From: Pycnococcus provasolii | Lineage: Eukaryota; Chlorophyta; Pseudoscourfieldiophyceae; Pseudoscourfieldiales; Pycnococcaceae | DNA: 64,000 nucleotides | Direction: 5' to 3' | NCBI GenBank assembly: GCA_938743325.2 | Contig: OW568871.1 | Span: 186,001-250,000 of the forward strand | Shown here: positions 1 through 64,000 of the stretch, in pieces | Layout of the letters: every line of letters starts with the position of its first letter | Position numbering within the stretch: the first letter of the stretch is position 1 | The notes under the pieces: generated by a model | Told to the model about the DNA's origin: nothing | The model's database searches: none | What the model saw: only the letters and a program-made list of their open reading frames with translations | Program-made: the position numbers and the translations under genes

Positions 1-1400
1 ATATCCTGAGAGTTGTTGAGAGCGACGAAAGATGCCGCCTTCATGGCTTCCTTCATCGTCTGCGAGCCCATGTCGTCGTAGTTAGCTTCCCGGAAATCGT
101 GCAGGAGGACGACTTTTTTGGCGCGATGCAACCCCACGCGCCTCTGGTCACCGAGGTCATACGGCGTGCCCGTTCTTATGATGATGTCTCTCAGCACGTC
201 GTTGTCGTCAAACTCGCCCTCAATCTCCGCTCGCACCTCCTCGCGATCTCTCTCCGTGAGCACGACGATCGGCGCCGGGATCTCGTCCTTGCGGCCTTCG
301 GCTCGTGCGATAGCCATCTGCCTGAGCAGCGGCATTGCATTGTCGTTCCATCCGACGATGACTGTGTGTCCCTGCGCGAGCACGCGGAAGTTGCCCGTCT
401 TGACGCTCTCCACCTTGCCAGAAATTTCGTCGCTGACAAAGCCAAGAAGGATGGCAAAAGTGAGAATACCGCACATGAAAAGCGTGTTGGCAACAAACGA
501 CGCGACGGCTGTCTCCTCGCTCGTCACGTCCGCGCCGCACACATTGTTCAGCCACGAGTAGGTCTTGAAGATTGCGGTACCTAGCGTCGTGTCTGGCACC
601 GCGACACGGTAGAGCGTCGCCCCAATCGCCACGGCTGGCACGAAGACGGAAAAGAGCGCGGCAATCTTTATGGGCAGCGGCTGCATGAACAGAGACTGTA
701 TAAGGTAGCCCATCCTATCGTTGAGATCGACTTTCACGTCCTCCCCCACGAAGTTACCAGAGCTCATGCCATCACTGAGCCAAGCACCGGCGGGCAGCAC
801 TTTCACGTTTCGTTCTGACTGCTGCTGCTGCTGCTGCTGCTGCTGCACCGCATTGTTTTCTTCTTGTTTTGGTGGTGGTGGTGGTGGTGGTGGTGGTGTC
901 GGCTTCACCGCCGACGCGGAGGCCACTGGAGTGACAGGAGCGGCTTGCCTTGACGTGGGTGTTCGGTTGAGCACAAGGTATGCGCCTCCGCTTACAGCGG
1001 CGCCAGCGGCAAGCGACACCGCCGCGTGCATAAGCAGTCCATCCCTTTTCTTTGGCAAGGCGCTCGGCGGCGGAGTTGAAACAAGCTTTTTATTTTGTGT
1101 CGTCGTATCTTTTGCGTCGTCGTCGTCGTCTTTAGCACTCGCGTGGCACGAGACTGCTCTTCTCGTGCAGAGTGTACGTAGTTGCGGCAGTCCCACGACG
1201 ACGGCACTGCCATAGCCAGCAAAGCTGCAGCCAGTTTTGCTGTGTTGTTGTTGTTGTTGTTGTTGTTGCAGAACGGGTGTCGTCGTCCACTGCTGTTGAG
1301 CTTTGAAACGACGACGCCAACTCAAACCAGCAGTGGCCGTGGAGTGACGCAGTGATCGATCGCTGACTCCTCCTACTGGTCGTTGAGGTCTGTTAACCAT
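1..1400 (-). CDS. CASTOR/POLLUX-type ion channel, partial (C-terminus beyond window)
   Basis: The reverse strand is open from an ATG at 1400 to the window edge, about 466 codons, with an in-frame stop upstream of the ATG. The N-terminus is basic and low-complexity, with Gln runs near 1250 and 820, a Pro run near 870 and an Asp run near 1120, which fits an organelle presequence. Two hydrophobic segments follow (around 600-670 and 430-500). Then comes a Rossmann-like RCK segment with GHTVIVGWNDNAMPLLRQ (residues about 345-362), VVLTERDREEV and RTGTPYDLGDQRRV. This arrangement is that of the CASTOR/POLLUX/DMI1 (DUF1012) cation channels and their plastid-envelope relatives PEC1/2. Those channels act in nuclear-envelope or plastid-envelope cation (Ca2+/K+) flux. 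The C-terminal half is outside the window. Family assignment is strong; plastid versus nuclear location is inference. Confidence 0.8.
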   Translation of the reverse strand, partial: MVNRPQRPVGGVSDRSLRHSTATAGLSWRRRFKAQQQWTTTPVLQQQQQQQQHSKTGCSFAGYGSAVVVGLPQLRTLCTRRAVSCHASAKDDDDDAKDTTTQNKKLVSTPPPSALPKKRDGLLMHAAVSLAAGAAVSGGAYLVLNRTPTSRQAAPVTPVASASAVKPTPPPPPPPPPKQEENNAVQQQQQQQQQSERNVKVLPAGAWLSDGMSSGNFVGEDVKVDLNDRMGYLIQSLFMQPLPIKIAALFSVFVPAVAIGATLYRVAVPDTTLGTAIFKTYSWLNNVCGADVTSEETAVASFVANTLFMCGILTFAILLGFVSDEISGKVESVKTGNFRVLAQGHTVIVGWNDNAMPLLRQMAIARAEGRKDEIPAPIVVLTERDREEVRAEIEGEFDDNDVLRDIIIRTGTPYDLGDQRRVGLHRAKKVVLLHDFREANYDDMGSQTMKEAMKAASFVALNNSQD

Positions 1401-1829
1401 CACGTACGAGAATCGCTCGCTTACGACTTGCCAAATACCTCCGTTAAGATAACCCCCACGTGTAGCAAGAGTTATGAATGATGCAACCGCACCAAATCAA
1501 CCAAAGGAAGTCTCCCTAAAGTAGAGCCCCCGTTAAGAAACACGCCACCAACCCACGTGTATACGATGCGAGTGCGAATATGTGAATGCGAATATGCGAA
1601 TACGAGTGGGATGGGAACGGCCAAACCAAACCTAACCCCTCCTCGACCTCGAGATAGAGCTGCCTTGACGAGCCTCTATTATTTACTGTATTAGGATACC
1701 AGGCCACCCAATGGTGATTGATTGCTAACTAAGAAGTATGATGGGGGATGATCCGTAGTTATGATGGCCGTGATGTGATGGCCGCCGCGATGGCCGCCAA
1801 GATTCAGGGTACATACCCGACCCCCGCGG

Positions 1830-1875
1830 TAACCCTAACCCTAACCCTAACCCTAACCCTAACCCTAACCCTAAC
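1830..1875 (+). repeat. Interstitial telomere-like (CCCTAA)n tract
   Basis: About seven and a half perfect CCCTAA units lie between the channel gene and the ARM-repeat gene. It is the purest of several such tracts in the window. Confidence 0.95.
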
Positions 1876-2158
1876 GTGGTCTACCATTCGTATCCATAGA
1901 CTATCATAGTGGTAGTACGAAATCCTGAAAGCGAATTTGGGTTGCGCAAGCTGCTTGCTTGCTTGATTGGTATTGATGGAGCCATGGAGGGATTGATGGC
2001 AACGTTACCCTACCCGGCTGCCCGGGTAGGCAACGCGATTTCGCATGCAACGTTATGCAACGTCATAGACTATGCATGCCGAATCCCTCCTGCGCGCCAA
2101 TAAAAAGAATACCACTAAAAAGTAGAAACAATTGTGACAAACCTACCTACCTGTATGT

Positions 2159-2365
2159 TATTGCAAACTTCAACCGACCATGTCCGGGGAAAGTTTTTCG
2201 GGAAAACTTTTCGGGGAGAATTCTGTCACGAATCAGAGAGAATTTTTCTGGGACCGTTGTCGGTTGTCGGGAAAATCGAAAAGAATTTTTCGCTATTTGA
2301 GAGATCTTGGGGAGAATTTTGGAGAAAAACCTTCCCCAGGACATGGTCGGTTGAAGTTTGCAATA
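2159..2365. mobile_element. MITE-like element with about 39-bp terminal inverted repeats
   Basis: The first 27 bases (TATTGCAAACTTCAACCGAC, then CATGTCC) recur as an exact reverse complement at 2339-2365. Similarity continues inward to about 39 bp through a GGGGAA-G-TTTTTC core with two mismatches. The interior is AT-rich and noncoding, with loosely mirrored GGGGAGAATT motifs. A 207-bp noncoding element with terminal inverted repeats fits a miniature inverted-repeat transposable element. No clear target duplication could be fixed, so a simple large palindrome remains possible. Confidence 0.6.
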
Positions 2366-2675
2366 CAACGACCCGGTCGAAAGATTGAACATCGTAGTTC
2401 TTACAGTAAAGTTTTACATCTCAGTTGACGTCGAAGTTCCCTTGCATCAGATCAGATCAGATTGATCAGATCAGAGACGCTTTGCAAGCAGATCAGAGAC
2501 CAACCTCCGTCCGACAACGGGTTCCCGACTTGCACGCACGCACGCACGCACGCCTGGAAGGGGTCCCCACCACGGCCATCACATCACATCACGCGACTAG
2601 GAGCCATCAATCACTCACTTGCACGCACGAACGCACGGCTTACAAGTGTTGATCCCTTGTTGATTAAGTAGGACT

Positions 2676-4529
2676 ATGCTGCCCGCCTCACTCAGGCCGG
2701 GTACGTCTCCGTCCTTAAGGGGTTCGCCGGAAGCCTCGAAAGACGTGCTACTATACAGAACACTGCAAGCCGCGCGACTCGAACAGTACGCGTACGCGCT
2801 CGCACAAGTCTCCATTAAAACCGTAAAGGACTTGCAGGACGCCTCGGACGACATCCTTAACGCGGTCGGACTCACAGACTTCGAGAAGAAAAGACTCAGA
2901 CAAAAACTCAAAACTTCGCAACAAAGAAAAAACGACGACGGCGGCGGCGGCGGCGGCGACCACCCAAACAGAAACGCAAACACGGAAAGGCCCGCGACGA
3001 CGCTGCCCAAACTCGTGTCGTCGGAGTCCTTCACCGTGCGGAGGGGGGCTAACGCAAGGAATAACTTCAAAGCGAGACAGGCATTCCAGCGCGCGGCGTA
3101 CGCTTCGAGGCACGCACTAGGTCTCGTGCACCTCACGCACGGTGAGAGAACGAGGCGCGCGGACGCATTGGACGGGCACCACGAAGAGACAGGTTGCGAC
3201 GAAAAAAGAAACGCGCTCAGCACCATCGACAAGTCGGAGGCCAGCGGCGCCGCTGAGGCGCTCGTCGCAACCATGAAGAGGTACTCCGAACAGGCACCGG
3301 TGCAAGAGCGGGCCTTGTTTGCAATGGTGAACTTGAGCTCGAACCGTGCGGACATGAAGACGCGACTCTGCGCGTGCGGCGCAGCGGACGGCGTCGTCGT
3401 TGCTATGCGGCGCCACAGCGAACGCAAGGTATTGCAGGAGGCGGCGTGCCACGTGCTCGCAAATCTCTCCGAGGGTAGCAAGACTGCTAACAACAACCGA
3501 AAGCGCGTTGGCGCAGCTGGTGGCGTGGATGTGGCCGCGGTCGCGCTCAGGAAACATGGCGACAACGCGAAAGTCAGCGAGTGGGCGTGCCGGGCGCTGT
3601 GCAAGATGTGTCTCTTCGTGCAGAATCAGGGGCGTGCTGGAGCTGCTGGCGCGGTAGAGATTGTCATCGTGTCAATGCGTCGGCACGAGCGCGTCGCGGA
3701 GGTGCAGGATGCTGCGTGCTGGGCGCTCGGGGTGATGGCGAACGACGATGGGAATAGAGTCAGAGCTAACGCAGCTGGCGCCATCGACTTGGTCATTAAT
3801 GCAATGAAAATGCACGGCGGCCACGCGGGTGTGCAAGAGGAGGCCAGCTGGGCGTTGCGTTGCTTGTGCAAGGACAATGCGAGTAGAACACGTGCGGGCG
3901 CGCGCGGCGCGGTCGAGGCGATTGTTGCCGCGATGCGATCGTTCGGGGATCATCAGGGTGTGCAGGAGGAGACTTGCTGGGCTTTGTACGAGCTTGCTGC
4001 GCACCATTCGGACAACGAGGCACGCGCGCGAGAGGCGAAGGGTGTCGACGCCGTGGTGGAGGCTATGGCACGACACCCTGAGATCGCGAGCTTGATGGAG
4101 GCTGCGTGCGCCGCGATGGTTAGTTTGTCGAATGACGCCAAGATGCGCATTCGCATCGGCACGAAGGGCGGCGTGAAGTCGATCGCCGATGCGATGGTTT
4201 TGTTTGCCGAGGAGCCTTCGTTGATGGAGCAGGCGTGCCGTGCGATGCGCCACCTATCGTTCGAGGACAAGAACAGGGCTCTCGCGGGAGAGGCTGGAGC
4301 CGTGGAATCTTGCGTTGCGGCGATGGACCGGTACATCAACACGGAGCACGTGAAGGTTCACGAGCAAGCATCCCGCGCACTTTTGAACCTGTGTACGAAT
4401 AGCAGCGCGAACAAGGCGCGCGCGCGTGCCGCCGGCGCGATTGACGCCGCCTTCAAGGGCAAGGGTAGCGCAAGTAGCGCGGCTGTCAGGAAGAAGAGCA
4501 AGACGGGCACGAGCACCTTTGTAAACTAA
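2676..4529 (+). CDS. ARM-repeat protein with N-terminal SAM-like domain
   Basis: This 617-codon gene starts at ATG 2676. Residues about 29-82 read like a SAM domain: LQAARLEQYAYALAQVSIKT, then an LxDASDDxLxxVGLTxxxKKRLRQKL pattern. A Gly-run and basic linker follows. From about residue 188 to 600 there are roughly nine to ten armadillo-type repeats of 42-45 residues, each with the pattern G-A/G-(V/I)-x-(A/V)-hydrophobic-x-x-(A/M)-M-(R/K), then QE-A-(C/S)-x-A-L and a short turn. ARM solenoids of this Vac8/importin-like type are protein-binding scaffolds, and SAM domains multimerise, so a scaffold role is inferred. No enzyme motif is visible. The C-terminus is basic (KGKGSASSAAVRKKSKTGTS). It is preceded by a repeat-rich gap and followed by a long gap. 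The specific partner is unknown. Confidence 0.8.
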   Translation: MLPASLRPGTSPSLRGSPEASKDVLLYRTLQAARLEQYAYALAQVSIKTVKDLQDASDDILNAVGLTDFEKKRLRQKLKTSQQRKNDDGGGGGGDHPNRNANTERPATTLPKLVSSESFTVRRGANARNNFKARQAFQRAAYASRHALGLVHLTHGERTRRADALDGHHEETGCDEKRNALSTIDKSEASGAAEALVATMKRYSEQAPVQERALFAMVNLSSNRADMKTRLCACGAADGVVVAMRRHSERKVLQEAACHVLANLSEGSKTANNNRKRVGAAGGVDVAAVALRKHGDNAKVSEWACRALCKMCLFVQNQGRAGAAGAVEIVIVSMRRHERVAEVQDAACWALGVMANDDGNRVRANAAGAIDLVINAMKMHGGHAGVQEEASWALRCLCKDNASRTRAGARGAVEAIVAAMRSFGDHQGVQEETCWALYELAAHHSDNEARAREAKGVDAVVEAMARHPEIASLMEAACAAMVSLSNDAKMRIRIGTKGGVKSIADAMVLFAEEPSLMEQACRAMRHLSFEDKNRALAGEAGAVESCVAAMDRYINTEHVKVHEQASRALLNLCTNSSANKARARAAGAIDAAFKGKGSASSAAVRKKSKTGTSTFVN

Positions 4530-5423
4530 CGACTTGGAATATATGAATTGATTGCTGCTTACTAATAAGGACACAGTGGGCCCTAACCAGTGCTTCGAAC
4601 GCGTACACGTACTCGGCATTCGAAGACGGCGCCAAGCGCAATTCTTCCCCGACTCGAATTGATGCGGAGGCGGTTGTGCAGCTCATGGCGGGGCATGCGG
4701 GCGGCGCCAGCCCCTTCCGCAATCCGCATCGAGATCAACCTTTACAACGGCGATTTTCATAGTACTCCTCGGCGTCGAGCCCCTTGCCCCAAGTCATGCG
4801 GGAGCCGCCCGCTCCGATGATGCCGTGCACCTCTTGAGACTCATGCGTCCCGCCATGCCATCAAGGCTCCGTGCATCGCTCGCCACATTTTCCCACCAAA
4901 GCAGAATTCCGCCGGCGGCCGGGCTACCCAAGCTCCAGCACAAGACTGTGTCTCCATGTTTGATTGGGTCGAGGTGCAACTTATAGGGTTGCCATGCGTC
5001 ATGCGCCATACGTCCATGCGTTTCGTTGTCTTCGACATGGAAGCTTTAGCACACAGCCTTGCCGCGCTTTGAATAGACTATGGAGCTACGTCTTGGGCTC
5101 TCGATCGAATCCCGGGAAAATGGTCGGGATGACCGACCGGGATCCCCAGGGCCAGGGGGCACGCGTCCGAAGAATCCTATGGGCTATCCTCGTCATCTGG
5201 CGTCATCAGGGATCCCCGGCTGAAAGAGGAACTTCGGATTTCCTAGTTTTTCCCGACTAAGGTTAGTACTAAGGAGTTTTTTTTAACCATCGTTTTGGTC
5301 GGGACCCCTGGTTTTGTTTTTTTTCGGACCCCTGTTACCGGGTAGTCAGGTTGTTGTGAAGCCTTTATTTTTATTTTTGTTTTTTATTTTTCAGTTTTTC
5401 AGTTTTTTTTTCTCCTCCTGACG
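4530..5423. other. Intergenic region, no gene supported
   Basis: Short frames on both strands have no recognisable domain. On the minus strand, about 4754-4857 reads as a 34-residue stop-bounded fragment ending AEEYYENRRCKG that could be a decayed exon, but nothing supports it further. The right part (5100-5420) has GC-rich palindromic CCCGGG/GGGATCCCC motifs and T-runs just before the next gene. Confidence 0.45.
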
Positions 5424-7004
5424 ATGATGATGCTGGTCTTCATGGTGATGCACGTCGCCTTGGTGTTCACCATCAGCGTCTTTGTCGTTCCACCTGTGCC
5501 TTTGGGGGTGGTCAATGCACAAGGGCGTTCGGGATCCCCAGGAGGAGCCGGTCTTTGTCCTGGAGGAGTCTGTCCTCAGCCAGGTCCTCAGCCCGGGCCT
5601 CTGCTCAGGGGCGTGGCACAATTTGTGCCACGCAGCAGCTTTGGGCGTGGCGGAGGCGGACGAAGCAGCAATCTCGGCCGTAGTACCATTGCGGGCGCGC
5701 GCAACACGGCTACGGAAGCGACGACAGCAGATGATTCGCCTCTCACGTCACGCGCGGACGCTTTCACAAGGAGAATTGTCGCTCGCGGAGGCAGGACCGC
5801 ATTCGCAGGAGTGGGAGGAAGAAGCGCTTCTTTTGGACAACAACAAGAAGTAGCAGCACCACTGCCCACAGTAGCTGCACCAGCAATCAACGGAGGGCGA
5901 TCGGCACTCGGAGGTCGGTCGGCAACGCTAGCTCAGCAGCAGCAGCCAACAGAAGAATTGGATGCAGCGGCAACAAACGACGCAACCCTGCAATCTGCTC
6001 CTGCTATTGGAATTGCGTCGCGCAGTGCTTCTTTTGCAGCATCCTCGAACCCTGCTGAAGCTCCAATTCTCAGCCGGGCGGGGCGGGGTGGAAGGAGTCC
6101 TGGTTTACTTGATAAACCAGCTACGCTGCTAGCCTGTGGTGGTACGGACCCTCCTCCTTCGGGATGTGGTTATACTACTACTACTAAGACAACAACAACA
6201 ACAACGACGACGACGACGACGACAACGACAACGACGTCTACGACAACAACATCCACAACCACAGCAGCAAACATCGTCATCAACAATAACATAGGCTCAG
6301 ATCGCGGCTACGACCCTTGTCTCGGAGGAGGCTATGGTGGAGGAGGCTATGGTGGTGGAGGAGGCTATGGTGGTGGAGGAGCTGGTTTCGGCTTCGACTT
6401 TTTACCTCCTTGGTGCTTTGGCTATGGCGGTGGTCAAGCGCAGACAACCAACATCGTCGCGCAAACAGCCGCTCCCATACCGCCGGAACCGACGGATGCT
6501 TTCATTCAGAGCGCATCAGTCCTGAATAACGGGGCGTACGTCGGATTATCGCCAGGCGGCTTGATCGAAAGTGCATCCTCCGCAGCCACGACGGCAGCAG
6601 CGACGGCGAATCAGACGAATACGGCAGAAGGGATCTCCACGTCGACACTCGCGGGCGTCGGCGGCACCGATAGCGGACTGATGACAACAGTGTCACTTGC
6701 ACCGAGCAGCAGCACATCGACGGCAAACTTCGTCGCTCTGCTCAATCGTCTTCGCCATGCTTATGAAAAGCCAATGGGTACAGAACGATTGTCTACGCTT
6801 ACAACTTCAGCCACGAATGCGGAGGCGATCGAGAAGAAGACTGCTGAGATTCCCAAGACAACAAACGCAACGAACACCACCAGTGACGCCGCAACAACAA
6901 CAGTTCCTGAGTCATACACTGTGCATTGGCCAGAAGAAGGAGGCGGGGAAAATCTATACGAGTACTACACCTCGGAAGATGTCGCGGCACCGCCACCGCC
7001 GTGA
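5424..7004 (+). CDS. Secreted low-complexity glycoprotein-like protein, paralogue 1
   Basis: This gene has 526 codons from ATG 5424. A strongly hydrophobic start (residues 1-30, ending VVNAQG) looks like a signal peptide. The body is Gly/Arg/Ser-rich (GRGGGGRSSNLGR), then has a long Thr run (about residues 252-285). A short conserved block NIVINNNIGS follows, then a Gly-Tyr-rich stretch, TTNIVAQ, and a less repetitive tail with LLNRLRHAYEK. Several N-x-S/T sequons lie near the C-terminus (NATNTTS). The same order of blocks occurs in the gene at 8107, so the two are tandem paralogues. The composition resembles extracellular-matrix or cell-covering proteins. No catalytic domain is seen. Function is unknown; secretion is inferred from the signal peptide only. 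Confidence 0.7.
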   Translation: MMMLVFMVMHVALVFTISVFVVPPVPLGVVNAQGRSGSPGGAGLCPGGVCPQPGPQPGPLLRGVAQFVPRSSFGRGGGGRSSNLGRSTIAGARNTATEATTADDSPLTSRADAFTRRIVARGGRTAFAGVGGRSASFGQQQEVAAPLPTVAAPAINGGRSALGGRSATLAQQQQPTEELDAAATNDATLQSAPAIGIASRSASFAASSNPAEAPILSRAGRGGRSPGLLDKPATLLACGGTDPPPSGCGYTTTTKTTTTTTTTTTTTTTTTSTTTTSTTTAANIVINNNIGSDRGYDPCLGGGYGGGGYGGGGGYGGGGAGFGFDFLPPWCFGYGGGQAQTTNIVAQTAAPIPPEPTDAFIQSASVLNNGAYVGLSPGGLIESASSAATTAAATANQTNTAEGISTSTLAGVGGTDSGLMTTVSLAPSSSTSTANFVALLNRLRHAYEKPMGTERLSTLTTSATNAEAIEKKTAEIPKTTNATNTTSDAATTTVPESYTVHWPEEGGGENLYEYYTSEDVAAPPPP

Positions 7005-7319
7005 GTGGTCGTGTGAGCTGCATTGCAGCACACATTTTTTGACACAAACGCGTTCAATCAATCAGGAGAGTGACAGTGAGAGAGAGACAAACACACAAAA
7101 TCGACTAGGGAAAATGTTGTAGCTCAATGGCTAAAGAAAAGATCGCTCGTGCAGTAGTGGAACTTACTTGAGTCACTACTTTTTCCAGCGAGTTTTTTTT
7201 TAACAAACGAAGAAATGGAAAGTAGTAACAACATTGAGTTTCTTCTGGCAGAGTTGTTTTTTTAGCTTTCAGTCAACATGTACACACAGCCGAGACAATG
7301 TGTGGTTCAAACGCAGATT
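7005..7319. other. Short intergenic region
   Basis: Convergent gap between the secreted protein (+) and the small minus-strand gene. It is AT-rich with T-runs around 7193 and 7256. It probably holds both 3' ends; no poly(A) signal can be assigned. Confidence 0.5.
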
Positions 7320-7763
7320 CTACGCATCATCTGTTAGGTGACGAGCACTCTCAATGATGGGAAGCAACTGACGAACAGCTTCAATGTCTTTCTCCCCCGG
7401 CTGTGCCTTGACTTGAAGTAATTTTGTCTCATAATTCGACACTTTGTTGAAGAAGGTGATGCTTATAGCCGAGGAGTCGTTGCCGGGTGCAGCAAGGAGG
7501 AGATATCGTATTGCCGCGTGCGCTTCATCAGCTCGGAAGCACAGTTCGTTGTCCTTCTTATTGTCCTTTACACCCATGCGCCAGGGAACTGTCACCACAT
7601 ACATCTTTTGCCCACGCCGATGCTGGCAACGTAATGATGCATAGGAAATATTTTCGTAGGACGCAAAACCGCGCCTGGCAAGAATCTCGAGCGCAAGAAG
7701 AGCGTCATCGTCAGCCTGCATCGTCTTCAGTTGCTGCACCACTTCACCAGCGATGTCGTTCAT
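7320..7763 (-). CDS. Small protein of unknown function between two secreted paralogues
   Basis: A 147-codon frame starts at ATG 7763. The sequence is of normal complexity: MNDIAGEVVQQLKTMQADDD, a central MYVVTVPWRMGVKDN segment, LCFRADEAHAAIRYLLLAAP, and a helical tail EAVRQLLPIIESARHL. I see no signal peptide, membrane segment or known motif. The even composition and the well-formed alternation of predicted helix and strand argue for a real protein rather than a shadow of the opposite strand. It lies convergent to paralogue 1 and divergent from paralogue 2 (8107). I do not recognise the family. Confidence 0.6.
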   Translation of the reverse strand: MNDIAGEVVQQLKTMQADDDALLALEILARRGFASYENISYASLRCQHRRGQKMYVVTVPWRMGVKDNKKDNELCFRADEAHAAIRYLLLAAPGNDSSAISITFFNKVSNYETKLLQVKAQPGEKDIEAVRQLLPIIESARHLTDDA

Positions 7764-8106
7764 CGATCGCTGCTGAAGTGCCGAAGAAGTGATCGGAACA
7801 GCGACGACCTACCTCCTCCACCTGGACAGAAGACGCTTGCTTGCGAGCCAAACCCGAACTTCCGCGACTTTCGTACTGTATTCCCCACAGAAATTCCCCA
7901 ACCCCCAACCCCCAGGACCAGGAATTCAGAACTCGGAACTCGGAACTGGAAAAATGGAAACTACCCGGTAATAAGGGGCGATTTTCGAAGGGACCGTGAC
8001 GACACACTCCCGACACACTCCTCAGTCAGACTGAAAATACGGGCGCCATTTGCTACCTTTTTAGGGTGGAAGAATCCAAGCAGTGAGTGAGCCCGCTAGT
8101 AGATCC
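7764..8106. other. Divergent intergenic region
   Basis: Gap of 343 bases between the small minus-strand gene and the second secreted paralogue. It contains a short direct repeat of CGGAACT/CAGAACT type around 7923-7948. No gene seen. It must contain both promoters. Confidence 0.5.
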
Positions 8107-8576
8107 ATGGCGTCGTCAGCTTTATTTCGTCGTGTGCCGCTCCTTGTCGTCGTCGTCGGCGTCGGCGTCATAAGTGCATTGGCAGGAGGAAGGAATGCAC
8201 GCGTCCTCTTGGTTTCCGCGCAAGGAGGAGGGCGGTCAGGTTACTCAGGTGTACTGCTCACCACCGCGAATGATAATCAGGATCCAAATCTGCAGGAGGA
8301 GGATGTCAATAGTGATGTTCCACTCACAGCCGGAGCGACCTCGCCAAGTCTCGCCTCAAGTCTTCAACAAAGGTCGAATGCAGCAGGAGGACGTGGTGCT
8401 TACTACAACAGTCGGGATGGTTACCGCAGCAATGTCCAGTTTGGAGGTTTTGACCAGCTCGATGATTTCCAGACACCACCAGCAGGGGCATCTACGAATA
8501 ATCTCGCGGCGCGCTACGAAAACATATACACCGCTAGAGGAGGACGAGGAGGACGCGCTTCAAATGACGCGAGTCT

Positions 8577-8610
<34 letters not shown>

Positions 8611-9651
8611 ACAGGAGGAGGAGGAGGAGGAGGAGGAGGCCGATCCGGATTGGCAGCAACATCAGCTTCCAACATTCAGCTTCCAACAGCTGGACGCACG
8701 GCGGCTCAGATTGCTGCGTCTGCCGCCCGAGAAGTCCCTTCTTCTTCTGTGCGCTCGCGCAGCGGCATGGAAGTCACCATAGGTCCCGTCAGTAGGATTG
8801 GACGTGCAGGAAGGAATCCTCCACCTCGAAACATCGATCCTCCACCACCTGATACACCTGCTCCACCACCTGAGACACCTGCTCCACCACCTGAGACACC
8901 TGCTCCACCACCTGATACACCTGCTCCACCACCTGATACACCTGTTCCAACACCTGAACCACCACCTGAGCCAACACCTGAGCCAACACAACCAATAATC
9001 AACATTGTCATCAACAATGAAATTGGCTCGACTGGTAATGTTTCGGACAGATTCGGTTTCAATTGCAATTACGGAGAGCTCGCTGGGTTTGGTGGAGGGT
9101 ACGGAGTCGATGCTAGTAGTTATGATGGATCCTACCTCGGTGGCTACCAAAGTGGACTCTACGGCGGCTTCGCACCATGCGGCGGCTACGGGTACGGAGG
9201 TGATTACGCTACGACAACTAACATCGTCGCGCAGCAGGAGGGAGGCACAGCCGTTCCTCTTCCGCAGGAGCCGACGACTAACCCGCAGGATGACCCATAC
9301 ATCCAAAGCGCAGCGATTTTGAATGCTTACGGAGGGGCGTACGGAGAAATCGTAAATACAGCCGCTGCCACGACGACGAATGAGACGAATACAACCGACA
9401 CACTTGCACCGAGCAGCAATTTATCGACGACAACCCTCGTCGATTTGCTCAATCGCCTTCGATCTGTGATGTTCAGCAACACGACGACGCCATTGTTGAA
9501 TGATCCGATGACGACGCTTACTACAGCCTCAACTGCGAAGGGGGTGTCGGTCGAGGAGAAGATGCCTGCCGAGATTCCCAGGACAACCTCAACGAACACG
9601 ACCACGACAAACAACAACACCACAAACACGACTGCTGCGGCATTGCCGTAG
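8107..9651 (+). CDS. Secreted low-complexity glycoprotein-like protein, paralogue 2
   Basis: The start is set at ATG 8107. The frame is open back to a GTG at 8083, but that is an unlikely eukaryotic start. The product is 514 residues. A hydrophobic leader (LFRRVPLLVVVVGVGVISAL) is followed by Gly/Arg-rich blocks, a poly-Gln run (8577-8609), a poly-Gly run, and five to six copies of a P-(D/E)-T-P-(A/V)-P-P-P repeat (8830-8965). Then come INIVINNEIGS, a Gly-Tyr-rich region, TTNIVAQ, LVDLLNRLRSVMF, and an Asn/Thr-rich tail with many N-x-T sequons. Block order matches the gene at 5424, so the pair arose by local duplication followed by repeat expansion. A cell-wall or matrix role is a guess from composition and the signal peptide. 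Confidence 0.7.
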
Positions 9652-9850
9652 CTTCTTTTTTGGCAAATCGCTTTTTTTTTGAGCAGAGGAAACTGGTTTT
9701 AACTTCAAATTTCTTCTTTTTTTGCACACAACACTTCATACGCTTCTCCACGAACAACCCAACGCGTCCACCTCGGTCACGCTAGCTATGCGGTGAGAAT
9801 TCCCTATTGTCCGGTGAAGAGCGCACGCGAGGAGCGTATCACTTTCATCC

Positions 9851-10318
9851 TTACGGCATCCAGATGTCCTTCGCGTCGTAGTGCGCCGCGCGACCCCAAC
9901 CTCCTCGTGGTCCACCAGGTCCTGAGTTTTTGCAAACGGTTTCGAACGGCTCAAGCTCGCGCGAGTCGGCGTTGTCGTCTCGGTTTCGCCTCCGCGACCA
10001 CATACGAGCTTGTGCGCTGATGGCCGTGTCGAGGCTCTCCATCTCCAGCAGGCGAAGCGAGCGCGCGCACGCGCCGTCAAGCTGCTCCACGAGCTGTTCC
10101 TCGGCCGTCTTCGTCGAACTCGAGGTTTCCAACGGCGTCGGCGGGGCGGCCACAGCTGCCTTCAAGGGTCTCGGCGTTCGCTTGGAGTTTGGCTTGGAAG
10201 CGTTTTTCTTCGACGACTTTGCGCCACCTTGCATGGCTTGCACAGCACCCATCCTTCTCGGCGGCGCGTTGACTTTCCTGAAGCTCGTAATCTGCGAAGT
10301 TGACGTTATGCTCATCAT
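9851..10318 (-). CDS. Small basic protein of unknown function, possibly organelle-targeted
   Basis: A 155-codon frame begins at ATG 10318 and ends in TAA at 9851. The N-terminal half is rich in Ser, Lys, Ala and Pro with almost no acidic residues (GGAKSSKKNASKPNSKRTPR), as in organelle presequences. A helical segment follows (EEQLVEQLDGACARSLRLLE). The C-terminus is compact and Gly/aromatic-rich, with GPGGPRGGWGRAAHYDAKDI before the final WMP. That defined C-terminal motif makes a real small protein likely. I do not recognise the family. It lies convergent to the secreted paralogue at 8107. Confidence 0.5.
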   Translation of the reverse strand: MMSITSTSQITSFRKVNAPPRRMGAVQAMQGGAKSSKKNASKPNSKRTPRPLKAAVAAPPTPLETSSSTKTAEEQLVEQLDGACARSLRLLEMESLDTAISAQARMWSRRRNRDDNADSRELEPFETVCKNSGPGGPRGGWGRAAHYDAKDIWMP

Positions 10319-11504
10319 CCTTTTTTTTTGTTAAATAAAAAGAGTCGGGACCCTGGCTTGGCGTTTTTGTTTTCGTTGTGAACAAAAACCAAGAATCAAA
10401 ATGTTATGTGCCGTGCTGGAAGGAGATAAGCTTAAGGTAGCTTAAGATAGGGTAACGAACAAAAGACGCAAGGCGGAAAACTCAATCGTAAGGGCTAACT
10501 AACCCAACCTAACCTAACCTAACCGTAACCTAACCTAACCTAAAGTTGAGAGAGGATGGATGTTGCGAGTGGATGAAAAATGGCAAGGTTGCGTGCGGAA
10601 TCGGAAAAATAAAAGCCGAGCCTGAAAAGATTATAAGGAGACGGTGCTTCGTTGGAGAGGGCAGGAGGGGAGGGGAGCGGAAAAGGAAACTCAAACCAAA
10701 CCAAACCACTCGAGGCTCGCGCCAAAACACACGGAAGGGAACTGCGCTGCACTGCACTGCACTGCGTTGACTCACCGTTGTTTGAGGTTCACAAGGCGTC
10801 GCCGGCTGTTTCTTCGAGTTGGAGTGGGTCGTGAGCCGCCCTCACCTCACCTCACCTTACCCTCGAGAACAAGCTTTCTCCACCGCAGTTTTCGCAACCC
10901 AAACACAGGTGGCACTTCCTGGTCACTCAATCACCCTGTGGAAATCAACTTCCGACCTCAATTGGGTCCCGGGATTCAAAGAAGATACCTGTGGCTGTTG
11001 TTGATATTACAGAACCCACCCATTCGAATTTCTTTCACATGCGACACATCCGCGAGTACGGAAACACCACCCTCCTCATCAGCGCAGGCCAGGCGTGTTC
11101 TTACGGTAAAATTAAGGTGGGAAGCGCCGAGATATGCGGAAAAAGAAAAAGAAAAAGGAAAGAAGACGTGTGCAAAAGGAGAAACCGAGAAATACAAAAC
11201 CGGAACCAACCGAGAAACACCATTACAGGTCACCATAGGTTATGATAGTCGATTATGACTCATGGCAACCCCATCCGACAATACAGTACAGTAGTCTATG
11301 AAAGGCAATCCGTCCCGAGAGGCCGAAGAAAGAGGCCGAAGAAAGAGGCCGAGGACGAAGAAGACGAAGAAGAAGTACTCCCAGGTAGAAAAACTGAACA
11401 AGTCTCCCAAGAAGTAATAAGAACCCCCCCTCTGGCCCTCTCCCGGTTAACCCAGGTGGGGTGGTTAACCCCCAATCAAACCTCGTACAAAAAGGAAACC
11501 CCAA
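10319..11504. other. Intergenic region with CCTAA tract and simple repeats
   Basis: It holds a degenerate (CCTAA)n tract (10493-10544), a CACTG run (about 10742-10767) and purine-rich stretches (11130-11170, 11315-11375). Long frames here are composition-driven (Lys/Arg or Pro/Thr rich) and carry no domain, so no gene is called. Confidence 0.5.
10493..10544 (+). repeat. Degenerate telomere-like (CCTAA)n tract
   Basis: Nine or so CCTAA/CCTAAC units, five-base period with one interruption. It is a variant of the CCCTAA tracts elsewhere in the window. Confidence 0.85.
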
Positions 11505-12407
11505 ATGATTTCCACCCCAAACGAAAATTCAAAGGAACCCCGAATTCCTCGGAGACTTTGGGAACGGCCATCATCCGCCATAACTCTACCTCTCATGGCG
11601 ATGAATGTCGACGACAGTTCGCCGGAGTCGTACTTGAAGTTCGTGAAGCTGCTTCGTACATTTCGAGTCTCGGGGGATGCACTCCTGCTGCGAGTGCGCT
11701 CTGACTCGATTATACCCGACACGACGAACCGCGAACGAACCGGCCTCTCCGCAGAACACGTGCACTACATTGCCACCCTCATCCAAACGGACGGATTTTC
11801 CCCAAGAGTTGGCACCAAGGGACACGACGTTCCCGTCCTCGTGCGCGAATGCCCAGCGACGCAAACGGGACTCCTCTCCCTGTCTCGGTGGAGAGACACG
11901 CTCGAAAATTCCACCAAGGGACTCTTTCCGCCGTGCACGCTACACGCAGACTGCAACTGTTTCTACACATCTCTTGGGAACGGACACTTCACGCAGGCGA
12001 TGAACCTCCACCGGCATAACTGCTCGTCCATTTTCACATCCAAACCCTACGACGCAAGCCTGCACCGAGACAAGCAACTCGCCCACGCGCTAGAGGAGGG
12101 GGTGCCAGCCCTCGTGCTAGACGGTTCGCGCCTTGCCGTTCCTGACCGAAAGTTCATTTCTCTCATGCTCAACTCCACGCACCACATGCCGAGGTGGAAC
12201 GTGCTCGAAAATGGCGAGCTCAACTTAGAAGGCGAGCAATTCTTCGCAGGCGACGACGGCAACGACGACGACGAGACGGAACCACGCGTGAGTCAGTTCG
12301 AAGCACTGTCAAAAGTCCTTGATGCCGAAGAGCTGTCTGCGCTCGTGCGCACAAAGCTAGGAATCGACGTCGATGAGGCGAAGAGTGGCTATAAAAGCCG
12401 TTTGTAA
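11505..12407 (+). CDS. Conserved-looking protein of unknown function
   Basis: The frame runs from ATG 11505 to 12407 (300 codons). A later in-frame ATG at 11595 (MAMNVDDSSPESYLKFVKLL) starts the normal-composition part and may be the real start. The body is not repetitive: VLVRECPATQTGLLSLSRWR, then HADCNCFYTSLGNGHFTQAM with a Cys pair, then HNCSSIFTSKPYDASLHRD. An acidic segment (DDGNDDDETEP) precedes a helical C-terminus. The His/Cys-containing middle could bind metal, but the spacing fits no family I can name. No signal peptide or membrane helix is seen. It ends 117 bases before the 3' end of the convergent minus-strand fusion gene. Confidence 0.6.
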   Translation: MISTPNENSKEPRIPRRLWERPSSAITLPLMAMNVDDSSPESYLKFVKLLRTFRVSGDALLLRVRSDSIIPDTTNRERTGLSAEHVHYIATLIQTDGFSPRVGTKGHDVPVLVRECPATQTGLLSLSRWRDTLENSTKGLFPPCTLHADCNCFYTSLGNGHFTQAMNLHRHNCSSIFTSKPYDASLHRDKQLAHALEEGVPALVLDGSRLAVPDRKFISLMLNSTHHMPRWNVLENGELNLEGEQFFAGDDGNDDDETEPRVSQFEALSKVLDAEELSALVRTKLGIDVDEAKSGYKSRL

Positions 12408-12523
12408 CTGATATGCTGTATATTGTATGTTGTTGGAAAAAAAAATGTGCTACAAAAGCAAAACACAACCGTTGAAGGAAGCAAGCAACAGAAATTCGAC
12501 GTAAGTACCGCCACGCAGCCTCT

Positions 12524-13681
12524 TCACACGGCGACGCTCGGGCTGTCCTTCGCGTGCTTGAGCTTGACGATGAGCGACCTCATCTTCGACAAGTCCGCGT
12601 GCCTCTTCTCGGTCGTATCGGACGAGCCGAGCATCTTCAGCACCGCGCCCCACACGTTTCCGTCCGTGAATGTGCCAGACTGCTCCGCGCTGCTGATGGA
12701 TTCCGCCTCGCGATTGTTCTTCTTCGCAATCTCCACCTTGCGAGCACGCTCCTCCTGCTTCCCCTCAAGCACCTTGCGTGCCGCTTCACGCAGTGCTTCC
12801 TGATCCACGCGCTCTGTCGCCTCTCGTTCTGCCGCCTTCCTCGCGTTCGCCGCACGCCATTCGGCAGTCGCGTTCGACTCGGCAAGCGACTGAGTGGCCA
12901 TGGTGCTGCTGAATCCATCCCCAGGTCCGGCGGGCGGCTCACCGAACATGGCTGACGCGGGTGGCAGCGGCGCGGCGGACTCGGTCGGTGCCACGGAGAA
13001 CATGTCGGGCACCGCCTCGGCGGGTGGTGGCTGCGTTGCGTGCGTCGCTGCGTCGTCGCCAAACGCGAACCCTCCTCCTGAAACGTCCTGCGCGACGGAC
13101 GTTCCTGGCACGGCACACCTGTCTTCCGGCGTAGGTTGTTCCATGCCGTCCGGCGCGAGCGACCACGTTCCTGGCGGGTTCCAGAAAGGCGTGTCTGAGA
13201 GCGTCCAGTGCGTGGTGGTTCCCTTGACGTCCTCGTCTTTGTTGAAGTCGTACACTTTTTGCCAGTTGTTGACTGCGGGGTCTAGGTTGGCGGATGCGAA
13301 CTGCTGCTTGAGTCCGTTGTACGCGACATCCCACTCCGAGAACGCGACATCGGAGGAGAGCTCGACGATCGGGTCTGTGTGGCAGTGCAGGTTGAAGTGG
13401 CAAGCGTGGCATTCGCGTGTACGCAGTTGTCGTACGACGGCGCACACTTTGAGGTTGGAGCAGTCGCGAAAGAATGCGGATCCGTCGACGGGTCCAAGTA
13501 TGATGGTACAGTCGACGCAGTCGTCGATTTGCACTTGTGCTGTGAAGTCGAGGAGATAAATCGAACAGTTGTGGCAGTCTTCGATGACAAAGTCGTATCC
13601 CATCAAAGAACCGGGAGGACGAATAATGGTTTCATTTTTTTTACCACGAAGTACGAAATCACGAGGATCAGGCTTGGACAT
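12524..13681 (-). CDS. RP2-like TBCC domain fused to clathrin light chain-like C-terminus
   Basis: A 385-residue product from ATG 13681. Residues about 8-165 match the XRP2/TBCC fold: repeated D-C-x-x-C strands (VIEDCHNCSIYLLD, QIDDCVDCTIILGP), then VVRQLRTREC, TDPIVELSSDVAF and NNWQKVYDF. These correspond to the RP2 segments with QQFR-R-C, TQPIIE and W-IHDF. Arg87 sits where RP2 has its ARL3 GAP arginine finger. A Pro/Ala linker (about 175-270) leads to WRAANARKAAEREATERVDQ and, at the end, DLSKMRSLIVKLKHAKDSP. That is the C-terminal signature of plant clathrin light chains (DLSRMRQxLLKLKH). The frame is continuous with no break at the junction. It is divergent to a dynein light chain gene. 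A link between small-GTPase control and coated-vesicle traffic is inferred. Confidence 0.75.
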   Translation of the reverse strand: MSKPDPRDFVLRGKKNETIIRPPGSLMGYDFVIEDCHNCSIYLLDFTAQVQIDDCVDCTIILGPVDGSAFFRDCSNLKVCAVVRQLRTRECHACHFNLHCHTDPIVELSSDVAFSEWDVAYNGLKQQFASANLDPAVNNWQKVYDFNKDEDVKGTTTHWTLSDTPFWNPPGTWSLAPDGMEQPTPEDRCAVPGTSVAQDVSGGGFAFGDDAATHATQPPPAEAVPDMFSVAPTESAAPLPPASAMFGEPPAGPGDGFSSTMATQSLAESNATAEWRAANARKAAEREATERVDQEALREAARKVLEGKQEERARKVEIAKKNNREAESISSAEQSGTFTDGNVWGAVLKMLGSSDTTEKRHADLSKMRSLIVKLKHAKDSPSVAV

Positions 13682-14426
13682 GACGAATACGAATACGAAT
13701 ACGAAAACGAACTCGAACTCTGAAGTTCTTGACTTGAAGGAAAGATGCTAGCAACACACACACACACACACACACACGTTTGTACTTTTTTGAGTAAGTC
13801 TAGCAAGCAAAGGTGTTTGTTTTTTATAAAAATAAAAAGGCACACTATTTGCCACGGTGACTGACGGCGTGGCGCGCGCAGCCAGCCGCGCACAGCAAAC
13901 CCTACCCTAAAGGATACAACCCTAGCTAACCCTAACCCTAACACCCTAAGGTTAGCTAACCCTAACCCTAACCCATGCCCTAACGGTCCGACCCTCGCTC
14001 GCGACGATCATTAATAATAGTGGTAAACACCTGTGGTAAACGGGAAAGAGGCCGCGGGAAAACCCCTCGAGGCCTGCGGCCTGCGTGTTGGGTTCCGACT
14101 CCGACCGGCGGAGTGACGGGCACGCCCCAACCCGAGGTCCCGAAGTGGTCCGGAGTTCCCCCCTTGCGGGACCCTCCGGCGGAAACCTGGCCTTGAAAAG
14201 ACACGCCACGTTCATTCTTATTAAGCTAGCTTTCGTTTCAAGACGTGTGTTTCTTAAGTTCAGGTTAAGCTTAGCTTGCACACTTTTTTAGTTGTATCGT
14301 GTGTGCTTCAGTTGCACGTCCGTCCGTCCGTCCGTCCGTGAAACGTTTCTATTGCAGATTCTGTATCTAGATAGATACAGAAGGAAGGAGCTGGCAGGGA
14401 AATAGGAAGTAGCTGGCAGGGCAGAC
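13682..14426. other. Divergent intergenic region of the RP2-clathrin and dynein genes
   Basis: It contains a (CA)n run (13753-13777), a telomere-like cluster (13899-13984) and a CCGT run (14316-14340). No gene supported. It should hold promoters for both flanking genes. Confidence 0.55.
13899..13984 (+). repeat. Telomere-like CCCTAA cluster with a direct repeat
   Basis: Two copies of AGCTAACCCTAACCCTAAC separated by a CACCCTAAGGTT spacer, flanked by more CCCTAA-like units. It lies between two divergent genes. Confidence 0.85.
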
Positions 14427-15023
14427 ATGAGCGGGGAACCGGCACAAGAACAGCAGGAGGAGGTGCGTGATATATATACCTAGGTTTACTTGGACGCGGC
14501 CAGCGCAGACAGACGCGCGGATGGAGGCGGCGTAAGCGTTTGCGCTTGCTCGCGGAGAAGTCAGGCAAAGAAAGGGCACACGCGCACTCACACTCACGGA
14601 CGCGTGCACACACCACACACACAACCAGGCGCTCTTCATCGCCGACGATGTGAGCAATATTATTAAGGAGAGCGTGGAGTTGGTGCTTGCGAACCAGACG
14701 TACAACCACAACAGGGTAAGTTTCCTTTTGTCTCGTCTCTTGCACCTTCTTTTCGCGACAGAGAAACTCACATCTTCGTATTTCCTAACGTACAGGTCGG
14801 TCCTCAGACGAGCGCGATTGTGGAGGAGTGCATGAAGCGCTTGGCGAATCGGAACAAGCCGATGAAGTACGTGTGCACGACATTGATTATGCAGAAGAAC
14901 GGCGCGGGTTTGCACACGGCGAGCAGTTGTTACTGGGACAACAACACGGACGGGTCACGGACGATACGGTGGGAGAACAAGTCCATATACTGCATAACCA
15001 CCGTGTTTGGCCTAGCCATTTAA
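14427..15023 (+). CDS. DYNLT1: Tctex1/DYNLT-type dynein light chain (3 exons)
   Basis: Spliced product of 116 residues from exons 14427-14462, 14629-14715 and 14796-15023. Both introns begin GT (GTGCGT, GTAAGT) and end CAG, and both are phase 0. The joined protein reads ALFIADDVSNIIKESVELVL, YNHNRVGPQTSAIVEECMKR, KYVCTTLIMQKNGAGLHTAS, SCYWDNNTDGSRTIRWENKS and IYCITTVFGLAI. This is the Tctex1 family end to end, and the length matches DYNLT1 (113 residues). Tctex1 chains dimerise and bind dynein intermediate chains in cytoplasmic, IFT and inner-arm dyneins. The first exon encodes only 12 Glu/Gln-rich residues. The gene is divergent to the RP2-like fusion 745 bases away, so it may share regulation with another trafficking/cilium-related gene. 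Exon boundaries are read from the sequence and are consistent in frame. Confidence 0.9.
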
Positions 15024-15202
15024 AAAGTAAAAAGTATAAAGAGTAACCTTATTCTCGAGATTACCGTACGAACTATTTGAAAATATGTAAGTTACCCGAC
15101 ATGTGTAGCCTTACTTAAGGACACGAACGTGAACGTTGAACATGGCCATACGCGCGCATACTCTTCTTTACATAAAAGGCGCCATACTAAACTTTACTCT
15201 TC

Positions 15203-15358
15203 GCCCGAACCCAGTAAGCCCTAACCCGAACCCACAACCCTAACTCCATAACTCAATAACCCTAACCCTAACTCCATAACCCTAACCCTACCCACAACCC
15301 TAACTCCATAGCCCTAACCCTAACCCTACCCACAACCCTAACTCCACAACCCTAACCA
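15203..15358 (+). repeat. Degenerate telomere-like minisatellite
   Basis: Irregular mixture of CCCTAACC, CCCACAACC and CTCCATAA units repeated over about 155 bases. It looks like a telomere repeat in decay, or a minisatellite grown from one. Confidence 0.8.
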
Positions 15359-15415
15359 CCAGAGAGGCCGGGTTTACTGTACCGGGTAGGGTCGACCCCC
15401 TAAAACAGGCACAGT

Positions 15416-15451
15416 CAAGGGCATATTAATCCGTCGATTAATATGCCCTTG
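15416..15451. repeat. Perfect 16-bp inverted repeat with 4-base loop
   Basis: CAAGGGCATATTAATC, then CGTC, then GATTAATATGCCCTTG: every base of the stem pairs. It lies 184 bases upstream of the La start codon and has an AT-rich ATTAAT core. It could form a cruciform, be a dimeric factor site, or be a mobile-element remnant; role unknown. Confidence 0.9.
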
Positions 15452-15634
15452 GCACAGTATCCCCTACATACCTGGAAATCCCCGGCCCCATGCAATTTTC
15501 AGTCGCTTTTCCCCACATTAAATCCCGGGGATCCGTTCCTGCACCCCAACACACAACAGGAAACCTTTTTCCCTTGAGAACCCTGAGGGGACCCCGGCGG
15601 CGGCGCCGCCCTATTCTTCCCATTCCCACCAAGC

Positions 15635-17176
15635 ATGTCAGCTGTGGCCGCCAACTCCGAAGAAGACTGCCCACCCGCTCCTCTCGTTCCTCTCCAAGGG
15701 TCTATTCCGCCGCCTGCTAAGGGGTCATTGTCATCTCTGCAACAGAGTGTTACGCGTCAGCTGGAATTCTACTTCAGTGATTCCAATCTACCACGGGACA
15801 AGTTCCTGCGTGATGCCGTCGATGATAGCTCGGACGGATACGTACCCATCTCCCTTGTCGCAACGTTCAGGAGACTGCACTCCTTCCTCGTGTCGCGTAA
15901 CGAACTCCGTCGAGATAATAAGGCGCTACCCGAAGATTCGCGAACCTACAAACCTGGTAGCGAGGATGCGCTTATTTTAGAACTTGACGACGTTCCGTTC
16001 TGCGCAAAGGCCATCGACCAGTGTGGCTCAAGCACGCTCGAACTCTCTGAAGATAAGAGACACGTCAGACGCAAGGGATACACGCTTGATGGGGAGCACG
16101 ACGACGCCGCACTCAAGGATGTCGACCAGCGATCGCTCTACGCGTCGCCGTTCCCGTACACCGTCGACTACGGACCGAGGGCGGACGGAATCGGTGTCGT
16201 CACCAAGTTCTTCGAGCAGGAGACTGGTAAGAAAGTCAGTAGCGTGCGACTCAGGAGGCACATGCAGTCAAAGGACTTTAGAGGAAGCGTGTTCGTCGAG
16301 TTCGAAAGCGAGGAGGACATGCAGGCGGTGGCGAAGATGTCGCTCGTCTTCGAGGGCGCGGAGCTCGACATGTGCTCAAAATTGGAGTACGTGCAGCGCA
16401 AGCGCGACGAAAGGGCGGCAAAAATTGCGGCGGCGGAGGCGCAGGCGGCTGCCGGTCACTTTCGCGAGGATGCAGCGGTCACGCCCGAGAAGCGAAAGGC
16501 GCGCGATGGCGACGACGCGGGCGGCGCGCGCGATGCTAAGGTGGCGCGCACGGAAAAGCCGAAGCAGCCAGTCAGCTTCACACCTGGTCTGATCCTTGCC
16601 TTCGAATTCGAGGGACGAGAGGAGGCTCCAGAGGGTATGCAGCGCGACGCGATTCGAAGCTACTTTGAGGAGAGGGCAAAAGCTGACGGCGATGCAGGAG
16701 CTACCGCCAACGGCGGCGGCGAACAAGATGCTGCCGAGGGTGGCGCAGAAGAAGGAGATGGTGGTGAGAAGGAGGAAGGAAATGAAGCGGCAAAGGAGGA
16801 GAATGGAGATGACGCTACCGCCTCGAAAAAGAACTCGAAGGGTGGAGTGCGCTTCGTCGATTGGAAGCCAGGTGCAAACAGTGGATTTGTGCGCTTCTCG
16901 GAGCCGACTATGACTTCTGCTGCGGCAGCCTCGAGCGGCAGCCTCGAAGGTGCCGTGCTGACTGTGCGCGTGCTTACCGGCGACGAGGAGACGGCGTACT
17001 GGGAGCAGATTGGACAAGGCGCCGACGGATTCGACCGTGGTCATCGCTCTGGTGGTCGTGGTCGTGGTGGTGGCGGCGGCCGCGGTCGTGGTGGTGGCGG
17101 CGGTCGCGGTCGTGGTGGTGGCCGGTACGGTGGTGGCGGCCGTGGCCGTGGTGGTGGAGGACACCGTCGCCGGTAA
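15635..17176 (+). CDS. LA1: La-type RNA-binding protein (La motif, RRM, xRRM-like, RGG tail)
   Basis: A 513-residue protein from ATG 15635. Residues about 36-125 are a La motif: QSVTRQLEFYFSDSNLPRDK, then FLRDAV, YVPISLVATFRRL. An RRM follows at about 165-250 (RSLYASPFPY, GSVFVEFESEEDMQAVAKM). A second RRM-like segment (KQPVSFTPGLILAFEFEG and GVRFVDWKPGANSGFVRFSE, about 305-455) is split by a Glu/Ala/Gly-rich insert, as in the atypical xRRM of genuine La proteins. The C-terminus is an RGG box of GRGRGGGGG repeats (17030-17170). Genuine La binds UUU-OH 3' ends of Pol III transcripts in the nucleus, protecting tRNA precursors and small RNAs. The domain order fits genuine La rather than LARP1/4/6. 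The RGG tail adds general RNA affinity. No intron is needed. Confidence 0.9.
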   Translation: MSAVAANSEEDCPPAPLVPLQGSIPPPAKGSLSSLQQSVTRQLEFYFSDSNLPRDKFLRDAVDDSSDGYVPISLVATFRRLHSFLVSRNELRRDNKALPEDSRTYKPGSEDALILELDDVPFCAKAIDQCGSSTLELSEDKRHVRRKGYTLDGEHDDAALKDVDQRSLYASPFPYTVDYGPRADGIGVVTKFFEQETGKKVSSVRLRRHMQSKDFRGSVFVEFESEEDMQAVAKMSLVFEGAELDMCSKLEYVQRKRDERAAKIAAAEAQAAAGHFREDAAVTPEKRKARDGDDAGGARDAKVARTEKPKQPVSFTPGLILAFEFEGREEAPEGMQRDAIRSYFEERAKADGDAGATANGGGEQDAAEGGAEEGDGGEKEEGNEAAKEENGDDATASKKNSKGGVRFVDWKPGANSGFVRFSEPTMTSAAAASSGSLEGAVLTVRVLTGDEETAYWEQIGQGADGFDRGHRSGGRGRGGGGGRGRGGGGGRGRGGGRYGGGGRGRGGGGHRRR

Positions 17177-17371
17177 GGCGATCATTTTGGAGAGTAGCGA
17201 CTAACCTTCTTCTTTTTTTGTTTTTTGTTTTGTTTTTTTAAAATCCCATCTCTCACTGTACGCCATTGAATTGAATGGGCTGAATGGTGAATGGTGTGAA
17301 TGGACGACGTGTGTTGGACGAAGTAAACCCATTTCCATTACTGAAAAGGCGACCTTAGGTCATCAGTCATA

Positions 17372-18955
17372 TCAGTCGCGCAGGTCAGGTATGCGATCGC
17401 TCATCTTGTCAACGTCAACGGTCCGCCGCATTTGCGCCACCACGCCGTTGTTGCTTGGGGCTGTGACCACAGATCGTCCCGTCAGTCCCGCAGCCTTGGC
17501 AGCCTTGTCCATCGCATCAGCCACGGCGGATGCCTGCAGCATAGCCTCCGGCGTCGCGGGCTCCGTCACGTTGCTCGCTTTGGACTCCATCGCGTACCCA
17601 CCCGCGAATGCGAGCACCGTTGGTCCTGCACCGGACATGAAAGATCCATGTGCGCCAGCCTCCTGCGCCGCCTTGAGTAGACGAGAAAGAGGGAAGCCTG
17701 ACGGGTCGCCTCGGTACGGCTGGTGCATGCGATCTCGCGTCGCCTCGTCGAGCACCTTCCACTCGCCGCACGAGTACGCGTGAATGAGCAGCGCATTACG
17801 CGAGATGGTGAACACGACATCCTTCACGCTGTACTCTGTCGGAAGTGACGCGCGCGTCTCCTTCGTGGACGACTCGAAGTCGGGAATGTAGAGCACTGCG
17901 AGAGGCGGCGTGGTGGGTGGCTCGACTCGGCGTGAGATGTACTGCGCCGGCTTCTCTGATCGCGTGAGAGCATCTCCAAGTTCACCGTTATCGGTGTCGA
18001 TTTCCATCGTACTCTCGAGTGAGCGCGGCGTGTAGCAGAGCTGGAATCCGCCGTAGATGCACGGGGCGACGTTGTCCGGGTGTCCCTCGAGCGCCGCCGT
18101 TTCCTGCAGGAGTATGTTGCGTGCCTTGGACGTCGTGACGTCGTGCCCTCGTAGCGCCATACCGCCGGCGATGCCCGCTACGAGCGCTCCGGACGACGAT
18201 CCCATGCCTCGCGCGGGCGGGATGCGGTTGACGCACACGAATTCCATCCACCCGATTGGCAGTTTCATCTTGTCCGTAGCTACGGTGCTCTCGTACCCTC
18301 GTTTGACCATCGCGACGACGCCGTTCGTCGCGTCACGCGGCAGGCTGTCGACGCCCTCCCCGAGGAGTGTCACCTGCGGGTCACTTGTGAACGGGTCGAT
18401 TCCCTCGAAGGTGTCTACGTCCGTTCGCCAGCGCACGCACACTTCGTTGAGAACCTCGAGCGCGATGCCGAGCGTGTCGAATCCAGGACCCATGTTTGCG
18501 CTCGTTGCGGGCACGGTGAGGTGCCACTCTTCGTCGAGTGGGAGGTTTAGCGCTGCCGCCTCGGGCAGAGCTGTGATTTGCGCGTACCTTTCGTCGTCGA
18601 CGACGCACACGGCGGACGGCGTCGCGGATGTTACGGCTAACCGACCCTTCGTCGCTATTTTTAGAGGGTTTCTCTGGGTGGTGCCACTCCCGGCGTTTCC
18701 ACACGAACCAAAATGTGCACCAGAGTGTCCCAGAATCGCGGCGGCGGCGGCGGCGGCATCGCACCTTCCCTTTCTCCTCCGATGTAATAATCGACTAGGA
18801 TTACATTTCGGCGATGATGGTGACATCATCAAATTCACCACGTGACCATTATTACCGTGCAATAATCCACCACATGGCACCACCACTGCTCGAGAGTGGT
18901 GATGATGAGCCTGAGCACCACAAGAAACACCACGTGCAACGAAGAGAGCAGGCAT
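17372..18955 (-). CDS. HSK: Homoserine kinase, long N-terminal extension (plastid)
   Basis: The start is placed at ATG 18955; the frame is open to a TTG at 18979. The product is 527 residues. From about residue 145 it is a GHMP kinase: WHLTVPATSANMGPGFDTLG, the Gly/Ser-rich ATP loop PPARGMGSSSGALVAG (about 246-261), LQETAALEGHPDNVAPCIYG, and the late GGHGSFMSGAGPT-like block (AQEAGAHGSFMSGAGPTVLA). These are the ThrB/homoserine kinase signatures. The enzyme phosphorylates homoserine with ATP at the branch to threonine and methionine. The first 140 residues are Ala/Ser/Arg/His-rich with few acidic residues, in keeping with a plastid transit peptide as in plants, though longer than usual; a later Met could be the true start. 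It is convergent with the La gene (195 bases) and divergent from the GT31 gene (429 bases). Confidence 0.92.
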   Translation of the reverse strand: MPALFVARGVSCGAQAHHHHSRAVVVPCGGLLHGNNGHVVNLMMSPSSPKCNPSRLLHRRRKGRCDAAAAAAAILGHSGAHFGSCGNAGSGTTQRNPLKIATKGRLAVTSATPSAVCVVDDERYAQITALPEAAALNLPLDEEWHLTVPATSANMGPGFDTLGIALEVLNEVCVRWRTDVDTFEGIDPFTSDPQVTLLGEGVDSLPRDATNGVVAMVKRGYESTVATDKMKLPIGWMEFVCVNRIPPARGMGSSSGALVAGIAGGMALRGHDVTTSKARNILLQETAALEGHPDNVAPCIYGGFQLCYTPRSLESTMEIDTDNGELGDALTRSEKPAQYISRRVEPPTTPPLAVLYIPDFESSTKETRASLPTEYSVKDVVFTISRNALLIHAYSCGEWKVLDEATRDRMHQPYRGDPSGFPLSRLLKAAQEAGAHGSFMSGAGPTVLAFAGGYAMESKASNVTEPATPEAMLQASAVADAMDKAAKAAGLTGRSVVTAPSNNGVVAQMRRTVDVDKMSDRIPDLRD

Positions 18956-19384
18956 TATATTACCGGGTAGTAAGAGCAACCAACACTGTTAACAACACTT
19001 TGGGATATCTTTCTGATATCCGCGGATTGCAGAAAGTGGTGTCCTTTTTTCTGAGCTGCGTTTTTCTCGCCTAGCTAGGGTGGATTCCGGTATCCCCCGG
19101 GATCCCCCCCCCCCCCCTCAACCGAATTCGCATTTCGCAAGTCGCACTTCGGAAAACAAGGCGGCGGATTCTCTCTCTCGTGCTCGTGTCAAATCTCGTG
19201 TTGGGGATCCGCCGTGGTGCTAGGGTTAGGGTTTAGGGTTATTAGGGACTGATAATCACGCTGGCTTCCCACTCGCTTTCATTTGAACTTCTTAGGTGCC
19301 TGGGCACGTCTTGACTTATTATAATTATACGTCAGGACTGTTTAGTATTTTAAAAATAAGAGGGAAGTCCTCGGATTCGTCGGA
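18956..19384. other. Divergent promoter region of homoserine kinase and GT31 genes
   Basis: It contains a C-run (about 19105-19118), GGATCC/CCCGGG palindromes and a TTAGGG-like tract at 19221-19247. No gene seen. Confidence 0.55.
19221..19247 (-). repeat. Short TTAGGG-like tract
   Basis: TAGGGTTAGGGTTTAGGGTT followed by ATTAGGG: four units of mixed TTAGGG/TTTAGGG type, in opposite orientation to the tracts at 1830 and 13899. Confidence 0.8.
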
Positions 19385-21259
19385 ATGGCGCCGCAGCAGA
19401 AGAGCAGCAGCAAGAGCGCGTCGTATGTTGTGATTAGTAGCCTTGATCGTGCTGAGGAGGATGCAGACGACGGTGGTGAGCTTCCAAAAGTTCACCATGC
19501 TCCGTCGTCCGTCGTTTTTCGGTCGCTTTGGATACGCCGCCTTGTGATCCCTTTTCGGTTGATGATGGTTTTGGTTTTGTTGGTCATAATCGGGTTTCTT
19601 ATCGCCGTTTCTCGATCGTTTGGTGAGTTTACTGCGAATCAAGAGGATGGTGGACTTGGTGGTGGTGGTGACGTTGTGCTCGTCGATGATCAACACGCAT
19701 GCGCACGTCAAATCGGAGGAGGAGGAGTCGGAGCAGCAGAATCTATTTCCAGCGCCGCATGCATTCATCAACATCCACACAACTTCGTCGGGGATGCGAA
19801 GTCAGGCTGGAGAGGAGACAACAACTTCTCACCAAGACGCGTGCGAATGCTCATCCTCGTCGCATCGTCATGCTGCCTAGACGAAAGCGCACGTGCCAAA
19901 AGACATGCTCTGCGCAAGTCGTGGATCGCGGATGCATACACGCACTTCGGACCGGGCAGGGTTATCGTGCGCTTCGCTTTGGGATCGCCCAAGCCAACTA
20001 CCAACAACGACACACAGTTCGTCATGCCGGAGACGCATGCTGATGCCCTGGCAAAGGAGATCGTCGACGCCTCCAAATTAACGGCATGGTATGGGGAGAA
20101 AACGACGACGGACGATGAGTTCCACAGCCAGCAAAACTTATTACACGGCGATGTCGTCGTACTTCCTGCGCCGGAGGGATATCGCAATCTGCCTCTCAAG
20201 ACGCGCATGGCATTCGCTTACGCCATGGCTCATCCAGCAGAATTCACCCACATTCTCAAGGTGGACGACGATGTGTACGTGCGAATTACACATCTGCTCA
20301 TGTCAGCTACGGTCGAGGCATCCGTGGAAGAAATGACGCTTGACGACAAAGACGATAATAAGGCTCCAATACCGTTAGCTCTGGCAATGTCGTCGTACAC
20401 GCCTTATTTCTTTCCAGCCGTGGCTGCCACCGCGCGTGCTGCACATGCACTTCCACCGAGCATTCAGGCGCGCCCTCCGCACCCAATCATCGATCCTGCT
20501 GTCGTATCGGACCTACGCTGGATGGCAAATCATGTGAGCATGTGGTGGCCGCCTTCGATTGCTCCCGCACGCGTGTATGTGGGTCGTATCGAGAACAGGG
20601 GCGGCTTTCAACCCATGCGCATCGCGCAGGGTGGAAAGTGGACCATGAGCAAGGTAACTTTCCCTGATCGCGTGCTCAAACCAATCAGGAACATCACTTA
20701 CGCGTCAGGCTGGGGCTATTTCACCACGCGTGATGTCGTGCAGACTTACTTAAGTGCAGTGCGCGCACGTGAGGCGAAGCTGATGGGCAATTCTACTCGC
20801 ATCGAACAGCGTCGTCGTGAACCAATGCATCAAGGCATGTCGATGGCACCGCTTGACAGTGTCGGTGCGAACGAAGTCAGCCGCACGTGGTGGCAGTACT
20901 TTCCGTGGGAAGATGTAGATTTCGGCATTACACTCCATTTTGCAAGAGTCGAGCTGTACAACGACAGAGATTTCAAAGCTGCATGGAGTCCGTGCACAAA
21001 AATGACTTCTGTGAAGCATCTTGACGTCGAGGCGCCAGCGCTTGTCATAGGATTGCACGAGCAAGAAAGATCCGGACTTTGGAGTCACAAGAGTGTCCAG
21101 TGCTCGAGTGGTCCCTATGCGGGTGGCGACTACGGAGGTTGGTATCGCTTTAGTCGAGCTATTGCAGAGCACGATGTGACGTACGACGCGTGGCCTGCCG
21201 AGATGTTGGCGGCAAACATGTCGCAAGAATTAACATCTGACAACACATTTTTTAATTAA
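19385..21259 (+). CDS. GT31-type beta-1,3-glycosyltransferase, type II membrane protein
   Basis: A 624-residue protein from ATG 19385. A single membrane helix lies at about 58-76 (MMVLVLLVIIGFLIAVS) after a short basic cytosolic tail, which gives Golgi type II topology. The catalytic part starts near residue 152 with RMLILVASSCC and RAKRHALRKSWI, the GT31 opening. HILKVDDDVYVR (Asp 294-296) is the metal/UDP-sugar DxD site. YASGWGYFTTRDVV and WEDVDFG are the later conserved blocks, where the Glu-Asp-Val pair is the usual acceptor-side/catalytic motif. GT31 enzymes transfer galactose or GlcNAc in beta-1,3 linkage to glycoproteins or glycolipids. The acidic/Gly stem (80-145) is long. An insert between the DxD block and the EDV block (about 315-430) makes it longer than typical 350-400-residue members. 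Donor sugar cannot be told from sequence. Confidence 0.85.
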   Translation: MAPQQKSSSKSASYVVISSLDRAEEDADDGGELPKVHHAPSSVVFRSLWIRRLVIPFRLMMVLVLLVIIGFLIAVSRSFGEFTANQEDGGLGGGGDVVLVDDQHACARQIGGGGVGAAESISSAACIHQHPHNFVGDAKSGWRGDNNFSPRRVRMLILVASSCCLDESARAKRHALRKSWIADAYTHFGPGRVIVRFALGSPKPTTNNDTQFVMPETHADALAKEIVDASKLTAWYGEKTTTDDEFHSQQNLLHGDVVVLPAPEGYRNLPLKTRMAFAYAMAHPAEFTHILKVDDDVYVRITHLLMSATVEASVEEMTLDDKDDNKAPIPLALAMSSYTPYFFPAVAATARAAHALPPSIQARPPHPIIDPAVVSDLRWMANHVSMWWPPSIAPARVYVGRIENRGGFQPMRIAQGGKWTMSKVTFPDRVLKPIRNITYASGWGYFTTRDVVQTYLSAVRAREAKLMGNSTRIEQRRREPMHQGMSMAPLDSVGANEVSRTWWQYFPWEDVDFGITLHFARVELYNDRDFKAAWSPCTKMTSVKHLDVEAPALVIGLHEQERSGLWSHKSVQCSSGPYAGGDYGGWYRFSRAIAEHDVTYDAWPAEMLAANMSQELTSDNTFFN

Positions 21260-21377
21260 AAAAAATGGCATTTTTTTTTTCGTCTGAAGCAAACCTGATT
21301 TTGGCGGACGGGTTACAACGATAGAACGACACCAACATGTTAGTCGCCCACATTCCCAACGTATTACGAGTATTGCC

Positions 21378-22157
21378 TTACTCCTCAGCCTTCGTCTCCT
21401 TCTTTGCCGGTGGTGCCACAGGCGTCGGCGTTGGCGTCGGCGTCGATGTCGGCGTTGTCTCAGGCTTGGCATCCTGCTCGAAGAGGAAGTTCACAAGCGC
21501 AGCACCACCAACGATGTAGACGATGAGTCCTCCAAAGGTTCCAGCGGGGCTTTCCTTCTTCTTACTAACCTTCTTCGGCTTCGGCTTCGGCTTCGGTTTC
21601 GGTTTCGGTTTCGCCGCGGCGGGCTTTGGTGCAGGCTTCTTCGCCTCAGGCTTTGGTGCAGGCTTCTTCGCCTCGGGCTTTGCTGCGGGAGCGGGGGCAG
21701 TCTTTTTTGCGGCGGCTGGCTTGGCAGTAATCGCCGGCTTCACGACCGGCGGCTTGGCTGGCGCGGGTGCCCCTCGCTTCGGTGCGGATTTTGGCGGTGG
21801 CGCCGTCACCGGCTTTTCGGTGGCGGTCGCCTCGGTTTTCGTCGCATCCTTCTTGGACGTCTTCTTCTCCTTCTTCGGCTTGGGGGCGGGTGCCGCCGGT
21901 TTGTTGGAGAGGTAGTCGTACTTCGAGTTGTCAAGCGCGAGCGCGGCATCTGGGAACGACGCTGCTGATGTGGCGATGAGGGCCGCCGCGGCGAGCCCAC
22001 TAATCGCTTTGTTCACCACCACTCCAGAGCCAGAGGAGGACGAGGATGAGCCATTCCCAGAGCCAGGGGACGCCGACGCACAAACATAGGGAGTAGGACG
22101 CACAGAGGCACGAGCCGGACGCACGTGCATGTTCTTGGACATCGTCATAGCCGGCAT
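21378..22157 (-). CDS. Thylakoid-targeted Pro/Lys/Ala-rich TonB-like protein with C-terminal membrane helix
   Basis: The first ATG in frame is at 22157, giving 259 residues. The N-terminus (MSKNMHVRPARASVRPTPYV) is a stromal transit peptide. It is followed by a Gly/Ser stretch and a hydrophobic thylakoid signal ending in ALAL just before DNSKYDYL, a bipartite lumen-type presequence. The middle (about 100-215) is almost only Pro, Lys, Ala and Glu: repeats of AKPEAKKPAPKP and a (KP)n run. A membrane helix (GTFGGLIVYIVGGAALVNFL) and a Thr/Pro-rich tail (TPTSTPTPTPTPV) end the protein. A stiff Pro-Lys rod next to a membrane helix recalls TonB-type spanners, but there is no TonB C-terminal domain. 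A structural or tethering role in thylakoids is inference. It lies convergent to the GT31 gene (118 bases). Confidence 0.7.
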   Translation of the reverse strand: MPAMTMSKNMHVRPARASVRPTPYVCASASPGSGNGSSSSSSGSGVVVNKAISGLAAAALIATSAASFPDAALALDNSKYDYLSNKPAAPAPKPKKEKKTSKKDATKTEATATEKPVTAPPPKSAPKRGAPAPAKPPVVKPAITAKPAAAKKTAPAPAAKPEAKKPAPKPEAKKPAPKPAAAKPKPKPKPKPKPKKVSKKKESPAGTFGGLIVYIVGGAALVNFLFEQDAKPETTPTSTPTPTPTPVAPPAKKETKAEE

Positions 22158-23321
22158 GCTGCGCAAATCACTGGACTGATGGGGTACACACACTCCCAGC
22201 AAGGTGCAGGGAGACCCCTGGGGCGTGTGCCCTTTCTTTACCAGTGGTTGGAGATCACGCACAAAATCCAATCAATCGGGAATTTGGGGATCCCTGATAT
22301 TCCCCCGGGGCCCGGGCTGCCGGGGGATCGCTCGCACCGCATCGCATCGCTCGGGGGACCGGGGGATCGCTCATGCATCGCTCGGGGGACCCCACCTGGA
22401 CCTGGACCGCCAACCCCGGGCAGCCGGGATCCCGAAGATGGATCTCTGGGAAGACGCGAAAGACACGCCCAGGAGCCAGGAGGAAGGAAATCCTAACCCT
22501 AGCTAGATCTATGAAACCCTAACTCCTAGGGAGAGGAACCCTTTTCTGTGAACAAGCGTTCTGGGGATAGGCTTAGGTTAGACGCACACAGTTGTCCACA
22601 GTTGGGCACAGTTGACCACCCCAGGGGAGGCTTGAGGGAGGTCAGTTGACGGCGACGTGAGTGACCACTTGATTCCCTTTAACTGAGGCTCAGGCTCGTC
22701 GGCAGCTGTTCAACAGAACGTCCATCGCCGGTCAGGACCAGTACCGGGTAGGTGGTCAGGCCGTCAGGGAAGCGACTGGCCGACTGCCTTGGACAAGGCT
22801 TGGATCATCCTGCATCCCGACAGGTCATCCCGACCGACGAAAGCGAAAGCGAAAGCGGCCGACGACTCTGACGACCTTGGAGACCTCAGATGAATTGTGA
22901 GACAGTGAGAGAGATTGGCGACCTCACGACCTGACACCTCGACCTGAGTCCCTGACTGACTGACTGGCCTGTTAAAATAAGCCGAGCGAAAACGACTTTT
23001 CAACGCCCAAATATATTTTGGAATCCTTTTTTTTTATAAAACACGGCCTCCAATCCCCTCCCCTCCCAACCAAAACTCCGATAACCGGCCGCAACATCAT
23101 CACGACAAGAATTGTTTAACTATTTTTTTTAATATTGATTGGTCTCCATCAGTGTTGTGGTTACTACTGTATTTTTAAAAAATACTTGGTGAAGTTTATT
23201 AAGTGTATTAAGGCCTTAAGTCCCTCTCACTCGCACGTCACTTAAGTCGTATACATATTCTTCTCGTTCGCTCGCTTGTCTCACAATCATTGTATTGTCC
23301 ACAGTATTCGCCAGTGCAAGT
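22158..23321. other. Long divergent intergenic region
   Basis: The left part has GC-rich palindromic CGGGGGATCGCTC/GGGGGACC repeats (22315-22430) and a short CCCTAA-like patch (22493-22531). The middle has CTGACTGACTGACTGG (22950-22967). The right 300 bases are AT-rich, with T- and A-runs, probably the promoter of the cyclic-nucleotide-binding gene. No gene supported. Confidence 0.5.
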
Positions 23322-25382
23322 ATGTCAGGAGGAGGTTTGGATATGGCGGGTCGGTGGAAGCGTTCTACCGGTAACAGCAAAAAAGACAGTAGTACTACTG
23401 GTGGTGGTGGTGGGTTGGATAGGAGTCATACACCTCGTTCTTCCAAGTCGTCGTCCTCCAAGACCTTGAAGAAGTTCGTCGAAGAAGATGACGAACTGAT
23501 GGCTGACAGACAGCTCCTAAGCACGCCGCCTGAGCCGGGAAGACACTCGATACCAGAGTGGACACCGCGGCCGTTCCTTTCGCCGTCTGCGCAATACCTC
23601 GAAAACGCCGCGGAGAACGATAAAAGGTCAACCTTCAACTCGACGACGTCCACAACAACGTCGTTCAGAAGATTAGCGGCGTCTACAACAAGCACGACGG
23701 CGTCTGAGGCACTTGCATTTCGAAAAAACTCAGTCGCGTCGACAGACGCGCCGGTCGCAGCTCCCAAGGCTCCTGACGGCACACTAGCGCAAGGCCTGAG
23801 ACGCGAGGACTTGTCCAACGCGTATCAGGAGCTGCTCGGAGCCACAGGAAGAATGCAGCAACTTGACACGCCGGGACGACTCGCATTTCTCACGAAAACA
23901 ATCAAGCGCACGTGCGCGAAAAAACCCGAGAACAGAACGGAGGACGAACTGTCGAGCATGGAAAAACTGCTGAGTCGTGACCTTGCTCCCGACTTCTTTG
24001 GCAAGTTTCGAAGCCCAGCGTCAAGGCGTGCTCTCTGCAGCTTGCTCAGGCACGAGACGTACAGCCGTGGGGATGTCATCTTCCACCAAGGTGACTTTGG
24101 CGAGCACTTCTACATCATCCTGTCCGGTCGCGTGTCCGTCACCATGGACACGAGGCAACGACCCAGCGACCAAGTGAGCAACAAGCAAAGCCAGCAGGAG
24201 GAGAATGGTGCCGCCGCGCTGCTTCGCGTCAACACGTCTGAGAAAAACAGAGCTCGCAGCGACGCGCGCGTTGGACGCCTGAAACGTGGCGACGCTTTTG
24301 GCGAGATTGCGCTTATTGCCAACGAGAAACGAACGGCGACGTGCACCGCGCTGGAGCCTGCCGACCTGCTCAGCCTTCACAAGGACGACTTCAACGCGGT
24401 GTACACGAAGGTGTACGGCGTTGAACTGCAGGGAACCGTCGACTTCCTCAAGACGATAAACTTCTTTGAAGGCGTCTCGCACGACGACCTCATGGCCTGG
24501 GCGCCGCACTTTCACCAGGAGAACTTCCCCAAAGGGAAGGTGTTCCAGCTGGACAACGACGGGCTCGTGCACTTCGTCATGGAAGGCAACCTGGCAATCG
24601 TCCGCCCACCGATACGTGCTCATCGCATAGCGCACACGCGCCGTGGAACGATGCCGGCGGTGCTTTATCGCAAGAGCCGCGATTCAACGAGCGCGCCGCG
24701 CGACGGACATCGAGAGACTGTGTCGGCGGGAGCACCGCAAGGCGGCAGTGCGGATATGCCTCGCTACGCTCACGATCCAGACGGAGGCATTGGAGGTGCC
24801 GTTGACCAGCGTGAAACAGGCATGCCGAGCAGCGGCGTGTCAATTGGAGGTTCCGGCGATGGGAGCGAGATTCTCACGCACATCGGACCGGGTCAGATTT
24901 TCGGATACAGCACGCTGTTCCCCCAACACCAGCGCGGATGGACCGTCGTATCGCAATCTTCGTGCTTGATCTTGACATGCGAACGCACCGCATTTTTGAC
25001 GCATGTGCAAGAGTCGGTGCTTTCCAAAATCAAGATAGAGGCTGACTTCAAGATCCAGTACTTCGATAGCCTCATAGAGGGGCACAAGAAGCGCATCTAT
25101 CAGTTAAGCGAAAGGCGCCCTAGCCTGAAGCCGATGCTTGATAATCGATACCGCCGCCCGTCCATCTTCGCGATCGCGAACACTTCGGTGGATGACGACT
25201 CAGGCTTACCTTCGATCAGCTCACCGCGAAGACGCTTTCCGCTAAGCGAAGAGGAATTTTCGCCAAATTCAGGAGCCAAGAATGGGGCAGGTCATGTCAC
25301 ACCCCGCACTGGTCTGCTGCCAATGGCTACGAAGCAATCACCTCTGAGTGGCGGTAGCAGATTACCGCTAACCGCACGATGA
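23322..25382 (+). CDS. Tandem cyclic-nucleotide-binding domain protein
   Basis: The start is at ATG 23322; a TTG at 23295 merely opens the frame. The product is 686 residues. After a Ser/Thr-rich N-terminal 190 residues, the first cNMP-binding domain (about 220-365) has SRGDVIFHQGDFGEHFYIIL and the phosphate-binding cassette GDAFGEIALIANEKRTATCT, keeping the Glu and Arg that contact the cyclic nucleotide. It is interrupted by a 40-residue Gln/Ser insert. A second beta-roll (about 375-590) has INFFEGVSHDDLMAWAPHF and GPGQIFGYSTLFPQHQRGWT. That cassette lacks the usual Glu/Arg pair, and a 100-residue loop is inserted, so it probably does not bind cNMP. No kinase, channel or guanine-exchange domain is attached. 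The layout is that of PKA-R-like or CNBD-type scaffolds, some of which are flagellar; target unknown. Confidence 0.85.
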   Translation: MSGGGLDMAGRWKRSTGNSKKDSSTTGGGGGLDRSHTPRSSKSSSSKTLKKFVEEDDELMADRQLLSTPPEPGRHSIPEWTPRPFLSPSAQYLENAAENDKRSTFNSTTSTTTSFRRLAASTTSTTASEALAFRKNSVASTDAPVAAPKAPDGTLAQGLRREDLSNAYQELLGATGRMQQLDTPGRLAFLTKTIKRTCAKKPENRTEDELSSMEKLLSRDLAPDFFGKFRSPASRRALCSLLRHETYSRGDVIFHQGDFGEHFYIILSGRVSVTMDTRQRPSDQVSNKQSQQEENGAAALLRVNTSEKNRARSDARVGRLKRGDAFGEIALIANEKRTATCTALEPADLLSLHKDDFNAVYTKVYGVELQGTVDFLKTINFFEGVSHDDLMAWAPHFHQENFPKGKVFQLDNDGLVHFVMEGNLAIVRPPIRAHRIAHTRRGTMPAVLYRKSRDSTSAPRDGHRETVSAGAPQGGSADMPRYAHDPDGGIGGAVDQRETGMPSSGVSIGGSGDGSEILTHIGPGQIFGYSTLFPQHQRGWTVVSQSSCLILTCERTAFLTHVQESVLSKIKIEADFKIQYFDSLIEGHKKRIYQLSERRPSLKPMLDNRYRRPSIFAIANTSVDDDSGLPSISSPRRRFPLSEEEFSPNSGAKNGAGHVTPRTGLLPMATKQSPLSGGSRLPLTAR

Positions 25383-25643
25383 GGTATAAATTATTCCTTA
25401 ACGTTGCTTTGCACGCCAATCCCATTTTTTTTGCCATGGAGCTGGCAGAATGGACCCAGCCTGAGGAACTTGTGCACGCACAGGGCGTGAGGGCGGCGTC
25501 GTAACGATATTAGCAGCAGATAAAAATTTAAGAACAAAATATTTGCTAGTTGAAGAAAAATCTTATTTTCGTGTAATTACAACAAACGATTTGTCAAAAT
25601 CAAAAAAAGAGAGGGAATTGATCGAAAGGGAGGGAATGAATCC

Positions 25644-26924
25644 TCAAACCTCAGGTGCTGGAGCACTGGCGGTGATAACCGCACCAGCGTCAGACGTCCC
25701 AGCCTCTTTGCTTTTCTTGAGTTCACCGCGCTTTTCTGCAGCTTCGCGACGGCCGGGATCGCCAACGTACACCGTCTCGCCACTCGCCTTGATGCGGAAG
25801 CCGTCGTCGCGGAGCAAGCCGCGTGGAATGATGACGTGACGGTATACGGCGGAGCACTGGTAGCCGACACGTCCGCTCAAGTGGCTCGCGAAGAGCCCCC
25901 ACTTGTCGCCGCATCCATACTGCTTCGCCACCTCTACGAATCGCTGTATTTCATCCTCCTCCCACTCGCCATCCTTCTGCACGTCGCCAGGTCGCACGTG
26001 GCGGTAGAAGTACGCGTTCGGGTTCTTACGCAGTTGTCCCTTGGCGAACATCTTCGCGGCTTCTGCACCATGGCTTTTTCGCAGTCCCTTGGATTCGTTT
26101 CGGTCGAATTTGCCACCTCCACCCGCCTCCCACGCCGCCGCTGCATTTTCACGTATTCCACACGTGACACGCACCTGTTCGTTCACCCACCCTTGGAATC
26201 GTCCTTCCATGCGCGGTCCAGGTTTTTCGATTTCCTGTTTCTTGCACCATTCGTCGCACGTCATGAGCTTGGCCACGAGGTCGTCGTCGTCGGAGTCGGA
26301 GTCGTCGTCGGAGTCGTTGTGTTTTTGTGCGTTTGTCTTTCCGTCGCTTCCGCTGAGGCGTGCAGACTTCCTCCTTGGCATCGCCTTCGCTGCCGCCTGC
26401 AGGTCGTGTTCCTGTTCACGCCACGTCTTGCGTCGTCGCGGCGTGGTTGTGTCACAGCGTGCGCGCGCCTCCGGCCTTGACGGCGTGACAGCGGCTTGCA
26501 TGCGGCTGACTGCCGTGGGTATGTTGAGCGCGGCAAGTTTCGCTTGGTTTTGCTGAATGCGCGCCTCACGCTCGAGTTCGTATGCCGAAAGCATCCCATT
26601 ACTGCGATTAGCAGTACCACCACTACTTTTCACCACGTTCTTCTTCTTGTTGTTGTTATTCTTCTGTGGCGTGGTGGTGATGGTTGTTGTGTCTGCTTTG
26701 GAAGTCTTCTTCGAGGCCTGAATCATGTCGTTCTTTAAAAGAGCAGTACTACTTGTCTTTTTGAGACTAGAAAGCGACGAAGACGGCGGCGGAGGAGGAG
26801 GCACCCCAACACCATTCCCCGCAACACCAACCCCCGAAGCCGAAGGAGGATGAGCCCCCGAAGGAACCACACCCACCTCAGCAGTGCGAAGACTGTAACG
26901 ACGAGAACTCACACGCGCAGACAT
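25644..26924 (-). CDS. Myb/SANT-like nuclear protein
   Basis: A 426-residue protein from ATG 26924. The N-terminus is Ser/Thr/Pro-rich with an Asn/Lys run. Residues about 112-135 (LSAYELEREARIQQNQAKLA, ALNI) resemble the ER-x-x-N-I-x-x-N-x-x-x-L-x-x-L-GI motif found in plant nuclear proteins. An acidic block follows (SDDDSDSDDDDLV). Then QGWVNEQVRVTCGIRENAAA and, at about 315-370, GEWEEDEIQRFVEVAKQYGC, KWGLFASHLSGRVGYQCSAV and YRHVI. This last part has the spacing of a Myb/SANT helix-turn-helix, with Trp at the first and second core positions and Tyr in the third. A chromatin or DNA-binding role in the nucleus is likely. It is convergent to the cNMP-binding gene. Confidence 0.7.
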   Translation of the reverse strand: MSARVSSRRYSLRTAEVGVVPSGAHPPSASGVGVAGNGVGVPPPPPPSSSLSSLKKTSSTALLKNDMIQASKKTSKADTTTITTTPQKNNNNKKKNVVKSSGGTANRSNGMLSAYELEREARIQQNQAKLAALNIPTAVSRMQAAVTPSRPEARARCDTTTPRRRKTWREQEHDLQAAAKAMPRRKSARLSGSDGKTNAQKHNDSDDDSDSDDDDLVAKLMTCDEWCKKQEIEKPGPRMEGRFQGWVNEQVRVTCGIRENAAAAWEAGGGGKFDRNESKGLRKSHGAEAAKMFAKGQLRKNPNAYFYRHVRPGDVQKDGEWEEDEIQRFVEVAKQYGCGDKWGLFASHLSGRVGYQCSAVYRHVIIPRGLLRDDGFRIKASGETVYVGDPGRREAAEKRGELKKSKEAGTSDAGAVITASAPAPEV

Positions 26925-27503
26925 TATGACAGCAGTGATGACGAGGATGTGATGGGGAAGAAAAAAGCCCAGTGTGACCCGGGAACTGGCGAGAAACAGC
27001 TCGTGCAGTGACGCCTACTGTAAAAACCTTTCCCCGACCAAACTTCCCCGACCTTTGGTAAATTGCAATCGACCCTGACAGCCTGATGGATCGATGTTCG
27101 ATGTTCGACCGAACGACAGATCGCAGTGGTTTCCTGAACTTCTGGGGTTCCTTCCACCTTTTCTTCTCTCTCTCGTCTCGGGTCGAACCACTCCCTGGAA
27201 GGTGGAGGGACCTTCGTTCGCGCCCTTTTAACCCACCCAACCAGCAGGGCAGCGCAGGAGATTTGGCCCTACCCGTTTGGTAATACCCCGCCCTCGTAAC
27301 CCTACTACCCTACTACCCTAACCCCTCCTCCTCCATCACGGACGACATGAAACACCACTCACTGCAAGGCACCCACGAACAGCACGCACAGCACGCACAC
27401 TGTAATAGGCATGTACGATAGGTCAGCTTAAGGTATGTACATTTACCTTGGAAAAAAATAAAAATTCTTATCTCGACATTTAATTACCACCCTGAGAGTA
27501 AAG
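26925..27503. other. Intergenic region
   Basis: It includes CCTACTACCC/CCCTAACCCC repeats (27297-27325) and GACCGA/TTCCCCGACC motifs around 27025-27070. Repeated GCACGCACA near 27376-27400. No gene supported. Confidence 0.5.
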
Positions 27504-29177
27504 TTACATAAAGTTGGGCGAAGCTTTCCACAAGATGGCCATCGTACTCCTCCATTGACCCATGAACGTGTTCTTGTCAATGTAACCCCAACGACCCGAC
27601 TTGCTCACCTTCGCCTTGGTCTCACCGGACTTGGTCTTCACCTTCGGAGCCTTACGCGTGCCTGACCTATCCATGCCACTTCGTTCCGGGTTCACGTTGT
27701 CCTTCATGCAAAACAGCTGCCCGTGACATTTGTCGCCCGTCGCACCGCACTGGCCAGGCTTCGGTTCGCAGTGGAACATGACGTTGTAGAAACGCTCGAT
27801 TGCCCAAGCGGCGTCGCCGCCACTTCGACCCATCTTCATGTACCTGAAGTAGTGCTGCAGAAGATGCTCGTAATAGCACTTGGGATAGCGCATCATCCGG
27901 TCACCAGACGTCATGAAGCACGCTCGCGCAATGCCGGTGTACGATTTGGGCGCCTTGCCACATGTGAATGCGGACATGGGCGACTGTTGCCATTTTTTTG
28001 AAGGCGTGTACGTGCCAAAGATCTTAGCACCAAAGCTCATGAAACTTATGTCCTTGTCCGCGCTGTGCTGTTTGAAGAACCTTGTGAAGCGAGCGCCATC
28101 TCTGAAGCCGCGAAGCGTTCCCTTGGTGAACCACACGTGCGCAGGATACTTGCCGTAATAGTCAATCATGTACGTGAGGTAGCTCGCGTGATGCCCTCTG
28201 CGATACCTCGTGCTCTTCTCACCAGATGCGAGTTTACCATGCTCGCTATTCTGGTCGTGCAGCGTGACACACGGCATGCCAAGAACTTCTACCGGCAGGA
28301 TTGGCTTTCCCCTGAGATGTTTCGGCGTGTGCTTGGAAGAGTCGCGAACCCTATCCGTGCCCGTTCGATTGCATTTGCTGTAGATCACGAAGTTGGCGAC
28401 ATCGCAACCCATTTCGGGAATCCACTCAAGGAACTCGTCACACCAGGCGATGACAAGCGTAGGCTTGGTCTCCGCCGCCGTGTACCGCTCGCCTCCTGAG
28501 GACGACGGTGGAAGCGCCCAGCGGTCCTTGCAGTGCTCAGTTGGCTTGGGACAGCTAGGGCCTTGCTCCTCCATCTTCATTTCGTCGCCCAACGCCAACG
28601 CCGATTTTGGATCCAGTTGGAAGAAGTCCGCACGGACTGGAGTGCCGTACTTTTCTGACAGCTCGGCGTGAGTCGTGCCTGTCGTTATCGTCGGCGTCGG
28701 CGAAGGCTCTTCGACTGACGCCGTGCGAACCGCCGGTGTTGGTGCTTCCACTTTTGCTATTGGCGCCTCAGCTGGTGCCTCGGCGTCTGCGTCTTCTTCG
28801 CTTTCGTTTTCTTCGCTCGGCGCCTCAGCTGGCGCCTCGGCATCTGCGTCTTCTTCACTTTCGCTTTCTTCGCTCGGCGCCTCAGCTGGTGCCTCGGCGT
28901 CTGAGTCTTCTTTACTTTCGTTTTCCTCGCTTGGCGATCTCTGGAGACGCGACTCCATTGCCTTGTTTAACCTCGCATCGAAATCTGCGTCAAAGGACCC
29001 TGAAGTCGACACCGGAATACGAAAGTGGGACGGCCGAGCTGGCGCAACAGGGGCAACAGGCGCGTCCTCCGAGTCACCGTCGTTTTCATCACAAGAAACA
29101 CTCACTGTGAACACCAATACCGCACAAAGCCAAAAGGTCAAAGTGATCCGTGCCATTGATCTTAACATCGCCATCAT
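27504..29177 (-). CDS. Secreted DUF3431-like protein with acidic repeat stalk
   Basis: A 557-residue protein from ATG 29177. Residues 1-29 are a signal peptide (ITLTFWLCAVLVFTVSVSC). A stalk at about 85-145 consists of three near-identical copies of a 19-residue Ser/Glu/Ala/Pro unit (ESEEDADAEAPAEAP). From about 240 the globular part begins: PTLVIAWCDEFLEWIPEMGC, VANFVIYSKCN, then RRGHHASYLTYMIDYYGKYP, AHVWFTKG. This follows the DUF3431 pattern (strand, W-hydrophobic, IYxK, E/H-x-x-YLxYI, V-F-x-Q/KG), a family with glycosyltransferase-like fold. Several Cys in the C-terminal part (TCGKAPKSY, CEPKPGQCGATGDKCHGQLFC) suggest disulfides, in keeping with secretion. Enzyme activity is not established. 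The transposon island starts about 420 bases upstream of its start. Confidence 0.75.
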   Translation of the reverse strand: MMAMLRSMARITLTFWLCAVLVFTVSVSCDENDGDSEDAPVAPVAPARPSHFRIPVSTSGSFDADFDARLNKAMESRLQRSPSEENESKEDSDAEAPAEAPSEESESEEDADAEAPAEAPSEENESEEDADAEAPAEAPIAKVEAPTPAVRTASVEEPSPTPTITTGTTHAELSEKYGTPVRADFFQLDPKSALALGDEMKMEEQGPSCPKPTEHCKDRWALPPSSSGGERYTAAETKPTLVIAWCDEFLEWIPEMGCDVANFVIYSKCNRTGTDRVRDSSKHTPKHLRGKPILPVEVLGMPCVTLHDQNSEHGKLASGEKSTRYRRGHHASYLTYMIDYYGKYPAHVWFTKGTLRGFRDGARFTRFFKQHSADKDISFMSFGAKIFGTYTPSKKWQQSPMSAFTCGKAPKSYTGIARACFMTSGDRMMRYPKCYYEHLLQHYFRYMKMGRSGGDAAWAIERFYNVMFHCEPKPGQCGATGDKCHGQLFCMKDNVNPERSGMDRSGTRKAPKVKTKSGETKAKVSKSGRWGYIDKNTFMGQWRSTMAILWKASPNFM

Positions 29178-29597
29178 TCACAAGCCTCCGTCCCTATCGT
29201 AGTGCACGCGTTCCCAACCTTCCTTCTTTCCGAATCAGATCGGCCACGAGCTTATTAACCGGCCGGCCTTAAGCGTCGACACCTTAACACGGACCTGAAC
29301 ACCTGAACACACTCTAAACTTCCTGTACTGGTGGACACTGGTGGACACTGGTGGACACCTACCTTACCGTAACACGGACACAGTGTCCAAACCTACCGTA
29401 CCGTACCGTACGTACGTAGAATAATGATCGTCAAAAGTAAGAATACGCGTGATGTTGATCCACCGGTGCACCGCATAGACTAGGCATAGGGATACGGAGC
29501 ACCAGCACTCTCCCCCCCTTAAACCCTAACCTTAGACTAGACTATTATTGGCGGTTGGTGGAGTTCCAGGATCGAGGATTCGAGGAGGAGGTCCCCT
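29178..29597. other. Intergenic region left of the transposon island
   Basis: Short tandem motifs: three copies of CTGGTGGACA (29332-29358), ACCGTACCGT (29395-29412), and a TAGACTAGACTAT patch near 29532-29545. No gene. Confidence 0.55.
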
Positions 29598-29784
29598 GGC
29601 AGTCCCTTCCGGGGACTATATTGAGTCGTCGAACTGGGGAGAAATGTCAACAAGAAACTGGTCTGGGGTTTGGTCCACGCCTGCTTTCCTCGCTCAACGG
29701 CGAAGCAGGCCGGGGACGCGAAGCAGGCGAAAACCAAGTCCTATCCCCCAGTCGGACTTCCCGCCTCCCCCCCCCCATTCTTGA
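29598..29784 (+). repeat. Left terminal inverted repeat of the two-gene transposon
   Basis: 187 bases; pairs with 33664-33850. Contains its own inner GAAGCAGG direct repeats (around 29703 and 29722). Confidence 0.93.
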
Positions 29785-29884
29785 ATAATCTCAACTGTCG
29801 CGTGCCTTAAGTGGCCTTGCCTTAAGCGTGCGTGTGCTGTGAGCTGTCGCGTGCGTGTGGGCCACGGCCAGGCCAGGCCAGGCC

Positions 29885-31153
29885 ATGGCGCCTCCTCCTC
29901 CTCCTCCTCCTCCACCGCCGCCGCCGCAGCAACAGCAGCAGCAACGGCGGCCACCACCGCCACCACCACCACCACCACCACCACCGGCTGAGCAGAAGAA
30001 AAAGAAGAGAGAGCCGCCACCGATGCCACCGCCGCAGTCCGGTGTTCTCAAGAAGAAGAGGAAGAAAGCACAAGGAAGGGTGGGAGACAAGGTCATGAAG
30101 ACGCTGCGGAAATATTTTGATGCGCAGGACACGAGCAAACAACAATTGGACCCGGTTGTTGCTGCAGATGCTAAGAAAGCGGCAACACGTGAGCATGGAG
30201 CAGCAGCTACTGCCTGCGTCGATGCCAAGTGTCTCTCGCGAATCTGGCTTAAGATTTGGTGTGCTGCCAGTGCAATCAAACTCAGGACACGTGCCGCAGC
30301 TCCCCAACCCAAGAAGGGGCGACCAAAGAAGAAGAAGAAGCCGGAACAGCCTGAACGACAAACTGACGCGGACGTCGCGGCAACGCTTCGCCTCAAGGAC
30401 AAGCAAAGCACAAAGAAGAGAGAAGAGGCTGCGAAGAGCTACGTGCTCGCGAATCGTGGCTGTCTACAACTCAAGATGACGGAGGCTGAAGCGATAAACC
30501 CCCCCATCCTGCCGGGGGAGATCCAAAAGTATGCGTCAGCATTCGTCCTGGCCGACAAGCTTCTAGAGGAAGCACTCCTTGCAAACGACACCGACTCAGC
30601 GGACGCAGCGGACAAGGCGCGGTGGACGCTCGCCAACCGCGCTGTTGAGCAAACGTGGAGTATCCGGCTGCGAGGCGAGCACGCGCCCGCAGCCCGCGAT
30701 CACACGCCCGCAATCACGCCGGCACCAACAACCAGGCCTGCTTTGCGGAGGAAACACAAGGCGACAAGGACGAACGACGATGGCAATGTCGTCGACTCCA
30801 GCTCCGATTCCGACTTACTCACGGTGATGAATGATTCTGAGTGTGATTCCGAATCGAACGACGAACACGAAACGGCGTCGAGGGGGGACAAGACGCCTGT
30901 GGAGAGCATGGATATCACGCAGATTTGGCGCTCGTTGCGATCTGTCAAGAAGATGGTCAGGCACTACGCAAATAAAACAGCCAAACTTGCACTACGACTC
31001 AACGAGCTTGAGCGTGAAGCCCGCGCCCCACTGACTCACGTGTCGATGGGCGCAGTCATCGTGGGCGCCAAGCACGAGGTCTTGCACGTAGTGTCGAACA
31101 GCGTCGTGCTAGGGGGAAAACTAGAGCACGCGAAAGTGCCACACCTTGAATAG
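29885..31153 (+). CDS. Transposon accessory protein: Pro-rich, AT-hook-like, basic
   Basis: The start is set at ATG 29885; the frame is open from a GTG at 29855. The product is 422 residues. It opens with poly-Pro and poly-Gln runs (MAPPPPP to PPPPAEQ), then basic KKKKREPPPMPPPQSGVLKK. An AT-hook-like KKGRPKKKKKPEQPERQ lies near residue 150. A helical region contains CVDAKCLSRIWLKIWCAASA, and a late coiled-coil-like segment KMVRHYANKTAKLALRLNEL precedes a hydrophobic tail (MGAVIVGAKHEVLHVVSNSV). I recognise no family. Its position inside the inverted repeats, convergent with the large gene, marks it as an element gene. DNA binding to the element ends is a plausible role (inference). The poly-Pro start is mirrored by the Pro-rich start of the partner protein. 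Confidence 0.7.
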   Translation: MAPPPPPPPPPPPPQQQQQQRRPPPPPPPPPPPPAEQKKKKREPPPMPPPQSGVLKKKRKKAQGRVGDKVMKTLRKYFDAQDTSKQQLDPVVAADAKKAATREHGAAATACVDAKCLSRIWLKIWCAASAIKLRTRAAAPQPKKGRPKKKKKPEQPERQTDADVAATLRLKDKQSTKKREEAAKSYVLANRGCLQLKMTEAEAINPPILPGEIQKYASAFVLADKLLEEALLANDTDSADAADKARWTLANRAVEQTWSIRLRGEHAPAARDHTPAITPAPTTRPALRRKHKATRTNDDGNVVDSSSDSDLLTVMNDSECDSESNDEHETASRGDKTPVESMDITQIWRSLRSVKKMVRHYANKTAKLALRLNELEREARAPLTHVSMGAVIVGAKHEVLHVVSNSVVLGGKLEHAKVPHLE

Positions 31154-31227
31154 AATATTTTTGTTGTTGCGACGACACTTAACTTAAGAGTGTAAAATCA
31201 TTGTATCTAAAATTACTGATGAGTAAA

Positions 31228-32442
31228 TTATTCTGCAAATGCGCGTTCAAGCGCCTCGTCACTGAGATCTTGCACGCTCTCCCCTGTCGTCACGGCTAGT
31301 GCAGGCGGAAATTTCATTGACTTCGGGACGGCACCCGCAGGCGTCGCGAGGATATGTTCCACAGCTCGCTTCACGCGTGCTTCTCCCTCCTCGCGCCATT
31401 CCTCCATGGCGGGCACCTCATGCAAAGAATCAGTCGCGAGCGCGATGCAAGCTTCCGTGAATGGCGCGGACATTCGGTCACGGTGGATATTATCAGTGAG
31501 GTAGATGCTCTTGAAGAGTGTCTTCCTCATCTGTACATGAGTGTCATACCACGTTGACGCCCTGCGCCAAGAACGTGACGTTGGTGCGCGGTTCACCAGA
31601 TGCTTGAGAATTTTATTCCGTTCCTCGATGATGAAGTCTCCACCTTGCCCGTTGATGAGCATGAAGCGTCTGCGTATCTCGCGAACCTCAGGCGTACATC
31701 TCGCGTCACTCGCGATGTCGTCGAGCAGTGCCGGTGCGTATCGCGAATGCCCTCTCGCATGCCACCATGGCAGCGCGAGACGGCGAGCTGCCATGAACCG
31801 CTCGACGTCACAAGTATCCTCGGCGATGGCATACAGCTCCAAAATTCCAAGCACTCCAAGGTAGAAGTCAGCCAAGAGCTTGAACTCTCTATGGGCCCAA
31901 GCAATGATGTTTTTCGCGGAGAACTCATCTTCATCAGACGACGACGACGATGGCGGCGGCGGCGGGCGTTCGCCGCAGATGTGCTCATACTCGGCTATCA
32001 GCGAGTCTATCACCGCGCACCTGCACACCTCCAAGAACTCCGTGCACTTGTGCAGATCAGATCCGTTTGTCAGATATTCGAGGGATTTCGGCGATCTGAA
32101 TCCGATTGCTCTCGCGCATGTTTCGCCTGCGATTTCCATATTTGCGATTTGCAACGACCTTGTAAAGTTAAGGCGCTCGTGCCCTGCGCCCGTTATGAAG
32201 TGCACGTTTGGCATCCTGTCCGCAGGCAACGGCGCGGCACCTACGTCCGAGATGCCAAACGCCCACAGGCGAGGCCCGAGGCACTCCTTGAGCGACTGCG
32301 TGATCACCCGCTTTATGGCTTTTTTAGAGGCAGGATTCACATCAATGACCGGGAGCTGGTCGATGACGATGTCCTTGTCGACGTGGTGCTTGCGATCGAC
32401 GTGCCTGCGGTATGTCCTTCTTCTTGCCTTTGCGTATTTTGT

Positions 32443-32496
<54 letters not shown>

Positions 32497-33642
32497 TTCC
32501 TGTGATACGCACTTCTCGTCGCCATCGTGTGCTACTCCGTCGGCGTGTGCTGCTCCGTCGTGTGCTGATCCGTCGGCGTGTGCTGCTAAACGCCGTCTTC
32601 GCGCGGCAAGGCGAGACTCGACGAATTCCGTGACAAGCTCGTTGAGAATCGCCTGATCACCTGCGGACGCTATGAACAAAGACGCATCAACGCTAGCGTA
32701 CTCCGCGAAACTCGCTGGAGCATGCTCGCGTTGTCTTTGAACCCGCGCTGCCTCAATGTTGAGCAGGTGGAACACGAGTCGGTTGGTCACGATGCCAACG
32801 TGGTTGATGATGTTGATTCCTGTAGTTGTTGCGCCATTGTAGCATTTCGCGTCGTTGTCCCAAGCCATTGCGATAGCTGTGTCCTCGCGGACTTGCAGGC
32901 GCGCGCGGCTTCCGTCCCCAAGTGTGCGGTCGAGCGCTGAGTTCCCCGGCCCTCCAAGGAGCCTTCCGACGATATTGACTGCCAGAGCCGATCCCGTGAT
33001 CGACTTGATCACGCCTGCCGCGCAAAGAGCGAGCGGCCACGTGTTGCGAGATCTTGCGGTTTGGAATGCGGCAGCAAGGCGTACTTGTCGAAGTTCTTGT
33101 GGGTCAGCGCTGAAAGCCAAGTCCGGCACGCGGGAAAATTCCGTGAACGCGGTGACGAAGAGGCGCATCGTCGAGACGAGCTGAGAGAAGTACGTCTCGT
33201 TCGCGTACTCTGCCGCCTCCGCTAGTCCTATCTTCGGCACGTGCGCCATGTCGACGTCACGCGCCAGAAATCTCGCCACTCTGACGATTGCCGCGTCGTC
33301 GACGTCAAGTGAGCGTCTCAGCTCAATTCTTGCTTTTGCCGCGACCTCAAGTGCCGCGGCTGCTTTTTTCTCCGCTGCGATAGCTCTTTGCTCCGCTTCC
33401 GCTTTTGCGCCAGCCATCTCTTCGAGTTGGCATCGTAGAGACGCGATCTCACTTCGTTGCTTCTTAGTCTGCAAGTGTGCAAGTACTTCCTCATCATGGC
33501 TGGCATCTTCACCCAAAGCAATAGCAGAGCGAAGCCTTTTACGGCATTCTTGAGCACTGGCTACCTTAATCTTGGCTGCCTCCTCCTTCAAGTACGCTGC
33601 TTGCTGTTGCCTTGTTCGAGGAGGAGGTGGAGGCGTCGCCAT
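31228..33642 (-). CDS. Large transposon protein, candidate transposase of unclear family
   Basis: An 804-residue protein from ATG 33642. Residues 1-110 are Pro/Gln-rich then coiled-coil (MAGAKAEAEQRAIAAEKKAA). A folded region with FSRVPDLAFSADPQEL and GVIKSITGSALAVNIVGRLL follows, then a linker with AHADG-type repeats and an Asp run (32450-32495). The second half has HHVDKDIVIDQLPVIDVNPA, NVHFITGAGHERLNFTRSLQ, then WHARGHSRYAPALLDDIASD and a block with NGQGGDFIIEERNKILKHLV. The order W-x-x-G-H-x-x-Y-A-x-x-L-L ... F-I-I-x-x-x-N-K-x-x-K recalls DUF6589-like proteins of fungal and animal elements. That link is tentative. By size and position it is the best candidate for the mobilising enzyme of the element. 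Confidence 0.65.
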
Positions 33643-33663
33643 GGCTGGCAGGCTGCGCGCACG

Positions 33664-33850
33664 TCAAGAATGGGGGGGGGGAGGCGGGAAGTCCGACTGG
33701 GGGATAGGACTTGGTTTTCGCCTGCTTCGCGTCCCCGGCCTGCTTCGCCGTTGAGCGAGGAAAGCAGGCGTGGACCAAACCCCAGACCAGTTTCTTGTTG
33801 ACATTTCTCCCCAGTTCGACGACTCAATATAGTCCCCGGAAGGGACTGCC
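33664..33850 (-). repeat. Right terminal inverted repeat of the two-gene transposon
   Basis: 187 bases, reverse complement of 29598-29784. It begins 21 bases upstream of the start codon of the 804-residue gene, so the repeat probably carries its promoter. Confidence 0.93.
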
Positions 33851-34166
33851 TGGCGCCTGGGAAAGTTTACAGTACGTCGCCCAGGTAAATTGCCAGTGCG
33901 AGTTGCCAATCAACAATAATCCGAGAGCATCCGAGGTTGGTATTCGTCGCCTTGCAAGCCTTCTTCTGAATTCTTCTGAGTTCTGAGTTCTGACAGTCGG
34001 ACAGTCGGAGTCACCTGTTTGGCCCGATCGATGAGGCGATGACCAGGCTGCCAGGGGGAGAGTTCACCTCCCTGGGGTGGTAAATAATATTTCATCGTGC
34101 TACTGTAAATCATAGTTCTGATTTTCTGTACAGTACCCTGTACAGTAAGAACTATGTAGAGTGGTA
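33851..34166. other. Spacer between the two transposons
   Basis: About 316 bases with no gene; includes TTCTGAGTTCTGAGTTCTGA repeats (33976-33992) and a TACAGTACCCTGTACAGTA palindrome (34129-34147). Confidence 0.6.
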
Positions 34167-34505
34167 CTGTCTGAAATGATAAACGGACCGGTCATTTGTA
34201 AGTCGTCCCAACGGTCGTGTCATACCAGGTCGTTTTTGGCCGTACAAGTGCTCATTGGGCGAGGCCCTTGGGTGGACTATGCGACGCCGTCGCGAGGAAC
34301 GGGGTACAACGAACACTCGCGTGTACACAACCAGCCAAAGGGGGACACCTCCGCCATGGCCGCCAAATGTTAAACGGACTACGGGGGGCCCGTTGTTTGG
34401 GACCTGAATTGCAAATCTCGACAAATTCTCCCATTACTTCCCCTGATTCAAATTCATAACCCACATCCTGGTCCATCCCCCGAAGAGCTTCCCCGAAAAA
34501 TAACC

Positions 34506-37500
34506 TCACAAAATATCCATCTCTGAGTCAAACTCGTCGTCGTTCCCTTCATCTTCGTCTTCGTCATGGCCGTCGTCGTCGTCGTCGTCGTCTTCGTCGT
34601 CGTCAGATTCCAGTAGCTCGGCAACAGGCACTCTGGGCTGCTCGGGCGGTGGTGGTGGTGGCGGCAGGACTTGCTGGGGCACTTCAGGTTGGGCAGCTTT
34701 CTTTCCCTTGGTCGCGAGAGGTCCTGAAACAGCACCTTCCACGTCATGGGCGAAGGCCACACCTGCAGCCGTCAACGTGATAGCGGCCTTCTCGACGAGA
34801 ACCGCTTTGTTGCGGCTCGCGTTTCCTGAAAGAAAGACGTCGTGGGCCGCGAGCAGAGCGACGAGCTCGCGGTTGATGAGCTGGTTGAGGCCAACCTTCT
34901 TCTCGACGACGTGCTGCCGCACAAGCTCGCCGTCTCTTGCAGTTTCTGCGTATGCCTGCTTTTTGGCTGCGGCGCTGTCCTGCTTCTTCTGCGCATTATC
35001 AGCTGCTACCTTCGTCTTCTTTGCTGCGCGCTTTCCCACAGCCGACACCCATGTATCGCCGGTGACATTCCCACCGCACATTCTATGCGCAGCCGCGGCC
35101 GTCAACTTATCAGATTTGTTCTTTGGTTTCCGCTCATTGGCAAGCGCGGTAATTGTATTGTCAAGATGGAAGGCGAGCGTGTCGGACACGTTTTTCCAGT
35201 GAGACACTTGTGCTGCCGGCTCAGTCGGTTCCAGGCCGAACATCTGGAGGATCTCTTGCGACTGAGGCGTGTCGCAAGGAGGGAGAGCAGCGGGGGCGGC
35301 AGGGCTCGGCGTGGCTTCGACAGCGCTCGGCGTGGCTTCGGCAGCGCTCGGCATGGCGGCGGCGGCAGCGCTCGGCGTGGCGGCTTCGGCAGCGCTCGGC
35401 GTGGCGGCTTCGGCAGCGCTCGGCGTGGCGGCGGCGGCAGCGCTCGGCGTGGCGGCGGCGGCAGCGCTCGGCGTGGCGGCGGCGGCAGCGCTCGGCGTGG
35501 CGGCGGCGGCAGCGCTCGGCGTGGCGGCTGCGGCAGCGCTCGGCGTGGCGGCGGCGGCAGCGCTCGGCGTGGCGGCTGCGGCAGCGCTCGGCGTGGCGGC
35601 TGCGGCAGCGCTCGGCGTGGCGGCGGCAGCGTTCGGCGTGGCGAGCTGGAGCGCCTTCCGCTTCTTGTCGAGAAGAACTGCGGCTAAGTTCACTGAAGAT
35701 GGTACGACGCGAGCTGCCTTCTCCCTTGCCTCCTTTGCCTTTTCTTCTTGATCTAACAGCTTCCAATACACACACATGTTAAACGGCAGTAACCCAGCGA
35801 CTTTCCATGCCATTTCACACCTCGTTGCTGAAAAGGCATCCTCCCAGGGTGCCTTACAACACATGACCAGGTCGTCTGCCGTAAGCGCAGATTGAACGCC
35901 GCCTTCAAGGCGCTCCATGATTTTGGCAGTGTGACGTTCCTTCTTACTAACCCTCAGCAACTTTTTGAAAACATTGAAATGCACTAGGTCCTCATTCTGC
36001 GTGAGGTGGCTTGTGTTCGGCGGGCGAAGAACCAAGTGTATCCCGTGCTCACGGCAGTACTTCAAATTTGTCATGTTGAGATGCGTTTGGACGCCGTCCA
36101 AGATCAACAAGAGAGGGTTGTCGATAGTAACCTCATAAGCCTCTTTCAAAATTCCAAGATACTCACCAAACTTGCTGCCATTGACACTTCCCTTTTGATT
36201 CCACCCATAGGTAGCTTTTCCGCGCGGGTGGCGGCACGACGGCGCCCACGTCGCGAGCGTATGCGCGTCAACGCTGCACTTGTCATTGAATACTCCAAAA
36301 GCCGGTATGTCACGGAACTGTCCGTCAGATCCGCCAAGCATGGACAACGCGACGTCGGACTTCGTGCTCACGCACTCTGCCTTGTCGACGCGACGCCCTG
36401 TTCGGTCACGCTTGTTGGATATAACTGTTTTGTCGGTTTTAGCTGAGTTGACCGTGCGCTCGTCGGCGACCGTCTTGGTCTCGTCGAGCGAGACGAGTCG
36501 GCCACGGCCCAAGTCAGTCCATTTGATTGGACAGTCAGTAGCTTTTTTGGAAGCATCGTAACTGATATTTTTTTCTGCCAATTTCAACTCAAGCGCCATT
36601 TCCATAATTTTGTCATAGTAGACTTTGACGTTTTCAGACGTGCCCCACTCCTCTCGAGAGCACTCGAGAGGTCTATAGTTGGAGGACGTGAGGTTCCACC
36701 TCTTCAAGAAACCTGCGTACCACATGTCTGTCACATGGCTTCCCTCCTCTATTATACTTTCACCCATAGCCATGACGTCCGCCTTAAAGACAGGAAATTT
36801 TAAGGCTCGGAAACATTCAACCGTCTCCGCAATCTGCGCTTCCACCTTGTTGGGAATCAACAACCTGTGTACACCATAGCGTGGTGGAGGTGGAAGGTCA
36901 TCAATCTTAACATCACAAATATTTTGCAGGTTACGAATTTGCAAAATGTGTTTGATATATCGCTTGACTGCCGATACGTTTAGGCACACTCCTCTGAATT
37001 TGTCAAGTGCGTTTGTGCTATTCACGCATGCCTGAACGCCTTTGACCTTGGCGTTGCGAGTCCTGGCCGCGTCAAGACTCTCCAAGTACATCTGAACTGC
37101 GGCGACTTTCGCTTCGTCGAGCAGCTCTTCGCTCTCGCGCTTTTCCTCCGCCTCCTCGAGCTTCTCTGCCACCGTCGGTCTGCCAGCTTTCCTTTTTTTC
37201 CTAGGCCGTTCTGCCCGATTCTCATTGGCATTGGCATCCTTGGCGGCAGATTTGTTGTCACCCTCCTTGAACGAATCCAACTCTGCTTTCGTGAATTTCT
37301 TAAGGTGATAATACACCGCTTGCACGTTTGGGCGCGCGTTCACTGCTATGCCCTCGCATACAGCGTCCAAGGCGTCTTGTACCGCGCCATGCGCGAAGCC
37401 ATGAGCGCCAGAAAGGTAGCGTCTGCAAGCTTGCGTGGCAAGACTCGGCTGATCTCCATTTTCAGCTAATTTTGTGCTGCCTGCCGCTTTCGCTTGCGTC

Positions 37501-37574
37501 CCACGACGTGTGCGGCCGAGCTCAAGTATCGTCGCACTCGCCTCGGCCACTTCGGCGTCCACGACGTCCGGCAT
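34506..37574 (-). CDS. DDE-1 (pogo-type) transposase with SAP-like C-terminus and alanine repeats
   Basis: The start is placed at ATG 37574 (1022 residues). The frame is open to a TTG at 37646, so a short upstream exon is possible. The N-terminal part has basic KKRKAGRPTVAEKLEEAEEK and a helix-turn-helix-like GFAHGAVQDALDAVCEGIAV region. The DDE-1 catalytic core shows LGRGRLVSLDETK (first Asp about residue 364), PLLLILDGVQTHLNMTNLKY (second), and RPPNTSHLTQNEDLVHFNVF (third Asp), as in pogo/jerky proteins. After it come about 15 copies of an eight-residue TPSAAAAA unit (24-bp DNA repeats, 35294-35640). A SAP-like segment ELVALLAAHDVFLSGNASRN follows, then a Pro run and a strongly acidic tail. 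All three Asp are present, so it may be active. Confidence 0.85.
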   Translation of the reverse strand: MPDVVDAEVAEASATILELGRTRRGTQAKAAGSTKLAENGDQPSLATQACRRYLSGAHGFAHGAVQDALDAVCEGIAVNARPNVQAVYYHLKKFTKAELDSFKEGDNKSAAKDANANENRAERPRKKRKAGRPTVAEKLEEAEEKRESEELLDEAKVAAVQMYLESLDAARTRNAKVKGVQACVNSTNALDKFRGVCLNVSAVKRYIKHILQIRNLQNICDVKIDDLPPPPRYGVHRLLIPNKVEAQIAETVECFRALKFPVFKADVMAMGESIIEEGSHVTDMWYAGFLKRWNLTSSNYRPLECSREEWGTSENVKVYYDKIMEMALELKLAEKNISYDASKKATDCPIKWTDLGRGRLVSLDETKTVADERTVNSAKTDKTVISNKRDRTGRRVDKAECVSTKSDVALSMLGGSDGQFRDIPAFGVFNDKCSVDAHTLATWAPSCRHPRGKATYGWNQKGSVNGSKFGEYLGILKEAYEVTIDNPLLLILDGVQTHLNMTNLKYCREHGIHLVLRPPNTSHLTQNEDLVHFNVFKKLLRVSKKERHTAKIMERLEGGVQSALTADDLVMCCKAPWEDAFSATRCEMAWKVAGLLPFNMCVYWKLLDQEEKAKEAREKAARVVPSSVNLAAVLLDKKRKALQLATPNAAAATPSAAAAATPSAAAAATPSAAAAATPSAAAAATPSAAAAATPSAAAAATPSAAAAATPSAAAAATPSAAEAATPSAAEAATPSAAAAAMPSAAEATPSAVEATPSPAAPAALPPCDTPQSQEILQMFGLEPTEPAAQVSHWKNVSDTLAFHLDNTITALANERKPKNKSDKLTAAAAHRMCGGNVTGDTWVSAVGKRAAKKTKVAADNAQKKQDSAAAKKQAYAETARDGELVRQHVVEKKVGLNQLINRELVALLAAHDVFLSGNASRNKAVLVEKAAITLTAAGVAFAHDVEGAVSGPLATKGKKAAQPEVPQQVLPPPPPPPEQPRVPVAELLESDDDEDDDDDDDGHDEDEDEGNDDEFDSEMDIL
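35294..35640 (-). repeat. 24-bp minisatellite inside the pogo-like transposase
   Basis: About fifteen tandem copies of a 24-base GCGCTCGGCGTGGCGGCGGC unit encoding TPSAAAAA-type octapeptides. Units near the right (plus-strand low) end diverge with Glu or Met replacing one residue; the central ones are almost identical. Confidence 0.9.
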
Positions 37575-37823
37575 GGCGATGAGCTCGACCTGACTTACAA
37601 ATGGAATTTGGTCAAAATTCGGGAGGCGTTCAAAATCGGGCGGCAAGGGCGGAGGCTGAGGGCTACACCGTTGACTACGTGATGTCTAGGCAAGTTGGCC
37701 AAAAGGTGAGCTCCCAGGCTACTACCCACAACGGTAAGAACAACCACGATCAGGTTGAGTTCTCGGGGTGACTTACAAATCCGGTCCGTTTAACATTGGC
37801 GGTCCGTTTATCATTTCAGACAG

Positions 37824-38400
37824 TACAGTACTCTGAGTGGTAAGTACAGTACTATCGTAGTGGTGGAGGCCTGGAGGGCACTGGAGGCCACCACCAGGCA
37901 GTCAGGCCCTTGCACCGCCACCGACTAACGAGGCCCACCTGCAAGGCCAACCAACGCGGGTTAACTTTACCAGGCCAACAACCAGCTTATTAAGACGGGT
38001 TCAAGTCGCAACGGGTTTAAGTCGCAAGTCGCAACCACCACCATTCGCAACCACCTCACCAGAACAGAACAGGAAGGAGGAATGGAGTACAGTAGGAGGA
38101 AGGCTCCGGAGACTTGGAGTAAGAAGAGAGGGAAGGTCCTCTTCTCCCAACTCCCAAGGGAACACCCTACCTGTACTAACCTTAAGGTTATAAAAAGTAC
38201 TACATAGGGTGGTAGAATACAGTCGAACCATCTCGAAACCTTTTCGAAATTATACCACAATCTAAAACGCATCGCTGAACAAAACCCCAGGGGAAACAAC
38301 GGGAACACAAAACCAGGGGGCCGGGGGTCCCCCGGGCCTGCTTCGCGCGCTTCTTCAAATAGTTTTCATTCTGCCTGTTTTTATTATTTTTAATTCCAAC
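37824..38400. other. Intergenic region between transposon and RecQ gene
   Basis: It includes short palindromes (AAGTACAGTACTATCG, GGAGGGCACTGGAGGCCACC). A TAGGGTGGTAG motif shared with 48065 lies near 38205. No gene supported. Confidence 0.5.
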
Positions 38401-41400
38401 ATGCCCGTTGTAGACTTCGACGACGACGACGACGCGTACCTGCTTGCTCAACTGGAAGCGATGGAGAATACTCCTGATGGTGGTGAGGATGCTCCTGCTC
38501 AACTTGTTTCTCAGCAGCATGTTCCCCTGGAGCATGGTCGTGGTGCTCCAGGCTCGTCATCACATGCTGCTTATCATGAAGACGTGTCCGAAGAACACCT
38601 GAGATCAACGTTAAAGTCCGTCTTTGGATTCAACGCATTCTCCGCAGCACGCGCGGCTTTCAGTGACCCGCAAGTGAAGAAACTTGACCAACTTGCTGTC
38701 GTGCGCGCATCGCTTAAACTCAACGATACGCTCGTCGTCGCTTCCACCGGAGCGGGGAAGTCGCTGTGCTTCCAACTTCCACCCGTCGCCACAAACTCAA
38801 CCGCACTCGTCATCTCGCCACTCATCTCGCTCATGGTGGACCAAGTGCGCAACTTGACTGTCAGACACGGAATACCCGCGGCATTTCTAGGAGGAGCGCA
38901 GACGAACGCTGCGCAGGTGGAGCGCGATGCCATCCAAGGAAAGTACAGGCTTGTCTACGTCACGCCGGAAAAAGTGGCGGTGTGGTCGCACGGGATCAGG
39001 GCGATGCAGGAAAACGGCGTACTCTCGCTCATCGCAGTCGACGAATCGCACTGCGTTTCCGAGTGGGGACACGACTTCCGACCCAGCTATCAGCAGCTCG
39101 GACAACTCAGAGACGGCGTGCTCTGGCCAAACCCGCGCGTGCCCATCATGGCGCTCACCGCCACCGCGACGCCGCGCGTGCGCGAGGACATTGTAGCGAG
39201 CCTGCGCCTCGAGAATCCGCAGACATTCCTCAGCTCATTCGATCGAAGAAATCTCATGTACCGCGTCGAGCAGAAGAGACCGTCGTCCAATCTAGAAGCA
39301 CAGCTCGACTGGGTGGGAAACTTGCACGGCAGCGCCGGCGATGCTTCGAAGGGCGGCTCAGCAGGAGGCGACGCGTCAGCGACGCGCCCAATGACGCTCG
39401 TGTACGTGCAGTCACGACGAGAGGCTGACGATCTTGCAGCTGCCATGCGAGCGGTGCTGAAGAAGCACGGCGCGGACCCCTTCCCACTCGCCATCCTGTC
39501 ACGAAGGTGGTCAACAGATGGCAAGCACGAAAATGATCTGGCCATTCATCCACGAACCGCGCACGCAATCAACGCTAGACGCCGAGTAGAAGGGAAGACG
39601 CCTCTGGCTATTGAAGAGACGCCGCCTTGTGTAATGCGCCTCGTAACGCGCGACGATCCCGCGGCGGCTTCCATGCTGAAGTTCCTCGACGCGTCCGAGA
39701 TTGAGGCTCGTGCGACGTACGGCGTGCTGGCGTACCACGCGCAGAAGCCAGACGGCGAACGGCAGGTGGTTCATGACGCATTCGCTGGCGAGCATGCGAA
39801 AATCGTCGTTGCGACCTCCGCCTTTGGAATGGGAATCGACAAGGCGAACATTAGGCACGTGATCCACTGGGGAGCGCCGAGCAGCGTGGAGGCGTACTAC
39901 CAGCAGAGTGGCCGTGCTGGCCGAGACGGTCTGCGCGGAACGTGCACGCTTTATTACGGGTTTAGCGACTTTGCCCTTGCACAGGACCGTGGCGCGGAGG
40001 TTTCAGGTGCCACAGGTAAAGCGATTCACCGCGACGGCGCGGCGGCGATGCGCAGCTTTTGTACGTGCGTTACGTGCCGCCGCGCGGTTCTCCTCACTCA
40101 CTACACGGGCGTGGCAAGCGAAACTCAAAAGCTTCGCCGCAACTGCTGCGATGTGTGCGAAGACGCGCTTAACGCGGCGTCTGGCGGTGCTATCGGCGAC
40201 AGCGGTAGCGCCACGACCATCAGCCCGTCAGCACCGTACGAATTAGGTCGGTATGCCGCGGTTCTCTTGTACTCGCTCAGCACGATGTGCTACGGCAAAT
40301 CACAACCGGGGGCGGGCAGATTGCTTGACTTGCTACTCGGCTCCAAGTCCTCGCAGTACACCTCACCCACGGGGAAGCAGAATTTTATGTACGAACGGTG
40401 CAAATCACGTGGTGGGTACGACATTGCGAAGCAATACGATCGCACGAGGAACTGGTGGCAGTGCCTTCTGGAGCGTCTTAGTGATGAAGGTTTTGTCAAC
40501 CGAGTGACAGAGGAGATGGAGGTCGCTGGACCTGGTAGAGGATTCACGAAGCCAATGACGAGGGCGTGGACGTCATTTGGATTGACGCCAAAGGGTAAGC
40601 AGTGGCTCGGCAGCTTCACACCTTCTGCTAATAGTCATGTACCTCCACCCCCACCATCTCAATCCAACGCTGCTCCATCTAACGGTGGTGGTGGTTTTTA
40701 TGGAGGCATGGCAGCAGCATCCACGTCGTTGTCTCTGAAGATTCCGCTCGGCAAGGCGCTGTGCGAGCTGGAGCGCGAGAAAGTCGAGCAGGCTCTGAAG
40801 ATGGAGAATGAGCGGAAACGGGCGCTTGAGAAAGCTGAGAAGGCTGAGACGGCGACGAAAGCGCGCCAGGAGGCGGAAACTCTGATGACAGGTCTTACCG
40901 TGGAGCAGCGGCGCGTCTGCCGCGCGGTCGTCTATGCACGTGCTAACGTGGCAAGGGCGACGCACGGCACCATCAACGCCCAGGACATTCTCTCGGATGC
41001 GGCGGTGCGCAGCCTGGTGATGGGCGTTGATATGCCCACGACACTCGCGGCGTTCACAGCTGCGGACGGAATCACGAAGCACCAGCTGGACTTGTACGGC
41101 ACATCGCTCGTACAGCATGTGCAGGAGAGCTTGCTTGCGCAAGAGCGTGCTGCCGCGACGTCGTTGGACGCGACGACAGTGGAAACGGCAGCGGGAAGCG
41201 GAATGGATCCTGATTTGCTCACGCATCTGCATGAGACTGCCCGCGCCGTTTTTCTCGACGCTGAGAGAGAGCCGGCGTCCACAGACCCCGCGGACATGGA
41301 ACTGTCGCCAACTGAAGAGGATGCGTTCCAGCGCTACTTCACTGCGCCATTCGAGAGCATCGATTCGATCGCCACGACAAATCGTCCCCTCCTGAAGAAT

Positions 41401-41907
41401 GGCAGACAGGGTAAGGAGCTGCAGGCGGCGACTGCCGTTCAGTACATCCTGAAGGGATATGTCGTGCACTCGGCAAAGGGTGACGTGAAGGTGGTCAAGC
41501 CTACCTCTGCGCAGTTGCGGGCGATGCTGGAAGCGGTCAACGCGCCGAGCGTGCGTCAGGGACCTGATAATCAGTTGGTTCCTGTCGCTGGTTGGTCAGC
41601 AGGCCGTGCCGCGGAAGCTTGCTACTCATGCCTTCTCGATGACGCGCGCGGCATGAAGGCGGCGGGATCGTCGACACGTCCCAAGCCTCCGGATAGGATG
41701 TCGGAGTTGATGTGGCTTCGTGAGCGTGCGAAGAAACAACTAAATGGCGTGGATCCGGGCTTCGCGATGGCAAAGACGGTGACCTTGGCAATCCTATGTG
41801 GTTACTGTGGCACGCCGCAGTCGGCGGCGAACGTCGCTGGTACGGATGCGAAACGAGCACGTGTCGTGAGCGAGGTGGATCCCAATGTTTTTGGGACAAC
41901 GAGGTAG
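38401..41907 (+). CDS. RECQ: RecQ-family DNA helicase
   Basis: An 1168-residue protein from ATG 38401. The N-terminus is acidic. The helicase core has the RecQ motif 0 (DPQVKKLDQLAVVRA, a variant of FR-x-x-Q), Walker A ASTGAGKS (114-121), motif II as DESH (214-217) in IAVDESHCVSEWGHDFRPSY, and motif III LTATATPRVREDI. Motif V ATSAFGMGIDKANIRHVIHW and motif VI YYQQSGRAGRDG (about 499-510) follow. An insert of about 80 residues separates motif IV (TLVYVQSRREADDLA) from motif V. A Cys-rich Zn-binding segment (FCTCVTCRR ... CCDVCEDAL, about 558-590), an RQC-like winged region (about 615-740) and a possible HRDC-like helical region (about 850-940) complete it. RecQ helicases unwind 3'-5' at forks and recombination intermediates. 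The Cys-rich insert and C-terminal 250 residues are not assigned. Confidence 0.92.
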   Translation: MPVVDFDDDDDAYLLAQLEAMENTPDGGEDAPAQLVSQQHVPLEHGRGAPGSSSHAAYHEDVSEEHLRSTLKSVFGFNAFSAARAAFSDPQVKKLDQLAVVRASLKLNDTLVVASTGAGKSLCFQLPPVATNSTALVISPLISLMVDQVRNLTVRHGIPAAFLGGAQTNAAQVERDAIQGKYRLVYVTPEKVAVWSHGIRAMQENGVLSLIAVDESHCVSEWGHDFRPSYQQLGQLRDGVLWPNPRVPIMALTATATPRVREDIVASLRLENPQTFLSSFDRRNLMYRVEQKRPSSNLEAQLDWVGNLHGSAGDASKGGSAGGDASATRPMTLVYVQSRREADDLAAAMRAVLKKHGADPFPLAILSRRWSTDGKHENDLAIHPRTAHAINARRRVEGKTPLAIEETPPCVMRLVTRDDPAAASMLKFLDASEIEARATYGVLAYHAQKPDGERQVVHDAFAGEHAKIVVATSAFGMGIDKANIRHVIHWGAPSSVEAYYQQSGRAGRDGLRGTCTLYYGFSDFALAQDRGAEVSGATGKAIHRDGAAAMRSFCTCVTCRRAVLLTHYTGVASETQKLRRNCCDVCEDALNAASGGAIGDSGSATTISPSAPYELGRYAAVLLYSLSTMCYGKSQPGAGRLLDLLLGSKSSQYTSPTGKQNFMYERCKSRGGYDIAKQYDRTRNWWQCLLERLSDEGFVNRVTEEMEVAGPGRGFTKPMTRAWTSFGLTPKGKQWLGSFTPSANSHVPPPPPSQSNAAPSNGGGGFYGGMAAASTSLSLKIPLGKALCELEREKVEQALKMENERKRALEKAEKAETATKARQEAETLMTGLTVEQRRVCRAVVYARANVARATHGTINAQDILSDAAVRSLVMGVDMPTTLAAFTAADGITKHQLDLYGTSLVQHVQESLLAQERAAATSLDATTVETAAGSGMDPDLLTHLHETARAVFLDAEREPASTDPADMELSPTEEDAFQRYFTAPFESIDSIATTNRPLLKNGRQGKELQAATAVQYILKGYVVHSAKGDVKVVKPTSAQLRAMLEAVNAPSVRQGPDNQLVPVAGWSAGRAAEACYSCLLDDARGMKAAGSSTRPKPPDRMSELMWLRERAKKQLNGVDPGFAMAKTVTLAILCGYCGTPQSAANVAGTDAKRARVVSEVDPNVFGTTR

Positions 41908-42085
41908 AAATTATCAAAATTGTTTGTTTGTTTGTTGCTGTTATGGACGCTGTAACATTCTAAAGTTGATTGATAATAAATTGACAAGGAGACGAGTGTG
42001 TGAGATGAAATCTTGATATGGATATGAAAGGTTACAAAACACCCTGTCAGAACGTTCTTTTTTTTGGTCTGTTTTTCTTTTTTTC

Positions 42086-43035
42086 CTAGTTGGGCAGTGC
42101 CATCTCAGCTTGCAACGCTTCGAGTTCGAGTTCCTCCGCAGTCTTTGCAGCCTGCGCAGGCTTTCCAGTTGGCACGGTCGGCATCGCCACTGGCGTTGCT
42201 GTTGGTGCGGCTGGCATTCCAAGGTTGGGCGAAGCGACCGCCGCAGGCTGTGCAGGCTGCACGCGTGCGGGTGCTGCTGTCGCCGTTGTGTCGAGTAGCT
42301 GCGCGTCCAGCTCCGCAGCCTCGAGTTCGAGCAGCTCGTTCTCGAGCTCGTCTTCGTCGAGGTCTGCCATGGCGCCCACCGGCTGCCCCATCGCTTCCTG
42401 CACCTGCTTGACGGCGTCCGTGGTGTCGTTGATGTCGTCCATGACCCGGTCGACGTCGTCGATGTTCGTCGCCTCGGACATCTTCTTCATCTGCGACGCG
42501 CCCGCTCGCATCGCGTTCACGGTTTCCGCCGTCATTGCCTGTCCCTCGAGTAGAATCTTCTGGTCTTCGATTCGCAACTTGTTGTTCATGATGTAGTCGA
42601 GCTGCTGTTCGAGGAGTTTTTTCTTTTTCAGGCACTGCATGGCTGCACGCTATCATCGTCATAATAACAATAAGATTTCATATGATTATTGAAAAAAAGA
42701 AGGCGTGTTTTGCGATTTGTGAGTTTTTTTTTTAATGAATGAGAGTGGAAAGAAAAAACACAAAAAAATCAAACCCAAAAAATGGAAGACAAATAAAACA
42801 AAAGCACACATACCTTATTTTTCGCGAGTGTGAATTCTTTTGCACGTGCGAGTTCGTGAGCGATATCTTTTTGCAGTTTCCTTTCTTTTTTGTCAAGCAT
42901 GTCGAGTGTTTCACTGAGACGATCCATGGTCGCGACAGTCCCTTGTGTAGCTGCCGCGGACACAACAGGTTGCGCCCCTGACGAACCTGACCCAGATGCA
43001 GGCTTCTTCGACGTGCCAAACAAACGAGAAAACAT
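42086..43035 (-). CDS. SNF7: ESCRT-III subunit SNF7/CHMP4 (2 exons)
   Basis: Spliced product of 261 residues from exon 1 (43035-42814) and exon 2 (42649-42086). The 164-base phase-0 intron has GTATGT at its donor and TAG at its acceptor. Exon 1 gives MFSRLFGTSKKPASG and LDMLDKKERKLQKDIAHELA. Exon 2 opens RAAMQCLKKKKLLEQQLDYI, which aligns with the KRAALQALKRKKRYEKQL of CHMP4 exactly across the junction and so fixes the acceptor. IEDQKILLEGQAMTAETVNA, an acidic DLDEDELENELLELEAAELD block and a final LELEALQAEMALPN (MIM-like) follow. The protein polymerises on membranes in ESCRT-mediated budding, MVB sorting and cytokinesis. The MIM tail should bind VPS4. It is convergent to RecQ and divergent from the nucleobase transporter. 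Confidence 0.92.
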
Positions 43036-43648
43036 TGGAGCAATCAGTCAATCAACCAACCAATCCTAAAGAGAAAAAAGAAGGCTAACACACACACGCA
43101 CACGCACACGCACACAAAAGCAGCAGCGGAATGAACGCACACAATACAACGTTTGAGCAGAGCGCGGCAGGCAGGCAGGCACCCTCCCGAAAACCTCCGA
43201 GGACGGACGAAGGGGCACGCAGACGCAGAAGGACGGAGCAGGCAGGCAGGCACGCGCCGGAGAGGGGCAGGAAGTTTCAAGGGGAATCTATAGGTTCAAG
43301 AAGGGGATCCCCAAACATCCGTCTTGTTGTGACTTGTCCTCATCCCAGATTAGAAGCTGCTTGTTCTGGTCCTGGTCCTGGTCCTGGTTTGGCATTATTG
43401 GTTTGGCATTGGTTTGAGAATTGGTTTGGGGAGAAGAAGTTTGTTTCGGGGTTAAGAGTATATGTTTCTGGTTTTCTTTTCCTCTAGGGGTTTGGTTAGA
43501 GAAGGGAAAACGCGTTGAAGTGGGTCCCTGCGTTACATACACTCCCTCACGATAGTCTAGCTAGTCTAAGGGCACACTCCGACCTGAATTCACCTTGGGG
43601 TGGGACACTCGCCTCACTTGTAATTCGCACCATATCACATATCATATC
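43036..43648. other. Divergent intergenic region of SNF7 and nucleobase transporter
   Basis: CACACGCACACGCACACGCA repeats (43090-43116), GGCAGGCAGGCA runs, and a TGGTCCTGGTCCTGGTCCTG run (43367-43387). No gene; the frame 43131-43487 is low complexity. Confidence 0.5.
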
Positions 43649-45664
43649 ATGCCCGCCATCGTTCGGGTTCCCATGTTACCTGCGTTACCTTCTTCCCAAC
43701 GAGCTGGCTTCTTCTCAGGATGGGTATCTGCATCAGGAAAGTCTGCATCAGGAAAGTCTGCATCAGGAAAGTCTGCATCAGGAACATCTGCATCTGCATC
43801 AGGAAAGTCTGCATCTGCATCAGGAAAGTCTGCGTCTGCATCAGGAAAGTCTGCATCTGCATCAGGAAAGTCTGCATCTGCATCAGGATCAGGATCAGCA
43901 TCAGGAAGGAGGACAACAATGTGCACGTTACGACGCTCATCTTGTGTGCCTTCAGGAGCTTTAGGAAGCAGCATCCATGTCCATGAGGTCAGACTTATTC
44001 CTATGCGTCGTCATCCTAATCCTTATTGTTTTCAACGTCAGCATGGACATCATGGACGTCATCATCATCATCATCATCAACATAATCAACAACGTCGTCA
44101 GGGGAAGAACGTTCTTTGTGCTTCCACTTCCTCAGCCTCTGGTGGGGGAGAAAAAGAGACGACAGGAGGGGGGGCCGACCTTGCGCCTGTTCCCCTCTCG
44201 AAACGCGAGTGGAACGCGGCCGACCTTGCCGCGCTGTGGATTGGCATGATCGTGTGCGTGCCGGCATACCAAATATGCACGTCGCTTGTCACCGTGCACG
44301 CACTCTCCATGACGCAAGCTCTCATCGTCGTCTTACTTGGAAACGCAATCTCGCTCGCACCCATGGTCTTGCAAGGACACGCAGGTGTCAAATATGGCAT
44401 CAGCTTTCCTGTGCACGCACGCGCCGTGTATGGACACCGAGGATCGCACGTCGCGACGTTCCTGCGAGGGTCCGTTGCGTGCGGCTGGTTTGGAATCCAA
44501 ACGTACGTCGGAGGGATGGCGCTCTATCAGCTCGTCGACGCCGTCGTGCCCACGCTCAACCAAGCCATTTTGGCATCCACAACACCTGACGTCATGGGAC
44601 TCGCGGCTGACAAGTTTGCGTCGCTCTTCGCCTTCTGGCTCGTTCAAGTGTTCATCGTTGTCCGTGGCATGGGTGCCATCCAAATCCTCGAGCGCGTCTC
44701 CGCACCCGTTCTTGGAGTCCTCTGCACGCTGCTGCTCTGCTGGGCTGCCAATGCCGCCAGCACAGCCACGGGACAACCTGCCATCGAGGCGCTCAAGCAC
44801 GTCAGCAAGCCGCTCGCACCTGAAATCTTTATCAAGCAGCTCGGCCCTACCGTTACGGCATTCGTAGGATTCTGGGCCACGCTTGCTCTGAACATATCTG
44901 ACTTCACGCGGCTCGCCACCTCACACCGGGCAAGTTTTGTAGGACAAGGGCTTGGACTTCCTATTTTCAGTGTCGCTTTCGCCACAATGGCCATTGGCGT
45001 GACAGCGTGCACGGTCAGTGCGTTCGGCACCGCGATTGCTGATCCCGTTGCGCTTGTCGGACGCGTCGCCTCAGGGTCCAACTCCAATATCACCGCCGCG
45101 GTGCTCAGCCTCATCGGTCTCATGGTGGCCACGCTAAGCACGAATATCGCCGCGAACGTCGTGGCTCCCGCCAACGCTCTGTCAAACGCCTTCCCAAACA
45201 CATTCTCAACCTTTGCCAAGTCGGGTATGCTCGTCTGCTCGCTCGGCATCGCAAGCATGCCTTGGAAGTGGGCAGATACGAGTGCGATGATCACGTGGCT
45301 GCTCGGATACTCCGTCATTCTCGCGCCAGTGCTCGGGATCATGCTTGTTGACTACTTCATCGTGAACGGACGATCGATCGACGTGGATGAACTGTACGTC
45401 GCCACGCCGAAGAGCCGTTATTTCTACTGGAACGGATTTCATGTCAGCGCAATCTTGTGCACATTGCTTGCGACGCTCGTGAATGTGCCTGGTCTTCTTC
45501 ACGCGCTCGGCGTTTTGAATGAGATTCCCACGATCCTGCTGAAATCGTTCGAATTCAGCTGGTTCACGGGCGTGGGATTCGGGGCTTTGCTGTACTGGTT
45601 TGTCAAGGCGATTGACTTCAAAGGGTTCGGAGCTTACCAGTGGAGAAAAACGATTTATACTTGA
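43649..45664 (+). CDS. PLUTO: NCS1-family nucleobase transporter (plastid PLUTO-like)
   Basis: The start is at ATG 43649 (the frame is open from a TTG at 43595). The product is 671 residues. The first 170 residues are an extended Ser/Ala/Gly/Lys-rich presequence with a minisatellite, a His run and Arg-rich parts, suggesting plastid import. The transporter core starts with PLSKREWNAADLAALWIGMI and VCVPAYQICTSLV, followed by about eleven to twelve hydrophobic helices. Conserved NCS1 marks include HARAVYGHRGSHVATFLRGS, VACGWFGIQTYVGG, ALNISDFTRLA and PWKWADTSAMITWLLGYSVI. Plant PLUTO carries uracil, guanine and adenine across the plastid inner envelope with H+. Substrate and location here are inferred from that family. 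It is convergent to the ligand-gated channel homologue, leaving only 68 bases between stop codons. Confidence 0.88.
   Translation: MPAIVRVPMLPALPSSQRAGFFSGWVSASGKSASGKSASGKSASGTSASASGKSASASGKSASASGKSASASGKSASASGSGSASGRRTTMCTLRRSSCVPSGALGSSIHVHEVRLIPMRRHPNPYCFQRQHGHHGRHHHHHHQHNQQRRQGKNVLCASTSSASGGGEKETTGGGADLAPVPLSKREWNAADLAALWIGMIVCVPAYQICTSLVTVHALSMTQALIVVLLGNAISLAPMVLQGHAGVKYGISFPVHARAVYGHRGSHVATFLRGSVACGWFGIQTYVGGMALYQLVDAVVPTLNQAILASTTPDVMGLAADKFASLFAFWLVQVFIVVRGMGAIQILERVSAPVLGVLCTLLLCWAANAASTATGQPAIEALKHVSKPLAPEIFIKQLGPTVTAFVGFWATLALNISDFTRLATSHRASFVGQGLGLPIFSVAFATMAIGVTACTVSAFGTAIADPVALVGRVASGSNSNITAAVLSLIGLMVATLSTNIAANVVAPANALSNAFPNTFSTFAKSGMLVCSLGIASMPWKWADTSAMITWLLGYSVILAPVLGIMLVDYFIVNGRSIDVDELYVATPKSRYFYWNGFHVSAILCTLLATLVNVPGLLHALGVLNEIPTILLKSFEFSWFTGVGFGALLYWFVKAIDFKGFGAYQWRKTIYT
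43727..43907 (+). repeat. Minisatellite within the transporter presequence
   Basis: Four 15-base TCTGCATCAGGAAAG-type units, then about five 21-base TCTGCATCTGCATCAGGAAA(G) units, encoding SASGK and SASASGK. It keeps frame and a transit-peptide-like composition. Confidence 0.92.
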
Positions 45665-45732
45665 TTTATTTGAGTTTTTTTCACTCTTTTGAACAAGTTT
45701 TCATTAATTACAGTATGATGACACCGAGTCTT

Positions 45733-47871
45733 TTATTTTCTTTCAGATTCCCAAAAATGAAAGCACAGTGTTGTGTAAATTGCATAAATTATGGGATATC
45801 CATACAAGAAAGTCTTGTCGATATGCTTTTCGATGAACGTCTCAATCAACAAGAGCTGAATTCTTGCTTTCGATCTTATGATTTTCTTGACTGATTTCCC
45901 TTTCTTCTCATTAGACGACTTTGTAATGGCATTCGTCCAAGAATTGGGCGATGGAGACACCTGTGTATTACTATCGCGAGGGATGTAGGGAGGGAGGTTC
46001 GAAGCGTTGCCAGTGGAAGGTGACTCCTCATTTGTCGAATCCGTTGGCGCGGAAGAATTTGGCCGCTCCGTATCTATTCCTTTGTCACTGTCTTCATCAG
46101 AATCTTCCAATGCTAAACGCTGCAGGCGCCGAACCACAGCTGAACGGGACTCCGCTCGCTTATCCAGCAGGTGCGATATCAGAGACTCCCCCAACGTCGT
46201 CGCCACGAAGAACGTGGAAATGAGTACAAACTGGTGCATGGGAGTGAGGTATGAGGTCTTCGGCATAAACTCTCCCAGCAGGACCTGGAAGACGTTCAAG
46301 GCTAGCATCAGCGTGAGTGATATGGATGCTCTTGCATCCAGTTGTTTTGGGCTGATGAAGAAAACCACTGAGCCCAAGGCTGTGAGGAGACACACGATCA
46401 CGATGTAGTTTAGCGCGTAGAAGGTGTACGTCCGATTCGCAATCACGTACACCGTCGCCGACGAAAACGTGTTGACTTCTTGAATGTCGGCATCCATGTT
46501 GTTGCTTTCATAAAAGCTCTTCAACTTTTCTATGGTTTCCCTCAGCGGTCCAGATTCTCCCGCAATACGGTTGAAGTCGGCGTCGAGGTACGGTTTCTCC
46601 TCAATCCGCGTCCCTGCCAGCGTCCAGCCGTTCATCGTGTCTTTGTCTTCGCGCTTCCCGTGAGAGGCAATTGCATGGTTGAGTGATGACGATAACTCGT
46701 GGAAACGCACTTGCGTTCGCAAGCCCACATCTTCGCGTATCGCGAAAGATATGGGCAACTCCTGCGTGTCTTGTGGAAATTCGACAAAGCTCATCGGCGA
46801 CGATAACTTTGCCTCGTAATTTATTTTGTAAACGACCGTCTGAGTCTCCCGAAAATTCCACAAAAATTCGCCCATGACGTTGAACTTCTCACTCTCCTCT
46901 CGTACGTTCAAAAATTTCAGCTTTGGCCTCCACAGATATTTGCATCCGCCTTCGTTCAGTGTGTCGCCTCGGCCTCTGCAGTCCGAAAACATGTTCGGGT
47001 CAGTCCAATGCATCAAAATCGTGAAGGCGCACTGAAACTCAAACCGTGTTTCGTCAATGTTGAATACCTCCGTGACTACTGCAGCGAGCTGAATAAGCAA
47101 CGGCCCTTTTTTCAAAGTGGTCGGTATAGTTGGTGTCAAGAGGGAGTTCAGTCCTCCTATCATGTGCATAGCGTGGCCCACTGGCATGCCCATGCCCGTC
47201 AAGTGATCTTCTGTGAGCTGTATAAAAGTCGGGCCGTCGATGTAGTTCTGCTCAAACAATGGCTTGTAGGGTGCGAAATTCGCGGCAGATATCATGTTCA
47301 GCAATTCGGTCGTGTTAAATAGGGTAGCGTGCTTGCAGGTGAACATGCTCACTGCGAGTGCATTCAAGCTGGACATACCAGATAGGTTAGAGACACCCGC
47401 CGCACCCCGCCAATGATAGTCCAAGCACATCCAGTAAGCTTTGTCTTGACTACTTTCGATGACGCCAACTTGATCCCCGTCTTTCTTGAAGTAGTTCGTG
47501 TACCCTTCCTCGACACAGTATTCTTGAATTTGTTGCGCGCACAATTCTCTTTGATTATCTATTTGGCACGCGCACAGCCTCGTGTTGAGAGAGCTTGCTT
47601 CTGCGCCTCCAGCAAATAACTGCATCGTGATGAAGACACTGCACCACCACAACGCAAGGCACACGCAGGACCCCAAATAAGAAGTCGTCTTTGCAAAAAG
47701 TCGCCGCAAAGAAGACAAAGACCTGGGCGAAGAGCGGCCGCGAGAACGGCGTTGCGGCCGCGAGAAGAACGGCGTTGCGGCCGCGTCATCAGGCGTGGCG
47801 GCCATCCCCATCACCGCGACCGATGACGTGCGGGAAAACATTCTAGTTGGTATTACCACATCATCCCACAT
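45733..47871 (-). CDS. Pentameric ligand-gated ion channel homologue with extracellular SAM domain
   Basis: The start is at ATG 47871 (open from a GTG at 47877), 712 residues. A basic tail leads to a hydrophobic segment (about 65-90). A Cys-rich stretch (LCACQIDNQRELCAQQI) precedes a SAM-like domain at 187-245 (APYKPLFEQNYIDGPTFIQL, LTGMGMPVGHAMHMIGGL). The beta-sandwich region (about 255-475) contains VEFPQDTQELPISFAI, equivalent to the FPFDxQ loop but without the two Cys, as in GLIC/ELIC. Helices follow: M1 FYALNYIVIVCLLTALGSVV, M2 DARASISLTLMLALNVFQVL (Leu at 9', Thr 6'), MPKTSYLTPM linker, M3 FVLISTFFVATTLGESLISH, a 100-residue acidic/Ser-rich loop and M4 YGYPIIYAIYTTLCFHF. This is the Cys-loop receptor fold in a green-lineage genome. 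Ligand and ion selectivity are unknown. Confidence 0.82.
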   Translation of the reverse strand: MWDDVVIPTRMFSRTSSVAVMGMAATPDDAAATPFFSRPQRRSRGRSSPRSLSSLRRLFAKTTSYLGSCVCLALWWCSVFITMQLFAGGAEASSLNTRLCACQIDNQRELCAQQIQEYCVEEGYTNYFKKDGDQVGVIESSQDKAYWMCLDYHWRGAAGVSNLSGMSSLNALAVSMFTCKHATLFNTTELLNMISAANFAPYKPLFEQNYIDGPTFIQLTEDHLTGMGMPVGHAMHMIGGLNSLLTPTIPTTLKKGPLLIQLAAVVTEVFNIDETRFEFQCAFTILMHWTDPNMFSDCRGRGDTLNEGGCKYLWRPKLKFLNVREESEKFNVMGEFLWNFRETQTVVYKINYEAKLSSPMSFVEFPQDTQELPISFAIREDVGLRTQVRFHELSSSLNHAIASHGKREDKDTMNGWTLAGTRIEEKPYLDADFNRIAGESGPLRETIEKLKSFYESNNMDADIQEVNTFSSATVYVIANRTYTFYALNYIVIVCLLTALGSVVFFISPKQLDARASISLTLMLALNVFQVLLGEFMPKTSYLTPMHQFVLISTFFVATTLGESLISHLLDKRAESRSAVVRRLQRLALEDSDEDSDKGIDTERPNSSAPTDSTNEESPSTGNASNLPPYIPRDSNTQVSPSPNSWTNAITKSSNEKKGKSVKKIIRSKARIQLLLIETFIEKHIDKTFLYGYPIIYAIYTTLCFHFWESERK

Positions 47872-49145
47872 TCCCACCTGGATGGAGGGGCGTTCCTCAT
47901 CAGCTTCTTAAATTTTAGCAGTGAGCAGTGATTCTGTGACCAGTGGTGTGGTTTGCAACGGGTCCCGTCTTGCCGTTCTTGAATGGGGCCCATTCAGTAT
48001 TGCCGATCAACGGCAAGCGGAATACTGTACGTACTCTTATCGTAGTAAGGTTAGTTGGTACTATGTAGGGTGGTAGGAAGTTAGGATCGGATCGTACCAC
48101 GGGGTTGGCTATTGTAGTATGTACATACTAAACTTTGATATACCAACCTGTTATCGTAGTGGGAGTTGAAAGTAACAGCTAAGGTTAGACTATGTAAACT
48201 TTAGACTTTAGACGATGCGCATTATGCCCTGTGGGTGGGATCGTAAACAGTAAACTTACCAGGTAAACTTTACCGTCGGATCGTCGTTTACCACCACAGG
48301 TTGTCGTGGTTGAGACGTTGAGTGGTCGCTCTCGAGAATCGAGACTGACTTGTTTGACCGCGGACGCTCGATGCCTGCTGCCTCCTCCGCCCGTGCCTCG
48401 CTCGCTCGCTCGCACGCGAACTCCTCCTCGGCTCCGTCCTCCGGCCGGCGGTCCAGCCGCCGGAACTAACTCATTCGCGAATTCATCATTCAAACTCGCA
48501 GACTCGGCGCCTCGCTCACTCACAAAGTCACAAGTCAAATCAGAAGAAGTCATAACTCTTACCGGCCAATTGTTATCATTATTATTATTATTCCAAGCAA
48601 GAAGGAACAAGCGCATGGTGCAGCAGGTCATCAACAACGAGTGAACGCACTCCTCCTCCTTTCATTCATGGCTTTCATGCCAGTATGCCACACGTGGCGG
48701 CAGCCGCGGCACTCCTACGAAGCCTACACCGCAGCGCAAATTGCACCTTCAGACCAGAAGTCATCATCATCATCATGTGCGTACTCACAGACCTGAGACC
48801 GCCATCCATTGTTAGTTATTTTCCAGCCAGTCACCAGTCGTTCAGGAGGAACCGAGGAAGCACCGAAACGGAAGAAGAGAGGCAGAGTGGCCTAACCCTA
48901 ACCCTAACCCTAACCCTAGTAGGGGATAGGCGCTTCTTACCAGTTACCATGACACATAAGTAGGGGGAATACGTGATGTCAACAACTGTTGTTAGTTCGA
49001 TTTCTTTCTCTTTCTTCTACCTGTCAATTTTCCTATGTTTCTATGTTTCTTTCCCCCTTAATTCGGCCCATTAAAATTTAACGGCTATTTTTTTTTTGTT
49101 TTCACCCCCAATCAATCAATCTGCTCCGTCACAACTACAATTTCC
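47872..49145. other. Long divergent intergenic region
   Basis: It holds AGGTTAGACTATGTA (48183-48197), a TATGTAGGGTGGTAG motif (48062-48076), a CCCTAA tract (48892-48919), CTCGCTCGCTCGCACGCG (48400-48417) and an AT-rich stretch before the next start. The frame 48306-48644 has no domain and is not called. Confidence 0.5.
48892..48919 (+). repeat. Telomere-like (CCCTAA)n tract
   Basis: Four to five perfect CCCTAA units. Confidence 0.92.
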
Positions 49146-51239
49146 ATGGCGTCGTCGTTCGACTTCGGGGGTGGTGGTTTCAGCCTGCGTCCTCCTCCGC
49201 CGTCGGCGTACCGTGGTGAGCCTCACCCTGATCATAATAGTAATAAGCAGCAGCTTTCGCACGTGTCTTCGCACTCAGGAGGAGGAGTAGGTGGTGGTGG
49301 TGGTGCCTCGTCATCATCTTCGCTCCTCCAACAACAGTCACAACAACAACAACATAAGAATAGTAGTGGTGCTCCTGGTGCTGCTTCCCCCTTTGGAGGA
49401 GGGCGAGGAGGAGGAATGGACTCGTACCTGCGCACGCTCGATGCCATCGCGACGTCGTGCGCGCACACGCACCAACTCGCGAAAACCAGGCGCAAAGAGG
49501 CGGATAAAATGCTCAAAGGTATGGACCAGGGAACGCTCACCATGGCGAACAACGCGAACGTGCCGCGCAACTCAAACGATGCCGCAGAACGCATGAACCG
49601 ACGCGCCGAGGTGAACAGCCTCAAAGTGGTCGAAGATAGGCTCAATACCATTCAAAAGCATCTCGACGCGCTCAGGAACTCGTGCACGCACGCGCCAACG
49701 CATGAAATCTTCCACGAACGCGCAACAGCGATGAAGGCAATTGAGGCGGAACGAGGCATGCTCGTCGACCATGTGCACGCGTACGCGCGCCTGCCTCGCG
49801 CTGATTACAATCTCGTGCGTATGGTCGAGGCTTTTGCCACATCCGCGGAGGAGCAGCAACAGCATCACTTGGGAGGAGGAGGAGGACATCATCATCAACA
49901 ACAGCAGCAGCAGCAAAAGATTCATCATCGCATAGCCAGCCCGCCTGCACCGGAGATGATGATGGAGCCACCTCCTACCGAAATCGTCAAAGGACGAGCC
50001 CGCCAAGCGATACGCCAGCTTCGTGTGGCGCGCAAATACAGCCAGGAAATGCGACAACAACGCAACGACTGGGATACGGCGAGCTACGAGATGGAGAAGT
50101 ACGCGGATGCCGAGGTGGCTCTGATGACGAGCATCATGTCCCCGGAGATGAGGGATTCGGAGATCAAGGCTGACGCGTTACGACGTTCTGCCGAATCGTA
50201 CAATGAACTGCAGCACAGGACTCGCCAGCCTCTTCCCACGCGTCGCACGTCGTGGGATGCGAGCTTGTCGCCATTTGCGAGCACGAAGGACAAGATTCTG
50301 GCAATCCGAGAGCGCCGCGCTTACCCGCATGCGGATGCACCCGATGGCCCGCGCAGCGGCCGTGTGAGTCGCTCGAACACGTCAGATTCCCAAAACTCGT
50401 TCCTTCGATCAGCCGGCCATCTGAAGTGGAAAGGCGACGGCAATAGCGGCAGTGGAAGTGACGCCGATTCTATCCGTGACAGCCGCACTGTGTACACGTC
50501 AACCGACGACTACCCGGTCGCTTCGACGAAGATCGACACATTCACCGAGAGCGCGAAGAAGCTGTTCCAACCTCGCGTCGAAGACGCGAATGAAGTCAGC
50601 AATCCGAGTCCGTTTCGTCAGTGGATAATCCGTGACAAAGCAAGTGACCTGAGCCGCCCATGGGACAACTCCAAGTCCACGGATGCTGTCGCACGTCGTG
50701 CAAGCTTGCGCGATCTCAGCGGCAAATGCGATGCCGCCGACTGCGTGCCCAAACATCCGGGTCGTTTCTCTCTGCTTTCTCGATTCTTGAGCGGCACGCG
50801 TCGCACTGTGGTGAATTGTGCATTACTTCCGTTCAAGGCTGTGAGTGCCGTCGCTCATGTAGGAGCTATGGCGATAACGCATCCTGTGCGCGCCGTCGTG
50901 AGTGCGGTGTCATCGCCTCAAATGCAGCAGCTTGCCGCGCCAATCGCTGTGCTCACGTATGCTTCAATGAAGCGAGATGACATAGCGGTGTGCGCAGCAG
51001 CGGTCGGGCGTGCTCTGAAGTCCCAGATGGGCGGCGACAGCGTCAAGCACAATAATCATCATCATAGTCACCGCCATCATCGCCATCGCCACTACCAGAC
51101 GACGAAGAATATGGCTCCACCTGCGCTTTGTCTTCCGGAACCACCGTCGCCTCCGCCATATCGTCGCCGCGCGGATGGGCTGCAACAGCCTCTGGCGAAG
51201 CGCCCTCCCGCTCCGCTCGTGTACGAGGCGATGGGCTGA
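49146..51239 (+). CDS. Coiled-coil protein of unknown function with hydrophobic C-terminal segment
   Basis: A 697-residue protein from ATG 49146. The N-terminus is Gly/Ser/Gln-rich with short repeats. Residues about 95-235 are strongly helical: YLRTLDAIATSCAHTHQLAK, RRAEVNSLKVVEDRLNTIQK, HLDALRNSCTHAPTHEIFHE, and MKAIEAERGMLVDHVHAYAR. A His/Gln run follows (about 240-258), then a second helical block (GRARQAIRQLRVARKYSQEM). The long middle is Ser/Asp-rich. Near the C-terminus, FSLLSRFLSGTRRTVVNCAL, VGAMAITHPVRAVVSAVSSP and LAAPIAVLTYASMKRDDIAV form amphipathic to hydrophobic stretches. A His/Arg patch (HHHHSHRHHRHRHY) precedes a Pro-rich end. I do not recognise the family; membrane-associated scaffold is a guess. 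Confidence 0.6.
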   Translation: MASSFDFGGGGFSLRPPPPSAYRGEPHPDHNSNKQQLSHVSSHSGGGVGGGGGASSSSSLLQQQSQQQQHKNSSGAPGAASPFGGGRGGGMDSYLRTLDAIATSCAHTHQLAKTRRKEADKMLKGMDQGTLTMANNANVPRNSNDAAERMNRRAEVNSLKVVEDRLNTIQKHLDALRNSCTHAPTHEIFHERATAMKAIEAERGMLVDHVHAYARLPRADYNLVRMVEAFATSAEEQQQHHLGGGGGHHHQQQQQQQKIHHRIASPPAPEMMMEPPPTEIVKGRARQAIRQLRVARKYSQEMRQQRNDWDTASYEMEKYADAEVALMTSIMSPEMRDSEIKADALRRSAESYNELQHRTRQPLPTRRTSWDASLSPFASTKDKILAIRERRAYPHADAPDGPRSGRVSRSNTSDSQNSFLRSAGHLKWKGDGNSGSGSDADSIRDSRTVYTSTDDYPVASTKIDTFTESAKKLFQPRVEDANEVSNPSPFRQWIIRDKASDLSRPWDNSKSTDAVARRASLRDLSGKCDAADCVPKHPGRFSLLSRFLSGTRRTVVNCALLPFKAVSAVAHVGAMAITHPVRAVVSAVSSPQMQQLAAPIAVLTYASMKRDDIAVCAAAVGRALKSQMGGDSVKHNNHHHSHRHHRHRHYQTTKNMAPPALCLPEPPSPPPYRRRADGLQQPLAKRPPAPLVYEAMG

Positions 51240-51651
51240 CTGACTGATGATGAGTGATGATTGCATGATTGCATTGATCTACTCGATTCTTATGTGACGA
51301 CATAGGCACATAGCGGGGAGGGGGCTGGTGGGGCTGGTGGGTGGACGGAGTGGTGAGTGTCGGCGCCTCGGCGGCGTCGGCGCGTGTGTCGCGTTGTTGC
51401 GGTTGTGGTTCAGTACTTCAGTGGCTGTGAATCACTGAATCTCGATTGATTGGTGAATGGTGCTTGAAAGGAAGCAACTAGCCGTGGGTTGCAATGCGCG
51501 TGCGGTGGGCTGGTGGCCGGTGGCGGCGATGGGCATTTTTTTGAATTTTTGACAAAGGTCATGAGAGGGAAGAAGAAGACGGAGAAGGTGAGTGAGAGGC
51601 GCGTGCACGTCCTGGTCGTGTAACTGAATGAAGACAAACTTTTTCATACAT

Positions 51652-51686
<35 letters not shown>

Positions 51687-52309
51687 CACAGAGCAGAGGA
51701 ATTTAAGCAAGTTCATTGGTGCTTGCTTGAGGTGGTCACTGGTCAGGCGAGGTGGTCAGGCCAATCCAGTTCAGAGAAGTACTATCGTAAGGTAGCAAAG
51801 CCAAAAACACCGGTCAAAAACCGAAAACCGAATACATACATACATAATGGGAAACATCTTGCAAGTTGTAAAACCTTTACTCAATGCCAAGGAAAGGTGG
51901 TGATGGTGATGCCATGCATGACATCATGCATGAGGTCTTTAAAGGTGGTTCCCGTGAAAATCCATCAACTTGAATCAACGTCGTGAATCAACTCGGAATC
52001 GAAATCGTTCTTCCAAGTTCCAGAAAGAAATCTTGAAGATTTCCGATCGCACGATCCCCGGCGCGCCGCTCAATCCTGCAGGAGTTTGCGACCGCACATC
52101 CCCGCGGCCGCACAAACTAACTTGCAGCGTAAGCTTGCCTTACAAGAGTAAGCTTGCCTGATCCGTTTCATAGCACAACGACGACTTCGTCGGCGACCGC
52201 ATCGGCGACTGGTACATCGTCTTCAAGTCTCAAGCGGCGTGCCATCACACCGGCGAACGAACACGAACAGGAATCTCTGCAAGCAACTTCGCAGGACGAC
52301 AAGATAGAT
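51240..52309. other. Intergenic region, may hide a first exon of the apyrase gene
   Basis: It contains a CACG microsatellite (51652-51688), short repeats and a TTGCATGATTGCATTG-type patch. The apyrase frame is open upstream of its first ATG back to a stop at 52130, and its Ser/Thr-rich composition continues to about 52160. A coding 5' exon joined by an intron is therefore plausible but not placed. Confidence 0.5.
51652..51688. repeat. (CACG)n microsatellite
   Basis: About nine perfect CACG units. Confidence 0.95.
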
Positions 52310-53752
52310 ATGCGTCGGCGCAACGAAAGTCCGGTCGAGCAGCTGTGGCGCTACCGCGGCGTGATCGCCGTGCTCGCCGTGCCCGTGCTGCTCATATTCG
52401 CGATCATCGCTCTCATGCCCAAGGGCACGCCCGACAACGTCTTCCACGAAATCGAGCACGCCATGGAGGAGGCGGCGGGTATCCCACACGCGCACGAGGG
52501 ATCTGCGCCGGGTGTCGCAGGCTCCACGGGTGCCAGGAGGTACGGCGTGGTGTTCGACGCCGGATCCACCGGGAGCCGCGTGCACGTCTTCGCGTTTGAC
52601 GTCGGCGCGGGTGGCGAGCTTGACTTGGACACGGACACGTTCGAGCAGCTCAAGCCGGGCCTGTCTGCGTTCAAGGACGAGCCCACCAAGGGAGCGGAGA
52701 GCATCCAGCCGCTACTCAAGACAGCCTTGAACACTGTGCCGGCGGCGGACCAGCCTCAGACTTCCATCGAGCTGCGTGCCACTGCCGGCCTGCGACTCCT
52801 GCCCGGCACGGCCGCGCAGGAGCTGCTGGAGGAAGTGCGCAAGGAGTTCCGCAAGACGAAGTTCAGCTACTCTGACGATCACGTGAGCATCATGGATGGC
52901 GCGGACGAGGGTGCATTCCTGTGGGTGGCGCTAAACTACCTGCTCGGCTATCTCGGCGACGCGTACTCCACCACCGTCGCGACGATCGATCTCGGCGGAG
53001 GTTCCGCGCAGATTGCGTACGCCATTTCGGACAACGCCGCGGAACAAATATCGATGAACCACGCCGATACCGCCTCCAAGCTCGTGCGCGCGACCCGCGG
53101 CGGCGGCCACAAGTACAACCTGTATGTGCACTCGTACCTCGGCTATGGCCTGATGGCATTCCGCGCAAAGGTGCTTAGTGCCGCGGGAGGTGCGTGCGCT
53201 TCGCCAGGTCTTTCGTCTGATCGCGGCGGATTCACCTACCAGGAGTCGGTGTACAACGTCGCCGGCGATGAACCTAGCTCCGCTTCCACGTGCCGTGAAA
53301 CCGCGATGACTGCGCTGAACGCGGACGCGCCCGCCTGCGAGGTGGACGGCGAGTGCTCATTCCAGGGCATCTGGTCGGGAGGCTACGGCGAGGGTGCTCG
53401 TCGTATCTACTTGGCGAGCTTCTTCTTCGACCTAGGCGTGTCGAGCGGTCTTGTTGCGAGCGAGGACGAGCTCGAGGCGGATGTCACCGCCGCCGACTTT
53501 GAGGCGAAGGCGGAGCTGGCATGCTCGACGGATGCCGACGAGCTCGCGACGATCTTCCCGAATGCCAAGCGCGAGCACGACGATACTCCATACCTTTGCC
53601 TTGATCTGACAATCATCTCCAGCTTGCTGATTGATGGCCTCAGCATATCGAAGGACCAGCCGCTCAAGGTGATCAAGCAGGTGAAGCGCAAGCGAGGTGA
53701 GCCTGTGGAGGCGGCATGGGCGCTCGGCGCGGCGATTGCCAGCATTGGTTAA
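52310..53752 (+). CDS. APY: GDA1/CD39 apyrase (NTPDase), membrane-anchored
   Basis: The first ATG in frame is 52310, giving 481 residues. The same frame is open from 52133 and coding-like from about 52160, so the true N-terminus may lie in an upstream exon. A membrane anchor at about 17-36 (VIAVLAVPVLLIFAIIALMP) comes first. The apyrase regions follow: YGVVFDAGSTGSRVHVFAFD (ACR1, about 78-97), ELRATAGLRLLPG (ACR2), MDGADEGAFLWVALNYLLGY (ACR3) and ATIDLGGGSAQIAYAIS (ACR4). FQGIWSGGYGEGARRIYLAS is a later conserved block. The enzymes hydrolyse NTP/NDP to NMP. One N-terminal anchor without a C-terminal one is the form of Golgi/plant apyrases that clear UDP or act on extracellular ATP. Key acidic and Gly residues are present, so it should be active. 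Confidence 0.88.
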   Translation: MRRRNESPVEQLWRYRGVIAVLAVPVLLIFAIIALMPKGTPDNVFHEIEHAMEEAAGIPHAHEGSAPGVAGSTGARRYGVVFDAGSTGSRVHVFAFDVGAGGELDLDTDTFEQLKPGLSAFKDEPTKGAESIQPLLKTALNTVPAADQPQTSIELRATAGLRLLPGTAAQELLEEVRKEFRKTKFSYSDDHVSIMDGADEGAFLWVALNYLLGYLGDAYSTTVATIDLGGGSAQIAYAISDNAAEQISMNHADTASKLVRATRGGGHKYNLYVHSYLGYGLMAFRAKVLSAAGGACASPGLSSDRGGFTYQESVYNVAGDEPSSASTCRETAMTALNADAPACEVDGECSFQGIWSGGYGEGARRIYLASFFFDLGVSSGLVASEDELEADVTAADFEAKAELACSTDADELATIFPNAKREHDDTPYLCLDLTIISSLLIDGLSISKDQPLKVIKQVKRKRGEPVEAAWALGAAIASIG

Positions 53753-54042
53753 CATGGACATAAGCAAAGTGGTTGGCATGGAGAGGTGTGCCACCCATAA
53801 TGGTGGAGTGTGAATCTTGAATTCAAAAATAAACTTGTCCGTTTTTACATCATCACTCTCAGAAGCATTTCATTATTGATTATTTTCATTTTCGGAAAAG
53901 AAAAAAAAATTGAACGCGTTTTCCTTATAGCCAACAAAACACTCACTCTCGCACCCGTTATCCCAACATGTATATCGTCTTAATTGTTTTTTGTTTTTCT
54001 CCCTCAATCTCAATATGTCGTCGCTTATCACGGTTATGATAT

Positions 54043-55309
54043 TTAGCCGAGCACGTTGACGTTGCTGATCTCAACACCGCGCGCCTCGATGCCCTTGCCA
54101 TCGACGTAGATGTTCTCGTACAGCTGTGCGTCCGGTGGCAGCGGCGCGTTCTTCGCGAACTCGACGGCATCGTCCACCTCCTTGCGCAGCTCCTTCTCCC
54201 ACGCCTTGATCTGATCTGGTGACGTTCCCACGACGTCAATCAAGAGCTTGCGCATGCGGTCGACAGGGTCACGCTCCTGCCTGACACCCGAAATCTCGTC
54301 ACGCGTGCGGTACGTCGATCCCGGGTCGGACATGGAGTGTCCGTGGTAGCGGTACGTGTCCGCCTCGACGATGATCGGTCCATTCTTCAGTGCAAACTCC
54401 TTCGCGAACGCGAATCCCTGCTTGACGGAGAGGCAGTCCATGCCGTCAATCTTAATGCCCGGGATGTAGTCACCGCGCTTGTAGTACTCGGGGCTCTTGG
54501 CGCTGCGCCACTCCGCCGTTCCCATGCCGTAGTGATTGTTCTCGCACACGAAGATGCACGGCAGGTCCCAGAGAGCAGCCATGTTCATCGCCTCGAAGAT
54601 TTGTCCCTGGTTTGCGGCACCGTCTCCGTACATGGTGATGGCGACGCAATTGTCGTTCCTGTACTTGTGTCCGAACGCGAGTCCGGCTCCGAGCGGCACC
54701 TGCGCGCCGACGATACCGTTTCCTCCGTAGAAGTTGGTCTCCTTGCGGTACATGTGCATGGATCCTCCGTTACCCTTGGAGCACCCGGGCGCTTTTCCGA
54801 GCAGCTCGGCGATCACCTCCTTGACGTTACCACCACGTCCGAGGTGCGTGCAGTGGTCGCGGTAGCTCGTGACGATGGAGTCGTTCCACGTCAAGGCGGC
54901 CTCGATGCCGACGATGATCGCCTCCTGTCCGTCGTAGAGGTGGCAGAACCCGCGGATGAACTGTGATGATACATTTATATATTGGTTGGGAGGGTGTGTA
55001 TTGTTTTTGAGTTTGTTAGTACTTGCTGCTCGTTGTGACTTTTGCAGACGACGACGACGGTTCGACGACGACGATTTTTTTCCCCTGAAGCAGAAAGAAG
55101 TAAAACAAAAAACTGAAACGCCACGCGTCGTGATCTTCTTCTTCTTTGGTTTGCTTGTGACGCGACAGGCGACACACGCGTGTGATCTGCGTGAATGTCT
55201 TTTTCCCCATTGATGCCTTTCTTCCTTCGGGCGTGAACATGTATGGCCATACACATACAGCACATCATACGCCGGGTACGTTCGCGACACAGAAACCCAA
55301 AACAAGGAG

Positions 55310-55344
<35 letters not shown>

Positions 55345-55713
55345 AGAGAGAGAAGACACACGTACCTTTCCCTTGTAGAGTACGTCGCACGCGATTTCCA
55401 TGCGTCGCATGAGGTACGTCGTCTTGAAGAACTTTTCGATTTCCGCCGGTGTGGTGGTGACAGTCGTCGACGGCGGTTCGCACAGGTGCGTGTCGTACGG
55501 ACGAGGAAGTTCGATGGTGATAGGCGCGTCACCAAGCGACGTAGTGACGAGTGACGCAGCTGACGACGAGCTGAATGACGACGACATGGATGACGACGAG
55601 TTCGACATGGATGACGAAGAAGCAACACGAGCCATTCCCATCATACTGGAAAGACGCGACGCACCGAGACGCATCAAGGGCAACGACCATGAAGAAGCCA
55701 TGGCGGACGACAT
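54043..55713 (-). CDS. PDHA1: Pyruvate dehydrogenase E1 alpha subunit, mitochondrial (2 exons)
   Basis: Exon 1 55713-55366 and exon 2 54960-54043 give 421 residues. The 405-base intron starts GTACGT and ends CACAG. It has no in-frame stop, so the unspliced frame is also open. The N-terminus ([20 protein letters not shown]) is Ser/Arg-rich, a mitochondrial presequence. After the join, [20 protein letters not shown] runs into [20 protein letters not shown], as in all E1 alpha chains. The thiamine-PP motif is [20 protein letters not shown], then [18 protein letters not shown]. The regulatory-Ser loop is [20 protein letters not shown]. The subunit with E1 beta decarboxylates pyruvate and loads lipoyl E2. 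It matches plant mitochondrial rather than plastid E1 alpha ([27 protein letters not shown]). Confidence 0.94.
55319..55347. repeat. (GA)n microsatellite in the PDH E1 alpha intron
   Basis: About 13 GA units (CT on the coding strand), near the 5' end of the 405-base intron. Confidence 0.93.
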
Positions 55714-56518
55714 GTTATGTTAGAACCAACCTCCGAGGGTTGCGAGCCCAACAAGAAGCAACAGGGAGCTCCGCCGGGGCCCGGGGGTTGGTTGCCTGTG
55801 GAGACTCCCACAGGGTTGTTCTCACTCTCACGATAACTACAAGAATGTGAACGGAGCACAGGCAACAAACACCGAGGCTCTGGCGGGCTCTGGGGTGTTC
55901 TGGCGGACTGATGGCAACAACACAACACAGCACATAAAAGGGGGCCCCTCCATCCCTCATCAGTGTTGCACCTCCCTCAGCCCTCAGCCCTCAGGCAGTC
56001 CACTAGCTAGTGTTCAGTAATAGTGATGGCAACAACCTTTTAGCTTTTTCGTTTTTAGTGACTTTTACCCCCCGGCCCGGCAGTCAGAGGCTTTTATCGT
56101 CGGATAGGCAGTCGGGTCCCCCCCTGGCACCTGGGAAATCACTCAATTAACCTTAGTCTACCTTTTTTTAAGGAAGGCATTTGAGCAAGGCTTCGAAGGC
56201 TTTGCATAAGGCAACGTTGCGTTGGGGGACGAGCCCTCAGATGGTTCGGAGAGGTTTCTCTAGTAGGGGTTTTCTCCAGTTAGGGTTGTACCTCTATGGG
56301 TTAGGGTTGTATGAGTGTTAGGGTTGTAGGTTCCTATGAGTGTTAGGGTTGTATGGGTTACCTTTGGCTTTAGGGTTTCCCACCGGTTAGGTTAGGGGTT
56401 ATGAAATCTGCCAACTCCCTCGGAAAGGAAATCTCCCCCCACCACACCTTCTCCAACTACCCTACCAACCTACGAGGAGAGCCAAGCTTGGAAACACAGC
56501 TTTGAAGCAACACAAAGC
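55714..56518. other. Divergent intergenic region with TTAGGG-like minisatellite
   Basis: A TTAGGGTTGTA-type repeat cluster fills 56279-56400. The rest is GC-rich with CCCGGGG palindromes near 55770-55785. No gene. Confidence 0.6.
56279..56400 (-). repeat. Degenerate TTAGGG-like minisatellite
   Basis: Six to eight TTAGGGTTGTA/TTAGGG units spaced by ATGAGTG and similar, in the TTAGGG orientation on the plus strand. It parallels the CCCTAA-type block at 15203-15358. Confidence 0.85.
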
Positions 56519-57572
56519 ATGCCGCCCGCTCCCATGATGATACGCGGATTCCAAGGCATGTCACACCACCATGTCCATGTCTTGACTTGTAAAGGGCCTA
56601 TAAGGAGTTCTTTCGCTTATAAGATTCGTCGTGTGAGTCGTCATTCCTCTCGTTCATCTCCATCAGCAGTAGCATCTTCATCTTCATCATCGTATTCAGG
56701 AACCGTCTTGGTTGCGGGTGCGACGGGGGGTGTCGGTCAAATCGTATGTGCGCGCTTACTTCAACAAAAAAATTGTAAAGTCAAAGCGCTTGTGCGTGAT
56801 GCCTCTCGTGCGTCGGAGATTCTTGGGACAGATCCGTCGATGGAGTTTGTCGTCGCTGACCTGCGTGACGCGAACTCCCTCCTCGAAAGTGGAGCGACCG
56901 AAGGAATCAACGCCGTAATATCGTGCCTAGGAACTACCGCTTTCCCATCAGCAAGGTGGAAGGACGATAACGGACCGGAGAATACGGACTTTGTGGCTGT
57001 GCGCAACCTCGTCAACGCCACCAAGAAAACGGCGCCAGACCTGTCGCGGTTCGTGCTCGTCTCCTCCGTCGGCGTCGAGAGGACAAACCAAATGCCGTTC
57101 ATCATCCTCAACGCGTTCGGCGTGCTCAAGTACAAAAAGATGGGCGAAGACGAGGTGAAAAATAGCGGATTGCCGTACACACTTCTAAGGCCAGGTCGGC
57201 TCACAGACGGACCGTACACGTCGTACGACCTGAACACGCTGCTGAAGGCGACGAGCGGAACGAGGCGAGCGGTTCAGGTTGGCGTCGGGGACACGCTCTT
57301 GCCGGAAGCGACGTCGCGAATTATCGTCGCAGAGGCGGCTGTGCAGTGCCTGACGCTCCCTTGCACGCTTGGAGGAGCTTACGAGCTTGGCAGCACGGAA
57401 GGGGAAGGACCTCGCGAAGACCCGAAAGAGTGGACCGTACTCTTTGAGAGTGCCAGCGCGTCTTCGTCGTAAGTATTGCCCTCTTTTTCTTTTCTTTTTG
57501 TGTGTGTGTCGTAAAGCTAATTGTTCCGTTCTCTTGGATAGGTCAGTAGAAACAGAAATTGGCGGTTCATAA
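56519..57572 (+). CDS. Plastid-type NAD(P)-binding Rossmann-fold (atypical SDR) protein
   Basis: The start is at ATG 56519. The N-terminal 58 residues are basic and Ser-rich, transit-peptide-like. The Rossmann core starts TVLVAGATGGVGQIVCARLL (Gly-x-x-Gly-x-x-Gly), followed by KALVRDASRASEILG, FVVADLRDANSL, NAVISCLGTTAF, FVLVSSVGVERTN and YTLLRPGRLTDGPYTSYDL. This is the NmrA/Tic62/At5g02240 group of atypical SDRs, often plastid stromal. An in-frame stop occurs at 57470-57472, but a GTAAGT donor (57469) overlaps it. Splicing to an acceptor AG at 57540-57541 would continue as SSSVETEIGGS and stop at 57572. Both ends are possible; the given end assumes splicing (exons 56519-57468, 57542-57572), and the unspliced form ends at 57472. 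Substrate unknown. Confidence 0.82.
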
Positions 57573-57628
57573 GCCACCACGTAGAGAGCGAAAAAAAAAC
57601 AAGGGAACACTTTACACAAACACTACGG

Positions 57629-57841
57629 TCACTTGCGTTTCGCGTCCTCGGACGCCCCTGATGCGAAGTGGCGCGGCATGACGCGTGTGGCGCGGTAGAG
57701 GAAGGCGAATCCCAGAAGTAGTCCAAAAGCGTGCACTGCGAGGAGCGCGGTCAAGGCGACGTTCACCGAAGGACCCAGGCCGAGGTCCACGAGAATCCAC
57801 CAAGGCAGTGGAGCAGAGTCAACGGCTTCGCGCACGGGCAT
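57629..57841 (-). CDS. Small membrane protein (70 residues), unknown
   Basis: The start is at ATG 57841; the frame is open upstream to a TTG at 57874. The product has one long or two short hydrophobic segments (WWILVDLGLGPSVNVALTAL, LAVHAFGLLLGFAFLYR), then a basic tail (ATRVMPRHFAS ... EDAKRK). The size, the hydrophobic core and the basic C-terminus are as in small organelle membrane-complex subunits. I do not recognise a family. It lies tail to tail with the reductase gene, 56 bases from its spliced end. A real gene is moderately likely because the opposite strand has no matching coding signal. Confidence 0.5.
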   Translation of the reverse strand: MPVREAVDSAPLPWWILVDLGLGPSVNVALTALLAVHAFGLLLGFAFLYRATRVMPRHFASGASEDAKRK

Positions 57842-58285
57842 GAGCAGAGGCGGAAGGGTATGATGCGATTCCAAAGCACCTCGAAATGGAAACGAAAATC
57901 CAACTCGGACTCGGGAGGAATGGGTTAGGTAAACCTGGATAGTTACAGAATGGGTTAGGGGTTACAAAACACTCCCGGCTCCCCTCGAAAAAACGAGCTT
58001 ACAGTATTTACGAGCCTGATCTACCCGTAGTGGGTAGTACTATTTCGTCTATTACCACTACTTTTTAAGTCACGAACGTCACGCACGAGAGACTACTTTT
58101 TACTTTTTTGTACTGATGTCAGGTTAGACTATGTACAGTATTTACCAAGAAAATTAACAAGAGGAACTTACCGCAGGAAATTTTAGTTTTTTTTTATAAG
58201 TTTCATAATAAGTAAACTATGGTAAGTAACAAATGGTGCTGCGTGTAATAAAGAGGAAGCAAATTCTGTACTGTATGTAGCGAGC
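57842..58285. other. AT-rich intergenic region
   Basis: It includes AGGTTAGACTATGTA (58122-58136), the same 15-mer as at 48183, plus T/A runs. No gene. Confidence 0.55.
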
Positions 58286-60517
58286 TCACGACGCGTGCGC
58301 GCCGCGTGCAGCCGCGCGGCGCTTCAGCTCGCCCTGCCGAACATTTAGTGACCGTAACTCCGCGAGAATGAGCGCCTCCTCCGCACTGCGATCCACAGCC
58401 GCCGCCACGTCGTGGATGTCCACTCCGCCGCGTGACGACTTCGACGCACCCACGCGAGGGGAGCAGTGTGCGCTGTCGACATCGGACACCTGGCAGCCAA
58501 GTTTCTCCAGAGATCGCTCGAGACGCGCAACCTCAAGACTCAGCGTCGTCGGCGCGGGTGATGCAGCAGAGGGACCCCAGCGCGAAGGTACCGCAGGTGG
58601 TTTCGAAGAAGACGACGACGCTGATGTCACCGGCGCCATAAAGCGAGCGGGTGGGGGTACGGGAGTCTGCGCCTTGCCCGCGGCGAGAAGCTCGCGCGCC
58701 ATCCTTGCCGCCTTCGTCTCCGAGAAGCGCACAATACCGCCGCCTGTCAACGCAGAGGGCAGGCGTTCAGGCTCCGGCTCTGGCTCCGTAAAGCGGGCAA
58801 TTGCGCTGCTTGCCCTTGCCTGTGCGGGAACTGGCACGGGAACAGGAGCTGGCGCGGGTGCCGCAATCGCAGGAAGATGGCTTGCCGTTGCCGTATCCGT
58901 GCCGTCCGCTGGCATTGGCGTTCCGCCAACCATTCCGCGCGTCGTCCGCACGGCGCGGTATCGTGCAGCCGCAGCCGGCGCTGAGACTGGTGCATGCGTC
59001 TTGCGGATGACAACTACCGTCTTCTGCACGGGTCGTGCACGCACCGCTGGTTGAGGCACCGGCAATGCAGCACTGGAATTCGGAGATGCAGTGACAGCAG
59101 CGTGAACTTGTGGGCGTGCACCACGAGCGGGCAAGCATGGAGGCGGTGGCGGTGGCGGTGTTGCGGCGACTGCAGGGCGTCGGCGCTGCGCTGCCTGCAT
59201 GCGCCGTTCGCGCTCGGCGGCGGCGGCCACAGCGGCTGCGTACGAGCCTGCAAGCAACGGTGGTGCCTCGTATGCGGTGCTAGCTGGCGAAGCACTGCCG
59301 CCACCGCGCACAGCTTGCGCCGGGGCTGGTGTGCGACATACCGCGGGCGGCGGTCCCTCGTATGCGGTGCTAGCCGGCGATACACTTCCGCCGCCGCGCA
59401 CAGCTTGCGCCGGGGCTGGTGTGCGACATACCGCGGGCGGCGGTCCCTCGTATGCGGTGCTAGCCGGCGATACACTTCCGCCGCCGCGCACAGCTGGCGT
59501 CGGGGCTGGTGTGCGAAATACCGCGGGCGGTGGTCCCTCGTATGCGGTGCTAGCCGGCGATACACTTCCGCCGCCGCGCACAGCTGGCGTCGGGGCTGGC
59601 GAGGTAAACGCTGTCGTGACGACAGCGGGATTCCTTGGAGTTGGGGTGGGTGGATGTTGTGCGCACGCCATAGCTTGCGCGTCAAAGTCAGCAGGTGCAG
59701 GTCTTCGTCGACGCGGCGGCGTCATTCCCGTCCCGGCGTTTCCCGCCAGCTGCTTCAGAGGCGTCTCCTCTGCCACCACGGCTTTGCTTGCCGCCACGTC
59801 GCGACGCACCGCGCTCAAGATACTTGTGCATGGAGCCGTATGTTCTGTACACGTCCAAGTGGGCACTTTTTTCCTTTGCGGCGACGCGGGCGGAGACAAA
59901 TGTCGAGCTGGTTGGTCCTGGAAAAGCTCCCTCTGCGCCGGCTTCGGAAGGCTGTGTTGCCACCGCGTGTTGTCGACGTCGACTTCCACCGTGAGCGCGT
60001 TTTCCTTCTTCGCCTGCGCAGTTCGTACCTGTGCTGGCGGTGGCAAGTCCGCGTGCGCGATGCGCGCGCGTACGTGAGCCCGTGCGGGTGCCGCAACCAC
60101 CGGCGCGGCGTCGTTGTTCCTCGCGTACGTCGTTTTCTTTTCAGCATCTTCGCCTGGGTAGCACGCCTTGAGCATGTTCTTGAGCCTGTTCACCGCTCTT
60201 GACCTTGGCCCTTGCCTGAAGTACAGGTTACTTTTTTGTTCCTCCCTGCGTGCGTCGAGCGCCTCTTTCTCCTTCTTAGTCTTCTCCACCTCCTCCTTGA
60301 GCGTCTTCGCGGCGTACATGCGTCTTCTCCGCCGCGTCTCTCGTGCCGCTTCGCGGAGCCGAGACGAGGCGTCGTTCATTACCACATGACCAATGTTAGC
60401 TGAAAGACGAGGCATAACCATACCAACCGAATTGACTGGCCCAACCATACCAACCAAACCGGCCGCCGGTAAACCACACGCTGGCCCAACCACACGGTCA
60501 ACGGGGTGAGGCAACAT
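58286..60517 (-). CDS. Repeat-rich low-complexity protein with helical N-terminus, unknown
   Basis: A 743-residue frame from ATG 60517. Residues about 48-120 are charged and helical: RLREAARETRRRRRMYAAKT, LKEEVEKTKKEKEALDARRE, FRQGPRSRAVNRLKNMLKAC. The middle (about 300-430) has four copies of a 30-residue unit TPAPTPAVRGGGSVSPASTA-YEGPPPAVFR (90-bp DNA repeats). The rest is Ala/Pro/Arg-rich. A late segment LSLEVARLERSLEKLGCQVS and a C-terminal helix SAEEALILAELRSLNVRQGE LKRR-like end it. The charged ends look genuine and are unlikely by chance; the middle is disordered. A cytoskeletal or centrosomal linker would fit but is guesswork. I recognise no family. Confidence 0.55.
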   Translation of the reverse strand: MLPHPVDRVVGPACGLPAAGLVGMVGPVNSVGMVMPRLSANIGHVVMNDASSRLREAARETRRRRRMYAAKTLKEEVEKTKKEKEALDARREEQKSNLYFRQGPRSRAVNRLKNMLKACYPGEDAEKKTTYARNNDAAPVVAAPARAHVRARIAHADLPPPAQVRTAQAKKENALTVEVDVDNTRWQHSLPKPAQRELFQDQPARHLSPPASPQRKKVPTWTCTEHTAPCTSILSAVRRDVAASKAVVAEETPLKQLAGNAGTGMTPPRRRRPAPADFDAQAMACAQHPPTPTPRNPAVVTTAFTSPAPTPAVRGGGSVSPASTAYEGPPPAVFRTPAPTPAVRGGGSVSPASTAYEGPPPAVCRTPAPAQAVRGGGSVSPASTAYEGPPPAVCRTPAPAQAVRGGGSASPASTAYEAPPLLAGSYAAAVAAAAERERRMQAAQRRRPAVAATPPPPPPPCLPARGARPQVHAAVTASPNSSAALPVPQPAVRARPVQKTVVVIRKTHAPVSAPAAAARYRAVRTTRGMVGGTPMPADGTDTATASHLPAIAAPAPAPVPVPVPAQARASSAIARFTEPEPEPERLPSALTGGGIVRFSETKAARMARELLAAGKAQTPVPPPARFMAPVTSASSSSSKPPAVPSRWGPSAASPAPTTLSLEVARLERSLEKLGCQVSDVDSAHCSPRVGASKSSRGGVDIHDVAAAVDRSAEEALILAELRSLNVRQGELKRRAAARGAHAS
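59256..59615 (-). repeat. 90-bp minisatellite (four copies) in the Pro/Ala-rich protein
   Basis: The core TATGCGGTGCTAGC(T/C)GGCGA starts at 59271, 59361, 59451 and 59541, exactly 90 bases apart. The copies differ at a handful of bases, and the second and third are identical over most of the unit. Confidence 0.92.
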
Positions 60518-61126
60518 GAATGGTAGCCAACGGGCAGCCTTCTTTCCGGAACAGATGTACCTTAAGGCCGCGGGAAGGCAAGTTGGGGGTAAGGGCCCCT
60601 TGGTCGGAGGATTCCGATTCCGGAACAGTCAAACTTCGGTCACAGGAACTGGGCGAGGGCGAGTCAAACTTCCCCCTTCTGCCCCCCAGAGGCAGGGTTA
60701 GGGGCCAGGGGCCGGGGGGCCTCCTGAGCCTGGGCCCTGGCCCTGGGGGCCTTTCGCACCACATGACTCGGGCCAGGCGCTCGTCCGGCTACCGTTTTGG
60801 CAAGGAAGTACTGTACTCTAGCCTTAGGAGCCGCGGGGATCCCTTTCTGAGTGGATCCCAACAATGTCTGTCTGTATGTCCTGGTCAGTGGTCCCCCTTG
60901 GTCCACTCTCCTTGGTCCCCCTTTTGTTTCGAATGGATTGGGGGTTGGGAACGCGGATGCGCTGTAGCCTGTAGGACGGTAGGACCTCGATGTAGTCTTG
61001 TTTGTCCTCAACAGACAAGACATTTGGATTGTGCCCGGGCGGCCAGCCTGGACTGCACATACCTACCATAACCTTATTACTTAGTATAGAATCTTTTTAT
61101 TAGGAATATATAAGAAGGCTTTCCTA
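60518..61126. other. GC-rich divergent/tail intergenic region
   Basis: GGGGCC/CCCTGG-type runs at 60690-60760 and CCTTGGTCCCC repeats at 60888-60920. No gene; frames here are composition-driven. Confidence 0.5.
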
Positions 61127-63076
61127 TTACGCAACAATACATCCACACGCCGCTTTGCATCTTTCTCGTCTGAGTCGTCTTCTCTGAGCTTCATCAGCAA
61201 GGCGAATTTGCTTGAGATCTTCCTTGAGGTTTTTCAGATATGTTATCACGTCGTCAGCGTCGTTCAACGCGTCACGTACTATGAGTCCGAGCTCTCGATC
61301 GCCCTGCTCGCGACGCTTACTTTCGAGCGCCTCGCGCTCAAGCTGCTCCGCCTCGTCGTACTTGCCTTGAAGCTTGAGCAAAGTAGCGAGGTTGTTGACG
61401 GAGGCTAACGTATTCGGGTGCGCATCGCCGAGCTCGCGACGACGACCGTCAAGCGCCTCGCGAAACAGCGGCTCCGCATCGGCGTACTTGCCTTGATCTG
61501 CGAGCAAAATCGCGAGGTTGTTGATGGAGCCGAGCGTGTCTGGATGCGCATCGCCGAGCTCGCGACGTCTACCGTCAAGCGCCTCGCGAAACAGCGGCTC
61601 CGCATCGGCGTACTTGCCTTGGTGATGGAGCAAGCCCGCGAGGTTGTTGATGGAGGCGAGCGTGTCCGGATGCGCATCGCCGAGCTCGCGACGACGACCG
61701 TCGAGCGCCTTGCGGTACAGCGGCTCGGCGTCGGCGTACTTGCCTTGATCGCTGAGCAAGCTCGCGAGGTTGCTGATGGACGCGAGCGTGTCCGGATGCT
61801 TATCGCCGAGCACGCGACGATGACCCTCGAGCGCCTCGCGCTTCAGCGGCTCCGCATCGGCGTACTTGCCTTGATCGCTGAGCAAGGTAGCGAGGTTATT
61901 GATGGACGTAAGTGTGCTTGTATGCGTATCGCCCAGCTCGCGACGATGACCGTCGAGCGCCTCGCGGCACAGTGCCTCTGCCTCGGCGTACTTGCCTTGT
62001 TGCCAGAGCAAGTTCGCGACGTCCATCAACAGCTTAGATGTCGCTCGTTTCTCCACATCCAGTGTATCCAACGCACGAATCGCACTCTCAACGACCCAGC
62101 TTCGCATCTGATCTTTGATGCGCTTGTTGACCTCCGACGCACCACCTGGATACACTTTCACCGCATTGAGAATGGCGTCACGGTCCTCCGCTTTCCACGC
62201 CTCGGCACGCTGCACGTCCATGCCGACCATCTTCACAGTCACCTTATCTGCGCCCTTCTCCACCAAGAAGTCAGCGAACGCCTTCTGCTCCACCGCCGGT
62301 AAGCAAATCTCTAGTTTCGCCTTGCCGTCATCAATCGTACTCAGAATCTCCCAGATACACCACGCGCGCGTCAGCGGGATCGGATCGTCCCAAGGCATCA
62401 AAATCAGCACGGTGTGTCCGATGCTCGCGACCGCCTCCTTGAACGTCGTGAACCACCAGTCGGGCGGCACTTGCAAGCTCGCGTGCTGGTTGACTGTGAA
62501 CACGTCGAACCATACGTATGCATTCTCGGAGAGGCTGCCGAGCGCGTCGACGACATTCACGAATGTGTACTTCCATGCGTGCGACACGAATACCGTCGCG
62601 TCTTGCACTTCCGCAGGTTCTGTGTTGCTGAGCATCTCTGCGTAAGACGTTTTGACGTGTTCGGTTGCAGGCTTGACAATACCAAAGCACAAGTCGTTGG
62701 TCGTCATGAGCTCGAACGGGATGTCGACATACTGCACGTTCGTGGGTTTTCCGTCGCCGTCCTTGCCAGCAGCATTCATGCGCGTGCGGTGCTCTTGCAA
62801 GTTGTCTGTGGTGATTTGCACGACGACGTCTGCCCCTCCGCCATGTTCCGCCTTAAGGAAGTCCTTCGAAGACCACGTATACTTTTTCTGTTTGCATGCG
62901 TCGACAAATTGCCTCAGCCACGCTAGACGCACGCCACGTCGCGGGAACACTTGCGTGTTTTCCTCCTCCGAAGTGTATGATGTTGATGTGTCTCTCCTTC
63001 CGGCAGCATTGGCGTCGTCCGGGTGTGGAGACAGGGACGCCGGCGCCAGCGCGGGCATTGGCGCGACACGCGACAT
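61127..63076 (-). CDS. TIR-like (FVSHAW) domain plus kinesin-light-chain-type TPR protein with CaaX end
   Basis: A 649-residue protein from ATG 63076. After a short N-terminus and an unassigned region (45-150), residues about 158-270 form a TIR-like fold: DATVFVSHAWKYTFVNVVDA, AYVWFDVFTVNQHASLQ, DWWFTTFKEAVASIGHTVLI, LMPWDDPIPLTRAWCIWEIL. The pattern strand-SHAW, WFD-x-F, QH, W-x-x-x-F and LTRAWCIWE is common in algal and protist multidomain proteins. Six TPRs of exactly 42 residues follow (about 350-600) with GKYADAEPLFREALDGRRRE LGDAHPDTLASINNLA-type units, as in kinesin light chain and NLR-like TPR arrays. The tail is basic (RRRLRRERCKAACG) and ends CIVA, a CaaX box with upstream Cys. It should be lipid-anchored. 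A sensor or scaffold role is inferred. Confidence 0.8.
   Translation of the reverse strand: MSRVAPMPALAPASLSPHPDDANAAGRRDTSTSYTSEEENTQVFPRRGVRLAWLRQFVDACKQKKYTWSSKDFLKAEHGGGADVVVQITTDNLQEHRTRMNAAGKDGDGKPTNVQYVDIPFELMTTNDLCFGIVKPATEHVKTSYAEMLSNTEPAEVQDATVFVSHAWKYTFVNVVDALGSLSENAYVWFDVFTVNQHASLQVPPDWWFTTFKEAVASIGHTVLILMPWDDPIPLTRAWCIWEILSTIDDGKAKLEICLPAVEQKAFADFLVEKGADKVTVKMVGMDVQRAEAWKAEDRDAILNAVKVYPGGASEVNKRIKDQMRSWVVESAIRALDTLDVEKRATSKLLMDVANLLWQQGKYAEAEALCREALDGHRRELGDTHTSTLTSINNLATLLSDQGKYADAEPLKREALEGHRRVLGDKHPDTLASISNLASLLSDQGKYADAEPLYRKALDGRRRELGDAHPDTLASINNLAGLLHHQGKYADAEPLFREALDGRRRELGDAHPDTLGSINNLAILLADQGKYADAEPLFREALDGRRRELGDAHPNTLASVNNLATLLKLQGKYDEAEQLEREALESKRREQGDRELGLIVRDALNDADDVITYLKNLKEDLKQIRLADEAQRRRLRRERCKAACGCIVA
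61350..62010 (-). repeat. 126-bp TPR-coding tandem repeat, six copies
   Basis: CTTGCCTTG, the GKY/QGK codons, recurs at 61361, 61487, 61613, 61739, 61865 and 61991, always 126 bases apart. Middle copies share long identical stretches, far above the level needed to keep the TPR fold. Confidence 0.93.
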
Positions 63077-63520
63077 ACAGTAAGCTTATGCACGTGCGTG
63101 TCAACTGTCTAGGGTACTGTAAGCCACTGTGCGCCAATGTAAAGTAACATGGGAATCTTGATGTGATGACGGGTCCAATCGCAGCGGAGGTGATCAACGG
63201 CAACTTGCAAGGTCAACTTGCATGTGCATGTGCATGGGCCATGCAGGTGGTCAAAGACATTCCTGGAAAGGTACAAACAAGTCTTTGGAGCCTCCTTGGC
63301 CGTATAAGTTACGGTCATTTATTACCACCTAACGCACGGTCATTTATTGCCTCGGAGTTCAGTAAGTTACCAAATAGTTCTACGATAGTGCCATTGTATG
63401 AGGTAGGTAAGACACCTGGTCAAGACATTCCTGCAGGTTTGGATTTCGCGCCGGTTTTCGGTTTCGACTTCTATGCCCTTTCATCATTCCATTTTAGGAT
63501 TGCTGCAGTAGCACGCACTG
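63077..63520. other. Divergent intergenic region
   Basis: Between the TIR-like/TPR gene and the last gene. It contains two GGTCATTTATT-type repeats (63313, 63340). No gene called. Confidence 0.5.
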
Positions 63521-63844
63521 ATGGCCGCGGTGTCGTCGGCGGCCGGTGGTGGTGGTGGTGGTTATCAAGAAGTTACCATGTCCTCTCCCTCGGCCATGTC
63601 TCTCATGTCGTCGTTCCGTGCGGACTTGCACCCGCTTTATCCCGACTACCAACGAGCTTTAGCGGTCCTACGGGCGGCGCATCGTGATGGTGATGCAACC
63701 TTACTCAAGAATACGATACCTATCACGTCCACGGACGCCACCTTATCATTCTTAGGACGGTGCCTTCTCGACGAAAGCATACGCCGCGTTGAAGAAAGTG
63801 AGGAAAGGAATAAGAGAAAGGACGAAAAGAAGGAGCAACGATGA
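63521..63844 (+). CDS. Small Ser/Gly-rich then helical protein, possibly a first exon
   Basis: A 107-codon frame starts at ATG 63521 and stops at TGA 63842. A Gly-run N-terminus (SSAAGGGGGGYQEVTMSSPS) precedes AMSLMSSFRADLHPLYPDYQ, RALAVLRAAHRDGDATLLKN, and a helical charged tail with FLGRCLLDESIRRVEESEER. The tail sequence continues in the DNA as a Gln/Asp-rich low-complexity stretch to the window end. An intron may therefore skip the stop and the protein may continue beyond 64000. I see no clear GT donor to place it. Family not recognised. It is divergent to the TIR-like/TPR gene. Confidence 0.45.
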   Translation: MAAVSSAAGGGGGGYQEVTMSSPSAMSLMSSFRADLHPLYPDYQRALAVLRAAHRDGDATLLKNTIPITSTDATLSFLGRCLLDESIRRVEESEERNKRKDEKKEQR

Positions 63845-64000
63845 CAACAGCAACAGCAACAGCAACAAAACAACAATGACAACGACGACAACAATGACGA
63901 TGACGACGACGACGACGACGACGACGACTATTTTTCAGAGAAACAAAGTCGCATTCGCAACGAAAAAGAAAAAGAAAAGGAGCGACAAAAAGACGCGCGC

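Follow-up and report, generated by a model that had tools for sequence, protein, structure and literature searches.

A TIR-Like/TPR Gene of the Green Alga Pycnococcus provasolii and a Candidate NLR-Like Repertoire with Hypervariable Repeats

Introduction

To our knowledge, immune receptors are little known in green algae that lie outside the land-plant lineage. The question is raised here by a gene of Pycnococcus provasolii located in a 64,000-nucleotide stretch of genomic DNA (hereafter the window; C11:186001-250000), in which an original prediction had recognized by eye a TIR-like domain, TPRs, and a C-terminal CaaX box, a layout that it likened to innate immune sensors. Does this gene encode a receptor of that kind, and do the three elements together define a family? 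We analyzed the coding frame, its relatives in the same genome (32.33 Mb, 46 contigs), and homologs from other algae. The own-genome search returned at least 77 matches, and 68 of 101 candidates were scored, so that the counts of family loci given below are lower bounds.

Layout of the Coding Frame

The layout was confirmed as predicted: SHAW at residues 165-168, WCIWE at residues 239-243, 42-residue TPRs at exact spacing, and the final CGCIVA all belong to one frame (table 1). This frame, for which no strand had been given, is on the minus strand, runs from ATG to stop, and ends in CKAACGCIVA. Its length compares with a longest stop-free run of 270 aa (mean 144) in 500 base shuffles of the 3 kb around it, read in three frames, and GC at codon positions 1, 2, and 3 is 0.64, 0.42, and 0.69. 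The N-terminal domain was modelled over residues 40-147, and a comparison with PDB gave no convincing match for it. An Rfam scan of the whole window returned zero matches. The neighboring frame (58286-60517, minus strand, 743 codons) is Pro/Ala-rich, contains near-identical internal repeats (AVRGGGSVSPASTAYEGPP), and has no Pfam match even at E = 10.

Table 1. Features of the TIR-like/TPR gene, in window coordinates
Feature	Position	Strand	Basis
Complete coding frame (one uninterrupted frame of 649 aa)	61127..63076	-	Translation; one of at least 13 module-bearing loci (own-genome search)
Low-complexity N-terminus (MSRVAPMP...), residues 1-43	62948..63076	-	Alignment; type common to L002 and L010 (RVVPLP)
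N-terminal alpha/beta domain, residues 44-150, preceding the TIR-like domain	62627..62947	-	AF2 model, pLDDT 92.1
TIR-like SHAW domain, residues 157-300	62177..62608	-	
SHAW motif, residues 165-168, at the TIR box 1 position	62573..62584	-	Invariant in 67 rows; aligns with FISH of canonical TIR
Glu243 codon in TRAWCIWE, equivalent of the TIR NADase Glu	62348..62350	-	Invariant in 67 rows; aligns with Glu of YCLKEL (canonical TIR_2)
Six 42-residue TPR units, residues 334-585, the first divergent; groove positions hypervariable	61322..62077	-	Pfam and repeat analysis
Gene-specific charged tail, residues 590-649, including the basic run RRRLRRER and two additional Cys	61130..61309	-	Alignment; single genome occurrence
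CaaX box CIVA, residues 646-649	61130..61141	-	Rule-based motif

A TIR-Like Domain with an Invariant Glutamate

Because a Pfam scan of the protein found no TIR family up to E = 1, we call the domain TIR-like rather than TIR. The call made by eye holds both by predicted fold and by profile: the modelled structure of the SHAW domain falls into the TIR alpha/beta fold class, with about 7-16% identity in structural alignments with NADase-active TIR domains, and hhalign gave a probability of 92.1 against eight own-genome TIR_2 loci, in an alignment that matches box 1, box 2, and alphaC. The check that had been proposed for the NADase Glu also came out positive, since E243, which is invariant in the 67 aligned rows, lies within the alphaC helix of the model and aligns with the TIR Glu. 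We take this residue to be the counterpart of the Glu in the W-x-x-x-E motif of SARM1 and RPP1. Model and alignment thus support an NADase-type position for E243, at which NAD+ might be cleaved. The genome also encodes canonical TIR_2 domains: at least 16 exceed the cut-off, their open frames being 315-2099 codons long, and for a picoalga this is a sizeable set of TIRs.

One Proposed Effector Module, Several Candidate Sensors

An uninterrupted TIR-like-TPR frame containing WC[IV]WE is retained by at least 13 loci (L001-L013, window gene included). Ten of the 12 others share 77-84% of their residues with the window protein, and L012 and L013 share 60% and 50%, respectively; broken copies also occur (L015 is truncated and L017 contains stops). 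L012, which has WCVWE and no literal SHAW, ends in a SUMO/ubiquitin-like domain (Rad60-SLD, 1e-18).

In a sister group (group B), an N-domain and a TIR-like domain 35-40% identical to those of the window protein are followed by a NACHT-like P-loop and WD40 repeats. All five group-B frames or pieces that were scanned matched NPHP3_N (9e-14 to 6e-15) and scored below the cut-off for NACHT itself, and 14 WD40 stretches were matched in each of three frames. L040 combines the TIR-like module with NPHP3_N and ankyrin repeats. Of the 16 NPHP3_N matches in the genome, 15 are within loci of the TIR-like module and the remaining one is at C3:515915. The N-terminal piece of group B found no match among PDB sequences at E ≤ 0.01. 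A further combination is seen in L009 (C44; pieces L047 and L055), whose single 2099-codon frame starts with MGCAPS and continues with a canonical TIR, then a helicase-like P-loop (matching ResIII and SLFN-g3 helicase), the SHAW domain, and TPRs.

The effector module common to the TIR-like-TPR loci therefore also heads NACHT-WD40 and NACHT-ankyrin (NLR-like) proteins, so that the window gene shares its effector with the NACHT proteins of its genome. Pfam detects NPHP3_N, NACHT, or NB-ARC nowhere in the window gene, and NB-ARC nowhere in the genome; having no nucleotide-binding domain, the window gene is not an NLR, although it may function as the sensor and effector parts of an NLR do. In a tree, TPR and NACHT-WD40 modules separate. 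As 20 of its 31 inner branches are open and L012, probably badly cut, sits on a very long branch, this tree is a rough guide only. A prokaryotic or viral origin was also considered: when contigs of viruses and of prokaryotes were scanned by pattern, 43 and 81 matches, respectively, came up and none was confirmed, which is weak evidence of absence given how narrow the patterns are.

Two side observations concern genome structure. Three group-B genes (L032 and L038 on C23, L043 on C3) lie within near-perfect inverted repeats, one arm holding the full gene and the other, beyond a spacer, a second N-terminal half. The arms (3.7 kb and 99.7% identical around L032, ~2.1 kb and 100% identical for L038 and L043) could be partners in gene conversion or, alternatively, a feature of the assembly. 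Besides, a repeat dispersed over several contigs, at least 3.5-4 kb long and with 98.6-98.9% identity among the three copies compared (L044 on C5, L045 on C4, and L046 on C3) and also matching on C2, C13, C15, and C31, carries a truncated TIR-like gene start (open frames of 227-238 codons). It may be a mobile element with a captured receptor fragment; the L044 copy is flanked by a 176-bp inverted repeat.

Putative Lipid Anchors and Calcium Modules

The window protein ends in a C-a-a-X sequence. The genome contains a single copy of its last 77 residues, the next match having an E-value of 0.09, and the CaaX tail is therefore private to this gene. One of the 12 other loci has a CaaX-like box (L010, CAIV), and a Cys at position -4 is found in 9 of 153 SHAW relatives, without clear enrichment over positions -2, -3, -5, and -6 (8, 6, 7, and 4). 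CaaX as a family trait is thus rejected, and with it a family defined by the exact trio of the original prediction, whereas the TIR-like fold and the NADase-type Glu position are supported. Homologs lacking the tail, which the prediction had named as counterevidence, do exist; homologs of obviously unrelated function, which it had named along with them, did not turn up.

Other loci carry other modules. Pfam finds EF-hand pairs over the cut-off in L003, L005, L007, and L011. N-terminal MG motifs are present in L004 (MGCGAS, Met31), L006 (MGCGTS, Met42), L008 (MGCGAS), L009, and L013 (MGGACA); as the Met positions of L004 and L006 are counted in the frame read from its first Met, a start downstream of that Met is needed there. 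C-terminal anchors are seen in L001 (CIVA), L010, and L002 (a hydrophobic tail, by eye), which have RVVPLP-like N-termini in common. Among the motifs looked for (anchors and EF-hands), 12 of the 13 loci show one module and none shows two, L012 being the locus without a membrane or calcium module. This exclusivity is not strict in the wider family, because the relative P0007 combines an MGCGAS start with a CNIM end. Of 175 homolog matches, 153 have SHAW and 145 of these a plausible start; 54 of the 145 start with MG, with a Ser at position 6 in 47, figures that relatedness inflates. Judging from these motifs, membrane tethering does seem to recur in the family, mostly via the N-terminal MG motif, and NMT is present in the genome. 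The genome also has two PPTA alpha genes and one ICMT match, and Rab GGTase beta is the only Prenyltrans beta subunit found, in a search that could miss a spliced or divergent one; CaaX prenylation in this alga is worth attention.

Hypervariable Positions in TPR and WD40 Repeats

The TPR families are the only Pfam matches of note in the window protein (TPR_12 at 7e-80; TPR_10 in six stretches of 42-residue units). NCBIfam matches were all below cut-off, and PADLOC gave one weak match, within the TPR region. Successive units are 59% identical at the DNA level in the first pair, then 84%, 86%, and 90.5%: like those of NLR/STAND proteins, these are superstructure-forming C-terminal repeats with high internal identity. 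Their number shifts between close relatives, as in L011 with 10 pattern units against five in P0009, although their N-terminal parts are 94% identical and their tails the same, and in L002 with five against eight in P0002. L008 and P0006, an NCBI "Pycnococcus provasolii" record 98.9% identical to L008 over 437 residues, have five each.

To compare units of the DIVERSIFYING repeats, 70 TPR units of 42 codons were collected by pattern from 11 of the 13 loci, L009 being outside the scan and L013 and off-pattern units being dropped. Six positions (10, 13, 20, 23, 24, and 42) carry 51% of the nonsynonymous differences. The same six are recovered from three disjoint gene sets, and five of them from the five pattern units of the window gene alone; each of the 70 units has a unique combination at the six. 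With a numbering offset of 11, chosen to fit the conserved A8/A20/A27 pattern, positions 13, 20, 23, and 24 become TPR positions 2, 9, 12, and 13, all of which belong to the seven groove positions that PMC1261162 names. At the six positions, which were picked from the same data, piN is 1.94 times the whole-unit piS, and at five paper-derived helix-A positions it is 1.65 times that value (1.32-2.16 in 40 gene bootstraps).

Could these repeats simply amplify and homogenize without any recognition function, while surface positions drift? Groove positions vary in TPRs at large, truncated and broken copies exist, and the site-local piN/piS of the six positions is 0.97. With this ratio, we do not claim formal positive selection at TPR sites. 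However, piN at variable positions exceeds whole-unit piS throughout (ratios of 1.65-2.89), and the WD40 codons described below match a spacing named in fungal work, which makes neutral expansion very unlikely; selection on the groove positions is indicated, not proven.

For the WD40 repeats, 102 units were compared. They come from 11 loci, of which three are cut by the end of the locus; positions 4, 5, 7, 23, and 25 vary most, and the pairs 5/7 and 23/25 flank an invariant V6 and a near-invariant D24. In fungal HET-D/E-type genes, codons 7, 9, 25, and 27, which flank the conserved 8 and 26, are described in PMC1805685 as being under positive selection. The algal variable codons thus reproduce this pattern shifted by two, all four shifted fungal codons being within the algal top five (hypergeometric p 4e-5, or about 0.002 if any of 42 shifts is allowed, as the two-codon shift was chosen after seeing the data). 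At the fungal-matched codons, piN is 2.87 times the whole-unit piS (112 units, looser pattern).

Relatives in Other Algae and Rival Explanations

Among the candidates scored, which were those with most shared words, group-B relatives were recovered from records of P. marina and of P. provasolii. Others come from volvocine algae, for which 31 rows are listed, including the query and one row without species name. They cover Chlamydomonas schloesseri, C. incerta, Gonium, Volvox, Edaphochlamys, and one C. reinhardtii protein (P0193), which is named "flagellar associated protein" and has SHAW, RGWCIYE, WD40, and a precomputed NPHP3_N.

This name, together with the kinship of the repeats, raises the possibility of a lipid-anchored ciliary or vesicle cargo adaptor similar to nephrocystin-3 or kinesin light chains, in which the TIR-like domain would be a structural protein-protein module. 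The best PDB sequence matches of the window protein are kinesin light chains, in the TPR region; TPR_NPHP3 reaches 113.2 bits over a cut-off of 100, and the group-B P-loop is itself of the NPHP3_N type. Human NPHP3 is N-myristoylated and ciliary, and we liken its N-terminal MG motif to that of the algal relatives. It is for this sequence kinship and the C. reinhardtii name that we keep the adaptor as the chief rival. Yet a family of 13 loci, ten of the other 12 at 77-84% identity, with hypervariable repeats in unequal numbers would be unusual for a conserved adaptor, and the invariant WCxxE Glu and the exchange of the effector module among TPR, NACHT-WD40, NACHT-ankyrin, and helicase-like genes also speak against it; we consider it unlikely.

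A second rival retains the proposed anatomy and changes the ligand, which would be a protein variant of a conspecific, as for fungal HET-D/E, instead of a pathogen, in a system of allorecognition or mating compatibility. One volvocine relative contains VWLDILCVNQ, which resembles the HET motif. The WD40 codons share the HET-D/E spacing, and section 16 of PMC4986451 links HET and TIR domains and mentions choanoflagellate and green algal relatives. Pfam HET, on the other hand, has zero matches in the P. provasolii genome, as in the equally silent control genomes, and the computed results do not separate self variants from pathogen ligands. We regard this alternative as improbable, slightly more so than the adaptor.

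In the literature searched, largely outside subscription journals, we found no publication on the TIR-like-TPR form or on diversifying repeats of green algae. PMC4773052 reports NACHT-WD40 proteins in C. reinhardtii, and PMC8891106 a different kind of green algal gene, the APAF1_C/WD40 gene of Ulva, whose knockout had no phenotype.

Proposed Function

We favor, with somewhat better than even confidence, a TIR-type effector that is tethered to a membrane and coupled to a TPR sensor undergoing diversification, and that would trigger defense or regulated cell death. The lipidated tail, via the CaaX box in the window gene and via an N-myristoyl-type MG start or a tail helix in relatives (others having an EF-hand pair instead), would fix the protein at a membrane. 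The TPR groove would bind a non-self or modified-self protein or peptide, and such binding would cluster the TIR-like domains, which could then cleave NAD+ via E243 or recruit other TIR proteins, either event setting off the response. The immune-sensor-like layout originally proposed is supported indirectly, by the NACHT-WD40 and NACHT-ankyrin genes that the module heads and by the hypervariable binding positions of the repeats.

The large gene set has the look of a rapidly changing system by which a unicellular alga recognizes non-self. More tentatively, and with a little less than even confidence, we propose that this alga has a combinatorial NLR-like repertoire, in which one TIR/HET-type effector is joined to exchangeable sensors (TPR, NACHT-WD40, NACHT-ankyrin, or the helicase-like protein with its canonical TIR) and to membrane or calcium modules that are likewise exchangeable (a myristoyl-type start, CaaX, a tail helix, or EF-hands), the repeats diversifying at the codons of fungal allorecognition genes by convergence or shared ancestry. 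If so, the TIR-effector and diversifying-repeat design of fungi, plants, and bacteria would also work in free-living phytoplankton, the hypervariable WD40 and TPR codons would gain a second, independent kingdom, and the volvocine relatives, including that of the model C. reinhardtii, would allow the design to be tested.

Comparison with Known Systems

The window protein has the 42-residue, KLC-type TPR of nephrocystin-3 and kinesin light chains, and its sister group B the NPHP3-type P-loop; we know of no TIR-like domain in NPHP3 or KLC, nor of hypervariable multigene families formed by them. With NADase TIRs (SARM1, RPP1, RUN1, AbTir, and ThsB) it shares the predicted fold class and a W-x-x-x-E Glu at the same place, while differing by its low identity, its SHAW box 1, its extra N-terminal domain, and the absence of a Pfam TIR match. 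Bacterial TIR-TPR proteins of group 6 (PMC7075850) also have an N-terminal TIR and C-terminal TPRs, but are mainly actinobacterial, with unconserved boxes 1-3 and no lipid tail mentioned in the text available. Among algae, the C. reinhardtii NACHT-WD40 NTPases (PMC4773052) also unite NACHT with WD40; they are not of the TPR form of the window gene, and the accessible part of that paper mentions no N-terminal TIR-like domain. The Chondrus crispus NB-ARC-WD40 proteins with TIR (PMC7145615) likewise join TIR, a nucleotide-binding domain, and WD40 in an alga, but in a red one and with the NB-ARC type that we did not find in the P. provasolii genome.

A close parallel is with the fungal HNWD NLRs (HET-D/HET-E, HET-NACHT-WD40, and their ANK/TPR relatives), as portrayed in PMC4986451 and PMC1805685. 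The algal family differs in belonging to a green alga, in the TIR-like-TPR form without NACHT found in the window, and in its lipid anchors and EF-hands. In both, a TIR/HET-type N-terminal domain is placed on NACHT with WD40, ANK, or TPR repeats, the repeats (42-residue TPR and WD40 in the alga) are internally near-alike and unequal in number, and four WD40 codons of equal spacing are among the most variable.
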